DNA from: Halomonas getboli
Lineage (GTDB): Bacteria > Pseudomonadota > Gammaproteobacteria > Pseudomonadales > Halomonadaceae
NCBI RefSeq assembly: GCF_023094245.1
Contig: NZ_JALMEW010000011.1
Span: 1-64,000 of the forward strand
Direction of reading: 5' to 3'
Length of the DNA stretch: 64,000 bases
The notes under the pieces: generated by a model
Told to the model about the DNA's origin: nothing
Database searches by the model: none
The model's input: only the letters and a program-made list of their open reading frames with translations
In this document: positions 1-64,000 of the stretch, piece after piece
How the letters are laid out: every line of letters begins with the position of its first letter
How positions within the stretch are numbered: the first letter of the stretch is position 1
Made by a program: the position numbers and the translations under genes

Positions 1-2
1 TG

Positions 3-869
3 GGCTTCACCGGCTCGCGCAGCGGCGGCACCGCGCTGATGCAGGCCGCCCAGGCGCGCCCCGAGCCGATCCCGGTCTACGCCGAGATGAGCTCGATCAA
101 CCCGGTGTTCCTGCTGCCGGAAGCGCTCCAGGCGCGCGGCAAGGCGCTGGGTGAGGCCTTTATCGGCTCGCTGACCATGGGCGCCGGCCAGTTCTGCACC
201 AATCCCGGCCTGGTCATCGCCGTGAAGGGCGAGAGCCTGGACGCCTTCGTGGCCGCCGCCGGCGAGGCGGTGAAGGGCGCCGCGGCCCAGACCATGCTGA
301 CCCCGGGCATCCATGACGCCTACGTGCAGGGCGTTGACGGCCTCATTCAAAGCCGCAAGGCCCGCGAGGTCGCCCGCGGCGCCGCCGGCGACGGCCCCAA
401 CGCCTGCCAGACCGGGCTGTTCGTGGCCGCCGCCGAGGACTTCATGAGCGACGAGGCGCTGCAGGCCGAGGTCTTCGGCGCCACCTCGCTGGTGGTCGAG
501 TGCGCCGACCTCGACGAGGTCAAGCGCGTGGCGGAATCCCTGGAAGGCCAGCTCACCGCCACCCTGCAGATGGACGACGCCGACCTGGATGCGGCCCGTG
601 CGCTGCTGCCGACGCTCGAGCGTCGCGCCGGCCGGGTGATGGCCAACGGCTGGCCGACCGGCGTCGAGGTGTGCCACGCCATGGTGCACGGCGGCCCGTA
701 CCCGGCCACTTCGGACTCCCGCACCACCTCGGTGGGCAGCGCGGCGATCCATCGCTTCCTGCGCCCGGTGTGCTACCAGAACCTGCCGCAGGGCCTGCTG
801 CCCAAGGCCCTGCGCGACGGCAACCCGGCCGGCGTCAGCCGCCTGGTCGACGGCCAGCGCGAGGCCTGA
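3..869 (+). CDS. alpha-ketoglutaric semialdehyde dehydrogenase, 5'-truncated
   Basis: This is the C-terminal 288 residues of an NAD(P)-dependent aldehyde dehydrogenase; the reading frame is open from base 3, so the N-terminal cofactor part lies outside the window. The catalytic Glu lies in the AEMSSINP stretch and the catalytic Cys in GAGQFCTNPG (codon at 195-197), both typical of the 2,5-dioxovalerate (alpha-ketoglutaric semialdehyde) dehydrogenase group. Known role of the family: oxidation of 2-oxoglutarate semialdehyde to 2-oxoglutarate, the last step of oxidative hexuronate and pentose routes. The nearby udh, lactone isomerase and cycloisomerase genes make the hexuronate pathway the likely context. 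A strong terminator follows at 907. A general aldehyde dehydrogenase of another substrate is the alternative. Confidence 0.85.
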   Translation, partial: GFTGSRSGGTALMQAAQARPEPIPVYAEMSSINPVFLLPEALQARGKALGEAFIGSLTMGAGQFCTNPGLVIAVKGESLDAFVAAAGEAVKGAAAQTMLTPGIHDAYVQGVDGLIQSRKAREVARGAAGDGPNACQTGLFVAAAEDFMSDEALQAEVFGATSLVVECADLDEVKRVAESLEGQLTATLQMDDADLDAARALLPTLERRAGRVMANGWPTGVEVCHAMVHGGPYPATSDSRTTSVGSAAIHRFLRPVCYQNLPQGLLPKALRDGNPAGVSRLVDGQREA

Positions 870-906
870 GGTCCAGCATCGCAACAGGCAAGCAAGCACG
901 TCTTGG

Positions 907-930
907 GGCGGCCTTCGGGCCGCCTTTTTT
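907..930 (+). terminator. rho-independent terminator of the dehydrogenase gene
   Basis: A perfect 7-bp GC stem (GGCGGCC / GGCCGCC) closes a TTCG tetraloop and is followed directly by six T residues. It lies 37 bases after the stop codon and faces the oppositely oriented AEC carrier gene. Confidence 0.92.
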
Positions 931-996
931 ATGCTTGAAGCGGGGAGCAGGCGGCGGCAGACGCTGTTCGATGCGAGGCGCCAGGAGAACGTCGTG

Positions 997-1938
997 CTAT
1001 ACCAGCCCGAAGACTTTAAGGGTAAATATCCCCGCGCTGATGGTGAACAGGCTGAGCGTGGTGCTGACCACGATGATGCTGGCAGCCAGGGCGGCATTGG
1101 CGCCGGCGCCACGGGCCATCACGTAGGCCACCGCCGCGCTGGGGCTGCCCAGAAACAGGAAGAGGATACCGAGTTCGGGGCCGCGGAACCCCATCGGCAG
1201 GGCCAGCAGGATGCCGAGGGCCGGCATCAGCATGACCTTCCACAGGCTCGCCTCGAGGGAGAGCGCACTGCCTTGCTTGATCGCCGATACGCTGAGGCCT
1301 CCGCCGATACAGATCAGCGCCAGGGGCAGCGATAGCGAGGCCAGGTAGTCGCCCGACGTCATCAGCCAGGCCGGAAGCTGCACGCCCAGATAGTTGAGCG
1401 GTAGCGCCGCCACGATGCCGAGGATGAGAGGATTGATCGCAACGTCCTTGAGGATCGCCAGGGGGTGCGAGCTGATGGTGGGGCTATAGACCGCCAGTAC
1501 GATGGCCGACAGCACCAGGTTGAGCACGATGATGGCGCCGGCCATGATGCCGCCGAGCGACAGCCCGAGATCGCCGTACATGCTGGCCGACAGCGCCAGG
1601 CCGACGATGCCGCAGTTGCCGCGGAAAGCGCCCTGCACGAAGACGCCGCGATCTTCGCGAGGGCAGCGGGGCAGAGCCCATAGCCAGATCAGCCCGAAGG
1701 CGAGGGCCGACACGCCGAGATAGAAGCCGACCAGATCGAGGTTGATCGCACGGCCGGGCTCGGCGCGCAGGATGCTCAGGAACAACAGCGTCGGCATGGT
1801 GGCCTTGAACACCAGGCTGGACGCGGTATTGACGAAGGCTTGATCGATCCAGCCCAGGCGTTTCAGCAGTGCGCCAATGAACACCATGGCGAAGACCGGG
1901 AGACTGACTTCCAGTGTCCCGTGCAGGATGCTTTCCAT
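997..1938 (-). CDS. AEC-family (auxin efflux carrier type) transporter
   Basis: A 313-residue integral membrane protein with about ten hydrophobic segments spread over its whole length, an N-terminal half containing KATMPTLLFLSIL and a middle NCGIVGLALS stretch typical of the AEC/MdcF family. Members move small organic anions such as malonate or other dicarboxylates; the direction and substrate cannot be read from the sequence. It is transcribed divergently from the TRAP importer, sharing the 376-base spacer that holds paired palindromes, and convergent with the dehydrogenase gene. Its place inside the hexuronate locus suggests export or import of a pathway acid, which is inference. Confidence 0.8.
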   Translation of the reverse strand: MESILHGTLEVSLPVFAMVFIGALLKRLGWIDQAFVNTASSLVFKATMPTLLFLSILRAEPGRAINLDLVGFYLGVSALAFGLIWLWALPRCPREDRGVFVQGAFRGNCGIVGLALSASMYGDLGLSLGGIMAGAIIVLNLVLSAIVLAVYSPTISSHPLAILKDVAINPLILGIVAALPLNYLGVQLPAWLMTSGDYLASLSLPLALICIGGGLSVSAIKQGSALSLEASLWKVMLMPALGILLALPMGFRGPELGILFLFLGSPSAAVAYVMARGAGANAALAASIIVVSTTLSLFTISAGIFTLKVFGLV

Positions 1939-2314
1939 CGCTTACCCCTCTCTTCCTGGTGATCGAACGCCCCTGAAAGCCGCGGCAACATCGGCGCATG
2001 TCACGCGATCGTCTCGCGAGTCATCGGCGGTCTGACGTTGGCTTCGTCCCAGGCTCTGTTTCATTGCACTTTGGTATGAAAAGCGCTCCGGGGCGTTGTC
2101 AGTCATATGACGTCCGTCTAGCTTGTAATTCATATGATGTATTACATAGATTTCTCGCGTTAATTTCCAGGCATTCGTCGAGGGCGGGCGTTCACGGCCG
2201 GTAGACGCTCGTCAGGAAGAAAGAGGGCGGCTGAAACGCCGCTGCATGTCGCCCGGCGACGGGCAGATGCCTCGCCACAACACGCCACCTCACCCTGCAC
2301 TCAAGGAGCTTGTC
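1939..2314. promoter_or_regulatory. divergent control region between AEC carrier and TRAP importer
   Basis: This 376-base spacer holds no convincing gene. It is markedly AT-richer from about 2095 to 2165 and carries two identical 8-bp palindromes TCATATGA at 2103-2110 and 2130-2137, centred 27 bases apart. The second is embedded in a larger inverted repeat, GTAAT ... ATTAC at 2125-2145. The TRAP gene has a good ribosome site (AAGGAG at 2303-2308). The boxes are candidate operators for the FadR-type regulator encoded at 8409. Confidence 0.55.
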
Positions 2315-3319
2315 ATGCTGATCAACAAGACCATCAATCTCAGCAAGACCCTGACACTCGTCGCCCTGGCTGGCGCCGTATCGGCCGCTTCGGCCTCGGC
2401 CCTGGCCGATCAGTGGCGCGGCTGGAACATCCATCCGCCTTCCTACCCGAACAGCATTGCCCTGGAGAGCTTCGCCGACGAGGTCGCGGAGAAGACCGAA
2501 GGCAGGATCGAGCCCAAGATCTATCACAACGCCGTGCTGGGCGATCAGCCGGATGCGATCGAGCAGACCCGCAACGGGGCCCTGGATTTCGCCAACTTCA
2601 ACATGGGGCCGATGGGGCCGATCGTGTCGGCGACCAACATCCTGTCGCTGCCGTTCATCTTCAAGAGCCCCGATGACATGTACCGGGTGATGGATAGCGA
2701 GATCGGCGACCGCTTCGCCGATGCGCTGGAAGAGAAGAACCTGATGGCGCTGTCCTGGTTCGGCTCCGGCGCGCGCAGCCTCTATAACACCGATCATCCG
2801 GTGAACACCCCCGTCGACGTCGAGGGCCTCAAGGTCCGGGTCATGAACAACGATCTCTACGTGCAGATGATCGACGAGCTGGGCGGCAACGCCACGCCGA
2901 TGGCCTACAGCGAGGTCTATCAGTCGCTCAAGACCGGCGTCATCGACGGGGCCGAGAACAACTATCCCTCCTACGAATCCAGCGGCCACTACGAGGTGGC
3001 GAAGTACTACTCCCTCACCGAACACCTGATCCTGCCGGAGTGCCTGTGCGTGGCGAAGTCGAGCTGGGACACCCTGTCCGCTGAGGACCAGGGGATCGTG
3101 CGCGAGGCGGCGCAGCACGCGGCCGTCGAGCAGCGCCAGCTGTGGAAGGAGCGCGCCGAGACCAGCCGCCAGCGGGTGCTCGATGCCGGCGTGGAGATCA
3201 ACGAGGTCGAGGACAAGGCCGCCTTCCAGGCCAAGATGCAGCCCATCTATGACGACTTCGTCGCCGAGCACCCTGACCTCGAATCGCTGGTCGAAGACGT
3301 CCAGGCCGCGCAGGAGTGA
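2315..3319 (+). CDS. TRAP transporter solute-binding protein (DctP family)
   Basis: A periplasmic binding protein of 334 residues. The start at 2315 is preferred because AAGGAG lies six to seven bases upstream and gives a clean signal peptide (positive INKTINLSK, hydrophobic core, ASALA cleavage site near residue 29); an upstream in-frame start would put 23 charged residues ahead of it. The body has DctP features such as a conserved Arg in the LKVRVMNN segment, which in the family binds the carboxylate, and the GVIDGAENN motif. It should deliver a sugar acid, probably galacturonate or glucuronate, to the membrane subunits encoded next; the substrate is inferred from the operon. Confidence 0.9.
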   Translation: MLINKTINLSKTLTLVALAGAVSAASASALADQWRGWNIHPPSYPNSIALESFADEVAEKTEGRIEPKIYHNAVLGDQPDAIEQTRNGALDFANFNMGPMGPIVSATNILSLPFIFKSPDDMYRVMDSEIGDRFADALEEKNLMALSWFGSGARSLYNTDHPVNTPVDVEGLKVRVMNNDLYVQMIDELGGNATPMAYSEVYQSLKTGVIDGAENNYPSYESSGHYEVAKYYSLTEHLILPECLCVAKSSWDTLSAEDQGIVREAAQHAAVEQRQLWKERAETSRQRVLDAGVEINEVEDKAAFQAKMQPIYDDFVAEHPDLESLVEDVQAAQE

Positions 3320-3387
3320 TCCTGCCAATCCCACCCGGTTTCCCGGCACCGGCCTCGGGTCGGGAAACCCCGCAAGGATGGAATATC

Positions 3388-3921
3388 GTGTGTGCTTACT
3401 CTGAACACGCCGCCGACGCGGAAGAGGAGGCGGTGGCGCCATCCGCCGTCGACAAGGTGCTGGATGGCGTCGCTCATGCCTGCATTGCCCTGTCGGGCAT
3501 CCTGCTGGTGTTCCTGATCGCCTCGTTCGGCTGGCTGGTCTTCGGCCGTTACGTGCTCAACGACACCCCGACCTGGGTGGAGCAGTCATCCCTGCTGATC
3601 GTGGTCTACGTGACCTGCCTGGGAGCGGCCGCCGGCGTGCGCAACGGGACCCACCTCAGCATCGAGATGGTGCGCGAGGGGCTGCCGGCGCTGCCGCGGA
3701 CGCTGATGTGCCACGTGGCCGATCTCTTCGTGCTCCTGTTCGGGGCCTTCATGGCCTGGCAGGGCGGGATCATGGTGCTGGACAACATCGGCCGCCCCAT
3801 TCCCATGATCGGGCTCTCCGAAAGCTGGCGCGCACTGCCGCTGGTCATCTGCGGCGGGCTGATGATGCTGTTCTCGCTCGCCAACATCGTCCAGCGTCTC
3901 GTCGCGCATCGGGGGAGGTAA
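3388..3921 (+). CDS. TRAP transporter small permease (DctQ family)
   Basis: A 177-residue protein with four hydrophobic helices and the DctQ signature region around TWVEQSSLLIVVYVTCLGAAAGVR. The start is uncertain. A GTG at 3388 with AAGGA nine bases upstream gives a normal-length protein whose acidic N-terminus precedes the first helix. An alternative GTG at 3316 overlaps the stop of the binding-protein gene and would add a proline-rich 24-residue leader with no clear ribosome site. It pairs with the large permease, whose gene starts four bases after this stop. Confidence 0.88.
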   Translation: MCAYSEHAADAEEEAVAPSAVDKVLDGVAHACIALSGILLVFLIASFGWLVFGRYVLNDTPTWVEQSSLLIVVYVTCLGAAAGVRNGTHLSIEMVREGLPALPRTLMCHVADLFVLLFGAFMAWQGGIMVLDNIGRPIPMIGLSESWRALPLVICGGLMMLFSLANIVQRLVAHRGR

Positions 3922-3925
3922 TCTC

Positions 3926-5206
3926 ATGGGACTCACGATCCTCTTCGGCGTCTTCTTCCTGGGGCTGATCGTCGGCGCGCCGGTGGCCTTCGCCGTGGGC
4001 CTGGCGTCGGTCGTCACCTTCCTCTATGAGGGGCTGCCGCTGTTCGTCGGCTTCCAGCGCATCCTGTCCGGCATCTCGGTGTTCTCGCTGCTGGCGATTC
4101 CCTTCTTCATCTTCGCCGGCGAGCTGATGCTTCACGGCGGCATCTCCAATCGCCTGGTGCGCCTGGCCTCGGCGGCCGTGGGGCGCATGCGCGGCGGGCT
4201 GGGCATGGTCAACGTCTCGTCGTCGATGCTGTTTGGCGGCATCTCCGGCTCGGCGGTCGCCGATACCTCGGCGCTGGGCTCGATCCTGGTGCCGGTGATG
4301 AAGGAGAAGGGCTACGACGCCGACTATGCGGTCAACGTGACCGTGACCTCGTCGGTGGCCGGGGTGGTGATTCCGCCCAGCCACAACATGATCCTCTACG
4401 CCGTGGCCGCCGGCGGCGGCATCTCGGTGACCCAGCTGTTCATCGCGGGCATCGTGCCCGGCATCCTGATGTGCCTGGCCCTGGCCGTCGCGGCCTATGT
4501 GGTGGCCGTCAAGCGAGGCTATGCCGGCGAGGCCTTCCCCGGCTGGCAGGCGCTGGCCGTCAGCTTCGCCGCGGCGCTGCCCGGCCTGCTGACGGCGGTG
4601 ATCATCGTCGGTGGCGTGCTCTCGGGCATCCTGACGGTGACCGAGTCCGGCGCCTTCGGGGCCATCTACGCCATCGTGGTCACCGGTCTGGTGTATCGCG
4701 AGCTGCGCTGGGAATCGTTCAAGCAGGCCGTCTACCAGTCGGTGCGCACGACCTCCCTGGTAATGATCCTGGTGGGCTGCGCCTCGGCCTTCTCCTACCT
4801 GCTGGCGCTGTACAGCGTGCCGGAGATGCTGAGCCACGCGCTGCTGGCGATCTCCGACAACCCCTACGTGATCCTGCTGCTGCTCAACCTGCTGCTGCTC
4901 GGGCTGGGCATGATCATGGACATGGCGGCGCTGATCCTGATCTGCACGCCGATCTTCCTGCCCGTCGCCACCCAGTTCGGCATGGATCCGATCCAGTTCG
5001 GCATCATCCTGATGATCAACCTGGGGCTCGGGCTGTGCACGCCGCCGGTAGGGTCCTGCCTGTTCGTCGGCAGCGTGATCGGCAAGATCAGGATCGAGCA
5101 GACGGTGCGCACCATCTGGCCTTTCTACCTGGCGCTGTTCGCGGTGCTCATGCTGGTCACCTACGTACCGGCGGTGTCGCTGCTGCTGCCTTCCTTCTTC
5201 CAGTAA
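3926..5206 (+). CDS. TRAP transporter large permease (DctM family)
   Basis: A 426-residue very hydrophobic protein with about twelve membrane segments. DctM hallmarks are visible: the SSSMLFGGISGSAVADTSALGS loop, VAGVVIPPSHNMI, and near the end GLCTPPVGSCLFV. It forms the sodium-coupled transport channel with the DctQ subunit. A GGAGGT ribosome site lies at 3914-3919. The gene ends 33 bases before the cycloisomerase gene, indicating co-transcription with the catabolic enzymes. Confidence 0.93.
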   Translation: MGLTILFGVFFLGLIVGAPVAFAVGLASVVTFLYEGLPLFVGFQRILSGISVFSLLAIPFFIFAGELMLHGGISNRLVRLASAAVGRMRGGLGMVNVSSSMLFGGISGSAVADTSALGSILVPVMKEKGYDADYAVNVTVTSSVAGVVIPPSHNMILYAVAAGGGISVTQLFIAGIVPGILMCLALAVAAYVVAVKRGYAGEAFPGWQALAVSFAAALPGLLTAVIIVGGVLSGILTVTESGAFGAIYAIVVTGLVYRELRWESFKQAVYQSVRTTSLVMILVGCASAFSYLLALYSVPEMLSHALLAISDNPYVILLLLNLLLLGLGMIMDMAALILICTPIFLPVATQFGMDPIQFGIILMINLGLGLCTPPVGSCLFVGSVIGKIRIEQTVRTIWPFYLALFAVLMLVTYVPAVSLLLPSFFQ

Positions 5207-5239
5207 CGCTCATCGCAAGCGACAGGACAGGAAACCACG

Positions 5240-6382
5240 ATGAAGATCGAACGCGTACACACGCACATCCTCGACTACCGGCTCGACCAGGCCTTCGAGA
5301 GCGCCTCGATGCGCTTCGAGCGGCGCCAGCACTGCCTGGTCGAGATCGTCTGCGACGATGGCACCGTCGGCTGGGGCGAGTGCCTGGGCCCGGCCAGGGC
5401 CAATGCCACCATCGTCGGGCTCTATGCCGGGGCGCTGATCGGCGCCGACCCGCTCGAGACCGAGAAGCTGTGGCTCGAGCTCTACAACCGGCTGCGCGAC
5501 CAGGGGCAGCGTGGTCTGACCATGACCGCCCTGAGCGGCATCGACATCGCGCTGTGGGACATCAAGGGCAAGCGCTACGGCGCGCCGGTCAGCGAGCTGC
5601 TCGGCGGGCGCTTCCGCGATGAGGTCCGCGCCTACGCCACCGGCTCGTTCCGCCGCGACGGCGTGGACCGCGTCCAGGACGTCGCCGAGGAAGTGGCCGA
5701 CCATGCCCGGGAGGGCTTCCATGGCGTCAAGATCAAGATCGGCTTCGACGTCGAGGAGGACCTGCGCGTCATCGCCGCCGTGCGTGAGGCCATCGGCCCC
5801 GAGCGGCGGCTGATGATCGACGCCAACCATGGCTATGACGTGCTCGAGGCGATCGAGGTCGGCAAGCGCGCCGAGCGCTTCGGCATCGACTGGTTCGAGG
5901 AGCCGGTGCTGCCCGAGCAGCTCGACGCCTATCGTGCCGTGCGCCGGGGCCAGCCGATCCCCGTCGCCAGCGGCGAGAACTGGCACGGCCGCTACGCCAT
6001 GCTCGAGCCGCTGTCGACTCGGGCGGTGGACATCGCTCAGCCGGACGTCTGCGGCGTCGGCGGTTTCTCGGAAATGCGCCGCGTGGCCGATATGGCGGCG
6101 ATGTTCGGCGTGCGTCTGGTGCCGCACGTCTGGGGTACGGCGGTATGCATTGCCGCCAGCCTGCAGGCCATGGCCGCGCTGCCGCCCAATCCGCCGCGTC
6201 GTCGCCCCCTCGAGCCGATCATGGAATTCGACCGTACCACCAACCCCTTCCGCCAGGCCGTGGTCGAGACGCCCCTCGAGCATCGGGACGGCATCATGCG
6301 CATTCCCGACGGCCCGGGGCTGGGGATCGCCATCGACCGCGATGCCCTGCGGCGGTTCGCGCTCGAGGAGCAAGACGCATGA
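5240..6382 (+). CDS. gci: D-galactarolactone cycloisomerase (enolase superfamily)
   Basis: A 380-residue member of the mandelate racemase subgroup. The catalytic KxK is K164-I-K166 (GVKIKIGF), metal ligands are D194 (MIDANHGY), E220 (WFEEPV) and E246 (SGENWHGR), and H296 sits in PHVWGT. Stretches such as FESASMRFERRQHCLVEI, RDQGQRGLTMTALSGIDIAL and EPIMEFDRTTNPFRQAV agree closely with what I remember of the Agrobacterium Gci protein. That enzyme opens D-galactaro-1,4-lactone (and D-glucaro-lactone) to 3-deoxy-2-keto-hexarate. Its stop overlaps the next start (ATGA). Confidence 0.88.
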   Translation: MKIERVHTHILDYRLDQAFESASMRFERRQHCLVEIVCDDGTVGWGECLGPARANATIVGLYAGALIGADPLETEKLWLELYNRLRDQGQRGLTMTALSGIDIALWDIKGKRYGAPVSELLGGRFRDEVRAYATGSFRRDGVDRVQDVAEEVADHAREGFHGVKIKIGFDVEEDLRVIAAVREAIGPERRLMIDANHGYDVLEAIEVGKRAERFGIDWFEEPVLPEQLDAYRAVRRGQPIPVASGENWHGRYAMLEPLSTRAVDIAQPDVCGVGGFSEMRRVADMAAMFGVRLVPHVWGTAVCIAASLQAMAALPPNPPRRRPLEPIMEFDRTTNPFRQAVVETPLEHRDGIMRIPDGPGLGIAIDRDALRRFALEEQDA

Positions 6383-7251
6383 CCGAGGTCCCCGCCAACA
6401 CTCGGCCCCTCTACGGGCCTGCTCCTCGACTCCAGGCACCGCCCGGCGCTACCGACTGTCATATCCATCTCTACCTGCCGGGGCATCGGGCCCAGCCCGG
6501 CGGACCGGCGATCCCCGAGCTCGCCACGGTCGAGGACTATCGCCGCGTACAGCGTCGCCTGGGGCTGGAACGGGTGGTGGTCACTCAGTCCAACGCCTAC
6601 CAGACCGACAACGCAGCGCTGCTCGAGGCGCTCGCCGAACTCGGCACCGACAGCGCCCGCGGCGTGGCGGCGGTGACGCCGGAGACCTCGCCCCGCGAGC
6701 TAGAGGCCTGGCACGAGAGAGGCGTGCGCGGCGCGCGCATCATGCAGCTGCCCGGCGGCGCGGTGCCGATCGAGCGCATGCCCGAGGTCGAGCGACGCAT
6801 CCGACCGCTGGACTGGCACCTAATGGTGCAGTTCAACGGCCGCCATCTCGACGACTACCGTGACGCGCTACGCCGCCTCGAGGGCGATTACATCATCGAC
6901 CACATCGGCAAGTTCATGGACCCGGTGGCGGCAGACGATTCGCGGGTCGACGAGATCCTGCGGCTGCTCGATCGCGGCAACGCCTGGTTCAAGATCTGCG
7001 CCGGCTACGAGGCCAGCCTGACGGGCGGGCCGCATTACGCCGATGTCGGGGCCATCGCCCGGCGCGTCATCGCCCACGCGCCGGAGCGCATCCTGTGGGG
7101 CAGCAACTGGCCCCACGTCGGGGTGCCGCGTTCGCAGTACCCCGACGATGCCGAGCAGCTCGACGTGCTGCTGGAATGGGCGAGCCCCGAGGCGCGACGC
7201 AAGATCCTGGTCGACAACCCGGCCGCACTCTATGGCTTCGGCGTCGACTGA
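6379..7251 (+). CDS. D-galactarolactone isomerase (amidohydrolase family)
   Basis: A 290-residue TIM-barrel amidohydrolase of the COG3618 type. The N-terminal HxH pair is H28-I-H30 (TDCHIHLY), a strand-end His lies in IIDHIGK, and the C-terminal ILWGSNWPHVG has Asn where the hydrolases usually have the metal-binding Asp. That fits an isomerase of the Agrobacterium GLI type, which converts the 1,5-lactone made by uronate dehydrogenase into the 1,4-lactone used by Gci. It overlaps gci by four bases. A hydrolase acting on the same lactone is the alternative. Confidence 0.8.
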   Translation: MTEVPANTRPLYGPAPRLQAPPGATDCHIHLYLPGHRAQPGGPAIPELATVEDYRRVQRRLGLERVVVTQSNAYQTDNAALLEALAELGTDSARGVAAVTPETSPRELEAWHERGVRGARIMQLPGGAVPIERMPEVERRIRPLDWHLMVQFNGRHLDDYRDALRRLEGDYIIDHIGKFMDPVAADDSRVDEILRLLDRGNAWFKICAGYEASLTGGPHYADVGAIARRVIAHAPERILWGSNWPHVGVPRSQYPDDAEQLDVLLEWASPEARRKILVDNPAALYGFGVD

Positions 7252-7338
7252 CGTCAACACTCGATGCTGCCCCCACTTTTTTCATTCGCTCCCGTCCTTC
7301 GGGGCCGGGAGCGACGCGAACGCGAAGGAGACAACCTG

Positions 7339-8136
7339 ATGCTGAATCGAATTCTGGTGACCGGCGCCGCCGGCGGCGTGGGCAAGGCCATTCGCCCCCA
7401 CCTTGCGCGTCTGGCTCACAAGGTACGGCTGTCGGACGTCGCCGACCTGGGCGAGGCGGCCGAGCACGAGGAGCTCGTATCCTGCGACCTGGCCGATGCC
7501 TCGGCGGTCAACGCCCTGGTGGCGGACTGCGACGGCGTGATTCACCTGGGCGGCGTGTCGGTGGAGAAGCCCTGGGAGGGCATCCTGCAGTCGAACATTA
7601 TCGGCACCTACAACCTCTATGAAGCGGCGCGCAACCTGGGCAAGCCGCGCATCGTGTTCGCCAGTTCCAACCACACCATCGGCTTCTACCCGCGCAGCAC
7701 CCGGATCGACAGCCGGGTACCGCACCGTCCCGATTCCCTCTACGGGGTCTCGAAGTGCTTCGGCGAGGACCTGGCCAGCCTCTACCACGACAAGTTCGGC
7801 GTCGAGACGCTGAGCGTGCGCATCGGCTCCTGTTTCCCCAAGCCGGCGGACACGCGCATGCTGGCGACCTGGCTGAGCGTCGAGGATTTCGTGGCCCTGC
7901 TCGAGCGCGCCTTCGCCGCGCCGAAGCTGGCCTATACGGTGGTCTATGGCGCCTCCGCCAACGCCGAGCGCTGGTGGGACAACAGCCAGGCGGCGTTCCT
8001 CGGCTGGATGCCCCGCGACAGTTCAGAGCCCTGGCGCGTCGAGGTCGAGGCCGAAGCGGGTGAGATCGATCCGGACGACCCGGCGGTGGTCTATCAGGGC
8101 GGCAAGTTCGTCACCCTTGGCCACCCCGACGATTGA
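7339..8136 (+). CDS. udh: NAD-dependent uronate dehydrogenase
   Basis: A 265-residue short-chain (extended) dehydrogenase. The nucleotide-binding motif TGAAGGVGKAIR is at residues 8-19, IHLGG marks the middle strand, and the catalytic pair is Y135 and K139 in YGVSK, with SSNHTIGFYPR shared with known uronate dehydrogenases. It oxidises D-galacturonate or D-glucuronate to the aldaro-lactone, the first step of the pathway. The start at 7339 is chosen because GAAGGAG lies eight to nine bases upstream; the open frame reaches back to 7264 without a ribosome site. Confidence 0.9.
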   Translation: MLNRILVTGAAGGVGKAIRPHLARLAHKVRLSDVADLGEAAEHEELVSCDLADASAVNALVADCDGVIHLGGVSVEKPWEGILQSNIIGTYNLYEAARNLGKPRIVFASSNHTIGFYPRSTRIDSRVPHRPDSLYGVSKCFGEDLASLYHDKFGVETLSVRIGSCFPKPADTRMLATWLSVEDFVALLERAFAAPKLAYTVVYGASANAERWWDNSQAAFLGWMPRDSSEPWRVEVEAEAGEIDPDDPAVVYQGGKFVTLGHPDD

Positions 8137-8299
8137 GCGATGCCGTGCCATCGCCTCATTCGATACTCAGGGGAAACTGCCGCCATCACACGTAGCGAGG
8201 GGGCGGCCCGACGGCGCAGCCGGGAGTACGGGGTGCGATTCCCGAGCCCCTGTATCGTGAGCTGGTACGGCTGCGAGATGATAGCGCATGAGCCGCCGG

Positions 8300-8345
8300 C
8301 CATGCCGTTCGGAAGGGCTTTTCGTGTGATGTATGATAAATAGAG
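8300..8345 (+). promoter_or_regulatory. candidate operator/promoter of the GntR regulator gene
   Basis: The 272-base gap between udh and the regulator has no gene. Its end is AT-rich and contains TGATGTAT at 8327-8334, the same octamer found at 2135-2142 beside the TRAP palindromes, followed by the -10-like TATGATAAAT. It may be an autoregulatory site of the FadR-type regulator; two sites only, so tentative. Confidence 0.35.
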
Positions 8346-8408
8346 CGTGTCCCGTCGCCGCCGTCGAGGCGACCGACGGATAGGCCATCGAAGGCAAAGG
8401 ATTCGGAC

Positions 8409-9143
8409 ATGACGAGATCGGGAACGTGGGAGGTTCAGCGCGTCAATCGAGCGGGCAGCCTGTCCCAGGCGGTCGTGGAGCAGCTCGAGCGGCGCATCGT
8501 CTCCGGCGAAGTGCCGGTGGGCAGCAAGCTGCCCACCGAGAGCGAGCTGTGCGAGGCCTTCGGGGTCAGCCGTACGGTGATCCGGGAGGCGGTCACGCAC
8601 CTCAAGTCGCTGGGGCTGGTCGAGACCCGCCGCGGCGTCGGCACCACGGTGCTGCGCAACGAGGCCGCCGAGGCGCGCCCGGCGGTGCACGTCAGCCCGC
8701 GCACCGTGGAGGACATCCTGCAGGTGCTGGAGCTGCGCCTGACCCTGGAGCCGCGGGCCGCCGAACTGGCCGCCCTGCGCCACGACGACGAGGACCGCCG
8801 GCGGCTGGAGGCGCGCCATGCCGAGTTCGTCGCCGCCCAGGCGGCGCATTCACAGGCGCGTCGCGAGGACTTCGCCTTCCATCACGCCATCATCAAGGCG
8901 ACCCACAACGACTGCTTCGACCGCCTCTACGAGCCGCTGAGCGACAGCATGATCCCGCGGGCCAAGCTGCTCAGCGCCGACATCGACCCACGCGGCACGG
9001 CGCGCTATCTGGAGCGGGTCAACGAGGAGCACGTGCGCATCCTGGAGGCCATCCTCGAGCGCGACGGCCCGGCGGCCCGCACGGCGATGCAGCAGCATCT
9101 TGAGCGCTCGCGCGACATGTACGCCCGCTATCGCGACAGCTGA
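8409..9143 (+). CDS. FadR/GntR-family regulator (FCD domain), likely uronate regulator
   Basis: A 244-residue protein with an N-terminal winged helix (residues about 16-85, including LPTESELCEAFGVSRTVIREAVTHLKSLGLVETRRGVGTTV) and a C-terminal all-helical FCD ligand domain (about 95-230) with the metal/ligand residues expected in ELRLTLEPRAAELAA, DFAFHHAIIKATHND and VNEEHVRILEAI. Such proteins are usually repressors released by a sugar acid. Being last in the hexuronate cluster, it probably controls it and itself. ExuR/UxuR-like function is inferred from position. Confidence 0.85.
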   Translation: MTRSGTWEVQRVNRAGSLSQAVVEQLERRIVSGEVPVGSKLPTESELCEAFGVSRTVIREAVTHLKSLGLVETRRGVGTTVLRNEAAEARPAVHVSPRTVEDILQVLELRLTLEPRAAELAALRHDDEDRRRLEARHAEFVAAQAAHSQARREDFAFHHAIIKATHNDCFDRLYEPLSDSMIPRAKLLSADIDPRGTARYLERVNEEHVRILEAILERDGPAARTAMQQHLERSRDMYARYRDS

Positions 9144-9179
9144 CACGGCATGGAGAGGGGCGTTTGAGGCCGGCTCGCT

Positions 9180-9281
9180 TCAGCGGGCCAGCCACAGGCC
9201 GACCACGATGGCGGCGATCACGGTGGCGAAGAACAGGCGGTTGCGCAGGCGGGTATCGCGGGGCGGCTTGTGGGGATTCAC
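9180..9281 (-). CDS. 33-residue single-pass membrane peptide (putative)
   Basis: A GTG-started frame on the minus strand encodes 33 residues: a basic head (NPHKPPRDTRLRNR) and one hydrophobic helix (LFFATVIAAIVVGLWLA) ending in Arg-stop. A GGAG lies about six bases before the GTG. The topology follows the positive-inside rule. It sits alone between the GntR gene and the divergent alpha/beta hydrolase gene. I do not know a function. It could be a chance frame in GC-rich DNA, but the sharp helix and ribosome site argue for a real gene. Confidence 0.5.
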   Translation of the reverse strand: MNPHKPPRDTRLRNRLFFATVIAAIVVGLWLAR

Positions 9282-9388
9282 GCGGGACTCCGTTGGACGG
9301 GGTGGCCGAAAGACGACTTGGCGGCCCATGGTATTCTCGTTAGCCTGCCATCGCCACTCGCGCCCCGCGCCTCAACACGGATGATGCC

Positions 9389-10204
9389 ATGCGCCGACAC
9401 GCCACCGATGCCCCTCCACCGCTGGTCTTCGCCCACGCCAACGGCTTTCCGGGCCAGAGCTATCGCAGCCTGCTGGCACCGCTGGCCGAGCGCTTCGATG
9501 TCCATCCTCTGGACCGCCTCGGCCATCACCCCGATTTCCCCGTCGGCCACAACTGGCTGGCGCTGCGCGACGAGCTGCTCGAGCGCCTGGCCGAGTTCGA
9601 CGAGCCGGTGATCGGCGTCGGCCATTCCATGGGCGGCGTGCTGATGGCGATGGCTGCCGAGCAGGCCCCGGAGCGCTTCCGCTGCGTGACGATGCTCGAC
9701 CCGCCGCTGATGCTGGGGCTCGATGCCCTGGCGATGAAGGCGGTCAAGCGCCTGGGGCTGACCGACCGCTTCACGCCGGCGGGCAAGACCCTCGGCCGTC
9801 GCGACAGCTGGTCGAGTGCCCAGGCCATGCGCGACTACCTGCGCCGTCGGCGACTGTTCCGGAACTTCACCGACCAGGCCCTCGACGACTACGTGGAGGG
9901 CGGTACCCGCACCCTGGACGACGGCCGCGTGGTGCTGCTGTTCGACCCCGATATCGAGGTCGCGGTGTTCCGTCATCTGCCCGACCATCTCGATACGCTG
10001 CCCGACCTGCTGCAGGTACCGGTAGGCGTGTTGGCCGGGGGCGAGTCCGACCTGCTGACGCCGCATCGCTGCCGGCGGCTGAAGCGCCGCGGCGTGCGCC
10101 TGGCCGAGGTGCCGGGTGGCCACATGTTCCCCATGGAGCATCCCGACGCCACCCGGCGTGCCCTGACGGCGATGATCGACGAGATGCTGGAGACCACGCC
10201 ATGA
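9389..10204 (+). CDS. alpha/beta hydrolase
   Basis: A 271-residue alpha/beta-fold hydrolase with no signal peptide. The oxyanion region is FAHANGFPG, the nucleophile S80 lies in the elbow GHSMGG, the acid is probably the Asp in GGESDLLTP (about 221) and the base the His in GGHMFPMEHP (about 249). The substrate is unknown; the family includes esterases and lactonases. Its stop overlaps the start of a second alpha/beta hydrolase gene by four bases (ATGA), so the two are translated together. Confidence 0.85.
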   Translation: MRRHATDAPPPLVFAHANGFPGQSYRSLLAPLAERFDVHPLDRLGHHPDFPVGHNWLALRDELLERLAEFDEPVIGVGHSMGGVLMAMAAEQAPERFRCVTMLDPPLMLGLDALAMKAVKRLGLTDRFTPAGKTLGRRDSWSSAQAMRDYLRRRRLFRNFTDQALDDYVEGGTRTLDDGRVVLLFDPDIEVAVFRHLPDHLDTLPDLLQVPVGVLAGGESDLLTPHRCRRLKRRGVRLAEVPGGHMFPMEHPDATRRALTAMIDEMLETTP

Positions 10205-11061
10205 CGGCGCCGACACCGCTGCGGCTGGCCGGTGGCCGCCTCGCCGCCCTGGCCTGGGGCGAGAGCACGGCGCCGACCTGGCTGGCGCTGCACGGCTGGC
10301 TCGACAACGCCGCCAGCTTCACGCGGCTGGCGCCGCTGCTGCTCGAGCGCCTGGGCATTCGCCTGGTGGCGCTGGACTTCGCCGGCCACGGCCACTCTCG
10401 GCACCGGCCGGGCAACGATGACTATGCGATCTGGGACTATTGCCACGACGCGCTGGATGCCCTGGACGAGCTCGGCGTCGAGCGGACCACGCTGCTCGGT
10501 CATTCCATGGGCGCCGGCGTGGCCTGCCTGCTGGCCGCCGCCGTGCCGGAGCGCGTGGCGGCGCTGCGCCTGATCGACGGGCTCGGCGTGCTGACCACCG
10601 AGGCCCTTGATGCGCCGGCGCAGCTGCGCAAGGGGCTGCGGGCCCATCGCCGGCCGGCGTCCCGGGCGCCGCGCTATGCTGATGAAGAGAGTGCCGTGGC
10701 GGCCCGGGTGGCCGGCGGCGTCACCCCGATCGACGCCGAGACCGCCCGCCCGCTGGTCAGGCGCAACCTGGCCGAGGAGGATGATGGCCGTCTGCGCCTG
10801 CGCACCGATCCACGCCTGCTGCGGGCGTCGCCGGTGCGCTTCACGCCCGAGCAGGCGACGGCCATGCTGGCGGCGATTCGCTGCCCGGTGCTGTGCGTGG
10901 AGGGAGAGGCGGGGATCCTCGGCGAGCGGGAACGGGCGCAGCGGGCCCGCGCCGCGGTGAGCGAGCTGCAGCGGCGCGTGCTGCCGGGCGGGCATCACCT
11001 GCATCTGGAGCCGGACCGGGTGGCGGCGGTGGCCGAGGCGATCGTGGCCGGCCAGGCGTGA
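10201..11061 (+). CDS. alpha/beta hydrolase, second of a pair
   Basis: A 286-residue alpha/beta hydrolase with LALHGWLDNAASF (oxyanion region, typical of the epoxide-hydrolase/serine-hydrolase-like group), nucleophile S102 in GHSMGA, and a C-terminal His in GGHHLHLEPD. It is only loosely similar to the preceding hydrolase, so the pair is not a recent duplication. It is coupled to that gene by a 4-base overlap and is followed 13 bases later by the patatin gene. Substrate unknown; a lipid or ester is plausible given the patatin neighbour. Confidence 0.85.
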   Translation: MTAPTPLRLAGGRLAALAWGESTAPTWLALHGWLDNAASFTRLAPLLLERLGIRLVALDFAGHGHSRHRPGNDDYAIWDYCHDALDALDELGVERTTLLGHSMGAGVACLLAAAVPERVAALRLIDGLGVLTTEALDAPAQLRKGLRAHRRPASRAPRYADEESAVAARVAGGVTPIDAETARPLVRRNLAEEDDGRLRLRTDPRLLRASPVRFTPEQATAMLAAIRCPVLCVEGEAGILGERERAQRARAAVSELQRRVLPGGHHLHLEPDRVAAVAEAIVAGQA

Positions 11062-11074
11062 CGGGGGACGAACG

Positions 11075-12133
11075 ATGAACGCGAGACGGGAAAGCGAGGG
11101 GCGTCGGGTCTCGCTGACGCTGGGCAGCGGCGGCGCCCGGGGCTATGCCCATATCGGCGTGATCGAGGAGCTGGAGGCGCGCGGCTACGAGGTGGTGGCG
11201 CTGTCGGGCTGTTCCATGGGCGCGCTGGTCGCCGGCGTGTACGCGGCGGGGCAGCTAGACCGCTATAAGGAGTGGGTGTGCCGGCTCGACTACTTCGATG
11301 TGCTGCGTCTGGTGGACGTCACCTGGAGCCCGATGGGGGCCATGAAGGCCAACAAGGTGATGGGCAAGCTCGACGAGCTGATCGGCGACATCCGCCTGGA
11401 GGACCTGCCGATTCCGGTGACCACGGTGGCCACCGACCTGACCCGCCAGCGCGAGGTGTGGTTCCAGGACGGCCCGCTGCTGGAAGCGATCCGCGCCTCC
11501 ATCGCCGTGCCGGGCGTGATCACGCCGGTCCATCGCGGCGACCAGGTGCTGGTCGACGGCGGGCTGCTCAATCCGCTGCCGATCATGCCCACCGTGTCCA
11601 CCCGTGCCGACCTGGTGATGGCGGTCAACGTCACCGCCCAGAGTTCCCAGCCGGTCACCCTGGAGGCCCTGCTGCCGCCCGACGAGGCGGCCGAGGAGCA
11701 GGCCCGCGAGGTGGCGCGGGACAAGGGCGCGGTCGACTTCGGCGGCTGGATGGAGGGCGTGCGCGGCGCCACCCGGCGGCTGTTCGGCAACGGCAGCGAG
11801 GGTGAATCCGCCGAGGCCGCGGAGCCCGAGCCGGGCCGCCGCGCCTGGGGGCGGCTGGACATGATCCTGGCGTCCTTCGACATCGCCCAGGCGGCGCTGG
11901 CCAAGTACAAGGTGGCGGGCTATCCGCCGGACGTGCTGATCGAGGTGCCCAAGACGGTCTGCGGGGCCTACGAGTTCCACCGCGCCGAGGCGCTGATCGC
12001 GCTGGGGCGGCATCTGGCCCGGGAGGCGCTCGACCGCCGCGAGCAGGGGCTCGGCCGGGTCTCGGGGCCGGAGGTGGTGGAGGCGCGGCCGGTCACGCCG
12101 AGCGCGACGGATGATCGGGAAGAGAACGCCTAG
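11075..12133 (+). CDS. patatin-like phospholipase family protein (RssA/YchK-like)
   Basis: A 352-residue cytosolic serine hydrolase. The patatin dyad is visible: nucleophile S47 in SGCSMGAL with the glycine-rich oxyanion segment GSGGARGYAHIG just before it, and the Asp of VDGGLLNPLPI at about residue 160. The core resembles bacterial RssA-type proteins of about 300 residues; this one carries an extra acidic stretch around residues 205-265 (EEQAREVARDKG to EAAEPEPGRR) and a longer C-terminal tail. It forms an operon with the two hydrolases before it. Lipid acyl-hydrolase activity is the family expectation. Confidence 0.85.
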   Translation: MNARRESEGRRVSLTLGSGGARGYAHIGVIEELEARGYEVVALSGCSMGALVAGVYAAGQLDRYKEWVCRLDYFDVLRLVDVTWSPMGAMKANKVMGKLDELIGDIRLEDLPIPVTTVATDLTRQREVWFQDGPLLEAIRASIAVPGVITPVHRGDQVLVDGGLLNPLPIMPTVSTRADLVMAVNVTAQSSQPVTLEALLPPDEAAEEQAREVARDKGAVDFGGWMEGVRGATRRLFGNGSEGESAEAAEPEPGRRAWGRLDMILASFDIAQAALAKYKVAGYPPDVLIEVPKTVCGAYEFHRAEALIALGRHLAREALDRREQGLGRVSGPEVVEARPVTPSATDDREENA

Positions 12134-12136
12134 CGT

Positions 12137-12712
12137 TCAGCGGCCGTCGCGCTGGCGGCGCAGCATCACGTAGACCGCCCCGGTGCCGCCGTCGGCCTCG
12201 GTGGCCGAGCAGAACGCCAGCACGCTGGGCCATTCACGCAGCCAGGCGTTGACGTGGCTCTTGATCACCGGGTAATCGGCCTGGCCGGTCCAGGCCTTGC
12301 CGTGCACCACCAGCACGCAGCGGGCGCGGTTGGCGGCGGCGTCGGCGAGGAAGGTTTCCAGCTCGGCGCGCGCCTCTTCCAGGGTGTAGCCGTGCAGGTC
12401 GAGCCCCGCCTCCCAGGCGAGCTGGCCGCGCTTGAGCTGCTGGCGGTCGCGATAGGGCATGTCCGGCAGGAAGAAATCCAGATACTCCGAGGGGCGCACC
12501 GCCTCCACCCGACCGTCCGAGGTGCGCCCGCTGGCGGCGTCCTCGCCGGCCGAGGTGGCGGCCTCGCGCCGCGCCCGGGCGGCCTCGTCGGCGCGCCGGG
12601 GGCGACCCGGATCGGCACGGTTGCTCGCGAGCGGACGCACGCCGGCGTCGCTCAGGGCCTGGCGGAAGGCGCTGATCTCGTCGTCGTCGGGGCGGTGGCG
12701 GCGTCGGCTCAT
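12137..12712 (-). CDS. Smr-domain DNA-binding/nuclease-like protein (YfcN/SmrA type)
   Basis: A 191-residue protein. The Smr domain occupies the C-terminal half: the LDLHGYTLEEARAEL motif and the later VVHGKAW motif define it, ending in YVMLRRQR. The N-terminal half is charged and low in complexity. The start at 12712 (MSRRRHRPDDDE) is preferred over upstream starts because it matches the usual length of the SmrA/B-like proteins. It is divergent from prmB, an arrangement common in gammaproteobacteria. Family members are nicking nucleases or act in ribosome rescue (SmrB); which applies here is not clear. Confidence 0.85.
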   Translation of the reverse strand: MSRRRHRPDDDEISAFRQALSDAGVRPLASNRADPGRPRRADEAARARREAATSAGEDAASGRTSDGRVEAVRPSEYLDFFLPDMPYRDRQQLKRGQLAWEAGLDLHGYTLEEARAELETFLADAAANRARCVLVVHGKAWTGQADYPVIKSHVNAWLREWPSVLAFCSATEADGGTGAVYVMLRRQRDGR

Positions 12713-12890
12713 GGGGCTCTCTCGAGGCTCTCTGGCGGTGGCGGGGGAAACGGGATGATGGCGACGCGTCGGCCTCGGCGGGCGCGTCGCGAGAGACCCG
12801 AGTATACCGGCCCTGACGTGGCTGTGAACCGCCGCCGCGGGTACAATCACGGGCCTTGCCGATTTCCAACCGTCAACCACAGGATGTCTC

Positions 12891-13847
12891 GTGGCCGAAC
12901 CTTCCGCTTCCTCGTCCGCTTCGACCCTGACGCTCTCCGATGAGGCCCTCGCCGAGGGGCTGATCACGCTCAGGGACTGCCTGCGCTGGACCGCCAGCGA
13001 GTTCCACCTGGCCGGCCTGCATTACGGCCACGGCACCGACTCCGCCTGGGACGAGGCCGTGGCGCTGACGCTCGGCGCCCTGCACCTGCCGTGGGACGTC
13101 GATCCCGGCGTGCAGGATGCGCGCCTGCTGCCCATGGAGCGGGCCCGCATCGTGGCCCTGGTGCGCGAGCGCATCACCAGCCGTCGCCCGCTGCCTTACC
13201 TGCTCGGCGAGGCCTTCTTCGCCGGCCTGCCGTTCAGCGTCGACGAGCGGGTGCTGATCCCGCGCTCGCCGATCGCCGAGCTGATCGAGCACGGCTTCGG
13301 CGCCTGGTTCCCGATGGAGCCGCCGGCCCGGGTGCTCGACCTGTGCACCGGCTCGGGCTGCATCGGCCTGGCCACCGCCCTGTACCTGCCGACCTGCGAG
13401 GTCGACCTGGCCGACATCAGCCCCGAGGCGCTGACGGTGGCGCGGCAGAACATCGCCCGCCATGACGTCGCCGACCGGGTGCGGGCCGTGGAGTCGGACC
13501 TGTTCGCCGGTCTCCAGGGGGAGCGCTACGACCTGATCGTCTCCAACCCGCCCTACGTGGACGCGCGCGACCTGGCCACCATGCCCGCCGAGTTCGGCCA
13601 CGAGCCGGGCCTGGCGCTGGGCGCCGGCGACGACGGCCTGGACATCGTGCGGCGCATCCTGCGCGAGGCCCGCGACCATCTGACCGACGACGGCGTGCTC
13701 ATCGTCGAGGTCGGCAACTCCGATCGCCACCTGGAGGCCGCCTTCCCCGAGGTGCCCTTCCTGTGGCTGGAATTCGAGCGCGGCGGCCAGGGCGTGTTCG
13801 CCCTCACCGCCGCGGAACTCGACGCCCATGCGGCGTCCTTCAGCTGA
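12891..13847 (+). CDS. prmB: 50S ribosomal protein L3 glutamine methyltransferase
   Basis: A 318-residue SAM-dependent methyltransferase that methylates the glutamine of ribosomal protein L3. It has an N-terminal helical recognition domain, the SAM-binding [12 protein letters not shown] near residue 150, and the glutamine-binding NPPY motif at about 219-222. It starts with GTG. The context, divergent from an smr gene and 19 bases before aroC, is the standard one for prmB rather than for the release-factor enzyme prmC. Confidence 0.93.
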
Positions 13848-13866
13848 GCAGTCAAGAGGCACGCCC

Positions 13867-14952
13867 ATGTCCGGCAACACCTTCGGCAAGTTGTTCACCG
13901 TCACCACCTTCGGCGAGAGCCACGGCCCGGCGCTCGGCGCCATCGTCGACGGCTGCCCGCCGGGCCTGCCGCTGACCGAGGAGGACCTGCAGCGCGACCT
14001 CGACCGTCGCCGCCCCGGTTCGTCGCGTCATACCACCCAGCGTCAGGAGCCGGACCGGGTGCGCATCCTGTCCGGCGTCTTCGAGGGCGTGACCACCGGC
14101 ACCTCGATCGGCCTGTTGATCGAGAACACCGACCAGCGCTCCAAGGACTACTCGAAGATCAAGGACCAGTTCCGCCCGGCCCACGCCGACTACACCTACC
14201 AGCACAAGTACGGCATCCGCGACTATCGCGGCGGCGGACGCTCCAGCGCCCGCGAGACCGCCATGCGCGTGGCGGCCGGCGCCATCGCCAAGAAGTACCT
14301 GGCGAGCCAGGGCATCACCATCCGTGGCTACATGAGCCAGCTCGGCCCCATCGCCATCGATTTCAAGCAGTGGGACGCCGTCGAGCAGAATCCCTTCTTC
14401 TGCCCCGACCCGGACCGGGTGCCGGAGCTCGAGGCTTACATGGACCAGCTGCGCCGCGATCAGGACTCGGTGGGCGCCAAGGTCTCGGTGGTCGCCGAGG
14501 GCGTGCCGCCGGGGCTCGGCGAGCCGGTGTTCGATCGACTGGACGCCGAGCTGGCTCACGGGCTGATGAGCATCAACGCGGTCAAGGGCGTGGAGATCGG
14601 CGACGGCTTCGCCTCGGTGTCGAGCCGTGGCAGCGAGCATCGCGACGAGATGACCCCGGAGGGCTTTCTCTCCAACCACGCCGGCGGCGTGCTGGGCGGC
14701 ATCTCCAGCGGCCAGGCGATCGTCGCGCATCTGGCGCTCAAGCCGACCTCCAGCATCACCACGCCGGGCCGGTCCATCGACCTGGACGGCAATCCGGTGG
14801 AAGTGGTCACCAAGGGCCGCCACGACCCGTGCGTGGGCATTCGCGCCACGCCGATCGCCGAGGCGATGATGGCCCTGACCCTGCTGGATCATCTGCTGCG
14901 CCATCGCGGCCAGAACGCCGACGTCAGCGTGAGCACGCCGCGGCTGTCCTGA
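13867..14952 (+). CDS. aroC: chorismate synthase
   Basis: A 361-residue FMN-dependent lyase that converts EPSP to chorismate, the substrate for the trpEG and pabB products also encoded in this window. Signatures: [22 protein letters not shown] at the N-terminus (first family motif), [25 protein letters not shown] (second), and [17 protein letters not shown] near the end (third). The start at 13867 gives the standard N-terminus; the open frame extends 39 bases upstream into prmB. Confidence 0.97.
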
Positions 14953-15006
14953 GGTCGCGACTGCTACACTGACGGCACAGCCATTCATCTTCGACAAGGC
15001 GGTCAT

Positions 15007-15405
15007 ATGAAGATCAACGTCGAGTTCGACCTGACCCCGGACGAGTTTCGCCGCGCCCTGGGCCTGCCCGACGTGGAGGCCTTCCAGCAGGAGCTGCTGG
15101 CGCGCATCCAGAAGCAGATGGAGTCCGGCGTCGAGGGCTACGACCCCATGAGCCTGATGCAGCCCTTCCTGCAGCAGTCGATGTTCCAGCAGCCCGGCTT
15201 CCAGCAGGGGCTGTCCCAGGGCCTGGCCAGCTTCGGGAACTATCAGCAGATGATGCTCGACATGCTCAGCAAGGCCGCCGCGGGAGGGCGAAGCGGCGCC
15301 GGCGAGGGCGACGACGGCAGCCAGGACGGCGATGATGCCAAGGGCGGCGCCGGCGCCAAGGCCTCGGCCGCCAGCGCCCGCTCCCGGAGCAAGCGCGAGG
15401 GCTGA
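15007..15405 (+). CDS. DUF6489 family protein
   Basis: A 132-residue soluble protein without known function. The first 85 residues are ordered (MKINVEFDLTPDEFRRALGLPDVEAFQQELLARI), with a Gln/Met-rich helical middle (FLQQSMFQQPGFQQGLSQGL). The last 45 residues are a low-complexity Gly/Asp then Ala/Ser/Arg tail. I recognise it as the DUF6489 type, which I recall lying next to phasin genes in Halomonas. The Gln-rich amphipathic middle is reminiscent of phasins, so a PHA-granule role is a reasonable guess. The following gap to phaP holds a promoter. Confidence 0.7.
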   Translation: MKINVEFDLTPDEFRRALGLPDVEAFQQELLARIQKQMESGVEGYDPMSLMQPFLQQSMFQQPGFQQGLSQGLASFGNYQQMMLDMLSKAAAGGRSGAGEGDDGSQDGDDAKGGAGAKASAASARSRSKREG

Positions 15406-15457
15406 TGCCGTGCGCGGCTCGCGCGCTTTTCCTGCGGGACTTGACGCCTGTCATGCG

Positions 15458-15503
15458 CTTGCAACGGCAGGCATGCAAGACTAGTCTTTGTGCAGTGCAG
15501 CAC
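15458..15503 (+). promoter_or_regulatory. candidate phaP promoter and PhaR-like box
   Basis: A -35-like TTGCAA (15459-15464) and a -10-like TAGTCT (15482-15487) are 17 bases apart. The -35 is overlapped by an inverted repeat CTTGCA ... TGCAAG (15458-15479), and downstream lies GTGCAGTGCAGCAC (15490-15503). TGCA-rich elements of this kind are known targets of the PHA repressor PhaR in other proteobacteria. No phaR is in the window, so the link is inferred. Confidence 0.4.
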
Positions 15504-15537
15504 GGCTTTCGTCAGCATTCCTTCGGGAGGAGCGACC

Positions 15538-16014
15538 ATGCAGGACAAGACGTTCGATGCCATCAACGAACAGACCCGTCAGTTCTTCGAGCCCATGCGC
15601 AAGCTGAACTCGCTGATGCTCCAGAACATGGAGCGCGTCAGCGAGTATCAGATGGAGTCCCTCAAGCGCTACAGCCAGATGGGAACCGAGCGTCTGCGCG
15701 ACGCCACCGAGATCACCGATGCCGACAGCCTGCGCGACTTCGGCACCCGCCAGGCCGAGATGATGAACGAGCTCTCCCAGCAGATGCTGGAAGACGCCCG
15801 CACGCTCGGCGAGATGAGCCTCAAGTTCAAGGCCGAACTCGAGCAGCTTTACACCGAATCCGGTCAGGCCTTTGCCGAGCAGGCCGGCCAGGCGGCCAAG
15901 CCCGCCGCTACCGCCAAGCCCGAGGCGGAAAAGCCCGCGACCGCCGAGAAGCCGGCGCCGGCCAAGTCCACCAGCCAGGCCGCGCGCAAGCACAGCGGCG
16001 GCAGCGCCAGCTGA
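15538..16014 (+). CDS. phaP: phasin family protein
   Basis: A 158-residue phasin that coats polyhydroxyalkanoate granules. The helical region (residues about 5-115, for example TFDAINEQTRQFFEPMRKLNSLMLQNMERV) matches the Phasin_2 family, followed by an Ala/Pro/Lys-rich tail (residues about 118-158) like the repeats in other phasins. The start at 15538 follows CGGGAGGAG. It lies directly upstream of phaC, separated by a strong hairpin. Confidence 0.88.
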   Translation: MQDKTFDAINEQTRQFFEPMRKLNSLMLQNMERVSEYQMESLKRYSQMGTERLRDATEITDADSLRDFGTRQAEMMNELSQQMLEDARTLGEMSLKFKAELEQLYTESGQAFAEQAGQAAKPAATAKPEAEKPATAEKPAPAKSTSQAARKHSGGSAS

Positions 16015-16037
16015 TCGTTCGACCCGCTAGGTGATGG

Positions 16038-16066
16038 CCACCGCCCCGTGGTGCGAGGGGCGGTGG
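16038..16066 (+). terminator. hairpin between phaP and phaC (partial terminator)
   Basis: A perfect 10-bp stem (CCACCGCCCC / GGGGCGGTGG) with a 9-base loop is followed by TCTTTCGTTT, a broken T-run. It lies 24 bases after the phaP stop and 35 before phaC. A leaky terminator or 3'-end stabiliser here would give more phasin than synthase, as expected for granule proteins. Confidence 0.6.
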
Positions 16067-16100
16067 TCTTTCGTTTATGGCAGCGCGACAGGAGGTGTCA

Positions 16101-17930
16101 ATGCAGCCAGGGAGTGAAGCATTCTCGCAGGCCGATCTGGAGGCCTGGGGCGCCCAGGTCCAGGCGATCGGCGAGGAGTACAAGGCCCTGTTGGAGGAGC
16201 TGATTCCGCGGATGGTGCCGGACGACGCGGCCCAGTCCGTCTATGCCCACATGCGCGAGGCCTTCCAGGCCGGGGCGGAATCGCTGATGCAGGATCCGGC
16301 CCTGCTGTGGGAGACCCAGGCGCGCCTGGTGCAGGACCAGTTCCAGCTGTGGCAGAACGGCATGCGCGCCATGGCCGGCGAGGCCGTGGAACCGCTGGTC
16401 ACGCCGGCCAGGGGCGATCGCCGCTTCCAGGACGAGGCCTGGACCAGCGATCCTCACTATCTCGCCATCATGCAGCAGTACCTGCTGTTCTCGCGCTGGG
16501 TTGAGGAGCTGATCGAGCGCCTCGACGGGCTCTCCGCCGAGCAGAAGCGCAACCTGGCCTTCTACGCGCGCCAGCTGGTCAACGCCATGGCGCCGACCAA
16601 CTTCGTCTCCACCAATCCCGAGGTGATGCGCCGCACCATCGAGACCCGCGGCGAGAACCTGGTCGAGGGCCTGGCCCGGCTGCGCCAGGACCTGCTGGCC
16701 TCCGCCGAGGGGCTGAACGTCACCATGACCGACCGCAGTGCCTTCAGCGTGGGCGAGAACATCGCCGTCACGCCGGGCTCGGTGGTGTACGAGAACGAGC
16801 TGATCCAGCTGATCCAGTACGCGCCGAGCACCGAGCAGGTGTTCAAGACGCCGCTGCTGATCGTGCCGCCGTGGATCAACAAGTACTACATCCTCGACCT
16901 GCGCCAGGACAACTCGCTGGTCAAGTGGCTGGTGGACCAGGGCCACACCGTGTTCCTGATCTCGTGGCGCAACCCGGGCCCCGAGCAGGGCGACCTGACC
17001 TGGGCCGACTACATGCAGCTGGGCCCGATCAGCGCCATGGAGGCGATCGAGCAGGCCACCGGCGAGAAGTCGGTCAACCTGCTGAGCTACTGCGTCGGCG
17101 GCACTCTCGCGGGCTCCACGGTAGCCTATCTGACCAGCACCCGGCGCGGGCGCAAGGTCAAGTCGGCGACCTACATGACCAGCCTGTGGGACTTCCGCGA
17201 TCCCGGCGAGATCGGCGTCTTCCTCGGCGAGCCGGTGCTCAGCGGTATCGAGGCCAAGCTCGAGCAGGACGGCTACCTGGATGGCCGCATCATGGCCTAT
17301 TCGTTCAACCTGCTGCGCGAGAACGATCTGTTCTGGTCGTTCTACATCAACAACTACCTCAAGGGCGACGTGCCGGCGCCCTTCGACCTGCTGTACTGGA
17401 ACACCGACGGCACCAACCTGCCGGCGGCCACCCACGGCTGGTACTTGCGTCACCTCTATGCCGAGAACCGCCTGGTCGAGCCCGGCGGCATCGAGCTCGA
17501 TGGCGTGAAGATCGACCTGCGCAAGATCTCGGTGCCGAGCTACTTCGTCTCCACCCGGGACGACCACATTGCCAAGTGGAACAGCACCTACCACGGCGCG
17601 CTGCTGCCCAAGGGGCCGGTCAAGTTCGTGCTGGGCGGGTCCGGCCATATCGCCGGCATCGTCAATCCGCCGCACAAGAACAAGTACGGCTTCTGGACCA
17701 ACGACGAGCTGCCGCCGACCCCGGAGGAGTGGCTGGAAGGGGCCGAGGCCCACGAGGGTTCCTGGTGGCCGAACTGGCAGGCCTGGATGACCGACAACGG
17801 CTACGCCGACGCCGAGAAGAGGGTGCCGGCGCGCCAGCCCGGCGACGGCGAGCTGGATATCTTGGAGCCGGCGCCCGGGCGGTTCGTCCGCATGACCATT
17901 CCGGAAGTGCTCGGGGAAGCGCAGGAGTAA
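16101..17930 (+). CDS. phaC: class I poly(3-hydroxyalkanoate) synthase
   Basis: A 609-residue PHA synthase polymerising (R)-3-hydroxyacyl-CoA. The lipase-like box has Cys as nucleophile, C331 in LLSYCVGGT; the catalytic Asp is D488 (STRDDHIAKW) and the His H516 (GGSGHIAGI). Length and the PWINKYYILDLRQDNSLVKWLVDQGHTVFLISWRNP block mark class I. The ATG at 16101 is preferred because a perfect GGAGGTG lies seven bases upstream. It follows phaP without phaA or phaB nearby, which is usual in Halomonas. Confidence 0.95.
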   Translation: MQPGSEAFSQADLEAWGAQVQAIGEEYKALLEELIPRMVPDDAAQSVYAHMREAFQAGAESLMQDPALLWETQARLVQDQFQLWQNGMRAMAGEAVEPLVTPARGDRRFQDEAWTSDPHYLAIMQQYLLFSRWVEELIERLDGLSAEQKRNLAFYARQLVNAMAPTNFVSTNPEVMRRTIETRGENLVEGLARLRQDLLASAEGLNVTMTDRSAFSVGENIAVTPGSVVYENELIQLIQYAPSTEQVFKTPLLIVPPWINKYYILDLRQDNSLVKWLVDQGHTVFLISWRNPGPEQGDLTWADYMQLGPISAMEAIEQATGEKSVNLLSYCVGGTLAGSTVAYLTSTRRGRKVKSATYMTSLWDFRDPGEIGVFLGEPVLSGIEAKLEQDGYLDGRIMAYSFNLLRENDLFWSFYINNYLKGDVPAPFDLLYWNTDGTNLPAATHGWYLRHLYAENRLVEPGGIELDGVKIDLRKISVPSYFVSTRDDHIAKWNSTYHGALLPKGPVKFVLGGSGHIAGIVNPPHKNKYGFWTNDELPPTPEEWLEGAEAHEGSWWPNWQAWMTDNGYADAEKRVPARQPGDGELDILEPAPGRFVRMTIPEVLGEAQE

Positions 17931-17962
17931 GGGGTTAGGGGAAAGATGCGAGAGGTAAGGAG

Positions 17963-17987
17963 CAAGGGGCGGCTAGGCCGCCCCTTG
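17963..17987 (+). terminator. hairpin downstream of phaC
   Basis: An 11-bp stem (CAAGGGGCGGC / GCCGCCCCTTG) with loop TAG lies 32 bases after phaC. It has no good T-run on the plus strand. It separates phaC from the convergent lnt gene and the heptamer array. Confidence 0.55.
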
Positions 17988-18014
17988 TGCTATCCGAGCG
18001 GCGGCTCAGGCTGT

Positions 18015-18077
18015 CCTCGCACCTCGCACCTCGCACCTCGCACCTCGCACCTCGCACCTCGCACCTCGCACCTCGCA
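18015..18077. repeat. heptanucleotide tandem array, 9 perfect copies of CCTCGCA
   Basis: Nine exact copies of the 7-mer CCTCGCA (TGCGAGG on the other strand) occupy 63 bases. The array ends two bases before the reverse-strand stop codon of lnt, so in the sense of that gene it reads TGA-GG-(TGCGAGG)n. A second array with the same unit and same junction is at 48756. A degenerate piece (TGCGAGAGGTAAGG) also follows the phaC stop at about 17947. Frames through it encode repeats of SHLAPRT and are not genes. Confidence 0.97.
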
Positions 18078-18079
18078 CC

Positions 18080-19540
18080 TCACCCCTTGCGGCGAATCCG
18101 CAGCCCCGGCAGCACCAGCAGCGCGCCGAGCAGCCACATCGGCCAGCTGCCGGTGCGCGAGAAGGGTGTGAGGCCCTGCATCGGCGTGACCTCGCCGGTC
18201 AGCGTGGCGACCTCGAACTGCGGTGCCCGGTCGGTGACCCGGCCCTGGTCGTCGATCAGCGCGGTGACGCCGTTGCTGGTGGCGCGGATCACCGGACGGC
18301 CGTTCTCCAGCGCCCTCAGCCGGGCCATCTGCAGGTGCTGCAGCGGGCCGATCGAGTGCCCGAACCAGGTGTCGTTGGAGACGGTAAGGATCACGTTGGA
18401 GCGGCGCGCCTGGCGGGCCACCAGGTCGGCGTAGATGATCTCGTAGCAGATGGCGTTGCCGATGCGGGTGCCGGCGGCGTCCAGCGGCGCCTGGTGCTGC
18501 GGCCCCGGGGTCATGGCCGGCATCGGCAGGTCGAAGAAGGCGATGGCGCCGCGCAGCAGGGCCTCCAGCGGCAGGTACTCGCCGAACGGCACCAGGTGGC
18601 GCTTGAGGTAGGTCTCGCCGTCGTCGACGTCGAGCACGCCGTTGTAGTAGCGGCCGTCTTCGCGGGTCAGGATGCCGGTGAGCAGCGTGCTCTGGGGCGG
18701 CAGCAGGGTCTGGGCGCGCTCGAGGATCGGCCGCGCCTGGTCGGCGAACATCGGCAGCGCTGCCTCGGGCCAGATCACCAGGTCCGGGGCGTCATCCAGC
18801 CGGGCGGTCAGCGACAGATAGGTGTTGGCGGCCTGGCGCTGGCCCTCCGGCGTCCACTTGATCAGCTGGGGCAGGTTGCCCTGCAGCAGGGCAACGCGCA
18901 GCGGCTCGCCGGCGGGCGTCGTCCACTGGGCGGGCAGCGCCAGCGGCACCAGCCACAGCGCGGCCAGCGGCAGGGCGGCCCACCAGCGGCGGCGCAGCAG
19001 CGACACGCCGAGGGCCCCGGTCAGGGCCACGATCAGCGACAGCAGGTAGACGCCGCCGACCGGCGCCCAGGGCGCCAGCGGCGAGTCCACCTGGCCGCTG
19101 CCCAGCAGCAGCCAGGGAAAGCCGGTGAACAGCCAGGTGCGCAGCGCCTCGCCCAGCACCCAGGCGCCGGCGAAGGTCAGCACCGACAGCCGTGGCCCGC
19201 ACAGGCGACGGTAGAGGCCGAGGGTGACGGCGAAGAACAATGCCAGGGCGGCGACGAACAGCGCGGTCAGCGCCAGCGCCAGGGGCACGCCGGTATAGCC
19301 GTAGTCGTGGATCGACACATAGACCCAGGACGCGCCGGTGCCGAACAGGCCGAGCCCGTAGCACCAGCCGCGCCAGGCGGCCTGGCGGGCATTGAGCGAT
19401 GGCAGCCCGGCATAGAGCAGGCCGGCGGCCACCGGGGCCAGCCACCAGAGCTGAAACGGGGCGGCGGAGAGCGTGGTGAGCACGCCGGCGGCGATCGCCG
19501 CCAGGGGCCCGAGGAACCGATGAAGGCGAGGGGGCGTCAT
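18080..19540 (-). CDS. lnt: apolipoprotein N-acyltransferase
   Basis: A 486-residue inner-membrane enzyme that adds the third acyl chain to lipoproteins. The N-terminal third has several membrane helices; the C-terminal carbon-nitrogen hydrolase domain shows the catalytic Glu in VIWPEAALPMF, the Lys region near YLKRHLVPFGEYLP, and the catalytic Cys in GNAICYEIIY. The final membrane helix is SWPMWLLGALLVLPGL. It is last in the order phoH-ybeY-corC-lnt, which is conserved in gammaproteobacteria. Confidence 0.96.
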   Translation of the reverse strand: MTPPRLHRFLGPLAAIAAGVLTTLSAAPFQLWWLAPVAAGLLYAGLPSLNARQAAWRGWCYGLGLFGTGASWVYVSIHDYGYTGVPLALALTALFVAALALFFAVTLGLYRRLCGPRLSVLTFAGAWVLGEALRTWLFTGFPWLLLGSGQVDSPLAPWAPVGGVYLLSLIVALTGALGVSLLRRRWWAALPLAALWLVPLALPAQWTTPAGEPLRVALLQGNLPQLIKWTPEGQRQAANTYLSLTARLDDAPDLVIWPEAALPMFADQARPILERAQTLLPPQSTLLTGILTREDGRYYNGVLDVDDGETYLKRHLVPFGEYLPLEALLRGAIAFFDLPMPAMTPGPQHQAPLDAAGTRIGNAICYEIIYADLVARQARRSNVILTVSNDTWFGHSIGPLQHLQMARLRALENGRPVIRATSNGVTALIDDQGRVTDRAPQFEVATLTGEVTPMQGLTPFSRTGSWPMWLLGALLVLPGLRIRRKG

Positions 19541-19599
19541 GGCACCGTCCTTGGTGAAAAAAGCCGGCGGAAAAGGGCCTGGGGCAACGGGTGAGCGGA

Positions 19600-20469
19600 T
19601 CAGTCCTCGGCGGACGCCGAGGCCGGCTCGGCTTCCAGCAGGCGGATGCGGCGGTTGTCGGCGTTGAGCACGGTGAAGCGCCAGCCGCCGATCTCGGTGT
19701 GCTCGCCGCGGCCGGGCAGGTGGCCGAAGCGCTGCATCACCAGGCCGCCGAGGGTGTCGAACTCCTCGTCGGAGAAGCGCGTGCCGAAGCGCTCGTTGAA
19801 GTCCTCGATGGGGGTCAGGGCGCGGATCGCATAGCGCGACTCGTCGAGGGCACGGATGTCTTCTTCCTCGTCGGTGTCGTGCTCGTCCTCGATGTCGCCG
19901 ACGATCTCCTCGAGGATGTCCTCGATGGTGATGATGCCGGCGGTGCCGCCGTATTCGTCCACCACCAGGGCCATGTGATTATGGGTGTCGCGGAACTCCT
20001 TGAGCAGGCTGTTCAGGCGCTTGGATTCCGGCACGAACATGGCCGGGCGCAGCACCTCCTCGAGCCGGAAGGGATGTTCGCTGTCCTGGCCCTGGCGCAG
20101 CAGCGGCAGCAGGTCCTTGACCAGCAGGATGCCCTTCACCTCGTCGAGGTTCTCGCCGACGACCGGATAGCGCGAGTGGCCGGTCTCGAGGATCAGCGGC
20201 AGGTACTCCTCCAGCGGCTGGTCGAGGCCGATGGCGGTGATCTGGGAGCGCGGGATCAGCACCTCGCGGACCTGCTGATCGCTGATGTTCAGGGCGCCCT
20301 CGATGATCATCATGGCGTCCTGTTCGAGCTTGAGGCGGGTCGCCGCCTGGCGCAGGAACTCCAGCAGCTCGTCTCGCGAGCTCGGCTCGTCGCTGTCGCT
20401 GGACAGCGCGCTGAACAGCTTATCGAGCCAGGACCTCTGGCCCTGGCCGGTCGATCGGTCTTCGCTCAT
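19600..20469 (-). CDS. corC: CorC/HlyC family CBS-domain protein
   Basis: A 289-residue soluble protein with two CBS domains (about residues 65-185, starting at the [14 protein letters not shown] region) and a C-terminal CorC_HlyC domain ([18 protein letters not shown]). It is the YbeX type, without membrane helices. Historically linked to Mg/Co efflux, it has more recently been tied to ribosome assembly together with YbeY. It overlaps ybeY by four bases and lies 59 bases before lnt. Confidence 0.93.
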
Positions 20470-20978
20470 GCGTCGGCTCTCTCGTCATCGGGGTCGGAAT
20501 CGCGATGCGCCGGGCCGGAGGCCCGATAGGGGTCGGCGATGCCGAGGCCGGCGAGAATCTCTCGCTCCAGCGCTTCCATGATCTCGGCCTCGTCGTCCTC
20601 GATATGGTCGTAGCCCATCAGGTGCAGGGTGCCGTGAACCACCATATGAGCGTAGTGATCGCCGAGCGCCTTGTCCTGATCGAGGGCTTCATCGACCACC
20701 ACCGGGTGGCAGATCACCAGATCGCCGAGCAGCGACAGCGGCACGCCCGGCGGGCACTCGAAGGGGAAGGACAGCACGTTGGTGGGTTTGTCCTTGCTGC
20801 GGTAGTCGCGGTTGAGCGCCTGGCTTTCCTCGGCGTCGACGAAGCGCACCGTCAGCTCATGGCGCGTCTCGTCGGGTTGTTTGGCCAGTACCGCGCCCAC
20901 CCAGGCCTCCAGCGCATCCTGGCTCGGCAGCCCCTCGGCGTCGATGGCCGTCTGGCGGTCGATCTCGGCGGCGCTCAT
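20466..20978 (-). CDS. ybeY: endoribonuclease YbeY (rRNA maturation)
   Basis: A 170-residue zinc metalloprotein with the defining [11 protein letters not shown] motif, whose three His bind zinc, and an upstream conserved Arg in [17 protein letters not shown]. It acts in 16S rRNA 3'-end processing and ribosome quality control. It overlaps its neighbours on both sides by four bases, so translation is coupled from phoH to corC. Confidence 0.95.
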
Positions 20979-22063
20979 TCGTCTTCCTCGCGGCCGTTCT
21001 GGCGCTCGAGGCGCTCCTGGCGGATGGCCTCGCGCTCCTGCTCGCGGGCCTCGCGCTTGGCGCGGGCCTGGGCCTCTTCCTTGGCCTCGAACTGGTCGTA
21101 GGCCTCGATGATGCGCTGCACCAGCGGGTGGCGTACCACGTCCTTGGCGGCGAAGTGGGTGACGCCGATGCCCGGGGTGCCGTTGAGCACGTCAAGCACC
21201 TGGATCAGCCCCGAGGCCTGGCCGCGGGGCAGGTCGACCTGGGTGATGTCGCCGGTGATCACCGCGGTGGAGCCGAAGCCGATGCGGGTCAGGAACATCT
21301 TCATCTGCTCGCGGGTGGTGTTCTGGCTCTCGTCGAGAATGATGAAGGCGTTGTTCAGGGTGCGGCCGCGCATGTAGGCCAGCGGCGCGATCTCGATGAT
21401 CTGGCGCTCGATCAGCTTGGCGACCTGCTCGAAGCCGATCATCTCGTACAGGGCGTCGTACAGCGGGCGCAGGTAGGGGTCGATCTTCTGCGCCAGGTCG
21501 CCGGGCAGGAAGCCGAGCTTCTCGCCGGCCTCGACCGCCGGGCGCACCAGCAGGATGCGGCGCACCTGCTGCTGGTTCAGCGCCTCCACCGCGGCGGCAA
21601 CGGCCAGGTAGGTCTTGCCGGTGCCGGCCGGGCCGATGCCGAAGTTGATGTCGTGGTCGCGGATGCTCGAGACGTAGCTCTGCTGGTTGAGTCCGCGCGG
21701 CTTGATCAGCGCCTTGGGCGTGCGCAGCAGGACGTCGCCGTCGCCGCTGCCGCCTTCTTCCTCTTCCAAGGCCTCGAGGCCGGATTCCTGCAGGAACAGG
21801 TGCACGGTGTCCGGGGTCAGCTCGCCGGCCTCGGTCTCGCGATAGAGATGCTCGACGACGTTGGAGGCGGCCTTGACCCGGGGGCCGGGGCCGGCCAGCT
21901 GGAAGACGTTGCCCCGGTTGCGCAGGGTGACGCCGAGGCGTTCCTCGATCAGCTTGAGGTGCTCGTCCTGCTGGCCGCAGAGGTTGGCCAGGCGCTGGGG
22001 ATCGTTGGGCTCGAGATTCAGGGTGATGACGCGGTTGGCCGCGGAGGCTGCTGGCTGGCTCAA
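20975..22063 (-). CDS. ybeZ: PhoH-like ATPase (YbeZ)
   Basis: A 362-residue P-loop protein. The Walker A motif is [11 protein letters not shown] (about residues 143-153) and Walker B is [12 protein letters not shown]. The N-terminal part has a KH-like RNA-binding region. The C-terminal about 40 residues are charged coiled-coil ([18 protein letters not shown]). It acts with YbeY in RNA metabolism. It is the first gene of the ybeZ-ybeY-corC-lnt group, separated from miaB by 229 bases that carry inverted repeats. Confidence 0.93.
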
Positions 22064-22106
22064 GACGGGCGAGTCCGTGAGTTGATGGATGTCGGGGTCA
22101 GCTTAC

Positions 22107-22128
22107 TGCCCCGGCAGCTGCCGGGGCA
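22107..22128. repeat. perfect 22-bp palindrome upstream of ybeZ
   Basis: Two 11-base arms, TGCCCCGGCAG and CTGCCGGGGCA, meet without a spacer. It lies 43 bases ahead of the ybeZ start codon on the minus strand, between miaB and ybeZ, and has no T-run on either side. It may be an operator or an mRNA hairpin. A second inverted repeat in the same gap pairs GCGAGCTAA (22202-22210) with TTAGCTCGC (22247-22255). Confidence 0.8.
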
Positions 22129-22292
22129 ATGTGCGTGGACGTCCATGATCTGCTGCGCGTCGGCCATACGGCGTTGAAACCGTGATCAGAATGCTCATTT
22201 GGCGAGCTAAACTGCGCTTCTTCTCACGGTTTCGCCTTGTCTGGCCTTAGCTCGCGAGATCATGAATCGTCCCCGGCCTGAGGAGGGAAGGG

Positions 22293-23636
22293 TCAGAAAC
22301 GCTCCGGCGAGGCCAGGTCGCCGCGCAGCGAGTTGGGCAGCGCCTCGGTGATCTCCACGTCGACGAAGTAGCCGATCAGTTCGGTGGGGTTCGGCGCGCG
22401 GAAGTTGACCACCCGGTTGTTCTCGGTGCGGCCGGACAGCTGGCCCGGGTCCTTCGGCGAGAAGCCGGTGACCAGCACGCGCTGGACGGTGCCCACCATG
22501 CGGCGGCTGATCTGCATGGCCTGCTGGTTGATGCGCTCCTGCAGGATCGCCAGGCGCTGCTTCTTGACCGACTCTGGGGTGTCGTCCTCGAGGCCGGCGG
22601 CCGGGGTGCCGGGGCGGGCCGAGTAGACGAAGCTGAAGGAGACGTCGAAGCCGATGCGACCGATCAGGTCCATGGTGTTCGCGAAGTCCTCCTCGGTCTC
22701 GCCGGGGAAGCCGATGATGAAGTCCGAGGAGAAGCTGATGTCCGGACGTAGCGCACGGATGCGCTCCATCTTGTCCACATACTCCTCGACGGTGTGGCCG
22801 CGCTTCATGGCCGCGAGGATGCGGTCGGAGCCGGCCTGCACCGGCAGGTGCAGGTGGCTGACCAGCTCCGGGATCTCGCCGTAGGCCTCGATCAGGCTGT
22901 CGGAGAACTCCACCGGATGCGAGGTGGTGAAGCGGATGCGGTCGATGCCTTCCACCGCCGCCACGCAGGCGATCAGCTCGGCCAGGTCGATCTCCTCGCC
23001 GAGCTGGTTCTCGCCGCGGTAGGCGTTGACGTTCTGGCCCAGCAGGTTGATCTCGCGCACGCCCTGGTCGGCCAGGTGGATGACCTCGTCCATCACCGCT
23101 TCGAAGGGCCGCGAGACCTCCTCGCCGCGGGTGTAGGGCACCACGCAGAAGGTGCAGTACTTGGAGCAGCCTTCCATCACCGAGACGAAGGCGGTGGCGC
23201 CGTCGGAGCTCGGCTTGGGCAGGTGGTCGAACTTCTCCACCTCGGGGAAGGTCACGTCGACTACCGAGATCTGGTTGTCCTGGCGAGCGTCGAGCATCGA
23301 CGGTACCCGGTGCAGGGTCTGTGGACCGAACACCATGTCGACCTGGGGCGCGCGCTTGCGCAGTGCCTCGCCTTCCTGGCTGGCGACGCAGCCGCCCACG
23401 CCGATGACCAGATCCGGGTTGGCCTCCTTGAGCTTCTTCCAGCGGCCGAGCTGGTGGAAGACCTTCTCCTGGGCCTTCTCGCGGATCGAGCAGGTGTTGA
23501 GCAGGATGACGTCGGCGTCGCGCTCGTCGTCGGTGAGCTCCAGCTGGTGGGATTCGCCGAGCAGATCCGCCATGCGTGCGGAATCGTACTCGTTCATCTG
23601 GCAGCCATGCGTCTTGATGAAGAGTTTCTTCGCCAT
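22293..23636 (-). CDS. miaB: tRNA-2-methylthio-N6-isopentenyladenosine methylthiotransferase
   Basis: A 447-residue radical-SAM enzyme. The N-terminal UPF0004 domain has the auxiliary-cluster cysteines ([33 protein letters not shown]), the radical-SAM motif is CSKYCTFC, and a C-terminal TRAM domain ends with [18 protein letters not shown]. It adds the methylthio group to A37 of tRNAs. The start at 23636 gives the canonical [15 protein letters not shown] beginning; upstream extensions are unsupported. Confidence 0.96.
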
Positions 23637-24031
23637 AAGAATAGGTCGTGGCGCCGTGGCCCGACGTTGCACCGGTGGATATTCGTTCGCAGGAGAGGCG
23701 GCCGGCGGGGCCGTCCGATTGAGAGCGTGGATTATACGCGCCCAGTCGAGGCGGGGCCAGAGCGCCGCAACGCCCGGCCCCCGGGGCTGTGGTACCCTTG
23801 TCGGTTTCGGGCGGGTCGGCTTGGTGGTCAGGAAATGACCGAAATGCTGCCGTATCGGTAGCCACGCCGCCTGGCCGAGGGTTTCCAGCGGTTTTCCCGG
23901 CACTTGTCCACAGATGCTGTGGATGATCCGGAGACGCACTCTCATTGCGGCCGACCGGGCAGGGATGGTCCGGTGATGGCCACCATCGCCGCGAGCGGCG
24001 GACACAGAGCCTTGGACAGCCAGGACGACGC
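23637..24031. promoter_or_regulatory. divergent spacer between miaB and the SH3-domain gene
   Basis: No gene is seen in these 395 bases. An inverted repeat TCCACAG-ATG-CTGTGGA spans 23907-23923, and its left side includes TTGTCCACA (23904-23912), a sequence close to a DnaA box. The promoters of both flanking genes should be here; GTGGATTATACGC near 23730 is a possible -10 region. Nothing marks a replication origin. Confidence 0.4.
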
Positions 24032-24673
24032 ATGACGATGCAACGATACAAGACACTGATGACGCTGGGCGCACTGCTCGGGGCCCTGGCCCTGCCGGCG
24101 CAGGCCCAGCAGGACGATGCCCAGGACGCCGATGCGCGCTGGGTCTCCGGCGACCTCACCACCTATGTGCGCAGCGGCCCCACCGACGGCTATCGCATCG
24201 TCGGCACCCTGACCGCGGGCGATCCGGTCGAGCTGCTCGGCACCCAGGGCGACTACAGCCGGGTGCGCAGCCAGAGCGGCGACGTGGTCTGGGTGCCCTC
24301 GAGCGACCTGCAGGGTGAACCCAGCGCCAAGGTCCAGCTGCCCGCGCTGGAGAAGCGCGTTCAGGATCTCTCCGAAGAGCTCTCCGGCATCAACGAGACC
24401 TGGGAGAGCCGCATGGCCTCGCTCACCGAGACCCTCGACGCCCGCGAGCAGCGCATCGCCGACCTAGAGCAGCGCAATCAGGCCCTGGAATCGGAAAGCG
24501 AGCACGCCAGCGATACCGTGCGCGAGCTGCAGGCGCGACTCGATACCCAGGAGGAAGACCTGCTGATGCGCTACTTCATGTACGGCGGCGGGGTGGCCGG
24601 GGCCGGCCTGCTGGTGGGCCTGATCGTGCCGCACCTGCCGCGTCGTCGCCGCAAGCGCGACCGCTGGTTCTGA
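24032..24673 (+). CDS. SH3-domain envelope protein (TIGR04211 / YgiM type)
   Basis: A 213-residue exported protein. A signal peptide ([19 protein letters not shown]) is followed by a bacterial SH3 domain (residues about 35-95, [27 protein letters not shown]), then a long coiled coil (about 100-180) and a C-terminal membrane anchor ([20 protein letters not shown]) with a basic end. This order is that of YgiM and relatives, of unknown precise role in the cell envelope. Starts at 24032 and 24038 are both possible. Confidence 0.87.
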
Positions 24674-24682
24674 GGCGCGACC

Positions 24683-25324
24683 ATGGACAACGAATGGCTC
24701 GCCCGCTGGCGCGAGGGACGCATCGGCTTTCACCGCCACGAGACGCATCCGGCCCTGGTGCGCTACTGGCCCGATCTGGGCGTGGCGCCGGGCACCAAGG
24801 TGCTGGTGCCGCTATGCGGCAAGAGCCTGGATATGCGCTGGCTGGCCGGTGAGGGGCACCCGGTGCTGGGCATCGAACTGGCCGATCAGGCCGTCGAGCA
24901 GTTCCTGGCCGAAGGCGAGGGCGAGGTCTCCCGCTACCGCGGCGACGGCTTCGATATCAGCCGCCAGGGCAACGTGGAGCTGTGGCGCGGCGACTTCTTC
25001 CACTTCCATATCGAGGCCGCCGCCGAGGTGGGCGCCTTCTATGACCGGGCGGCGCTGATCGCGCTGCCCGAGGCGACCCGCCAGCGCTACGCCTTCCACC
25101 TGGCCCAGCTGCTGCCGCCCGGCAGTCAGGGGCTCTTGATCGGCCTGACCCGCGCTTCCGGCGACGAGGGCGGCCCGCCCTTCAGCGTCGACGCCGACGA
25201 GATACGCGAGCTGTTCGCGCCCAACTTCGAACTCGTCCATCTGGCCGATGGCGAGCCCGAACCGGGCAGCGGCTTTCGCGAGAGCGTCTGGTCGCTGACC
25301 CGACGCGGCCCCCGCGGCGACTGA
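24683..25324 (+). CDS. tpm: thiopurine S-methyltransferase
   Basis: A 213-residue SAM-dependent methyltransferase. The N-terminal WLARWREGRIGFHRHETHPALVRYW and VLVPLCGKSLDMRWLAGEGHPVLGIELA segments are diagnostic for bacterial TPMT, known for methylating thiopurines and for tellurite/selenite resistance. It starts nine bases after the SH3-domain gene and likely shares its transcript. A perfect hairpin follows. Confidence 0.94.
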   Translation: MDNEWLARWREGRIGFHRHETHPALVRYWPDLGVAPGTKVLVPLCGKSLDMRWLAGEGHPVLGIELADQAVEQFLAEGEGEVSRYRGDGFDISRQGNVELWRGDFFHFHIEAAAEVGAFYDRAALIALPEATRQRYAFHLAQLLPPGSQGLLIGLTRASGDEGGPPFSVDADEIRELFAPNFELVHLADGEPEPGSGFRESVWSLTRRGPRGD

Positions 25325-25340
25325 TCGCACGGTTCACCAT

Positions 25341-25371
25341 CCGCCCCGTCGGCGTTGCGCCGACGGGGCGG
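25341..25371. terminator. bidirectional hairpin between tpm and the lipoprotein gene
   Basis: A perfect 14-bp GC stem (CCGCCCCGTCGGCG / CGCCGACGGGGCGG) with a TTG loop lies between two convergent genes. There is no T-run on the plus side. Confidence 0.7.
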
Positions 25372-25401
25372 GGCGTTGTGGCGGTGACGAGGGAGGCGCG
25401 A

Positions 25402-25992
25402 TCAGCGCGCCAGCAGGCCGGCCAGCTCCGGGTCGCGGAAGGCGCGGTTCAGCGCGTCGGAGAGCAGCTCCTCGATCATCGCCTGGTTGGCCTCGCGATC
25501 CGGCTTCACCGCGTACTGCTGGGTGCGCCGCGCGGTGTAGCTGCCGGTATAGGTGGTGCCGTCGTTCTGGGCCTTGGCTTCCAGCACCGCCGTCAGGCGC
25601 ACGCTGCCGACCATCGGCGGGGCATCGCCGCGGCCGTAGTCGAGCCGCTTCAGGGTCAGCGTCAGGCTGGGTCGGCCCGATGCGGCGCCGCGCACGGGCT
25701 GGAAGCCCATGTCGCGCACCGCGCGCTCGGCCTCGGCCTGCAGGCGGGGCGTCAGTTCGCCCGGGTCGACGATCACCACCGCCGTGGAGCCGGCGCTGCC
25801 GGAACGGGTGCCGATCACCGCGTCCTGGCGCGTGTCCCGGGCGGTCACGCTGACCTCCTGGCCGTTGCCGGTGGCCGGCACCTGGACGCTGCGCTTGGGA
25901 TCCGGCGTCAGATAGTGGGGGCCGGCGCAGCCGGCGAGCCAGCTCGTGGCCAGCAGCACCAGGCCGAGGCCGAGAAGGCGTCGAGTCGTCAT
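25402..25992 (-). CDS. YajG-like lipoprotein
   Basis: A 196-residue lipoprotein. The signal peptide ends in the lipobox LAGC (Cys at about residue 22). The body has the YajG features ALTP/LTPDP near the start, TVVIVDPGELTPRLQAEAERAVRDMGF, a strand-rich middle and a C-terminal helix NQAMIEELLSDALNRAFRDPEL. Residue after the Cys is Ala, so outer-membrane sorting is expected. Function in the family is unknown. Confidence 0.85.
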   Translation of the reverse strand: MTTRRLLGLGLVLLATSWLAGCAGPHYLTPDPKRSVQVPATGNGQEVSVTARDTRQDAVIGTRSGSAGSTAVVIVDPGELTPRLQAEAERAVRDMGFQPVRGAASGRPSLTLTLKRLDYGRGDAPPMVGSVRLTAVLEAKAQNDGTTYTGSYTARRTQQYAVKPDREANQAMIEELLSDALNRAFRDPELAGLLAR

Positions 25993-26101
25993 GGGCGGTC
26001 TCCTTGTCGATCGCGAAGGCCCGAGTATAGCGATTCTTCTCGACGCGGATCACGCCGGCGAACGGCCGTGCCGCCGAGCGGTGGCGCGGCCGAGGGGCGG
26101 A

Positions 26102-27847
26102 CTAGAGTCCCATCGCCGAGGAGGTGGAGCGGCGCGGGTCGGCGCCGCCGTAGAAGCGGCCGTCGTCGATCACGATCGACTGGGCCGCGCCCATCGCCGA
26201 CTGCTGGCTGATGGTGTGGCCGCGGGCCTCGAGCAGCGACAGGGTGTCTGGGCTGAAGCCGGCCTCGACGCGCAGCTCGTCGGGCAGCCATTGATGGTGC
26301 AGGCGCGGGGCGGCGACCGCCGACTGGATGTTCATGCCGTGGTCGATCACGTTCATCAGCACCTGCAGGGTGGTGGTGATGATCCGCGAGCCGCCGGGGC
26401 TGCCGGTGATCAGGAAGTTCTCGCCGTCGCGCTTGACGATGGTCGGCGTCATCGACGACAGCATGCGCTTGCCGGGCTCGATCTTGTTGGCTTCGCCGCC
26501 GATCAGGCCGTAGGCGTTGGGCACGCCGGGCTTGGCGGAGAAGTCGTCCATCTCGTTGTTGAGCAGGAAGCCGGCGCCGTCCACGGCGATGCCCGAGCCG
26601 TAGCTGAAGTTGATGGTGTAGGTGTTGGAGACCGCCAGGCCGTCGTCGTCGGCGATCGAGAAGTGGGTGGTCTCGTTGGATTCGTAGGGCACCGGGTCGC
26701 CGGCGGCGATCTCGGCGCTCGGCGTGGCGCGGTCGATGGCGATCTGCTCGCGCAGCTCGTCGGCGTAGGCCTCGGAGGTCAGGCCCTCGAGCGGCACGTC
26801 GACGAAGTCGGTGTCGCCCAGATACTCGGCGCGGTCGGCATAGGCACGCTTCATGGCCTCCGCCATCAGGTGCATGGTGTCGGCGGCGCCGAAGCCCATG
26901 CCGCCGATGTCATAGGCCTCGAGGACGTTGAGGATCTCGACGATATGCACGCCGCCGGAGGAGGGCGGACTCATGGCGTAGACGTCGTAGCCGCGGTAGG
27001 TGCCGTGGCTCGGCTCGCGAATCACCGGCTGGTAGCCGGCCAGGTCCTCGCGGGTGATCAGGCCGTCGTGGCGCTGCATCTCGGCGACGATCAGCTCGGC
27101 GGTCTCGCCCTCGTAGAACTCCCGCGCGCCCTGCTCGGCGAGGCGCTTGAGCGTCGCCGCCAGGTCCGGCTGGCGGAAGGTCTCGCCCGCTTCGTAGGGG
27201 CTGCCGTCCTCCTTGTAGAACATCGCCTTGGTGGCGTCCCATTTCGTCAGGCGCTCGCCGGCCTCGGCCACGCCGTCGACGAAGCGCTGGGGCACCGTGA
27301 AGCCGTCCTCGGCCAGGCGGATCGCCGGCGCCAGCGCCTCGGCCAGGCTCAGGGTGCCGTACTTCTCGAGCGCCAGTGACAGGCCGGCCACGGTGCCCGG
27401 CACGCCGGCGGCGCGGTGGGTGAAGCGCGACCACTCGGCGACGGCGTTGCCGTCCTCGTCCTGGAACATGGTCTCGGTGGCGGCGGCCGGGGCGGTCTCG
27501 CGATAGTCGATGGCGATCACCTCGCCGCTGTCCTCGTCGGAGATCAGCATGAAGCCGCCGCCGCCGATGTTGCCCGAGCGAGGCTGGGTCACCGCCAGGG
27601 CGAAGCCCGCGGTGACGGCGGCGTCGACGGCGTTGCCGCCCTCGGCGAGCACGTCGTGGGCCACCCGGGAGGCCAGGAAGTGGCTGGTCGCCACCATGCC
27701 GTGTTCGCCGACCTCGGGATGGAAGCGTTCGCCCTCGAGGATGGCCGACTGAGCGGCGGCGAGCTGAGGGGCCAGCAGCGCGGCGGCCAGTACGCCGGTG
27801 CCGAGGGTACGGGGCAGAGCAAGATGGGGCAGGGCGGGGATTCGCAT
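26102..27847 (-). CDS. ggt: gamma-glutamyltransferase (glutathione hydrolase)
   Basis: A 581-residue periplasmic proenzyme. A signal peptide ([25 protein letters not shown]) is followed by the large subunit with [32 protein letters not shown]. The self-cleavage site and N-terminal nucleophile Thr of the small subunit are in [23 protein letters not shown], and the substrate-binding SSMTPTIV and TGSPGGSRI loops follow. It removes gamma-glutamyl groups from glutathione. The start at 27847 is chosen because it gives the signal peptide; the open frame runs on upstream. Confidence 0.95.
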
Positions 27848-27973
27848 GGACGTCTCCGTGTCGCGAAGTGGAGCCTTCACTATCGAAGGCGTGCGGCCGG
27901 GGTGCAAGGCGAGAGCGCGCGATGCTGTTAGAATGCCGTCCACATGACCGTGACCCGACAGGACCCCGTTCCC

Positions 27974-28672
27974 ATGAGCGATTCGACGACCGACTTCAAG
28001 CTTGCCCCCTCGATTCTCTCCGCCGATTTCGCCCGCCTCGGCGCGGAGGTCGACGACGTGCTCGCCTCCGGCGCCGACATCGTGCACTTCGACGTCATGG
28101 ACAATCACTACGTGCCCAACCTGACCATCGGCCCGATGGTCTGCGAGGCGCTGCGCAAGCACGGCGTGACCGCCCCCATCGACGCCCATCTGATGGTCAA
28201 GCCGGTGGATCGGCTGATCGGCGATTTCATCGACGCCGGCGCCAGCTACATCACCTTCCATCCCGAGGCCTCGGAGCACATCGACCGCTCGCTTCAGCTG
28301 ATCCGCGACGGCGGCTGCCAGGCCGGCCTGGTGTTCAATCCGGCCACGCCGCTGTCGTATCTCGACTACGTGATGGACAAGGTCGACATGGTGCTGCTGA
28401 TGAGCGTCAATCCGGGCTTCGGCGGCCAGTCGTTCATTCCCGGCACCCTCGACAAGCTGCGCGAGGCGCGCCGTCGCATCGATGCTTCGGGTCGCCCGAT
28501 TCGCCTGCAGATCGACGGCGGGGTCAAGGTCGACAACATCGCCGAGATCGCCCGCGCCGGTGCCGACACCTTCGTCGCCGGCTCGGCGGTGTTCAAGGCC
28601 CGCAACGAGGCCGATCCGAACCGCTACGACGGCATCATCGCCGACTTCCGTCGCGCCCTGGCCGAGGCCTGA
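27974..28672 (+). CDS. rpe: ribulose-phosphate 3-epimerase
   Basis: A 232-residue TIM-barrel epimerase for the pentose phosphate pathway. Metal ligands are in [12 protein letters not shown] and DAHLMV; catalytic Asp residues lie in DVMD and QIDGGVK; GFGGQSF is the phosphate loop. The ATG at 27974 gives the standard N-terminus; an in-frame ATG ten codons upstream at 27944 is an alternative. In Pseudomonas rpe lies next to gph and trpE; here three other genes separate them. Confidence 0.95.
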
Positions 28673-28674
28673 GC

Positions 28675-28971
28675 GTGACGGACCAGGCCGCCCCGCGCTG
28701 GCATCTCTACCTGATCGAGACGGCGGCCGGGGCGCTCTACACCGGCATCACCACCGACGTGACGCGGCGCCTCGCCGAGCATCGCGCCGGTCGGGGCGCC
28801 AAGGCCCTGCGTGGCAAGGGCCCGTTGCATCTGGTATATCACGAATGCATCGGCGAACGCGGCGAGGCACTGCGCCGCGAGGCGGCGATGAAACGTCTCA
28901 GCCCCGCGGCCAAGCGCCGTTGGCTGGCCGAGCGGCACGCCATTCGGGCAAGCGGGGAATCCTTCCCCTAG
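28675..28971 (+). CDS. GIY-YIG nuclease-domain protein (YhbQ type)
   Basis: A 98-residue protein consisting of a single GIY-YIG domain: [48 protein letters not shown], with the catalytic Arg in TRRLAEH and the Glu in [10 protein letters not shown]. It starts with GTG two bases after the rpe stop, so translation is likely coupled. YhbQ-like proteins have structure-selective nuclease activity in some reports; the cellular role is unclear. Confidence 0.88.
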
Positions 28972-29041
28972 GCTGTGTCGATAGCGTCGGCCGGGCGCCG
29001 TCGCGACCTCCGACATGGCCCCAACATGACAGGGAGAGCCT

Positions 29042-29887
29042 ATGGACCTTCAAGGAATCATCGACTTCGTGCAGTTTCAGGGCACGAACCTGGCCGTCAA
29101 TCTGGTGGCGGCACTGGCCATCTTCGTGGTCGGCCGCTGGGTGGTGAAGCTGCTGCATTCGCTCAGCGTCAAGGCCATGCAGCGTGGCAATCTCGACCCG
29201 CTGCTGGTCAAGTTCCTGGGCAACATCCTCTATGCGCTGCTGATGATCTTCGTGGTGCTGGCGGCGATCAGCCAGGTCGGCATCCAGACCACCTCGCTGA
29301 TCGCGGTGATCGGTGCCGCCGGTCTGGCGGTGGGGCTGGCGCTGCAGGGCTCGCTGGCCAACTTCGCCGCCGGCGTGCTGGTGATCATCTTCCGCCCCTA
29401 CAAGATCGGCGACTACGTGGAGGCCGGCGGCGTGGCCGGTACCATCGACGACGTGCAGATCTTCACCACCGAGCTGAAGACCGCGGACAACCGCAAGATC
29501 ATCGTGCCCAACGGCCAGATGATGAGCGGCGCCATCACCAACTATTCCAGCCACGACACCCGCCGGGTGGACCTGGTGGTCGGGGTCGGTTACGACGACG
29601 ATATCGATGTCGTGCGTCGGGTGCTGGAAGGCGTGGTGGCCGACGATCCCCGCGTGCTGGCCGAGCCCGCGCCCAACATCCGCATGAGCGCCATGGGCGA
29701 CTCCTCCGTCAGCTGGATCGTGCGTCCCTGGGTCAAGGCCGCGGACTACTGGAGCGTCTACTGGGAGATGACCGAGGAGATCAAGCGCCGCTTCGACGCC
29801 GAGGGCATCAGCATTCCCTTCCCGCAGCGCGACGTGCACGTCTATCACCATCCCGAGAAGGACGGCGAGGCGAGCCTCGAGCGCTGA
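29042..29887 (+). CDS. mscS: small-conductance mechanosensitive channel
   Basis: A 281-residue channel of the MscS type with three membrane helices; the pore helix TM3 is GAAGLAVGLALQGSLANFAAGVLVIIFRP. The beta domain follows with FTTELKTADNRKIIVPNG, and the C-terminal cage ends at FPQRDVHVYHHP. Length is close to E. coli MscS (286). It releases solutes on osmotic downshift, important in a halophile. Confidence 0.94.
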   Translation: MDLQGIIDFVQFQGTNLAVNLVAALAIFVVGRWVVKLLHSLSVKAMQRGNLDPLLVKFLGNILYALLMIFVVLAAISQVGIQTTSLIAVIGAAGLAVGLALQGSLANFAAGVLVIIFRPYKIGDYVEAGGVAGTIDDVQIFTTELKTADNRKIIVPNGQMMSGAITNYSSHDTRRVDLVVGVGYDDDIDVVRRVLEGVVADDPRVLAEPAPNIRMSAMGDSSVSWIVRPWVKAADYWSVYWEMTEEIKRRFDAEGISIPFPQRDVHVYHHPEKDGEASLER

Positions 29888-29914
29888 GTCTCACGCGCCG
29901 ATCTGCATGCTCGA

Positions 29915-29956
29915 AAACGACACGGGCCCCGGCATTTGCCGGGGCCCGTGTCGTTT
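29915..29956. terminator. bidirectional terminator between mscS and ndh
   Basis: A perfect 20-bp stem (AAACGACACGGGCCCCGGCA and its complement) with a TT loop lies between the converging mscS and ndh genes. The A-rich left end and T-rich right end give a short U-tract in both directions. Confidence 0.85.
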
Positions 29957-29974
29957 CAGGCGGTGTTCACTGTC

Positions 29975-31270
29975 TCAATGGAGTTTCAGGCGCGGCTTGA
30001 GGAACCGGTTCAGTCCGTCGACGACGACCATCAGGCCGGTCTTCAGCGCGCCGTGAATCGCCCGCTGGTGCATGCGGTAGAGCGAGGCGTAGAAGAACTT
30101 GGCCAGGTGGCCCTCGATGAACAGGCTGCGCGCCGAGGCGCCGCGCATCAGGCTGCCGATGGCGTCGAAATGGGCCAGCGAGATCAGCGAGCCGCGGTCG
30201 CGGAACACGAACGGCTTGAGCGGCTTGTCGTCCAGCCGGGCCAGCAGGTTCTTGTACAGGCGATCGGCCTGCTGGTGGGCGGCCTGGGCCCGCGGCGGCA
30301 CCGTGGAGCCGTCCGCCTGGGGGCAGCTGGCGCAGTCGCCGAAGGCGAAGACGTGCTCGTCGTCGAGGCTTTGGAGCGTGGCGTCGACCTTGAGGCGATG
30401 GTTGCGCTCGGTGGACATCCCGAGCTCCGAAAGCAGTGCCGGCGCCTTGATGCCGGCCGCCCAGACGCCGAGGTCGATATCGATGCGCTCGCCGTCGGCG
30501 GTGATGATGGCCTCGTCGTTGACCTCGGTGACGCGGGTGCCGACGTGAACGTTGACGCCCAGGCGTTCCAGCTCGGCGTGAACGGCGCCGCTGATGCGCT
30601 CGGGCAGCGCGGGCAGCACCTTGGGCGCGGCCTCGATCAGGTGGACCTCGAGATGGGCGCTGTCCAGGGTGGTGAAGCCGTAGCTGTTGAGCATCTGGGA
30701 GGCGCCGTAAAGCTCGGCAGCCAGTTCCACGCCGGTGGCGCCGGCGCCGATGATGCCGACCACCATTTTCGCCGAGGGCTCGCAGGCGGTGTTGTAGCGC
30801 AGGAAGGCGTTGAGCATCGACTGGCGGAACAGCTCGGCCTGATGGGGGCTGTCGAGGAAGTGGCAGTGCTCGGCGACGCCGGGGGTGCCGAAGTCGTTGC
30901 TGACGCTGCCCAGGGAGAGCACGAGTTCGTCGTAGGGAAGGGTGCGGGCGGGGAGGACTTCTTCGCCGTCGTCGTCCAGCACCGGCGCCAGGGTCAGGGT
31001 GCGTGCTTCGCGGTCGAGGTCGGTCAGGGTGCCGAGCTGAAACTGATAGCCGTGGGCGCGGGCGTGGCCCTGGTAGGAAATTTCATCGAGCCCGGAATCC
31101 AGTGCCCCGGTGGCGACTTCGTGAAGCAGAGGCTTCCAGATATGGGTGGGGTTGCGATCGACGAGTACGATCTCGGCGCGCTTGCGCTTGCCGAGCTTGC
31201 GGCCGAGCCGGGTCACCAGCTCGAGTCCGCCCGCACCTCCGCCGACCACCACGATGCGTGGTAGTGTCAT
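29975..31270 (-). CDS. ndh: type II NADH dehydrogenase
   Basis: A 431-residue single-subunit, non-proton-pumping NADH:quinone oxidoreductase. The FAD-binding GGGAGGLELV is at residues about 10-19, the NAD-binding GIIGAGATGVELAAELYG at about 165-182, and the AFGDCASC FAD motif at about 310. The C-terminal region has the amphipathic membrane-binding segments. It regenerates NAD for the neighbouring catabolic routes. Confidence 0.95.
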   Translation of the reverse strand: MTLPRIVVVGGGAGGLELVTRLGRKLGKRKRAEIVLVDRNPTHIWKPLLHEVATGALDSGLDEISYQGHARAHGYQFQLGTLTDLDREARTLTLAPVLDDDGEEVLPARTLPYDELVLSLGSVSNDFGTPGVAEHCHFLDSPHQAELFRQSMLNAFLRYNTACEPSAKMVVGIIGAGATGVELAAELYGASQMLNSYGFTTLDSAHLEVHLIEAAPKVLPALPERISGAVHAELERLGVNVHVGTRVTEVNDEAIITADGERIDIDLGVWAAGIKAPALLSELGMSTERNHRLKVDATLQSLDDEHVFAFGDCASCPQADGSTVPPRAQAAHQQADRLYKNLLARLDDKPLKPFVFRDRGSLISLAHFDAIGSLMRGASARSLFIEGHLAKFFYASLYRMHQRAIHGALKTGLMVVVDGLNRFLKPRLKLH

Positions 31271-31565
31271 GAAGACTCCTGACTGAATGCGTAAAGGGAC
31301 GTGGCAAAGAGTTGCCCAGGTCAGGGCTCAGGCCTCGATACGGCGGTCGGGCGTCACGGCGGTCGTCGTTGGCGTCCGGCCGAGGTAGGGGACATGCCCT
31401 GTAGTCGGCAACGGCTGGCCTTAGCATAACGCTGCGACCGGCGTCTGCCTATGGGCGACAGGGAAAAAAACGGTATTTTCTCGTAATATTACATGCATGA
31501 TCTCGGGGTGGCCGGCGAGCGCCGGCCTCAAGGACATGCAGACAATGGAAGGGAGAGACGCGCCC
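31271..31565. promoter_or_regulatory. divergent promoter region between ndh and gph
   Basis: About 295 bases without a gene. An AT-rich segment at 31464-31500 carries a perfect palindrome GTAATATTAC (31483-31492) next to ATGCAT. The A-run at 31464-31470 and GGTATTTTC suggest promoter DNA. Confidence 0.35.
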
Positions 31566-32231
31566 ATGCACGCTTGCCTGGAAGGCATCACCCTGGTCGC
31601 CTTCGACCTGGACGGCACCCTGGTCGATTCGGTGCCCGATCTCGCCGCGGCGGTGGATGCCGCCCTGGTCGATCTGGCACTCCCCGCGGCCGGCGAGCAC
31701 AAGGTGCGCGACTGGGTCGGCAACGGCTCGCGGGTGCTGGTGGAGCGCGCCCTGACCGACGCCCTGGGCGAGGCGCCGGCCCAGGCGTTTCTGGACACCG
31801 CTCACGAGGGCTTCCTGGCGCGCTACGGCGAGGCGCCCTGCGCGCGAACTCGCCTGTATTCCGGCGTGCGCGAGGCGCTGGAGGGGCTCTCCGCCAGCGG
31901 CCGGCGGCTGGTGCTGGTGACCAACAAGCCCGAGGCCTTCATCGCGCCGATCCTCGAGGCCACCGGCATCGCCGAGCATTTCTCGCTGTGCCTGGGCGGC
32001 GACAGTCTGCCGCGCCGAAAGCCCGATCCGCTGCCGCTGATCCACGCCGCCGAGCGCTTCGACGTGGCCCCCGGCCGCTGCCTGATGGTCGGCGATTCGC
32101 GCCACGACATCGCCGCGGGCCGGGCGGCGGGCTTCCGTACCCTGGCCGTGCCCTACGGCTACAATCACGGCGAGCCGGTGGCGGCGAGCGGGCCGGATGC
32201 GACGGTTGAATCGCTGGCACAACTCGTTTAA
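31566..32231 (+). CDS. gph: phosphoglycolate phosphatase
   Basis: A 221-residue HAD-family phosphatase. HAD motif I is AFDLDGTLVDSVPDL at the N-terminus, motif II VTNKP, motif III Lys in RRKPDPLP and motif IV MVGDSRHD. It removes phosphate from 2-phosphoglycolate. The start at 31566 is preferred because GGGAGAG lies just upstream; longer forms from 31497 or 31545 are possible. It precedes trpE, as in Pseudomonas. Confidence 0.92.
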   Translation: MHACLEGITLVAFDLDGTLVDSVPDLAAAVDAALVDLALPAAGEHKVRDWVGNGSRVLVERALTDALGEAPAQAFLDTAHEGFLARYGEAPCARTRLYSGVREALEGLSASGRRLVLVTNKPEAFIAPILEATGIAEHFSLCLGGDSLPRRKPDPLPLIHAAERFDVAPGRCLMVGDSRHDIAAGRAAGFRTLAVPYGYNHGEPVAASGPDATVESLAQLV

Positions 32232-32256
32232 TGTGAATCGAGTTGCGCTATAACGA
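32225..32256 (+). promoter_or_regulatory. candidate trpE promoter
   Basis: Directly after gph, TTTAAT (32228-32233) and TATAAC (32250-32255) are 16 bases apart in AT-rich DNA, a plausible but weak -35/-10 pair that precedes the leader peptide candidate. The surrounding region to 32285 is the most AT-rich of this part of the window. Confidence 0.35.
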
Positions 32257-32317
32257 TGTAATTATTGATTATTTTTCGTTATATGCGATTCCGCCACTGC
32301 CGATGGAACTCCGCATC

Positions 32318-32395
32318 ATGCCGGCCTTTTCCGTATCCTCGATTGTCTTCCGCCTTCCCCGTGCCACCGGCATGCTCGGCGGCTGGCGATGGTGA
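32318..32395 (+). CDS. candidate trpE leader peptide, 25 residues ending GGWRW
   Basis: An ATG frame of 25 codons ends in GGC GGC TGG CGA TGG TGA, that is two Trp codons as residues 23 and 25 right before the stop. A weak GGA lies about ten bases upstream. It is 81 bases ahead of trpE, after a plausible promoter. The spacer has possible stems (for example GGCG-ATGGTGA-CGCC over the Trp codons, and an imperfect stem around ACGGCGCCCTTCGGG) but no T-run, so a transcription terminator is not evident. A shorter start at 32372 is possible. Confidence 0.45.
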   Translation: MPAFSVSSIVFRLPRATGMLGGWRW

Positions 32396-32476
32396 CGCCC
32401 GCTGCCTGAGACGGCGCCCTTCGGGTCGACCGTCCCCGCTCACCGTCGCACACCCTGATATCGAGGATACGGGCCC

Positions 32477-33967
32477 ATGATGACCCCCGAACGCTTCCAG
32501 TCCCTGGCCGAGTCCGGCTACAACCGCATCCCGGTCACCCGCGAGGTGCTGGCCGATCTCGACACGCCGCTGTCCACCTACCTCAAGCTCGCCGACGCGC
32601 CCTGGACCTTCCTGCTGGAATCCGTGCAGGGCGGCGAGAAGTGGGGCCGCTACTCGATCATCGGCCTGCCGTGCCAGGAGCGCATCGAGGTGCGTGGCTT
32701 CCAGGTCACGCACGTCATCGACGGCGAGGCCCAGGGCGTGACCGAGGTCGAGGACCCGCTGGCCTGGATCGAGGCCTTCCAGGCGCGCTTCAAGGTGCCG
32801 CGCCTGGACGATCAACCGCGCTTCGACGGCGGCCTGGTGGGCTACTTCGGCTACGACACCATCCGCTATATCGAACCGCGCCTGAGCGGAGTGGAAAAGC
32901 CCGATCCCATCGGCGTGCCCGATATCCTGCTGATGGTCTGCAACGACCTGGTGGTGTTCGATAATCTCTCCGGGCGGCTGACGCTGTGGACCCACGCCGA
33001 TCCGGCCGAGCCCGAGGCCTACGAGCGCGCCGTGGCGCGCCTCGACGCCCTCGAGGAGCAGCTGCGCGGGGCGGTGCTCGACGCCCGCAGCCCCGGCACC
33101 GGCGGCCGGGCGGTGGAGGAGGGGCACTTCACCTCCGGTTTCACCGAGGCCGGCTTCAAGTCGGCGGTGGAGACGATCAAGGAATACGTGCTGGCCGGCG
33201 ACATCATGCAGTGCGTGCCCTCCCAGCGCATGTCGATTCCCTATCAGGCGCCGCCGCTGGATCTGTACCGCGCGCTGCGCAGTCTCAACCCCTCGCCCTA
33301 CATGTTCTACTTCGACCTGGGCGATCATCAGGTGGTGGGCTCCTCGCCGGAGATTCTGACCCGCCTCGAGGAGGGCGAGGTCACCGTGCGCCCGATCGCC
33401 GGCACTCGGGTGCGCGGACGCACCGAGGCCGAGGATCAGGCGCTCGAGGCCGACCTGCTGAACGACCCCAAGGAGTGCGCCGAGCACCTGATGCTGATCG
33501 ACCTGGGGCGCAACGACGTGGGCCGCATCTGCGAGACCGGCTCGGTGACCGTCACCGACAACATGGCCGTCGAGCGCTACTCCCACGTCATGCACATCGT
33601 GTCCCAGGTCACCGGAAGGCTGCGGCCCGGGCTGACCGCCATGGACGCGCTGCGCGCCACCTTCCCGGCGGGCACGCTGTCCGGGGCGCCGAAGATCCGT
33701 GCCATGGAGATCATCGACGAGCTGGAGCCGGTCAAGCGTGGCGTCTACTCCGGCGCCGTGGGTTACCTGTCCTGGCACGGCAACATGGACACCGCCATCG
33801 CCATTCGCACCGCGGTGATCAAGGACGGCGAGCTGCACGTCCAGGCCGGCGCCGGCGTGGTGGCCGATTCCGTGCCCGAGATGGAATGGCAGGAGACCCT
33901 CAACAAGGGGCGGGCGCTGTTCCGCGCCGTGGCCATGGCCGAGCGTGGCCTGGACAATCTCGAGTGA
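32477..33967 (+). CDS. trpE: anthranilate synthase component I
   Basis: A 496-residue chorismate-binding enzyme making anthranilate with glutamine-derived ammonia from TrpG. The N-terminal domain contains the feedback site region [18 protein letters not shown] (the LLES motif binds tryptophan). The catalytic domain has [45 protein letters not shown] and [18 protein letters not shown]. It is separated from trpG by a 340-base leader region rather than being fused or overlapping. Confidence 0.97.
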
Positions 33968-34018
33968 GGTCGGCTCGAGCCAGCGCCTCTCGAACAGACG
34001 CCTCTCGAACGCGCGCGA

Positions 34019-34038
34019 GGCCCCGTCACTCCGGGGCC
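34019..34038 (+). terminator. hairpin after trpE
   Basis: A 7-bp stem GGCCCCG / CGGGGCC with a 6-base loop lies 51 bases downstream of trpE. No T-run follows. Upstream of it, the 12-mer CGCCTCTCGAAC occurs twice (33984-33995 and 33999-34010). Confidence 0.4.
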
Positions 34039-34046
34039 CGGGCATC

Positions 34047-34052
34047 TTGACA
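34047..34052 (+). promoter_or_regulatory. -35-like box of the trpGDC leader
   Basis: A consensus TTGACA lies 32 bases before the leader peptide ATG. A well-spaced -10 is not obvious; TATGAC at 34074 is 21 bases away, longer than usual. A promoter here is likely because the attenuator follows. Confidence 0.35.
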
Positions 34053-34083
34053 GGGTCGGCCGGCGGCGAGCACTATGACGAGC

Positions 34084-34134
34084 ATGAACATATCCGATCA
34101 GACATTCGGCCCGATGGCGTGGTGGCGCTCCTGA
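34084..34134 (+). CDS. trpL: trp leader peptide (MNISDQTFGPMAWWRS)
   Basis: A 16-codon frame contains tandem Trp codons (residues 13-14) close to its stop, the hallmark of a trp attenuator. An in-frame ATG three codons upstream (34075) is an alternative start. It is followed by the attenuator hairpins and then trpG. When charged tRNA-Trp is short, ribosomes should stall at the WW codons (34120-34125) and favour read-through. Confidence 0.82.
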   Translation: MNISDQTFGPMAWWRS

Positions 34135-34141
34135 GCGAAGG

Positions 34142-34191
34142 GGCGGCACGCTTGCGACCGAAGAAAATGCCGCCGCCAGGGCGGCATTTTT
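34142..34191 (+). terminator. trpGDC attenuator (antiterminator and terminator)
   Basis: Segment 2, GGCGGCA at 34142-34148, and segment 4, the same GGCGGCA at 34180-34186, compete for segment 3, TGCCGCC at 34168-34174. The 3:4 pairing extends to an 11-bp stem (AAAATGCCGCC / GGCGGCATTTT, loop GCCAG) ending in a T-run, a classical terminator. Segment 2 also overlaps CACGC (34147-34151), which can pair with GCGTG at 34117-34121 over the first Trp codon, giving the 1:2 structure. Confidence 0.85.
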
Positions 34192-34307
34192 GTGTCTATT
34201 GATCCCTGTACGGCTGGCGCAGGTACCGCGAACGATCTGGATAAGATCCTGGGTAACGAATAGAACCCGAAAATAGAAACCACTGTAAAATCAAGGACTC
34301 TATCGCC

Positions 34308-34892
34308 ATGTCCGTGCTGATGATCGACAATTACGACAGCTTCACCTTCAACGTCGTGCAGTACCTGGGGGAGCTCGGCGCCGAGGTGGTGACCCATCGC
34401 AACGATGCCATCACCCTGGAGCAGATCGAGGCGCTGGCGCCCAGCCATCTGGTGGTCTCGCCGGGCCCCTGCACGCCCAACGAGGCAGGCATCTCCATGG
34501 AGGCGATCCGCCATTTCGCCGGCCGCCTGCCGATCCTCGGCATCTGCCTGGGTCACCAGGCCATCGGGCAGGTGTTCGGCGGCCGGGTGGGCCGCGCACC
34601 GCAGGTGATGCACGGCAAGACCTCGCGCATTCGCCACACCGGCCTCGGCGTGTTTGAGGGCCTCGAGGACCCGCTGGAGGTGACCCGCTACCATTCGCTG
34701 GTGGTGGATCGCGACAGCCTGCCGGACTGCCTGGAGATCACCTCCTGGACCGACGAGGACGATGTGACCCCGGGGCTGATCATGGGCATGCGCCATCGCG
34801 AGCTCGACATCGAAGGCGTCCAGTTCCACCCGGAATCGATCCTGACCCGCCAGGGCCACGAGCTTCTGGCCAACTTTCTCAAGCGTCGCTGA
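34308..34892 (+). CDS. trpG: anthranilate synthase component II (glutamine amidotransferase)
   Basis: A 194-residue class I glutamine amidotransferase. It starts [27 protein letters not shown]; the nucleophile Cys is in [15 protein letters not shown] and the His-Glu pair in VQFHPESIL. It probably serves both TrpE and the PabB encoded at 54883, as no separate pabA is seen, which is inference. It heads trpGDC behind an attenuator. Confidence 0.95.
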
Positions 34893-34924
34893 ATCGCTGC
34901 CACTGCCACAAGGAGACGACGGCC

Positions 34925-35944
34925 ATGCAGATGCGGGAAGCCCTTGGTGCCCTGATGCGCCACGAGAACCTGAGCTTCGACCAGACCCATGCGCTGATGA
35001 CCGCCATCATGACCGGGGAGGCCAGCGACGCCCAGATCGCCGCCTTCCTGATGGGCATGGCGATGAAGGGCGAGACCCCCGAGGAGATCAGCGCCGCCGC
35101 CCAGGTGATGCGCGAGCTGATGTCGCCGGTCACGCTGCACGCCGAGAACGTCGTCGACATCGTCGGCACCGGCGGTGACGGCGCCAACCTGTTCAACGTG
35201 TCCACCGCCTCGAGCTTCGTCGCCGCCGCCGCCGGCGCCCACGTGGCCAAGCACGGCAACCGCGGGGTGTCGTCGTCTTCGGGCAGCGCCGACCTGTTCG
35301 CCGTGGCCGGCATCGGCCTCGACCTGAACGCCGACCAGGTGGCGCGCTGCATCGAGGACGTGGGCGTCGGCTTCATGTTCGCCCCCAACCACCATCCCGC
35401 CATGCGCCATGCGATCACCGCGCGGCGCGAGATGGGCGTGCGCACCCTGTTCAACATCCTCGGCCCGTTGACCAACCCGGCCGGTGCCCGCCGCCAGCTG
35501 CTCGGCGTCTATTCCGCCGAGCTGGTGCCGCTGATGGCCGAGGTGCTCAGGCGCCTGGGCAGCGAGCACGTGCTGGTGGTGTGCGCCGAGGACGGCCTCG
35601 ACGAGATCTCGCTGGCCGCACCGACCCGGGTCGCCGAACTCAAGGACGGCGAGATCCACGAGTACACCATCGCCCCCGAGGACTTCGGCATCGCCCGCCA
35701 CGACCTCGACGCCCTCAAGGTCAAGACCGCCGAGGACAGCCTGCGGCTGGTGGAGCAGGCGCTGATCGGCGAGGGCCCGGCGGCCGACATCGTGGCGCTC
35801 AACGCCGGCGCGGCACTGTATGCCGCCGACGTCGCCGATACCCTCAAGGAAGGCGTGGCCCTGGCGCAGGACGCCCAGGACTGCAAGCTGGCCCGCGAGA
35901 AGCTCAGGGAGCTGGCCAACTTCACTCGCGTCTTCGCTCAGTAG
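34925..35944 (+). CDS. trpD: anthranilate phosphoribosyltransferase
   Basis: A 339-residue transferase joining anthranilate and PRPP. The PRPP-binding loop is DIVGTGGDGANLFNVSTASSFVAAAAGAHVAKHGNRGVSSSSGSADL, and HPAMRHA with RTLFNILGPLTNPA follow. It lies 32 bases after trpG and 21 bases before trpC, so the three form one operon. Confidence 0.96.
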   Translation: MQMREALGALMRHENLSFDQTHALMTAIMTGEASDAQIAAFLMGMAMKGETPEEISAAAQVMRELMSPVTLHAENVVDIVGTGGDGANLFNVSTASSFVAAAAGAHVAKHGNRGVSSSSGSADLFAVAGIGLDLNADQVARCIEDVGVGFMFAPNHHPAMRHAITARREMGVRTLFNILGPLTNPAGARRQLLGVYSAELVPLMAEVLRRLGSEHVLVVCAEDGLDEISLAAPTRVAELKDGEIHEYTIAPEDFGIARHDLDALKVKTAEDSLRLVEQALIGEGPAADIVALNAGAALYAADVADTLKEGVALAQDAQDCKLAREKLRELANFTRVFAQ

Positions 35945-35965
35945 TCACCCGCCCAGGATCCATCG

Positions 35966-36772
35966 ATGACCGCATCCAACGCTACTCCGACCATCCTGAC
36001 CCGCATCCTGGCGCACAAGGACGCCGAGGTCGCCGAGCGCCGCCAGGCCGTGTCCGAGGACGAGCTGCTGCGCCTGGCCGGCCTTCAGTCCGCGCCGCGC
36101 GGCTTCGTGGCCGCCCTGGACGCGCGCATGCGTGACGGCGACCCGGCGGTGATCGCCGAGGTCAAGAAGGCCTCGCCCTCCAAGGGCGTGATTCGCGAGG
36201 ATTTCCGTCCGGCCGAGATCGCCGCCAGCTATGCCGCCGGCGGGGCCGCCTGCCTGTCGGTGCTCACCGATGTCGACTTTTTCCAGGGTCACGAGGACTT
36301 CCTGGTCGAGGCCCGGGAGGCCTGCTCGCTGCCGGTGATCCGCAAGGACTTCATCACCCATGGCTACCAGGTCAGCGAGGCGCGGGCCATCGGCGCCGAC
36401 TGCATCCTGCTGATCGTCGCCGCCCTGGACGACGCCCAACTGGCCGACCTGCATCGCCAGGCCACCGAGCTCGGCATGGACGTGCTGGTCGAGGTCCACG
36501 ATGCCGCCGAGCTGGAGCGCGCTCTGGCGCTGGACCTCTCGCTGGTCGGCATCAACAACCGCGACCTGCATACCTTCGCGACCCGCCTCGAGACCACCCT
36601 GGACCTGCTGCCGCGCATTCCCGCCGGCGTCACCGTGGTCACCGAGTCCGGCATCCACAGCCGCGACGACGTGCTGCGCATGCGCGAGCACGACGTCCAC
36701 GGCTTCCTGGTGGGCGAGGCCTTCATGCGCGAGGACGACCCCGGCGAGGCGCTGCGTCGGCTGTTCTACTAG
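35966..36772 (+). CDS. trpC: indole-3-glycerol phosphate synthase
   Basis: A 268-residue TIM-barrel enzyme, not fused to TrpF. The catalytic Lys and Glu are in [13 protein letters not shown] and VLVEVHD, with [23 protein letters not shown] and VTESGI the other landmarks. It is the last gene of trpGDC and is followed by a hairpin. Confidence 0.96.
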
Positions 36773-36788
36773 CGCGTCTTCGACGCAG

Positions 36789-36829
36789 CACGACGCCTCC
36801 GGCGCTGAATTGCCGGGGGCGTCGTCGTT
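36789..36829 (+). terminator. hairpin terminator after trpC
   Basis: A long stem ACGACGCC-(T)-CCGGC / GCCGG-(G)-GGCGTCGT with one T-G mismatch and an 8-base loop lies between trpC and the convergent AraC gene. A short CGTTTC follows. Confidence 0.65.
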
Positions 36830-36847
36830 TCAGGGCGTGCCGCTGCG

Positions 36848-37804
36848 TCAGTGGCGGTGCCGGGCCAGGGTGGCGGAGGGGGATTCGCCGAACAGCCGGC
36901 GGTAGTCCCGGGCGAACTGCCCCAGGTGGTAGAAGCCCCAGTCGGCGGCCGCCTGACTCACCGTGGTGGCGTCGTCCGGCTCGCTCAGGCGACGGCGGAC
37001 GCGGTTGAGCCGCGTCAGGCGCAGGAACTGGATGGGGCTCACCCCGAGGATGCTGGTGAAGCTGTAGCGCAGGGTGCGCTGGCTGACGTGGGCGATCTCG
37101 CACAGTTCATCGAGGCTGACCGGCGGCGTCGCGCCGCTCTCCAGGTGGTCGCGGACGCGATCCACGACCTGGCGGCGGTGGCGATAGCTGGGCGGGCGCT
37201 CGGTGTTGGGCGTTTCCTCGCGCAGGATCTCCTGCAGCGCCAGGCCGAGGATGTCCTGATGCACCTGGGCCTCGAGCCCTTCGCCCTTGAGGCCCAGCAG
37301 GCGCTCGATCAGGAAGGTCGTGGCCTGGCGCGTCTGGCGCGGCAGCTGCAGGCGCATCAGCCGCTCCGGATCGGCGTCCAGCAGCGGGCGCGCCGCCTCG
37401 CCGCCTGCCCGGGCCAGCCAGTCGCGGCCGACCACCAGCCCGTAGATGCCGAACGCATCCGGAGTGACCAGCTCGAAGTCGTGGCCGCCGGGCTGGCACA
37501 TGATCTCCCGCTCCCCGACCCGGTGGCCGTTGATGCGGCAGTCTCCGGTGTCGGCCGGAATGCCGATCCACAGCGAGTCGGGCCAGACGTTGCACTGCTG
37601 GCCCAGCGCATGGCTGGTGTATTCCTTGAACACCTGCATCGCCGGCAGGTGGATCTCGTCGATGCGGCCGTAGAAGCCGCCCTGGCCGAACTGGTCATAT
37701 TCCTGGGACCAGTCGGTCAGGTTGTGGGCGTGCTCGTTGGCGTCCCATGCCTCCCACATGCACTTCCTTGGTGCACTCTCGGCGGTTCGAATCGTCTGTG
37801 ACAC
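36848..37804 (-). CDS. AraC-family regulator, EutR-like
   Basis: A 318-residue regulator. The C-terminal AraC domain (about 210-315) has two helix-turn-helix units, SLDELCEIAHVSQRTLRYSFTSILGVSPIQFLRLTRLNRVRRRL and AAADWGFYHLGQFARDYRRLFGESPSATL. The N-terminal part (YDQFGQGGFYGRIDEIHLPAMQVFKEY) resembles that of EutR, the ethanolamine/B12-responsive activator. It is divergent from eutB with a 189-base spacer, supporting a role in activating eutBC and the permease. Confidence 0.83.
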   Translation of the reverse strand: MSQTIRTAESAPRKCMWEAWDANEHAHNLTDWSQEYDQFGQGGFYGRIDEIHLPAMQVFKEYTSHALGQQCNVWPDSLWIGIPADTGDCRINGHRVGEREIMCQPGGHDFELVTPDAFGIYGLVVGRDWLARAGGEAARPLLDADPERLMRLQLPRQTRQATTFLIERLLGLKGEGLEAQVHQDILGLALQEILREETPNTERPPSYRHRRQVVDRVRDHLESGATPPVSLDELCEIAHVSQRTLRYSFTSILGVSPIQFLRLTRLNRVRRRLSEPDDATTVSQAAADWGFYHLGQFARDYRRLFGESPSATLARHRH

Positions 37805-37993
37805 GCGGCGTCACTCCTTCTGCCCCGGCCCTTCACGGTGCTCTATGGGGTAAGTTGTTGTTTGAATTGAACTATTGGCTTTTGCCGAAAATCGATAACG
37901 CCGGCCTTGGCGCCCTCGTTACTCTTGCATGAAGCAACATTCGTTCCGTTCCGGCGCCTCGCGGCGGCCCGAACGCTCGACATGGAGACGCTC
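37805..37993. promoter_or_regulatory. divergent eutR-like/eutB promoter region
   Basis: An AT-rich stretch from about 37845 to 37900 (TTGTTTGAATTGAACTATTG) is the likely site of activator binding and the eutB promoter. No clear sigma-54 GG-N10-GC element or palindrome could be assigned. Confidence 0.3.
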
Positions 37994-39403
37994 ATGGCCA
38001 AGGCCTATCACCATACGCTGGGAAATCGGCGCTATCACTTCGCGAGTCTCGCCGAGCTGATGGCCAAGGCCACGCCGGCCCGCTCCGGCGACCGGCTGGC
38101 CGGCGTCATCGCCGACTCCGCCGAGGAGCGGGTGGTGGCCCAGATGGCGCTGGCGGAGCTGCCGCTGTCGACCTTCCTTGAGGACCATCTGGTGCCCTAC
38201 GGCGAGGACGAGATCACCCGCCTGATCGTCGATACCCACGACGCCGCCGCCTTCGCGCCGATTCGACACCTGACGGTGGGCGACTTCCGCAACTGGCTGC
38301 TGAGCGATCTCGCCACGCCCGAGGCGATCGTCCGGGCGCGTGCCGGCATCACCCCCGAGATGGCGGCTGCGGTGAGCAAGATCATGCGCAACCAGGACCT
38401 CATTCTCGTCGCCCGCAAGTGCCGGGTGACCACCGCCTTTCGCAACACCATCGGCCTGCCGGGGCGGCTCTCCACCCGGCTGCAGCCCAATCATCCCACC
38501 GACGACGCCACCGGCATCGCCGCCAGCATTCTCGACGGCCTGCTCTACGGCAACGGCGACGCGGTGATCGGTATCAACCCGGCCACCGACAACGTCGCCC
38601 AGAGCGTCAAGCTGATGACGCTGATGGACGAGGTGATCCAGAAGTACGCGATTCCCACCCAGTCCTGCGTGCTGACCCACGTCACCAACACCCTGGAGGC
38701 GATCGAGCAGGGTGCCCCCGTGGACCTGGTGTTCCAGTCCATCGGCGGTACCCAGGCCACCAACGAGAGCTTCGGCTTCGATCTCGCCACTCTCGGCGAG
38801 GCGCGGGACGCCGCCCGCAGCCTCAAGCGCGGCACCGTGGGCGACAACGTCATGTACTTCGAGACCGGGCAGGGCAGCTCGCTGTCCGCCAACGCCCATC
38901 ACGGCCTCGACCAGCAGACCTGCGAGGCCCGCGCCTACGCCGTGGCTCGCCACTTCGAGCCGCTGCTGGTCAACACCGTGGTCGGTTTCATCGGCCCCGA
39001 GTACCTGTTCGACGGCAAGCAGATCATCCGCGCCGGTCTCGAGGATCACTTCTGCGCCAAGCTGCTCGGCGTGCCCATGGGCTGCGACATCTGCTACACC
39101 AACCACGCCGACGCCGATCAGAACGACATGGACAACCTGCTGACCCTACTGGGCGCGGCGGGCTGCACCTTCATCATGGGCATCCCCGGCTCGGACGACA
39201 TCATGCTCAACTACCAGACCACCTCCTTCCACGACGCCCTCTATGCGCGCCGGGTGCTCGACCTGTCGCCGTCGCCGGAGTTCGAGAAGTGGCTCGACGA
39301 GATGGCGATCTTCGAAGACGTGGCTCGCCATCGCCCCAGCGGCCGGCTGCCCGACGCCTTCGCCCGTCCGCTGAGTCGCCTGCCCGAGGGAGGTGCCCGA
39401 TGA
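37994..39403 (+). CDS. eutB: ethanolamine ammonia-lyase large subunit
   Basis: A 469-residue TIM-barrel subunit of the B12-dependent lyase that converts ethanolamine to acetaldehyde and ammonia. Family landmarks include RLQPNHPTDDATGIAASILDGLLYGNGDAVIGINPATDN, YFETGQGSSLSANAHHGLDQQTCEARAYA and MGCDICYTNHADADQND. The ATG at 37994 has GGAG six bases upstream; the ATG at 37982 is an alternative. No microcompartment shell genes or eutA reactivase lie nearby, so this is the minimal, non-compartment system. Confidence 0.96.
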   Translation: MAKAYHHTLGNRRYHFASLAELMAKATPARSGDRLAGVIADSAEERVVAQMALAELPLSTFLEDHLVPYGEDEITRLIVDTHDAAAFAPIRHLTVGDFRNWLLSDLATPEAIVRARAGITPEMAAAVSKIMRNQDLILVARKCRVTTAFRNTIGLPGRLSTRLQPNHPTDDATGIAASILDGLLYGNGDAVIGINPATDNVAQSVKLMTLMDEVIQKYAIPTQSCVLTHVTNTLEAIEQGAPVDLVFQSIGGTQATNESFGFDLATLGEARDAARSLKRGTVGDNVMYFETGQGSSLSANAHHGLDQQTCEARAYAVARHFEPLLVNTVVGFIGPEYLFDGKQIIRAGLEDHFCAKLLGVPMGCDICYTNHADADQNDMDNLLTLLGAAGCTFIMGIPGSDDIMLNYQTTSFHDALYARRVLDLSPSPEFEKWLDEMAIFEDVARHRPSGRLPDAFARPLSRLPEGGAR

Positions 39404-40224
39404 GCGATGCGACCCCCACTCACGGCGTCACCGATAACCCCTGGCATCGGTTGCGCGAGTTCACCGACGCGCGCATCGGCCTCGGCCGTGCCGGCACCAG
39501 CCTGCCCACGCATCGTTCGTTGGAGTTCCAGCTGGCCCATGCCCGCGCCCAGGACGCCGTGCATCTGCCGCTGGACGTCGAGTCGCTGTGCCGCGACCTC
39601 GACGTCCTGAGTGGCGGTCAGCCAATCCACCGCCTGCACAGCCGGGCGGCCGATCGCGAGACCTACCTGCAGCGTCCGGACCTGGGACGGCGCCTCGATG
39701 ACGCCTCCCGCGAGCGGCTGGCCCAGGCCAACGACGCGCCGCGACCCGCCGTCGACCTGGCCATTGCCGTGGTCGACGGGCTGTCGTCGCTGGCCGTTCA
39801 GCAGAACGCGCCGCCCTTCCTCGAGGCGCTGGCTCGGGAGCTGGCCGAGGACGACCAGGACTGGTCGCTGGCGCCGCTGACGGTGGTCGAGCAGGGTCGG
39901 GTGGCGATCGGCGACGAGATCGGCGAAAGCCTCAACGCCCGGGTAGTGCTGGTGCTGATCGGTGAGCGGCCGGGCCTCAGCTCGCCGGACAGCCTCGGCC
40001 TCTATCTGACCTGGGGGCCGCGGGTCGGGCTGAACGATGCCGCCCGCAACTGCATCTCCAACGTGCGCCCGGCGGGCTTCGTCTTCGACGAGGCCAGCCG
40101 GCGGCTGATGTACCTGCTGCGCGAGGCCAGGGTCAGGGGCCTGTCCGGCGTACGGCTCAAGGATCGCACCCAGGACGACGTCATCGAGTCCTCGGGCGGC
40201 GTCCAGAACTTCCTGACCTCCTGA
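39400..40224 (+). CDS. eutC: ethanolamine ammonia-lyase small subunit
   Basis: A 274-residue subunit that completes the cobalamin site of the lyase. Typical stretches are DARIGLGRAGTSLPTHRSLEFQLAHARAQDAVH at the N-terminus, SRAADRETYLQRPDLGRRL, and NCISNVRPAG near the C-terminus. Its start overlaps the eutB stop by four bases, allowing equal synthesis of both subunits. Confidence 0.96.
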   Translation: MSDATPTHGVTDNPWHRLREFTDARIGLGRAGTSLPTHRSLEFQLAHARAQDAVHLPLDVESLCRDLDVLSGGQPIHRLHSRAADRETYLQRPDLGRRLDDASRERLAQANDAPRPAVDLAIAVVDGLSSLAVQQNAPPFLEALARELAEDDQDWSLAPLTVVEQGRVAIGDEIGESLNARVVLVLIGERPGLSSPDSLGLYLTWGPRVGLNDAARNCISNVRPAGFVFDEASRRLMYLLREARVRGLSGVRLKDRTQDDVIESSGGVQNFLTS

Positions 40225-40344
40225 GCCCTTGGCCCCCGAGCTCCCCGAATCGGCGGGCCCCGTGCTCGTCATCCTCCATCGCGACACGACCTCACGACAC
40301 GATTTCACAACGCCATTTCATAACAACAGCGCAAAGGTGACCCG

Positions 40345-41760
40345 ATGAACGATGCGACTCTGGACCAGGAGTACCTGGCCAAACGACAGCTGAAGAAGGG
40401 CAGCGCCGGCTGGCTGCTGCTGGCCGGCCTCGGCGTGTCCTACGTGATCTCCGGCGACTTCGCCGGCTGGAACTTCGGCATCGCCGAGGCGGGCTGGGGC
40501 GGCTTCGTCATCGCCGCCGGCCTGATGGGGCTGATGTACTTCGCCCTGGTGCTGTCGCTGGCCGAGATGTCGGCGGCGATTCCCGCCGCCGGTGGCGGCT
40601 ACAGCTTCGCCCGCCAGGTCATGGGCCCGGCCGGCGGCTACCTGACCGGACTGGCGGTGCTGATCGAATACGCCCTGGCGCCGGCGGCCATCGTCATCTT
40701 CATCGGCGCCGCGGTGGAGGAGCTGTTGGGGATTAACGGCCCCGCGGTCTATGCGCTGTTCTACGCGGTGTTCATCGGCATCCACCTGAGCGGCGCCGGC
40801 GAGGCGCTCAAGGTGATGATGGTGATCAGCGGCCTGGCGGTGTGCGCCATCCTGGCCACCGCCCTGGCGCTGTTCGGCGTCTTCGATGCCGGCAACCTGT
40901 TCGACATCGCGCCCACCGACGCCGCCGGCGCCAGCGCCTTCCTGCCCTTCGGCTGGGCCGGGGTGTGGGCCGCGCTGCCCTTCGGCATGTGGCTGTTCCT
41001 GGCGGTGGAGGGCGTGCCGCTGGCCGCCGAGGAAGCCAAGAATCCGGCTCGGGACGTGCCGCGCGGCATCATCGGCGCCATGCTGTTCCTGCTGGTCACG
41101 GCGGTGCTGGTGGTGGTGCTGCTGGCGGGTGCCGCCGGGGCCGGTGCCATCGGTGCGAGCGGCGTGCCGCTGGTCGACGCGCTCAAGGCCGCCGATCATC
41201 CGACGCTGGCGACCCTGGTCAACGTGCTGGGCCTGGCCGGTCTCATCGCGTCCTTCTTCTCGATCATCTACGGCTACAGCCGCCTGGTGTTCGCCCTGTC
41301 CCGGGCCGGCTATCTGCCGAAGATGCTGTCGCTGACCAGCCGCCGCAAGGCGCCGACCTGGGCGCTGGTGGTCCCGGGCATGTTCGGCTTCCTGGCGTCG
41401 CTGAGCGGCGAGGGCGACCTGATCCTCGGCATGGCCGTGGTGGGAGCCACCGTGTCCTACGCGCTGATGGCGCTGAGCCATATCCTGCTGCGCCTGAAGC
41501 GTCCCGAGCTGGCGCGTCCCTACCGGACCCCCGGCGGCATCCTGACCTCCGGCGTGGCACTGGTGCTGTCGCTGGTGGCGCTGTCCGGCGTGTATGCCTT
41601 CGATCCGCGGGCCTTCATCTACACCCTGGGGCTGTTCGCGGTCGGCGCGGCCTACTTCTTCCTGTACAGCAGGAACACCCTGGTGGCGAAGACCGCCGAC
41701 GAGGAGTTCGCCCTGGTGGCCGACGCCGAGGAGAGCCTCGAGGCCAGCCCTGTCAGCTGA
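40345..41760 (+). CDS. eat: ethanolamine permease (APC superfamily)
   Basis: A 471-residue transporter with about twelve membrane segments. The start region QLKKGSAGWLLLAGLGVSYVISGDFAGWNFGIAEAGWGG is characteristic of the ethanolamine permease family, and the EVPLAAEEAKNP-like loop (EGVPLAAEEAKNPARDVPRG) is typical of amino-acid permeases of this type. It follows eutC by 120 bases and supplies the substrate for EutBC. Confidence 0.93.
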   Translation: MNDATLDQEYLAKRQLKKGSAGWLLLAGLGVSYVISGDFAGWNFGIAEAGWGGFVIAAGLMGLMYFALVLSLAEMSAAIPAAGGGYSFARQVMGPAGGYLTGLAVLIEYALAPAAIVIFIGAAVEELLGINGPAVYALFYAVFIGIHLSGAGEALKVMMVISGLAVCAILATALALFGVFDAGNLFDIAPTDAAGASAFLPFGWAGVWAALPFGMWLFLAVEGVPLAAEEAKNPARDVPRGIIGAMLFLLVTAVLVVVLLAGAAGAGAIGASGVPLVDALKAADHPTLATLVNVLGLAGLIASFFSIIYGYSRLVFALSRAGYLPKMLSLTSRRKAPTWALVVPGMFGFLASLSGEGDLILGMAVVGATVSYALMALSHILLRLKRPELARPYRTPGGILTSGVALVLSLVALSGVYAFDPRAFIYTLGLFAVGAAYFFLYSRNTLVAKTADEEFALVADAEESLEASPVS

Positions 41761-41783
41761 GCGTGAGAACCTGCCGCCAATGC

Positions 41784-41813
41784 AACGGGGCCGCCCAGAT
41801 GGGCGGCCCCGTT
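41784..41813. terminator. bidirectional terminator between eat and the antiporter
   Basis: A perfect 13-bp stem AACGGGGCCGCCC / GGGCGGCCCCGTT with an AGAT loop lies between two convergent genes, ending in TTT on the plus strand. Confidence 0.8.
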
Positions 41814-41842
41814 TGCGTGGTGGGCAGCAGAGAAGATCGCGC

Positions 41843-43669
41843 CTAGATCGGGCTCGCCACCGTCTGCAGCGAGTGCTTGGGCGAGTCGGCGAAGACCAGG
41901 CTGATCAGGGTGTCGCCGCGCTTGGGCGATAGGCCGGTCTCGCCCGTCGCTATCCTGAGTCGTCCGGCCGGGCCGATGCACAGCATCGGCAGCCAGCGAC
42001 CGGCGTGGGCCTGGCGCTGCGGCTCCATGCGGAACTTCTCGCCGCAGCGCTCGAGGCGCACCTCGCCGCCTTCCGCCACCAGGCGCGACAGCTTGGCAAA
42101 GGTCACGTCGCGACCGAACAGCAGCGGCAGGTGATCCAGCGCCTGGCCCTGGGGGCGGTTGCCGCGCCGGCCCTCGTCCACCGCCAGGCGGAAGACCCGG
42201 TCACGGCCCAGCAGGTGCTCGAAGTGCAGCGCCGCCAGGTCGTTGAGCTCGCGATAGGGCGAGATCGGCAGCAGGTAGCCGATGCCGCTGAGCTCGAGGT
42301 GCTGGGCGGCGTGCTCGGAGAGCGGGTCGCCGTAGTAGGTGGTCAGGCCCTCGTTGCGGGCCAGCTGGACGGCATCCCAGCTGCTGTCGGCCAGCACCAC
42401 GCTGACGCCGGCGTCGCGCAGGGTGCAGGCCAGCTGGCGCGCCACGGCGTTGGCGCCGATGATCAGCACGCCGTTGGGCGAGGGGCGCTGTACGCCCAGC
42501 CAGCGGGCCAGGGGGCGCGACAGCAGGCTCTGGCTGACCACGGTGCTGATGATCACCAGGAAGGTCACCGGCACCAGCATCTCGGCGCCGGGCATGCCTT
42601 CCTCCTCCAGGCGCAGGGCGAACAGCGAGGCCACCGCGGCGGCCACGATGCCGCGCGGCGAGATGAACGCCAGCAGCGTCTTCTCGCGCCACGCCAGGCC
42701 GCTGCCCAGGGTGCACAGCCACACGGACAGCGGCCGGGCGATGGCCACCAGCACCAGCAGGAAGACCCAGGCCGGCCAGCTCAGCAGGGCCAGCTGCTCC
42801 ACGGTGAGGCGGGCGGCGAGCAGCAGGAACAGCCCGGAGATCAGCAGCACCGAGAGGGTTTCCTTGAACTCGATGATGGGGCGGGTGGGCACGCCGCGCA
42901 TGTTGGCCATCCACACCCCCATCACCGTCACCGTCAGCAGGCCCGACTCGTGGAACAGCTGATTGGACACGGTGAACAGCGTCAGCATCAGCATCAGGGT
43001 GCCGAAGCTGTGCAGCTGGTGGGGCAGCCAGTGGTGGCGGAGCATGAGGCCCCAGCAGTAGCCGCCGGCGATGCCCAGGCCGAAGCCGATCAGCGCCGTC
43101 TGGCCGAACAGCGCCAGGGTGTGCGTGGCCGCCTCGCCGCCGGAGCCCAGGGCCACGAACTCGTAGACCAGCACCGCGCCGATGGCGCCCATGGGGTCGA
43201 TCAGGATGCCTTCCCAGCGCAGGATCTGGGTCAGGTGCTCGCGGGCGCGCAGCGTCTGCAGCATCGGCAGGATCACCGTGGGGCCGGTGACCACCAGCAG
43301 CGCGCCCAGCACGCTGGCCATCTCCCAGGAGAGGTCCAGCAGCAACCGGGCCGCGACCGTGCCGATGACGCCGGTGATCAGCGCGCCCCAGGTCACCAGC
43401 CGGCGCACCGTGCGGCCGTGGCCGCCCAGCTCGCGAAAGTTCAGCGTCAGGCTGCCCTCGAACAGGATCACCGCCACCGCCAGCGAGACCAGCGGGAACA
43501 GCAACTCGCCGAACAGGGCGTCGGGATTCAGCAGGCCCGTGACCGGACCGGCGGCGATACCGGCGACCAGCAGCGTCAGGATGGCGGGCAGCTTCAGCTG
43601 CCAGGCGAGCCATTGGCAGATCAGCGCCAGCAGGCCGATCATCGCCAGGTCGAAACCGGCATGCTCCAT
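41843..43669 (-). CDS. cation:proton antiporter (CPA1 type) with C-terminal RCK-like domain
   Basis: A 608-residue protein. The first about 390 residues form the CPA antiporter membrane domain (LAVAVILFEGSLTLNFREL, VVTGPTVILPML, SPRGIVAAAVASLFALRL). A Rossmann-like TrkA-N region follows (NGVLIIGANAVARQLACTLRDAGVSVVLADSS), then a TrkA-C-like end. It should exchange Na+ or K+ for protons, regulated by nucleotide binding. The start at 43669 matches the usual N-terminus. The ion specificity is not determined by the sequence. Confidence 0.88.
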   Translation of the reverse strand: MEHAGFDLAMIGLLALICQWLAWQLKLPAILTLLVAGIAAGPVTGLLNPDALFGELLFPLVSLAVAVILFEGSLTLNFRELGGHGRTVRRLVTWGALITGVIGTVAARLLLDLSWEMASVLGALLVVTGPTVILPMLQTLRAREHLTQILRWEGILIDPMGAIGAVLVYEFVALGSGGEAATHTLALFGQTALIGFGLGIAGGYCWGLMLRHHWLPHQLHSFGTLMLMLTLFTVSNQLFHESGLLTVTVMGVWMANMRGVPTRPIIEFKETLSVLLISGLFLLLAARLTVEQLALLSWPAWVFLLVLVAIARPLSVWLCTLGSGLAWREKTLLAFISPRGIVAAAVASLFALRLEEEGMPGAEMLVPVTFLVIISTVVSQSLLSRPLARWLGVQRPSPNGVLIIGANAVARQLACTLRDAGVSVVLADSSWDAVQLARNEGLTTYYGDPLSEHAAQHLELSGIGYLLPISPYRELNDLAALHFEHLLGRDRVFRLAVDEGRRGNRPQGQALDHLPLLFGRDVTFAKLSRLVAEGGEVRLERCGEKFRMEPQRQAHAGRWLPMLCIGPAGRLRIATGETGLSPKRGDTLISLVFADSPKHSLQTVASPI

Positions 43670-43772
43670 GGTCGTTCGCTCTCTCGTCAGGGTTGGGTTA
43701 AAGGGCGCGCAGCCTAGCGTTGCCGACCCCGACATGCAATCGATGGAAGCGATGAATAACGTCGATAACGCG

Positions 43773-43973
43773 TCAACGTCGGAAAAGCCACAGCAGCAGC
43801 GTCAGTATGGCGCTGATCAGCAGCATGGTGGTGAGGGGAAAGTAGAAGGTGGTGTGGCCGCGGCGGATCAGGATATCGCCCGGTAGCTGCCCCAGGGGCA
43901 GCCGACCGAGCCAGGGCCACAGCAGCCCGGTGGCGACCAGCAGCAGGCCGATGACGATCAGCGCGCGTGACAT
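43773..43973 (-). CDS. DUF2905 small membrane protein
   Basis: A 66-residue protein with two hydrophobic helices (ALIVIGLLLVATGLLWPWL and PLTTMLLISAILTLLLWLF) separated by LPLGQLPGDILIRRGHTTFYFP, the signature of DUF2905. It lies between the antiporter and the large dehydrogenase on the same strand. Function unknown. The start at 43973 gives the family length. Confidence 0.9.
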   Translation of the reverse strand: MSRALIVIGLLLVATGLLWPWLGRLPLGQLPGDILIRRGHTTFYFPLTTMLLISAILTLLLWLFRR

Positions 43974-44011
43974 GATCTCTCCTCCGGGCCGGGGGGAGGT
44001 GTGGGCCGCGC

Positions 44012-47000
44012 TCAGGCGGCCCGCTTGAGCGCGGTCAGAAGCCCCTGCAGCGGATGGGGCAGGGCGGTATCCGAGAGGCGCTTGGCCTGGCTGCGGCAGG
44101 AGTAGCCGCTGGCCAGCAGCCGCCCGGCGTTGGCCGGGTCCTCGACCTTCGGCTGCCAGGACTGAGCGTAGATGGTCTTCGAGGTCTCGAGGTTGCGCGC
44201 CTCGTGACCGTAGGTGCCGGACATGCCGCAGCAGCCGGTGGCGACCACCTCGAGCTCGAGACCGAAGGCGGCGAACAGCCGCTGCCAGGCCTTGGGCGTA
44301 CCCGGGGCGTTGGTCTTCTCGGTGCAGTGGGCGAGCAGCCGGTAGCCGGGGTCGTCGAGACGGGCGCCTTCCGGTGCCAGCTCGGGCGCGCGCTCGCTCA
44401 ACCATTCGGGCAGCAGCTGCACCTCGGGCACGGCCTCGGCGCCCAGCGCCTTCACGTACTCCTGGCGGTAGGTCAGGGTCATGGCCGGGTCGATGCCCAC
44501 CAGCGGCACCCCGGCGTCGGCCAGTGTCCGCAGGCGCTCGGCCTGCTTATCGGCGGTACGCTCGAAGGCACCGAGGAAGCCCTGGACGTGCAGCGGCTTG
44601 CCGTTGGGCGAGAAAGGCGCGACGAACACCCGCACGTCGAGGCGCTCGAGCAGCTCGACCACGTCCATCACCAGCCGGGACTCGAAGTGGCTGGTGAAGG
44701 CATCCTGTACCAGCACCACGCTGTTGGCCTTCTGCGCCTCGGTGAGCCGGCCGAGGGTGGTCGGCGTGGCCGGCGCCACGCCCCAGGCCGCGAGCTGCTT
44801 GTCGAGGCGCGCCCGGGACAGCCGGGGGCTGTCGACCATGCCCACCGGGCCGGCCAGCAGGCGGCTGACCCAGCGGCTGTCCAGGGCGGCATTGTAGAGC
44901 GGCGCCACGCGGGACAGCGCCGGCATCATGAACTCCAGCCCGCCGATCAGGTAGTCGCGGGGTGGACGCAGGTAGCGGCCGTGATAGACCTCGAGGAACT
45001 GCGAGCGGAAGGTCGGCACGCTGACCTTCACCGGACACTGGCCGGCGCAGGACTTGCAGGCCAGACAGCCGGCCATGGCGTCATAGACCTCGTGGGAGAA
45101 GTCGTCCTCGCCGCGGCGCTTGGCCAGGGTGTTCTTCAGCTTGCCGGGAAAGGCCTTGAGCGCGCCCCAGGCGCCGCCGCGTCGGGCGTCGCGCGAGGCA
45201 TCGATCACGTCGACGCCGGCCTCGCCCTGCAGGCGCAGCCATTCGCGCATCAGGCTGGCGCGCCCCTTGGGCGAGTGGATACGCTGGCGGGTGGCCTTCC
45301 ACGACGGGCACATGGCGTCGTCGGGATCGTAGTTGTAGCAGGCGCCGTTGCCGTTGCAGTAGACGGCGTCGCCGTGGGCCTGCCAGACCCGCTCGTCGAT
45401 CCGGCGGTCGTGCTGGCCGCGGGTCGGCACCCCGTCGATGGCCAGCAGCCCCGGGTCGACCCACTTCACGGCCTGCTCGTCTTCGCCCCCTTCTGGGCGG
45501 GACTGGGCGTCATTTTCGACCGACGGAGCCCTACCCGCGTGTTCGGGCGGGGGAAATGAAGAGAAAGGCGTGGCGATCTTGCCCGGATTCAACTGGTTAT
45601 GCGGATCGAAGGCGCCCTTGAGCCGCTGCAGGCTCGGGTAGAGCGGGCCGAAGAAGGCCGGGGCGTATTCCGAGCGCACGCCCTTGCCGTGCTCGCCCCA
45701 CAACAGGCCGCCGTATTTCTGTGTCAGCGCGGCGACCTCGTCGGAGATCTCGCGGATCATCGCCTCCTGGGCCGGGTCCTTCATGTCCAGCGCCGGGCGC
45801 ACGTGCAGCACCCCGGCGTCGACGTGGCCGAACATGCCGTAGGCCAGGCCGCGGGCGTCGAGCAGGGCGCGGAACTCGGCGATGTAGTCGGCCAGGTGCT
45901 CCGGCGGCACCGCGGTGTCCTCGACGAAGGGCAGCGGGCGCTTCTCGCCCTGGACGTTGCCGAGCAGGCCCACGGCGCGCTTGCGCATGCCGTAGACCCG
46001 GGTGATCGCCTCCCGGCCCACGGCCTGGGTGTAGCCCAGCCGGGTGACGCTGTCGTCCTCGGCGAGGTGCTCGCAGAAGGCCGCGACCCGTGCGGCCAGA
46101 CGCTCGGGGTCGTCGTCGTTGAACTCGACCAGGTTGATGCCGTGGGTTGGCGTGTCGCCGGTGTCAGGAAAGAACTCGCCGACGCTGTCCCACACGAAGT
46201 CCTGCTGGGCCAGGCCCAGCACCTTGTCGTCCACCGTCTCGATGGAGGTGGGGGCGGCGGAGCTTGCCATGAGGGCCTTGGCGTCGCGCAGGGCGTCCAT
46301 GAAGCCGGCGTAGCGCACGTTGACCAGGGTCGAATGCCTCGGGATCGGCAGCACGTTGAGCACCGCCTCGCTGGTGAAGGCCAGTGAGCCCTCGGCACCG
46401 CACAGCACGCTGTTGAGGTCGAACTTGCCGTCCTCGGTGCGCAGATGCGCGAGATCGTAGCCGGTCAGGCAGCGGTTGAGCGGCGGGAAGGTCTCGCGGA
46501 TGCGCTCGCGCTCGGTGTCGATGATCTCGCGGGCCATGCGGTGCACCTGGCCCACGGTGTCGTCGCGCTGGCACAGCGCCTCGAGCTCGTCTTCGTCCAC
46601 CGGGCGAGTGACCAGGCGCTCGCCGCCGAGCAGCACGCTGTCGAGCTCGAGCACGTGATTGCGGGTCTTGCCGTACTCGCAGCTGCCCTGGCCGCTGGCG
46701 TCGGTGGCGATCATGCCGCCGATGGTGGCGCGGTTGGAGGTGGAGAGCTCCGGGGCGAAGAACAGCCCGTGGGGCTTGAGCGCGGCGTTCAACTGGTCCT
46801 TGACCACGCCGGCCTGGACGCGCACCCGGCGCGCCTCGACGTCGATGTCGAGGATGGCGTTCATGTGCTTGGAGACGTCGACCACCAGGCCGTCGGTCAG
46901 CGACTGGCCGTTGGTGCCGGTGCCGCCGCCGCGCGGGGCGAGCGCGACCCGGCGGAATTCGTCGCGGGCGGCCAGCCGGGCCAGGCGCTCGAGGTCGGTG

Positions 47001-47197
47001 GCGTTCCTGGGATAGATCACCGCCTGGGGCAGGCGCTGGTAGATCGAGTTGTCGGTGGCCAGCACCGTGCGGTTGGCGTAGTCGGGGGCGATCTCGCCCT
47101 CGAAGCCGGCGTCCGCGAGGGCCTCGAGGAAGTGCAGGTAGGGCGCGTCGGCGCGGTCGGAGGCGCTGAGGCGCCCGGTGTCCAGTCTGGCGATCAT
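44012..47197 (-). CDS. ydiJ: FAD/4Fe-4S dehydrogenase of the YdiJ type (probable D-2-hydroxyglutarate dehydrogenase)
   Basis: A 1061-residue two-part enzyme. The N-terminal half is an FAD-binding (PCMH) oxidoreductase: ALAPRGGGTGTNGQSLTDGLVVD binds FAD, and YGGLLWGEHGKGVRSEY lies before the linker. The C-terminal half has a cluster motif CLACKSCAGQCPV and the CCG-type cysteine-rich end (VVATGCCGMSGTYGHE). The conserved CNGNGACYNYDPDDAMCPSWKATRQRIHSPKGRA joins them. YdiJ of E. coli and relatives oxidises D-2-hydroxyglutarate. A charged Pro/Glu-rich insert at about residues 545-578 is longer than in the E. coli protein as I recall it. Confidence 0.88.
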   Translation of the reverse strand: MIARLDTGRLSASDRADAPYLHFLEALADAGFEGEIAPDYANRTVLATDNSIYQRLPQAVIYPRNATDLERLARLAARDEFRRVALAPRGGGTGTNGQSLTDGLVVDVSKHMNAILDIDVEARRVRVQAGVVKDQLNAALKPHGLFFAPELSTSNRATIGGMIATDASGQGSCEYGKTRNHVLELDSVLLGGERLVTRPVDEDELEALCQRDDTVGQVHRMAREIIDTERERIRETFPPLNRCLTGYDLAHLRTEDGKFDLNSVLCGAEGSLAFTSEAVLNVLPIPRHSTLVNVRYAGFMDALRDAKALMASSAAPTSIETVDDKVLGLAQQDFVWDSVGEFFPDTGDTPTHGINLVEFNDDDPERLAARVAAFCEHLAEDDSVTRLGYTQAVGREAITRVYGMRKRAVGLLGNVQGEKRPLPFVEDTAVPPEHLADYIAEFRALLDARGLAYGMFGHVDAGVLHVRPALDMKDPAQEAMIREISDEVAALTQKYGGLLWGEHGKGVRSEYAPAFFGPLYPSLQRLKGAFDPHNQLNPGKIATPFSSFPPPEHAGRAPSVENDAQSRPEGGEDEQAVKWVDPGLLAIDGVPTRGQHDRRIDERVWQAHGDAVYCNGNGACYNYDPDDAMCPSWKATRQRIHSPKGRASLMREWLRLQGEAGVDVIDASRDARRGGAWGALKAFPGKLKNTLAKRRGEDDFSHEVYDAMAGCLACKSCAGQCPVKVSVPTFRSQFLEVYHGRYLRPPRDYLIGGLEFMMPALSRVAPLYNAALDSRWVSRLLAGPVGMVDSPRLSRARLDKQLAAWGVAPATPTTLGRLTEAQKANSVVLVQDAFTSHFESRLVMDVVELLERLDVRVFVAPFSPNGKPLHVQGFLGAFERTADKQAERLRTLADAGVPLVGIDPAMTLTYRQEYVKALGAEAVPEVQLLPEWLSERAPELAPEGARLDDPGYRLLAHCTEKTNAPGTPKAWQRLFAAFGLELEVVATGCCGMSGTYGHEARNLETSKTIYAQSWQPKVEDPANAGRLLASGYSCRSQAKRLSDTALPHPLQGLLTALKRAA

Positions 47198-47209
47198 GGC
47201 GTTTTTTAG

Positions 47210-48646
<1,437 letters not shown>

Positions 48647-48668
48647 GCGCCGGGCGCCGAGCGACAAG

Positions 48669-48704
48669 AAACCCCGAAGGTTGAGCCTTCGGGGTTTTCT
48701 TTTG
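48669..48704 (+). terminator. rho-independent terminator after serS
   Basis: A 12-bp stem AAACCCCGAAGG / CCTTCGGGGTTT with a 5-base loop is followed by TCTTTT, 23 bases after the serS stop. Confidence 0.92.
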
Positions 48705-48755
48705 CGGCAGGCGGTTTCAGGCTGTTGATGTGCGGCTTTCAGCCTTCAGCTCGCA

Positions 48756-48825
48756 CCTCGCACCTCGCACCTCGCACCTCGCACCTCGCACCTCGCACCT
48801 CGCACCTCGCACCTCGCACCTCGCA
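48756..48825. repeat. heptanucleotide tandem array, 10 perfect copies of CCTCGCA
   Basis: Ten exact CCTCGCA copies (70 bases), preceded by one imperfect copy (GCTCGCA) and followed by degenerate ones (CCTCACT, CCTCACC) that run into the end of the SIMPL gene. In the sense of that gene the junction is TGA-GG-(TGCGAGG)n, identical to the array at 18015. Here too the flanking genes converge and a serS terminator separates them. Confidence 0.97.
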
Positions 48826-48827
48826 CC

Positions 48828-49631
48828 TCACTCCTCACCCTGTGGCCCCTCGATCTCCCAGCCGACGCTGACCGCGGCGTCGATGGAGAGGCTGCCTGGG
48901 CGGTATTCGGTGGCGCCGCCGCTTTCGCGGGCGTCGGCGCTCATAGCCATCATCCGCGGCTGGAACACCGGCGCCTGGTTCTCGCTCACCGACAGCACGT
49001 CGCCCAGCTCGACGCCGAGGCTCTTGGCCATCAGCTCGGCCTTGTGTTTCGCGCGCTGCAGGGCCTGGTTCAGCGCCTCGTCGGTGGCCGCGTCGCGGTC
49101 GGCGAGGTCGTAGGTGACGCCGTCCAGGGCGTCGACGCCGGCCTCGGTCAGGGCGTCGAGGATCGTGGGCAGGCGGTCGAGTTCGTTGATCTCGATATTC
49201 ACCGGGCGTTCGAGGCGGGTGCGCGCGAGCATCTTGCCGTCGCCGTCCTGGCCGCTGGGCTCGCGCAGCATCTCGGGCTGTACGCTCAGCGAGCCGGCGC
49301 TGATGGCGTCGCGATCGACGCCGGCCGCCTCGAGCGCCTGGATCAGCGTGGCGGCGCGTTCCTCGAGCCGGCTGCGGGCCTGGCTCAGCGCCAGGGCGTC
49401 GCCGCCGCTGGCGTCGCGTTGGGCGATGGCCGGGGTGCGCTCCCACAGCCGGGCGCTGAGCGTGGCCTGGTCCGGCACCACCTCGAGTTCGGCCCGGGCC
49501 TGAACGTCGAGGCGATGCGGCGCGGGTGAGGCATCGGCCATGGCGGCCAGCGGCAGGGCGGCGAGAGCCAGGGCGAGCAGGCCGCCGGAGAGGCGGGGAA
49601 GAGGAAGAGCGGGGCGGCGATCTAGCTTCAT
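48828..49631 (-). CDS. SIMPL-domain (DUF541) periplasmic protein
   Basis: A 267-residue exported protein: signal peptide (LSGGLLALALAALPLAAMADA), then a SIMPL/DUF541 domain, with the family's VQARAELEVVPDQATLSA start, LERPVNIEINELDRLPTILDALTEAGVDALDGVTYDLAD core and YRPGSLSIDAAVSVGWEI end. The family includes E. coli YggE, connected with oxidative-stress tolerance, but its activity is not established. Its last codons merge into degenerate heptamer repeats. Confidence 0.88.
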   Translation of the reverse strand: MKLDRRPALPLPRLSGGLLALALAALPLAAMADASPAPHRLDVQARAELEVVPDQATLSARLWERTPAIAQRDASGGDALALSQARSRLEERAATLIQALEAAGVDRDAISAGSLSVQPEMLREPSGQDGDGKMLARTRLERPVNIEINELDRLPTILDALTEAGVDALDGVTYDLADRDAATDEALNQALQRAKHKAELMAKSLGVELGDVLSVSENQAPVFQPRMMAMSADARESGGATEYRPGSLSIDAAVSVGWEIEGPQGEE

Positions 49632-49816
49632 GAGATTTTCCTTGTTGGCGGTGGCGTCGTGGTCCTGGAATTCTAGGCTTGGAGCCGCGGTCGGCGCCCG
49701 GGTTCCGGCGCGCCGGTCGATTGCACCAAGCTTGCACGCTCATGGGCCGCCCGCGCGTTGTGCCCTGGGGCCCCAGGCGTCATGATGGCGGTCCTTGTAA
49801 TGGCGGAGTGGGCGGC

Positions 49817-50923
49817 ATGGCGGCACCCGAGGACGATCAAAGCAGCATCCCCCTCAACCTGACACTGGCGCTGGCCTCGCTGGTGGTGATCGTCGCCGGC
49901 ATGCGGGTGGGCTCCAGCCTGCTGGTACCGCTGCTGCTGTCGCTGTTCATCGCCGTCGTGTGTACCGCGCCGGTGCACTGGCTCAATCGCCTGGGGGTCG
50001 GCCTGCGGCTCTCGGTGTGGCTGACGCTGGTGGTGATCGGCGGGCTGCTGTCGCTGCTGGGGCTGCTGCTGGTCAACAGCGTCGGCACCTTCATCGATGC
50101 CCTGCCGGGGATCGAGGAGAAGCTCTACCAGTACTACCTGAGCTTGCTCGACGGACTCGCGAGCCTGGGGCTGGCCATCGATACCGAACGCCTGGCCGAG
50201 CTGCTCGATGCCCAGAAGCTCGGCGGCTGGATTCCAGCGCTGCTCGGGCAGGTCGGCAATCTGATGGTGCAGTGCGTGATGGTGGCGCTGCTGGTGATGT
50301 TTCTGCTGTTCGAGACGCTGAACTTCCGCGACAAGCTGTCCCGGGCGCTGGTCAATCCGGCGCCGAGCCTGCGCCGGTTCCAGGAGTTCAGCCTGACGCT
50401 GAAGCGCTATCTGGCGGTGAAGACGGTGATCAGCCTGGCCACCGGGGCGCTGATCTGGCTGGCCTGCAAGCTGGTCGGGGTCGAGTTCCCGCTGCTGTGG
50501 GCGGTACTGGCCTTCGCCCTCAACTATATCCCCAATATCGGCTCGGCCATTGCCGCGCTGCCGCCGGTGCTGCTGCTGCTGGTGTCGCCGGAGGGCGGGG
50601 CGGTCAAGGCGCTGATGCTCAGCGGCGCCTACCTGGGCGTGAACTTCGTGCTCGGCAATCTGGTCGAGCCGCGGGTCATGGGGCGCGCACTGGGCCTCTC
50701 CACCTTCGTCGCCTTCCTGTCGCTGGTGGTGTGGGGCTGGATCTTCGGCGTGGTGGGCATGCTGCTCTCGGTGGTGCTGACCATGACCCTGAAGATCGCC
50801 CTCGACAGCCATCCCCAGACGCGCTGGATCGCCCATCTGCTGGGGTCGGGCAGCGCGCCGCTGGAGACCGCCAATCGTCCGCCTTCCGAGCGGCGCGAGG
50901 GCAGGGACGAGCGCGGCGACTGA
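49817..50923 (+). CDS. AI-2E family transporter (PerM/TqsA type)
   Basis: A 368-residue membrane protein with about seven to eight helices. Family landmarks are the amphipathic middle region (LPGIEEKLYQYYLSLLDGLASLG), FALNYIPNIGSAIAALPP, and NLVEPRVMGRALGLSTFVAFLSLVVWGWIFGVVGMLLSVVLTM. The family contains exporters of quorum signals and Na+/Li+ antiporters, so the substrate is open. The ATG at 49817 gives a normal length; the open frame starts 138 bases earlier. Confidence 0.88.
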   Translation: MAAPEDDQSSIPLNLTLALASLVVIVAGMRVGSSLLVPLLLSLFIAVVCTAPVHWLNRLGVGLRLSVWLTLVVIGGLLSLLGLLLVNSVGTFIDALPGIEEKLYQYYLSLLDGLASLGLAIDTERLAELLDAQKLGGWIPALLGQVGNLMVQCVMVALLVMFLLFETLNFRDKLSRALVNPAPSLRRFQEFSLTLKRYLAVKTVISLATGALIWLACKLVGVEFPLLWAVLAFALNYIPNIGSAIAALPPVLLLLVSPEGGAVKALMLSGAYLGVNFVLGNLVEPRVMGRALGLSTFVAFLSLVVWGWIFGVVGMLLSVVLTMTLKIALDSHPQTRWIAHLLGSGSAPLETANRPPSERREGRDERGD

Positions 50924-50932
50924 GCTCAGACG

Positions 50933-50962
50933 ACGACGCCCCGGCCGGAGCCGAGGCGTCGT
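50933..50962. terminator. hairpin between the AI-2E transporter and trxA
   Basis: An 8-bp stem ACGACGCC / GGCGTCGT with a 14-base GC-rich loop lies between two convergent genes. No T-run. Confidence 0.5.
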
Positions 50963-50987
50963 GGAGACCGTAGCCTGAGGGTATCGA

Positions 50988-51311
50988 TCAGGCGTTCTGA
51001 TCGATGAACTGGGTCAGCTGTGACTTGGACTGGGCGCCGACCAGTGAGGCGACCTTGGCGCCGGACTTGAACAGCATCACGGTGGGCACGCCGCGCACGC
51101 CCTGCTCGGCGGCGATTTCCGGGGCGTCATCCACGTTGATGCTGACGATCTTGAGGCTGCCTTCGCGCTCTTCGGCGACCTCGTCGACCACCGGCGCCAT
51201 GACCTTGCAGGGGCCGCACCAGGGCGCCCAGAACTTCAGCAGCACCGGGGTCTCGGCGTTCAGCACTTCCTGCTCGAAGTTGGCATTGGTGACATCGACG
51301 TTGTTGGCCAT
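50988..51311 (-). CDS. trxA: thioredoxin
   Basis: A 107-residue thioredoxin with the active site W31-C-G-P-C35 and the cis-Pro loop GVRGVPTVMLF. It has no signal peptide, so it is cytosolic. It is a candidate electron donor to the PAPS reductase encoded at 54078 and is divergent from cysB, the cysteine regulon activator. Confidence 0.96.
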   Translation of the reverse strand: MANNVDVTNANFEQEVLNAETPVLLKFWAPWCGPCKVMAPVVDEVAEEREGSLKIVSINVDDAPEIAAEQGVRGVPTVMLFKSGAKVASLVGAQSKSQLTQFIDQNA

Positions 51312-51471
51312 GGGGATTCTCCAATTACTGCATTGCGCATCATGCGCGGATGGTCTGGGCATGCTCTCAGGCATGCTGGGTGGCTCGATGTTAGCGGTCG
51401 GTTAGGATGCTGGCAAATCCCGCGTTTCAGCGTGGCGTCTCTTCCCCGGACGTGTGTCGCTTGCCCTGCTA

Positions 51472-51480
51472 TGCTATAAA
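51472..51480 (+). promoter_or_regulatory. extended -10 of cysB
   Basis: TGCTATAAA matches an extended -10 element (TGnTATAAT). It lies in an AT-rich segment (51470-51505) 70 bases before the cysB start. No convincing -35 is present, as tolerated by extended -10 promoters. Confidence 0.4.
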
Positions 51481-51521
51481 GTAATTATGAATGATATTCT
51501 TATGTCACAATGGTCTTTTAA

Positions 51522-52523
<1,002 letters not shown>

Positions 52524-52605
52524 GGGCCCGCTCCCGCGCGCCGGCCTGTCGCCCGATCTATGCTGAAGACGGGCAACGGGCCCGCTTCGGCATCGGGAGG
52601 TCGCG

Positions 52606-54000
52606 GTGAACATCTCTTTCCATGGCGCCGATCAGGGCGTGACCGGCTCCTGCCATCTGGTGGAATGCGCCGGGAAGCGGATACTCATCGACTGCGGCCT
52701 CTATCAGGGCGGGCGCTCGATCGAGGAGGAGAACGCCGAGCCGTTCGGCTTCGAGCCCGCCGATATCGACGTCCTGCTGCTGACCCACGCGCATCTGGAT
52801 CACTGCGGGCGGATTCCTCTGCTGGCCAGGCGCGGCTTTCAGGGCGAGATCATCACCACGCCGGCTTCCCGGGAGCTGGCCCGGCTGGTGATGCTCGATG
52901 CGGCCCATCTTCAGGAAGAGGAGGCGGCTCGTAACAATCGCCGCGCCGCCCGGCACGGCCGCCATCGCCGCCGCGAGGAGACGCCGCTGTTCACCGTGCT
53001 GGACGCGCTGAACAGCCTCGACGCCTTCGGTCGCTGCGCCGCCTACGGCGAGCGCCTGCAGGTGCTGCCGGGGATTCACGCGACCTTCCTCGACGCCGGT
53101 CATATCCTCGGCTCGGCGAGTCTCCTGCTGGAGCTCGAGGAGGACGGCGAGCAGCGGCGCCTGCTGTTCTCCGGCGATCTCGGCAATCGCGGGCGCCCGC
53201 TGCTGGGGCAGCCCGAGGTGGCCACTGACCTGGATGCGATCGTGATGGAGACCACCTATGGCGATCGCGCCCACAAGGCGCTCGAGCCGACCGTCGACGA
53301 GTTCTATGCCGCGATCAACGCCACCTTCCGGCGCGGCGGCAACGTGATCATTCCCACCTTCGCCCTGGAGCGTGCCCAGGAGCTGCTGTATTTCCTGCGT
53401 GAGGGCGTCGAGCGCGGCATTCTCTCCCAGGCCACCCAGGTCTTTCTCGATTCGCCGATGGCGATCTCCGCCACCGAGATCTTTCGCCGCCATCCCGAGG
53501 CCTACGGCGACGATACTCGGGCCCTGTTCCAGGCCGGCCGGGACCCCTTCCAGCTGCCCGGGCTGCATTTCGTCCGCGAGACGGCCGACTCCATGGCGCT
53601 GAACAAGATCGGCGGCGGGGCGGTGATCATGGCGGGCTCGGGAATGTGCACCGGCGGCCGGGTTCGCCATCACCTTCGTCATCACCTGTGGCGCCGCGAC
53701 AGCAGCGTCATCTTCGTCGGCTTCGCGGCCCGGGGCACCCTGGCGCGGCGGATCATCGACGGCGCCGAGTCGGTGCGCATCTTCGGTGAGGACATTCCGG
53801 TCCATGCCAGTGTCCACACCATCAACGGCTTCTCCGCCCATGCCGACTGCCACGAGCTGATGGACTGGTATCGGCGCGCCGGCGGCGCCCCGGTGACCTA
53901 TCTCGTGCATGGCGACGTCGATGCCATGCAGGCGTTCGCCGATCGGCTGTCCGATTCGGAGGTGCGGATCCCGGCGCTGCATGAGCGCCATGCGCTGTGA
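52606..54000 (+). CDS. metallo-beta-lactamase/beta-CASP RNA-processing nuclease-like protein
   Basis: A 464-residue hydrolase. The metal-binding motifs are THAHLDHCGRIP (motif 2), a His in LDAGHILGSAS, FSGDLGN, and the beta-CASP motifs VMETTYGDR, GSGMCTGGRVRHHL (motif B) and NGFSAHADCHELMDW (motif C). This is the CPSF73-like bacterial group, with RNA endo/exonuclease activity known in some members. The insert RRAARHGRHRRREETP is Arg-rich. It is likely a ribosome-associated or stress RNase; the target is unknown. Confidence 0.87.
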   Translation: MNISFHGADQGVTGSCHLVECAGKRILIDCGLYQGGRSIEEENAEPFGFEPADIDVLLLTHAHLDHCGRIPLLARRGFQGEIITTPASRELARLVMLDAAHLQEEEAARNNRRAARHGRHRRREETPLFTVLDALNSLDAFGRCAAYGERLQVLPGIHATFLDAGHILGSASLLLELEEDGEQRRLLFSGDLGNRGRPLLGQPEVATDLDAIVMETTYGDRAHKALEPTVDEFYAAINATFRRGGNVIIPTFALERAQELLYFLREGVERGILSQATQVFLDSPMAISATEIFRRHPEAYGDDTRALFQAGRDPFQLPGLHFVRETADSMALNKIGGGAVIMAGSGMCTGGRVRHHLRHHLWRRDSSVIFVGFAARGTLARRIIDGAESVRIFGEDIPVHASVHTINGFSAHADCHELMDWYRRAGGAPVTYLVHGDVDAMQAFADRLSDSEVRIPALHERHAL

Positions 54001-54023
54001 GGGCCTGGTCGCGAGCAACCTGA

Positions 54024-54061
54024 AACGCCGGCGCCCGTCCATCTGGACGGGCGCCGGCGTT
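54024..54061. terminator. bidirectional terminator between the RNase-like gene and cysH
   Basis: An 18-bp perfect stem (AACGCCGGCGCCCGTCCA and complement) with a two-base TC loop lies between two convergent genes. Confidence 0.8.
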
Positions 54062-54077
54062 GGCCATCACGGTCGGC

Positions 54078-54698
54078 TCAGTGCTGCAGGTGCAGGCCGC
54101 ACTCGCGTTTCTCTTCCACCTTGGTGGGGTCGAAGTAGTCGAACTCGTTGGGCAGGCCGTGGGCTTCCAGGTACTGATACATGTCGCGGGCGCTCCAGTG
54201 CAGCAGCGGGGCGATCTTCAGCAGGCCGTCGGCGTTGCGGCTGACCGGGTCCATCCTGGCGCGCTCCGGGGTGTCCTCGGCGCGCAGCGCGGTGAACCAG
54301 ACGTCCGGGGCCATCTCGCTCAGGGCGCGATTGAAGGGCTCGAGCTTGACCTCCTCGGTGAAGGCCGCGTGACGCGGGTCGTCGATGCCCGGCATGGGGC
54401 CCTCGACGGCCTCGCGGTGCGCCCGGGTGCGACGCGGAATGTAGCTGACCAGGTTGAGGCCGAGCTGCTTCACCACGCCATCGGCGAAGCGGTAGGTGGC
54501 CTCGGTGTTGTAGCCGTGGTCCATCCACACCACCGGGATGTCCGGGCGCACCCGGCTGACCATGTGCAGGATCACCGCCTCGAAGGGGCGGAAGTTGGTG
54601 GTGACGATCGGCCGGGCGCCCTGTTCCAGGGCCCAGCGGACCAGGGCCTCGGGGTCCTGGCCCAGGTCGCGATTGATGGCGTCGAGTTGCGGCTCCAT
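54078..54698 (-). CDS. cysH: phosphoadenylyl-sulfate reductase (short form)
   Basis: A 206-residue adenylyl-sulfate reductase-family protein. The catalytic Cys is C200 in the C-terminal KRECGLH motif, and RPDIPVVWMDHGYNTEATYRFADGV matches the family core. It lacks the two cysteine pairs that bind 4Fe-4S in APS reductases, so PAPS is the expected substrate. It is about 40 residues shorter than the E. coli enzyme, and the usual SSSFG nucleotide loop reads TTNFRPFE. It may be a halophile-type variant. Confidence 0.85.
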   Translation of the reverse strand: MEPQLDAINRDLGQDPEALVRWALEQGARPIVTTNFRPFEAVILHMVSRVRPDIPVVWMDHGYNTEATYRFADGVVKQLGLNLVSYIPRRTRAHREAVEGPMPGIDDPRHAAFTEEVKLEPFNRALSEMAPDVWFTALRAEDTPERARMDPVSRNADGLLKIAPLLHWSARDMYQYLEAHGLPNEFDYFDPTKVEEKRECGLHLQH

Positions 54699-54784
54699 GA
54701 GCGCCTCCCAGAATGATGGTGTTCTCGATGACGCTACCCTAGCAGAGCCGCCATGAGCGGCCCCAATACCGATTGCTTGGGTAT

Positions 54785-54823
54785 TTATTCCGCTAAGAAT
54801 TAAAAGCGCGTTTTCGTTATTCC
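54785..54823 (-). promoter_or_regulatory. candidate CysB-site region upstream of cysH
   Basis: In the AT-rich gap before cysH, TTATTCC occurs twice (54785-54791 and 54817-54823) 32 bases apart on the plus strand. CysB sites contain related AT-rich half-sites. The rest of the 184-base gap holds no gene. Confidence 0.3.
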
Positions 54824-54882
54824 AAGGCGGATTAATCGGGCGATGGGGCCGCGGTCGTCTCGAGCGGGCGGCCTGAGCGACG

Positions 54883-56241
54883 TCAGTCGGGATCGCTCAG
54901 CGCCGCCATCAGATGGCGGATCTTGTCCAGGGTCTCGGTGTATTCCGCCTCGCCCTCGGAGTCCGCCACCAGGCCGCCGCCGCCCCACAGGTGCAGCCGG
55001 CCGCGGTCGGCCACGGCGGTGCGGATGGCGATGGAGGTGTCCATGTGGCCGCGCACGTCGACGTAGCCGAGGCTGCCGCAGTAGGCGCTGCGCGCCGAGG
55101 GCTCCAGCTCGTCGATGATCTGCATGGCGCGCACCTTGGGGGCGCCGGTGATCGAGCCGCCGGGGAAGGCCGCGGCCAGCAGCGCCAGGGGCGATTGCTG
55201 CTCGGCCAGCTCGCCGGTCACCACGCTGACCAGGTGATGGACGTTGGCGTAGCTCTCGAGCCCGCACAGCTGCGGCACTTGCACCGTGCCGGGTCGGCAT
55301 ACCCTACCCAGATCGTTGCGCAGCAGGTCGACGATCATCACGTTCTCGGCGCGATCCTTGACGCTCGTCGTCAGTTCCTCCGCCAGGCGGCGGTCCTCTT
55401 CCGGCGTGGCGCCCCGCGGCCGGGTGCCCTTGATCGGGCGGGTTTCCACCCGGCCCTCGGCGCAGTGCAGGAAGCGCTCCGGCGACAGCGACAGGATCGC
55501 CTGCTCGCCCCATTCGAGGAAGCCGGAGAAGGGCGTGGGCGTGGCCCGGCGCAGGCGGCGATAGGCCGTCCACAGATCGCCCTCGAAGGGGGCGCTGAAG
55601 CGCTGGGCGAGGTTGATCTGGTAGCAGTCGCCGGCGCGGATGTAGCGCTGCACGGCGTCGAAGCGCGTGAGGTATTCCTCACGGCTGAGCTCGGCCCCGA
55701 ACTCGCCGGTCAGCTGGAACGTTGCATCGCTCGTCTCGCGCTCGTCGATGTTGCTCAGCCATCCCAGCACCTCGGCGCGGCGTTCCGGCGTGGCGATCAG
55801 CCAGGCCTCCCGGCGCTCGTGGTCCTGGATCAGCGCCCAGTCATAGAGGCCGACCCGGGCCGCCGGCAGCCCGGCCGCGGGCCGCGCGCTGCCGGGCACC
55901 GGCTCCAGGCAGCGGCCCAGGTCGTAGCTCCAGTAGCCGATCAGCCCGCCGAGGAAGGGCAGCTCGCTGTCGGGCACGTCGCGCGGCAGCCGCTCGAGCA
56001 GTGCCCGCTGGGCGTCGAAGGGCGCGAGGTCCGTGGGCACGTCATCGCCGTGGCAGCGGCCCTCGGCGTCGACCTCCAGCACGCTCAGCGGGTCGCAGGA
56101 GAGGATGTCGTAGCGGCCGCCCGGGGCGTCCGGGCGGCCGCTGTCGAGCAGCACGGCGCCCGGGCGCTGGCGCAGGGCGGCGAAGGTGGCCAGGGGCGAG
56201 TCCCGATAGGGCAGGGGGGTGATCTCGAGTGGTGATGTCAT
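54883..56241 (-). CDS. pabB: aminodeoxychorismate synthase component I
   Basis: A 452-residue chorismate-using enzyme of folate synthesis, adding ammonia to give 4-amino-4-deoxychorismate. The diagnostic PIKGTRPR motif (Lys nucleophile, versus PIAGTR in TrpE) is present, as are the N-terminal FLGGLIGYWSYDLGR and the end GGGGLVADSEGEAEYTETLDKI. The start at 56241 (MTSPLEITPL) is favoured over 56271, which would add ten residues. No pabA is adjacent, so TrpG probably supplies glutamine amidotransfer. Confidence 0.94.
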   Translation of the reverse strand: MTSPLEITPLPYRDSPLATFAALRQRPGAVLLDSGRPDAPGGRYDILSCDPLSVLEVDAEGRCHGDDVPTDLAPFDAQRALLERLPRDVPDSELPFLGGLIGYWSYDLGRCLEPVPGSARPAAGLPAARVGLYDWALIQDHERREAWLIATPERRAEVLGWLSNIDERETSDATFQLTGEFGAELSREEYLTRFDAVQRYIRAGDCYQINLAQRFSAPFEGDLWTAYRRLRRATPTPFSGFLEWGEQAILSLSPERFLHCAEGRVETRPIKGTRPRGATPEEDRRLAEELTTSVKDRAENVMIVDLLRNDLGRVCRPGTVQVPQLCGLESYANVHHLVSVVTGELAEQQSPLALLAAAFPGGSITGAPKVRAMQIIDELEPSARSAYCGSLGYVDVRGHMDTSIAIRTAVADRGRLHLWGGGGLVADSEGEAEYTETLDKIRHLMAALSDPD

Positions 56242-56361
56242 CGATGCGGTTTCCCTCGTCAGGCGGCACATTCTAGGCGCCGGCGAGGGCTTTGTCCCGT
56301 CGCCCGGCGGCTCGCGGTCGGTACGAGCCTGGGTGGGCGGTCACCTTGCCCGAGCGATCGC

Positions 56362-56379
56362 TTGGTTGTTTACAACCAA
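56362..56379. promoter_or_regulatory. upstream operator of the prp regulator/operon
   Basis: TTGGTTGT-TT-ACAACCAA is an inverted repeat with 8-base arms. Its core TTGT-NN-ACAA is shared with the palindrome at 56451. Confidence 0.6.
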
Positions 56380-56450
56380 AGGGGGAGAAGTGCGATCATT
56401 GGGCGTATTGACCCCCGAGATGGCACTGGCTAGAGTGCTTACATTCCTTG

Positions 56451-56462
56451 ATTGTCGACAAT
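56451..56462. promoter_or_regulatory. operator ATTGTCGACAAT at the prp regulator start
   Basis: A perfect 12-bp palindrome ends four bases before the regulator's start codon, where a ribosome site would normally be. I recall this motif as that of PrpQ-type GntR regulators of propionate genes. Its centre is 86 bases from that of the upstream box, about eight helical turns. Confidence 0.65.
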
Positions 56463-56466
56463 TACC

Positions 56467-57210
56467 ATGACCAACGTCCAGATTCCATCGGCCACCACGC
56501 CCGAGGTCCGCACCCTGGCGGAACGCGTCTTCCAGCAGCTGCAGGAGGCCATCGTGCGCGGCGAGCTGGCGCCGGGCAGCAAGATCACCGAGCCCGGCCT
56601 GTCTCGGACCTACGGCATCTCCCGCGGGCCGCTGCGCGAGGCGATGCGCCGCCTCGAGGGGCATCGCCTGATCGAGCGCGTCCCCCACGTGGGCGCCCGG
56701 GTGGTGAAGCTGTCGATCAAGGAGCTGCTCGAACTGTTCGACGTGCGCGAGGCGCTGGAGAGCATGGCGGCGCGGATTGCCGCCGAGCACATGACGCCCG
56801 AGGAGATCGCCGGGCTGCGCGAGGTGCTGGCGCTGCACGAGCGGCAGAGCGATCTGAGCCGCGGCGAGGCCTACTACCAGCGCGAGGGCGATCTGGACTT
56901 CCACTACCGCATCGTCCAGGGCAGCCACAACAGGATGCTGATGGGCATGCTGTGCGATGACCTCTACTACCTGGTGCGGCTGTATCGCACCCAGTTCAGC
57001 GCCAGCGGCTCGCGTCCCCAGCGGGCCTTCGTCGAGCACCACCGCATCGTCGATGCCATCGAGGCCGGCGACGCCGAGCTCGCCGAACTGCTGATGCGGC
57101 GCCACGTCAGTGCCTCGCGGGAGAACGTCGTCGAGCGCTACGCCGCCGTCCTCGAACAGGAACAGTCGGCCGCTTCCCAGGCCGCCGCCACCGACCGGAG
57201 AAACCCATGA
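56467..57210 (+). CDS. GntR-family (FCD) regulator of the methylcitrate operon
   Basis: A 247-residue protein. The GntR helix-turn-helix occupies about residues 12-80 ([47 protein letters not shown]), followed by the FCD domain with [33 protein letters not shown] and [13 protein letters not shown]. It overlaps prpB by four bases and so belongs to the operon. It is probably a repressor released by a methylcitrate-cycle intermediate (PrpQ type), autoregulating through the palindromes upstream. The ATG at 56467 has no ribosome site, suggesting repressor and ribosome compete there. Confidence 0.87.
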
Positions 57211-58097
57211 CCCAAGCGACGCCCGGCGCCCGTTTCCGCGCCGCCCTCGAGGCCAGTCGGCCGCTGCCGATCGTCGGCACCATCAATGCCTACACCGCGA
57301 TGATGGCCGAACGCGTCGGCCACCCGGCGATCTACCTGTCCGGCGGCGGCGTGGCCAACGCCTCCTTCGGCCTGCCGGATCTGGGCATGACCACCATGAA
57401 CGATGTGGTCGAGGATGCTCACCGCATCTGCGGCGCCACCGACCTGCCACTGCTGGTGGACATCGATACCGGCTGGGGCGGTGCCTTCAACATCGCCCGC
57501 ACGGTGAAGGAGATGCAGCGTGCCGGCGTCGCCGCCGTGCATCTGGAGGACCAGGTGGCCCAGAAGCGCTGCGGGCATCGCCCCAACAAGGCCATCGTCT
57601 CCCAGCAGGAGATGGTCGACCGCATCAAGGCCGCCGCCGACGCGCGCCTCGATCCGGACTTCTATCTGATCGCCCGCACCGACGCCTTCCAGAAGGAAGG
57701 GCTGGAGGCCGCCATCGAGCGTGCCAATGCCTGCCTGGAGGCCGGTGCCGACGCCATCTTCGCCGAGGCCGTGCATACCCTGGACGACTACCGCGCCTTC
57801 TGCGAGCGCCTCGACGCGCCGATCCTTGCCAACATCACCGAGTTCGGCGCCACTCCGCTGTTCACCCAGCAGGAGCTCGCCGAAGTCGGCTGCCGCATGG
57901 TGCTGTATCCGCTGTCGGCCTTCCGTGCCATGAACGCAGCGGCGCTCAGGGTCTATCAGAGCATCCACGACCAGGGCCATCAGCGCGACGTGGTGGACCA
58001 GATGCAGACCCGGGAGGAGCTGTACGACTTCCTCAACTATCACGACTTCGAGCGCAAGCTCGATGCGCTCTTCGCCGACAAGGGCGAGGACGCCTGA
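57207..58097 (+). CDS. prpB: 2-methylisocitrate lyase
   Basis: A 296-residue lyase of the isocitrate-lyase superfamily giving pyruvate and succinate from 2-methylisocitrate. The active-site loop has KRCGHRPNK with the catalytic Cys (about residue 121), the metal site DIDTGWGG, and [19 protein letters not shown] at the start. It lies between the regulator and prpC. Confidence 0.95.
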
Positions 58098-58164
58098 GCG
58101 CGCCCCGAAGCCGGATTCGAACAACAAGACCACGCCAAGTTCACGCAGCAAGAGGAGAGACACC

Positions 58165-59295
58165 ATGGCAGACAAGACACCGATCGGCGGTGCCGGCCTG
58201 CGCGGCCAGAGCGCCGGCTCCACCGCCCTGTGCACCGTCGGCAAGAGCGGTGCCGGCCTGACCTATCGCGGCTTCGACATCGCCGAGCTGGCCGACAAGG
58301 CGCGCTTCGAGGAAGTGGCCTACCTGCTGCTCAAGGGCAAGCTGCCGAACCGGGCCGAGCTCGATGCCTACATCGCCAAGCTCCGGGGCCTGCGCGGCCT
58401 GCCGCCGGCGCTGAAGACCGTGCTCGAGCAGATTCCGGCCGATGCCCACCCCATGGACGTGATGCGCACCGGCGCCTCGATGCTCGGCAACCTCGAGACC
58501 GAAGAGAGCTTCGAGCAGCAGCAGGACGTCGCCGACCGCCTGCTGGCGGCGCTGCCCTCGATCATCTGCTACTGGTATCGCTTCAGCCACGACGGCGTGC
58601 GCATCGACACCGAAACCGACGACGAGTCCGTGGGCGGGCACTTCCTGCACCTGCTACGCGGCGCGCCGGCTTCCGAGCTGCATGCCCGGGTGATGAACGT
58701 CTCGCTGATTCTCTATGCCGAGCACGAGTTCAACGCCTCGACCTTCACCGCGCGGGTCTGCGCCTCGACGCTCTCCGACATGCACTCCTGTGTGACCGGC
58801 GCCATCGGCTCGCTGCGCGGCCCGCTGCACGGCGGCGCCAACGAGGCGGCCATGGCGATGATCGAGGACTGGCAGTCGCCGGAAGAGGCCGAGCGCGAGA
58901 TCCTCGGCATGCTCTCCCGCCGCGACAAGATCATGGGCTTCGGCCACGCGATCTATCGCGAGTCCGATCCGCGCAACGCCATCATCAAGCAGTGGTCGAA
59001 GCAGCTGGCCGAGGACGTGGGCGACAGCGTGCTCTATCCGGTCTCCGAGCGTGTCGAGGCGGTGATGTGGCGCGAGAAGAAGCTGTTCTGCAACGCCGAC
59101 TTCTTCCACGCCAGCGCCTATCACTTCATGGATATTCCGACCAAGCTGTTCACCCCGATCTTCGTCTGCTCGCGGGTGACCGGCTGGTGTGCCCACGTCT
59201 TCGAGCAGCGCGAGAACAACCGCATCATTCGCCCGAGCGCCGACTACACCGGGCCGGAGCACAGCGAGTGGGTGCCGATCGAGGAGCGCGACTGA
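58165..59295 (+). CDS. prpC: 2-methylcitrate synthase
   Basis: A 376-residue citrate-synthase-family enzyme condensing propionyl-CoA with oxaloacetate. Landmarks: TYRGFDIAELADKARFEEVAYLLLKGKLPN, LRGPLHGGANEAAMAMI (active-site His) and GFGHAIYRESDPRN; the Asp is in the VCSRVTGWCAHVFEQRENNRIIRPSADYTGP end region, all of PrpC type. An AGAGGAGA ribosome site precedes it. It lies 67 bases after prpB. Confidence 0.95.
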   Translation: MADKTPIGGAGLRGQSAGSTALCTVGKSGAGLTYRGFDIAELADKARFEEVAYLLLKGKLPNRAELDAYIAKLRGLRGLPPALKTVLEQIPADAHPMDVMRTGASMLGNLETEESFEQQQDVADRLLAALPSIICYWYRFSHDGVRIDTETDDESVGGHFLHLLRGAPASELHARVMNVSLILYAEHEFNASTFTARVCASTLSDMHSCVTGAIGSLRGPLHGGANEAAMAMIEDWQSPEEAEREILGMLSRRDKIMGFGHAIYRESDPRNAIIKQWSKQLAEDVGDSVLYPVSERVEAVMWREKKLFCNADFFHASAYHFMDIPTKLFTPIFVCSRVTGWCAHVFEQRENNRIIRPSADYTGPEHSEWVPIEERD

Positions 59296-59327
59296 CGCTC
59301 CAGGTCGATGTCCCGGCCATGAGTGTC

Positions 59328-59424
59328 GCCGGGGACAAGCCTACGCGAGGGCGCTGTGAATCCATCCCTGGGCGCTACCGACGCCATCCATGGCGTAGGA
59401 CCCTCGCTTCGCCTTGTCCCCGGC
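59328..59424. repeat. 97-nt folded intergenic element between prpC and acnD
   Basis: Outer arms GCCGGGGACAAG (59328-59339) and CTTGTCCCCGGC (59413-59424) pair perfectly, then 5-base internal loops, then GCGAGGG (59345-59351) with CCCTCGC (59401-59407). Inside lies a second hairpin ACGCCAT-CC-ATGGCGT (59381-59396). It looks like a dispersed REP/BIME-type element. It resembles sequences I recall from other Halomonas intergenic regions, which I cannot verify here. Confidence 0.8.
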
Positions 59425-59485
59425 TGGATCGCCTCTGCCGTTGCCTCTTTCCATGTCCACGACCCGATCCGAGGGTGCCCACGCC

Positions 59486-62122
59486 ATGAACACCGATTAC
59501 CGCAAGCCCCTGCCCGGCACCGGGCTGGACTACTTCGATACCCGCGAGGCGGTCGAGGCGATTCGCCCCGGCGCCTATGACACCCTGACCTACACCGCCC
59601 GGGTGCTGGCCGAGCAGCTGGTGCGCCGCTGCGAGCCGGGCCTGCGCGACGCCGCCCTCGAGCAGATCATCGACGGCAGGCGCGACCTGGACTTCCCCTG
59701 GTACCCGGCCCGGGTGGTCTGTCACGACATCCTCGGCCAGACCGCGCTCGTCGACCTGGCCGGTCTGCGCGACGCCATCGCCGAGCGCGGCGGCGACCCG
59801 GCCAGGGTCAATCCGGTGGTGCCGACCCAGCTGATCGTCGACCACTCCCTGGCCGTGGAGCATGCCGGCTACGAGCCGGACGCCTTCGAGCAGAACCGGG
59901 CGGTGGAGGATCGCCGCAACGAGGATCGCTTCGACTTCATCGACTGGACGCGCACCGCCTTCGAGAACGTCGACGTCATCCCCGCCGGCAACGGCATCAT
60001 GCACCAGATCAACCTGGAGAAGATGTCGCCGGTGGTGCAGTCGCGCGACGGCGTCGCCTTCCCGGATACCTGTGTGGGCACCGACAGCCATACCCCGCAC
60101 ATCGACTGCCTGGGGGTGATCGCCATCGGCGTCGGCGGCCTCGAGGCCGAGACCGTGATGCTGGGGCGTCCCTCCATGATGCGCCTGCCCGACATCGTCG
60201 GCGTGCGGCTGACCGGCCAGCGCAAACCCGGTATCACCGCCACCGATATCGTGCTGGCGATCACCGAGTTCCTGCGCAACGAGCGGGTGGTGGGAGCCTA
60301 CCTGGAGTTCTTCGGCGAGGGCGCGGCGAGCCTGACCATCGGCGACCGCGCCACCATCTCCAACATGACGCCGGAATACGGCGCCTCGGCGGGGATGTTC
60401 TATATCGACGACCAGACCCTCGACTATCTGACGCTGACCGGCCGCGAGCCGGAGCAGGTGGCGCTGGTCGAGCAGTATGCCAAGACCGCCGGCCTGTGGT
60501 CCGATGACCTGGTCGGCGCCGCCTACGAGCGGGTGCTGGAGTTCGACCTCTCCAGCGTCGAGCGCAACCTGGCCGGGCCGTCCAATCCGCACCGCCGCCT
60601 GCCGACCAACGCGCTGCACGACCGCGGCATCGCCATCGATTACGACAAGGCACAGGAAGAGGAGAAGGCGGGCAGAATGCCCGATGGCGCGGTGATCATC
60701 GCCGCCATCACCAGCTGCACCAACACGTCGAATCCGCGCAACGTGGTGGCCGCCGGCCTGCTGGCCAAGAAGGCCAACGCGCTGGGCCTCGTGCGCAAGC
60801 CCTGGGTGAAGTCGTCCTTCGCGCCGGGGTCCAAGGTCGCGCGCCTCTACCTGGAAGAGGCCGGCCTGCTGCCGGAGCTCGAGAAGCTCGGCTTCGGCAT
60901 CGTCGCCTACGCCTGCACCACCTGCAACGGCATGTCCGGTGCCCTGGACCCGAAGATCCAGCAGGAGATCATCGACCGCGATCTCTATTCGACGGCCGTG
61001 CTGTCTGGCAACCGCAACTTCGACGGGCGCATTCATCCCTATGCCAAGCAGGCCTTCCTGGCCTCGCCGCCGCTGGTGGTGGCCTACGCCATCGCCGGCA
61101 CGGTGCGCTTCGACATCGAGCAGGACGCACTGGGCTTCGATGCCGACGGCAAGCCGATCACCCTCAAGGACCTGTGGCCCACGGATGAGGAGATCGATGC
61201 CATCGTCGGCGAGTACGTCAAGCCTGAGCAGTTCCGCGAGGTCTATATTCCGATGTTCGATCTCGACGCGGTGGAAGCCGCCGAGAGCCCGCTCTATGAC
61301 TGGCGTCCGCAGAGTACCTATATCCGCCGGCCGCCTTACTGGGAAGGCACCATGGCGGCCGAGCGCGGGCTCAAGGGCATGCGGCCGCTGGCGATCCTGC
61401 CGGACAACATCACTACCGACCATCTGTCGCCGTCCAACGCCATCATGGCCGACAGCGCCGCCGGCGAGTACCTGGCGAAGATGGGCCTGCCGGAAGAGGA
61501 CTTCAATTCCTACGCCACCCACCGCGGTGACCATCTCACCGCCCAGCGCGCCACGCTGGCGAATCCCAAGCTGTTCAACGAGATGGTGCGCGACGAGAAC
61601 GGCGAGGTGATCCAGGGCTCGCTGGCGCGCCTCGAGCCGGAAGGCAAGGTCACCCGCATGTGGGAGGCCATCGAGGCCTACATGGAACGCCGCCAGCCGC
61701 TGATCATCATCGCCGGCGCCGACTACGGCCAGGGCTCGTCACGGGACTGGGCGGCCAAGGGCGTGGCGCTGGCCGGCGTGGAGGCGATCGTCGCCGAGGG
61801 CTTCGAGCGTATCCACCGCACCAACCTCATCGGCATGGGCGTGATGCCGCTGCAGTTCGAGCCCGGCACCACCCGCCACACGCTGGCGCTCGACGGCACC
61901 GAGACCTATGACGTGGAGGGCGAACCTGCGCCGGGCGCGACGCTGACGCTGGTGATTCATCGCGCTGGTGGCGAGCGCACGGAAGACAGCGAGCGCGTGC
62001 CGGTGATCTGCCGCCTGGATACCGCCGAGGAGGTGTCCATCTACAAGGCCGGGGGGGTGTTGCAGCGCTTCGCCGAGGACTTCCTGGAAGGGAAAGAGTG
62101 CGAGGAGGCGACCAGCGCATGA
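59486..62122 (+). CDS. acnD: Fe/S-dependent 2-methylisocitrate dehydratase
   Basis: An 878-residue aconitase-family protein converting 2-methylcitrate to 2-methylaconitate with PrpF's help. Cluster cysteines are in TSCTNTSNPRNV and in CTTCNGMSGAL. The AcnD-specific N-terminus is MNTDYRKPLPGTGLDYFDTREAVEAI, shorter in register than AcnA. The swivelling domain is marked by GADYGQGSSRDWAAKG. It ends by overlapping prpF by four bases. The ATG at 59486 is preferred; the open frame continues 72 bases upstream. Confidence 0.95.
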   Translation: MNTDYRKPLPGTGLDYFDTREAVEAIRPGAYDTLTYTARVLAEQLVRRCEPGLRDAALEQIIDGRRDLDFPWYPARVVCHDILGQTALVDLAGLRDAIAERGGDPARVNPVVPTQLIVDHSLAVEHAGYEPDAFEQNRAVEDRRNEDRFDFIDWTRTAFENVDVIPAGNGIMHQINLEKMSPVVQSRDGVAFPDTCVGTDSHTPHIDCLGVIAIGVGGLEAETVMLGRPSMMRLPDIVGVRLTGQRKPGITATDIVLAITEFLRNERVVGAYLEFFGEGAASLTIGDRATISNMTPEYGASAGMFYIDDQTLDYLTLTGREPEQVALVEQYAKTAGLWSDDLVGAAYERVLEFDLSSVERNLAGPSNPHRRLPTNALHDRGIAIDYDKAQEEEKAGRMPDGAVIIAAITSCTNTSNPRNVVAAGLLAKKANALGLVRKPWVKSSFAPGSKVARLYLEEAGLLPELEKLGFGIVAYACTTCNGMSGALDPKIQQEIIDRDLYSTAVLSGNRNFDGRIHPYAKQAFLASPPLVVAYAIAGTVRFDIEQDALGFDADGKPITLKDLWPTDEEIDAIVGEYVKPEQFREVYIPMFDLDAVEAAESPLYDWRPQSTYIRRPPYWEGTMAAERGLKGMRPLAILPDNITTDHLSPSNAIMADSAAGEYLAKMGLPEEDFNSYATHRGDHLTAQRATLANPKLFNEMVRDENGEVIQGSLARLEPEGKVTRMWEAIEAYMERRQPLIIIAGADYGQGSSRDWAAKGVALAGVEAIVAEGFERIHRTNLIGMGVMPLQFEPGTTRHTLALDGTETYDVEGEPAPGATLTLVIHRAGGERTEDSERVPVICRLDTAEEVSIYKAGGVLQRFAEDFLEGKECEEATSA

Positions 62123-63297
62123 GCCGGGTTCCACAGGTTCGCATTCCCGCCACCTATATGCGTGGCGGTACCAGCAAGGGCGTGTTCTTCCGCCTCGATG
62201 ATCTGCCCGAGGCCGCCCGCGTGCCCGGGCCGGCCCGCGATGCCCTGCTGCTGCGGGTGATCGGCAGCCCCGATCCCTATGGCAAGCAGATCGACGGCAT
62301 GGGCGGGGCGACTTCGAGCACCAGCAAGACGGTGATCCTGTCGAAGAGCGAGCGTCCCGATCACGACGTCGACTATCTGTTCGGCCAGGTGTCCATCGAC
62401 GCGCCCTTCGTCGACTGGAGCGGCAACTGCGGCAACCTCTCGTCGGCGGTGGGGCCCTTCGCCATCGCCAGCGGCCTGGTCGATCCGGCGCGTCTTCCCC
62501 GCGACGGCATCGCCGAGGTGCGCATCTGGCAGGCCAATATCGGCAAGACCATCGTCGGCCATGTGCCGATGCGTGACGGCGAGGTCCAGGAGACCGGCGA
62601 CTTCGCGCTCGACGGCGTGACCTTCCCGGCCGCCGAGGTGGCGGTGGACTTCATGGACCCGGCGGACGGGGAGGGCGCCATGTTCCCCACCGGCAACGTG
62701 GTCGACGAGCTCGAGTTGCCGGGCATCGGCACCCTGCAGGCGACGCTGATCGACGCCGGCATTCCCACGGTGTTCGTCGAGGCGGCGGCCATCGGCTATA
62801 CCGGCACCGAGCTGCAGGAGGCGATCAACAATGACACCGAAGCGCTGGCGCGCCTCGAGGCGATCCGCACCCAGGGGGCGCTGCGCATGGGGCTGATCGG
62901 CCGGCCCGAGGAAGCGGCTCAGCGTCAGCACACGCCCAAGGTGGCCTTCGTGGCGCCGCCGGCCGACTATGTCGCCTCCAGCGGCAAGGCCGTGAGTGCC
63001 GCCGAGATCGACCTGCTGGTGCGGGCGATGTCCATGGGCAAGCTGCATCACGCGATGATGGGCACCGCCGCGGTGGCCATCGCCAGCGCGGCGGCGGTGC
63101 CGGGCACCCTGGTCAGTCAGGCCGCCGGCGGTGGCGAGCGCACCTCGGTGTGCTTCGGTCATCCGTCGGGCACGCTGCGGGTGGGCGCCGAGGCGCGTCA
63201 GGCCGGCAGCGGCTGGACGGCGCTCAAGGCGACCATGAGCCGCAGCGCGAGGGTGCTGATGGAGGGATGGGTCAGGGTGCCGGGCGACAGCTTCTAG
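62119..63297 (+). CDS. prpF: 2-methylaconitate cis-trans isomerase
   Basis: A 392-residue isomerase of the PrpF/DAP-epimerase fold that partners AcnD. The start PATYMRGGTSKGVFFRLDDLP, GMGGATSSTSKTVILS and the middle DWSGNCGNLSSAVGPFAI with the active-site region are family markers. Genomes with acnD generally carry prpF, and the 4-base overlap here fits. Confidence 0.95.
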   Translation: MSRVPQVRIPATYMRGGTSKGVFFRLDDLPEAARVPGPARDALLLRVIGSPDPYGKQIDGMGGATSSTSKTVILSKSERPDHDVDYLFGQVSIDAPFVDWSGNCGNLSSAVGPFAIASGLVDPARLPRDGIAEVRIWQANIGKTIVGHVPMRDGEVQETGDFALDGVTFPAAEVAVDFMDPADGEGAMFPTGNVVDELELPGIGTLQATLIDAGIPTVFVEAAAIGYTGTELQEAINNDTEALARLEAIRTQGALRMGLIGRPEEAAQRQHTPKVAFVAPPADYVASSGKAVSAAEIDLLVRAMSMGKLHHAMMGTAAVAIASAAAVPGTLVSQAAGGGERTSVCFGHPSGTLRVGAEARQAGSGWTALKATMSRSARVLMEGWVRVPGDSF

Positions 63298-63345
63298 GTC
63301 TCGCTATCTTGAGGAAGACACCCGCGAACCTTGGCAGGAGGCCGT

Positions 63346-64000
63346 ATGAGCACCACCGTCGAGCGCAACGTCCGGCCGGACTACGATGAGCTGCTGCAGG
63401 GGATCGCCGATTACGTGCTCGAGGGCCGCATCGGCAGCGACGAGGCCTTCGAGACGGCGCGCTACTGTCTGATGGATACGCTGGGCTGCGGCCTGCTGGC
63501 GCTGCGTTTTCCCGAATGCACCAAGCACCTCGGCCCGCTGGTAGAGGGTACCGTCGTGCCCCATGGCGCCCGAGTGCCCGGCACCGCCTTTCGGCTCGAC
63601 CCGGTCAAGGCGGCCTGGGACATCGGCGCCATGGTCCGCTGGCTCGACTACAACGACACCTGGCTGGCCGCCGAGTGGGGCCATCCCTCCGATAACCTCG
63701 GGGCCATCCTGGCGGTGGCCGATCACCTGTCCCAGAAGCGCGTGGCCCGCGGCGAGTCGCCGCTGGTCATGCGCGATGTGCTCGAGGCGATGATCCAGGC
63801 TCACGAGATACAGGGCGTGCTGGCGCTCGAGAACGCCTTCAATCGGGTCGGCCTCGATCATGTGGTGCTGGTCAAGGTGGCATCGACCGCGGTAGCCGCT
63901 CGTTTGATGGGCGCCGACCGCGAGCAGCTGCTCTCCGCGCTGTCCCACGCCTTCGTCGACGGCCAGAGCCTGCGGACCTATCGTCACGCGCCGAATGCCG
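63346..64000 (+). CDS. prpD: 2-methylcitrate dehydratase, 3'-truncated
   Basis: The first 218 residues of a MmgE/PrpD family protein, with the frame open at the window end. [29 protein letters not shown] and [32 protein letters not shown] are typical PrpD. An AGGAG ribosome site precedes the ATG. Having both acnD/prpF and prpD is known from several gammaproteobacteria; the two dehydratases may act on different isomers or be redundant. Confidence 0.93.

Follow-up and report, generated by a model that had tools for sequence, protein, structure and literature searches.

The trp genes of this Halomonas strain lie in the order gph, trpE, 340 bases, trpG, trpD and trpC. In the window (the whole 64,000-nucleotide stretch of DNA analysed), a sequence-only reading had proposed a complete ribosome-stalling attenuator in front of trpG. 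Reading the sequence directly, we found the coordinates given there for the 16-residue Trp leader, segments 2, 3 and 4, the terminator and the 340-base gap all to be correct, and the attenuator before trpGDC is real (Table 1). Its -35 box lies about 80 bases downstream of the end of trpE. A terminator scan of 33900–34400 returned three sites, against 0.3 ± 0.6 in shuffled sequence; all three are overlapping versions of one and the same hairpin, and one lies on the minus strand. The window thus holds the short Trp-codon-rich ORF and the intrinsic terminator before biosynthetic genes by which attenuators are recognized, as well as the mutually exclusive 1:2, 2:3 and 3:4 pairings of amino-acid attenuators. 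At gathering cut-offs, Rfam gives no match in the window; the best sub-threshold match is RF00513 (Trp_leader), which is covered over its full model length with 19.4 bits (cut-off 41, E 0.93). A Pfam and NCBIfam search of five leader peptides found no leader family.

Table 1. Parts of the attenuator and associated genes in the window
Feature	Position	Strand	Basis or remark
-35 box TTGACA	34047..34052	+	sequence
-10 box CACTAT, spacer 18	34071..34076	+	sequence; NANNNT box in relatives
Leader peptide ORF MNISDQTFGPMAWWRS*, predicted leaderless	34084..34134	+	ATG 34084, 16 codons, TGA 34132-34134
Tandem Trp codons TGG TGG	34120..34125	+	sequence
Segment 1 (protector arm)	34122..34132	+	fold; covariation with segment 2
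Segment 2, including GGCGGCA 34142-34148	34139..34149	+	fold, alignment
Segment 3 TGCCGCC	34168..34174	+	sequence, alignment
Segment 4 GGCGGCA	34180..34186	+	sequence, alignment
Intrinsic terminator, hairpin and T5	34163..34191	+	consensus scan, terminator rule
Degenerate arm-type repeat TGGATAAGATCCTGGGTA	34238..34255	+	85 nt upstream of trpG core; one substitution; probable arm site
trpG	34308..34892	+	TIGR00566 above cut-off
trpG codons VLMIDN, the prophage crossover stretch in relatives	34314..34331	+	prophage junctions
trpD	34925..35944	+	profile match
trpC	35966..36772	+	profile match
trpE leader ORF ending GGWRW* (alternative start 32303)	32318..32395	+	sequence, family comparison
trpE	32477..33967	+	profile match
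pabB, probable TrpG partner	54895..56220	-	TIGR00553, 385.7 bits (cut-off 328.4)

We propose that trpGDC is regulated apart from trpE, by a Trp-responsive transcription attenuator that works through ribosome stalling; judging from sequence, we put the probability of this reading at roughly 0.83. The classical trp logic suggested earlier is favoured because anatomy, conservation and covariation all support it. RNA polymerase would start at the leader ATG or within a base or two of it, and a ribosome would have to load on the leaderless 5′ AUG. When charged tRNA-Trp is plentiful, this ribosome would reach the stop codon and mask segment 2, whereupon the 3:4 terminator would form and transcription would stop near 34191. 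When it is scarce, the ribosome would stall at the tandem TGG codons in segment 1, 2:3 would pair before segment 4 is made and polymerase would continue into trpGDC. An untranslated leader would form 1:2 together with 3:4, and transcription would end.

The sequence-only reading had looked to relatives for the leader and for the segment complementarity, and both are conserved. Of the 121 family genomes sampled, 119 gave a trpG match, and we compared the upstream DNA of all 119; a Trp-codon leader precedes trpG in 67 of them, and the complementarity is kept. A promoter-first search recovers the unit TTGAC[A/G]-17/18-NANNNT-6/7-ATG in 65 of the 119 genomes, with a -10 box that is mostly CA[CGAT]TAT, a distance from -10 box to leader ATG of 6 nt (29 genomes) or 7 nt (36 genomes) and a leader of 15–18 codons (16 codons in 43 of the 65). 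Eight of these 65 leaders have a single W codon instead of WW, which weakens strict tandem-Trp sensing in those genomes. The promoter-first ranking broke ties towards a 6.5-nt gap, a bias from which a promoter-agnostic search is free: here, an exact TTGACA stands 35–37 nt upstream of an in-frame ATG in 54 of 59 WW leaders (a set that excludes the false WW ORF of L197). The five leaders lacking an exact TTGACA at that spacing are those of L121, L145, L171, L172 and L175, the last three of which have TTGACG.

A Shine-Dalgarno core precedes the leader ATG in none of the 65 genomes and precedes trpG itself in 44. Across the 3.66-Mb genome of the window, TTGACA-17/18-CANTAT-6/7-ATG occurs only once, at the trpG leader. 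A generic promoter scan of 33900–34400 found no promoter; it missed CACTAT because only three of the six positions match TATAAT. From the conserved promoter spacing and the missing Shine-Dalgarno core, we predict that the trpG leader mRNA is leaderless, with a transcript that probably starts at the leader ATG.

Folding of 34075–34200 yields z = -2.3, with 3 of 200 shuffles equally good. The helix energies are -19.5 (1:2), -16.1 (2:3) and -18.9 kcal/mol (3:4). If segment 1 is masked before segment 4 has been transcribed, the predicted pairing is 2:3, at -17.6 kcal/mol; with segment 4 present, 3:4 is preferred in every fold, and the full leader gives 3:4. The two pairing states expected from the sequence-only reading are therefore both predicted. 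Because 3:4 always prevails as soon as segment 4 exists, the switch has to act co-transcriptionally, as in classical attenuation.

In 29 of 62 modules, segments 2 and 3 share a perfect complement of 7 nt or more, compared with 259 of 12,400 shuffled regions. A terminator is found by rule in 62 of the 65 promoter-leader modules; L162, L171 and L172 fail the rule despite a visible hairpin, and the rule-found terminator of L169 looks wrong. Alignment A1 holds 43 rows (42 distinct) of the 62 terminator-bearing modules, 19 near-copies or modules with longer spacers having been left out. In this alignment, both sides have changed in five of the ten pairs of helix 1:2 (91.8% of cells paired) and in one of the nine pairs of helix 3:4. 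Taken jointly, the two helices contain 18 double-changed cells versus 5.9 in shuffles, a value reached by none of 500; the count of further pair types (20 versus 17.7, with 35 of 500 shuffles as high) is weakly raised and unconvincing. Helix 2:3 has 95.6% of cells paired and shows no covariation in A1, which is uninformative because the helix is nearly invariant. Unguided, RNAalifold returns 1:2 in a partly shifted form, plus 3:4.

The presence of the attenuator tracks operon structure. None of the 27 genomes in which no more than 200 nt separate trpE and trpG has it, all 19 with a gap of 201–700 nt do, and so do 48 of the 73 in which trpE lies farther away or outside the fetched DNA; no leader was found in the remaining 25 of these 73. 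Covariance model R1, built for the module, scores 51 bits or more at 106 places, which lie in 103 of 275 family genomes, and 85 of 244 genomes of the order (family included) have a match at E ≤ 0.01. The best match outside the family in these 244 genomes scores 39.2 bits, which we took as background; nothing exceeds it there, and we therefore read the attenuator as restricted to the family at this sensitivity. On a TrpG tree of 30 of the 119 sequences, parsimony requires six attenuator changes, at least two of which are forced by well-supported branches: the attenuator has been gained or lost several times. The six best matches of all to the window module come from another genus (g2) and are 88–89% identical, and the best match of its TrpG lies in its own genus (91%; g2 81–84%, other congeners down to 81%). 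In six loci (L227–L231 and L237), varied gene blocks of 10–21 kb, some of whose proteins resemble type VI secretion components, lie between trpE and the attenuator, which stays beside trpG.

Intrinsic terminators commonly stand between operons, and the site might be nothing more than a constitutive terminator after trpE with a short ORF that arose by chance. However, the Trp codons, the leader length and the promoter spacing are conserved, the 1:2 hairpin covaries and the attenuator is missing where trpE and trpG are contiguous. We consider a chance ORF beside an ordinary terminator highly improbable and rejected it on the grounds of conservation, covariation and operon-linked presence. A different objection concerns the start of the transcript, which could lie upstream of the leader ATG, through read-through from trpE or another promoter, giving a longer 5′ UTR and making the TTGACA box mere decoration; the poor -10 match, the empty generic scan and the short distance between trpE and the -35 box all speak for it. 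Yet the box is held at its spacing in 54 of 59 leaders, the Shine-Dalgarno core is absent from 65 of 65, and the promoter-leader unit is kept where trpE is far off or outside the fetched upstream DNA, so that an upstream start seems unlikely to us. We thus retain the stalling attenuator with a predicted leaderless start.

Where such a module might have come from is suggested by prophages in relatives of the window genome. Five genomes (G003, G014, G015, G082 and G058) carry a prophage of 36–52 kb with an integrase beside a truncated 5′ end of trpG, an arrangement not seen in the window. In G003 and G014, a match to R1 is followed by the opening codons of trpG (MSVLMIDN), by foreign sequence and by a tyrosine integrase (PF13356, PF22022, PF00589), and trpG proper lies about 45 kb (G003) and 52 kb (G014) further along. 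G015 and G082 have the same layout over 36–38 kb, and G058 has it over about 52 kb with the fragment VLMLDH, found with a looser core motif. All five contain PHROGs genes: tail and endolysin (G003); integrase, exonuclease and SSB (G014); terminase, portal and endolysin (G015); terminase and portal (G082); tail and repressor (G058). The five best integrase matches in the 121 genomes are exactly those of these five genomes. We found no trpG core beside the integrases of G055, G070 and G049, and the window genome yielded no integrase match at E ≤ 1e-75. One further case, G102 (L332), was left uncounted: trpG is not matched in this genome at E ≤ 1e-60, and an integrase resembling those of the trpG prophages sits at the end of a contig whose terminal letters, ATGCTGGATAAT, are similar to the trpG core.

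The prophage of G003 is flanked by two different modules. At the integrase side lies the native module (WWW), whose identity to the modules of congeners reaches 93%. On the trpG side is a different module, TTGACA-17-CACTAT-6-ATG, with the leader MTTAPIASIKSWRLH, a terminator, an arm repeat and a new trpG start, MRQSVLMIDN; it directly follows an ORF, which is presumably AlpA-like, and a recombination-associated exonuclease gene (phrog_724, presumably RdgC). A second phage-borne attenuator, with the leader MTSISMTIAKQWRLVI and a phage anti-repressor nearby, is present in IMG/VR contig 2788500074_000003, of which the trpG side alone is seen; it scores 71.9 bits with model R1, which was not trained on it. 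In this assembly, the trpG beside this second attenuator (L329/L339) is interrupted by an in-frame stop close to codon 17. Altogether, two of nine trpG-side junctions carry an attenuator (G003 and contig 2788500074_000003), and none was found at the other seven; the nine are those of the five prophages and of IMG/VR loci L337, L338, L339 and L340, with L337, L338 and L340 counted as viral from the IMG/VR listing. Single-W leaders beside trpG in G074, G084, G115 and G025 (L088, L087, L127 and L146) are 69–74% identical to the second phage module, and in G074, R1 also matches less strongly (40.9 bits) about 1.6 kb upstream, immediately after trpE. Among phage isolates, the phage-borne module is matched by five records, in each case over 11% of its length, and none of the 222 integrase matches reaches 60% identity. 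L327 and L330, two of four contigs from a DNA-pattern search, were discarded as unrelated chance matches.

All five prophages have, at both ends, direct repeats with the pattern TG[GA]GTA-N6-TG[GA]GTA. With at most one substitution, the repeat is found 82–85 nt before the trpG core (94–96 nt in three cases) in 26 of the 119 family genomes, 14 of them exact and with the window (offset -85, one substitution) and the five prophage genomes included; it is found in none of 118 control stretches and in 22 of 5950 shuffles. After removal of the prophage genomes, the offset peak is still at -84, with 13 of 87 genomes at up to two mismatches and a mean over offsets of 0.15. In the band from -98 to -80, 24 of 92 non-contiguous operons have the repeat versus none of 27 contiguous ones (Fisher P 0.0018). 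At up to two mismatches, it is present in only 22 of 67 attenuator-bearing genomes and in 45 of 80 IMG/VR trpG loci, all 45 at -83 to -85 and many of them near-copies. Other families have it in 4 of 69 trpG loci, all at -84, and in none of 35 contiguous operons, with a slightly looser pattern. The repeat is probably an integrase arm site, and the region in the window a probable fossil attachment site. A large group of very similar IMG/VR contigs (L389 and L391–L416), with TrpG 59% identical to that of the window, shares TGAGTA[CT]CAAATTGAGTA at -83 before the core and is perhaps another lineage of trpG-targeting elements.

These observations add a possible origin to the attenuation model: the attenuator region may be an old phage attachment site, to which temperate phages with an integrase acting at the VLMIDN codons of trpG brought a substitute promoter, Trp leader and terminator, so that trpGDC would remain regulated once it had been split from trpE, and where prophage decay left the module beside trpG. 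In favour are the five prophages, each with phage genes and an integrase beside a truncated trpG; the native module at one end of the G003 prophage and the different, phage-end attenuator at the other; the second such attenuator with its neighbouring anti-repressor; the nearly fixed offset of the repeat in family genomes, its restriction to non-contiguous operons and its frequency in IMG/VR loci; and the closeness of the window module to that of another genus even though TrpG is closest to its own. Against it stand the low share of junctions with an attenuator, the window genome, which has neither a close integrase match nor a second trpG fragment between trpE and trpG, the substitution in the window repeat and the many attenuator-bearing genomes without the repeat; moreover, the phages may have taken the module from their hosts instead. 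On balance, we give a phage origin slightly less than even odds. The repeat near -84 could alternatively be a site for a host regulator of trpGDC, as it is present in genomes in which no prophage was found at trpG. But a repeat of the same type stands beside the integrase at the other end of the five prophages, with identical letters in G014 and G015, and contiguous trpEGDC operons lack it both in the family and in other families, so that we regard a host regulator site as rather improbable, a little more so than an upstream transcript start.

Taking the phage reading further, we tentatively suggest, with somewhat less confidence than the phage origin itself, that temperate phages integrating in the first codons of trpG carry a complete substitute Trp attenuator (leaderless promoter, Trp leader peptide, terminator, ribosome site and new trpG start) that would keep the split trpGDC under Trp control. 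Domesticated copies, including that of the window, would then be the normal trpGDC attenuators of Halomonadaceae, which would explain the separate trpE and trpGDC operons.

The sequence-only reading had set the attenuator before trpG rather than trpE. It does precede trpG; the statement is incomplete, as trpE has a Trp leader ORF of its own (Table 1). We rejected the possibility that trpE is unregulated. Of the family loci, 38 include the trpE start together with 150 nt or more of upstream DNA; an ORF ending WxW* is found in 31 of these, and the tail LMRx[VI]KxWRW* is common to 19 of the 38. A T5 run follows the trpE leader ORF in only 8 of the 31, from which we infer that trpE is probably controlled in another way; this suggests a different mechanism, perhaps Rho-linked or dependent on the nascent peptide. 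The further proposal that TrpG is shared with PabB gains indirect support from pabB, which lies in the window about 20 kb from trpG and on the opposite strand, and from the lack of a second TrpG-like protein above 28% identity in the genome, which contains two weak matches of 28% and 26%. The trpG attenuator therefore probably also affects folate supply. Ten genomes of genus g2 do have a second TrpG-like protein, which is 53–56% identical.

The leaderless geometry, the dependence on operon contiguity, the phage link and the separate trpE leader go beyond the sequence-only reading. If the model is correct, Gammaproteobacteria possess a conserved leaderless attenuator in which ribosomes must load at a bare 5′ AUG, a step on which the timing of stalling depends. 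Should the phage reading hold as well, lysogeny splits a host operon and compensates by importing a working amino-acid-sensing regulatory RNA, which would provide a concrete route for splitting and re-regulation of a trp operon. Of all these features, the phage connection will probably surprise specialists most. Among the listed titles and abstract openings of the open literature, which leaves most subscription journals uncovered, we found no report of a phage-borne amino-acid attenuator, of trpG-targeting integrases or of trp attenuation in Halomonas.

The trp attenuator of E. coli has a tandem-Trp leader, segments 1–4 and an intrinsic terminator, all of which it and RF00513 share with the window. 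The window differs in that its attenuator stands before trpG, has no Shine-Dalgarno core and scores below the RF00513 cut-off. In P. putida, both trpE and trpGDC are reportedly attenuated, going by the title of a report (Olekhnovich and Gussin 2001), and a separate attenuated trpGDC operon beside an attenuated trpE would resemble the window. Attenuation of trpGDC is thus already known; what is new here is the predicted leaderless, trpG-specific form tied to split operons. In the Pseudomonas loci that we compared, the leader is longer, mostly starts with GTG and ends ARWRWRA; the window leader is not of that type. No TGCCGCC-type terminator was seen behind the trpG leader in these loci, and model R1 has no match in three of them (L026, L040 and L047). 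The Pseudomonas leader also shows a match to Gph: in trpG loci such as L021, its tail, ...KAHARWRWRA, aligns with the last 23 residues of model NF009698 at an E-value of 5e-5. In genomes where gph lies upstream of trpE, the C-terminal part of Gph may serve as the trpE leader as well.

In azithromycin-treated biofilms of P. aeruginosa, premature 3′ ends are predicted before trpGDC, by a potential GTG uORF, in the part of PMC8297930 available to us. A parallel to the predicted leaderless start is trpL of S. meliloti, whose transcript begins at the ATG of a 14-codon Trp leader; it belongs to an alphaproteobacterium and stands before trpE(G), and the available text describes no phage link (PMC7298713). 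As with the trpG prophages, phage-related DNA occupies the trpE–trpG interval in P. aeruginosa, where the R2 pyocin cluster lies between the two genes; the accessible part of that source describes neither an integrase in trpG nor replacement of an attenuator (PMC7344871). A Halomonas prophage in dusA has been described in a paper whose main text has no word starting with trp (PMC11131426, seen in part). Elements with dusA-associated integrases insert in the 5′ end of the gene and replace it, the new 5′ sequence and a putative promoter coming from the element, according to the available part of PMC4482086. Compared with the dusA elements as described there, the elements studied here target trpG, and two of them supply a complete amino-acid attenuator.
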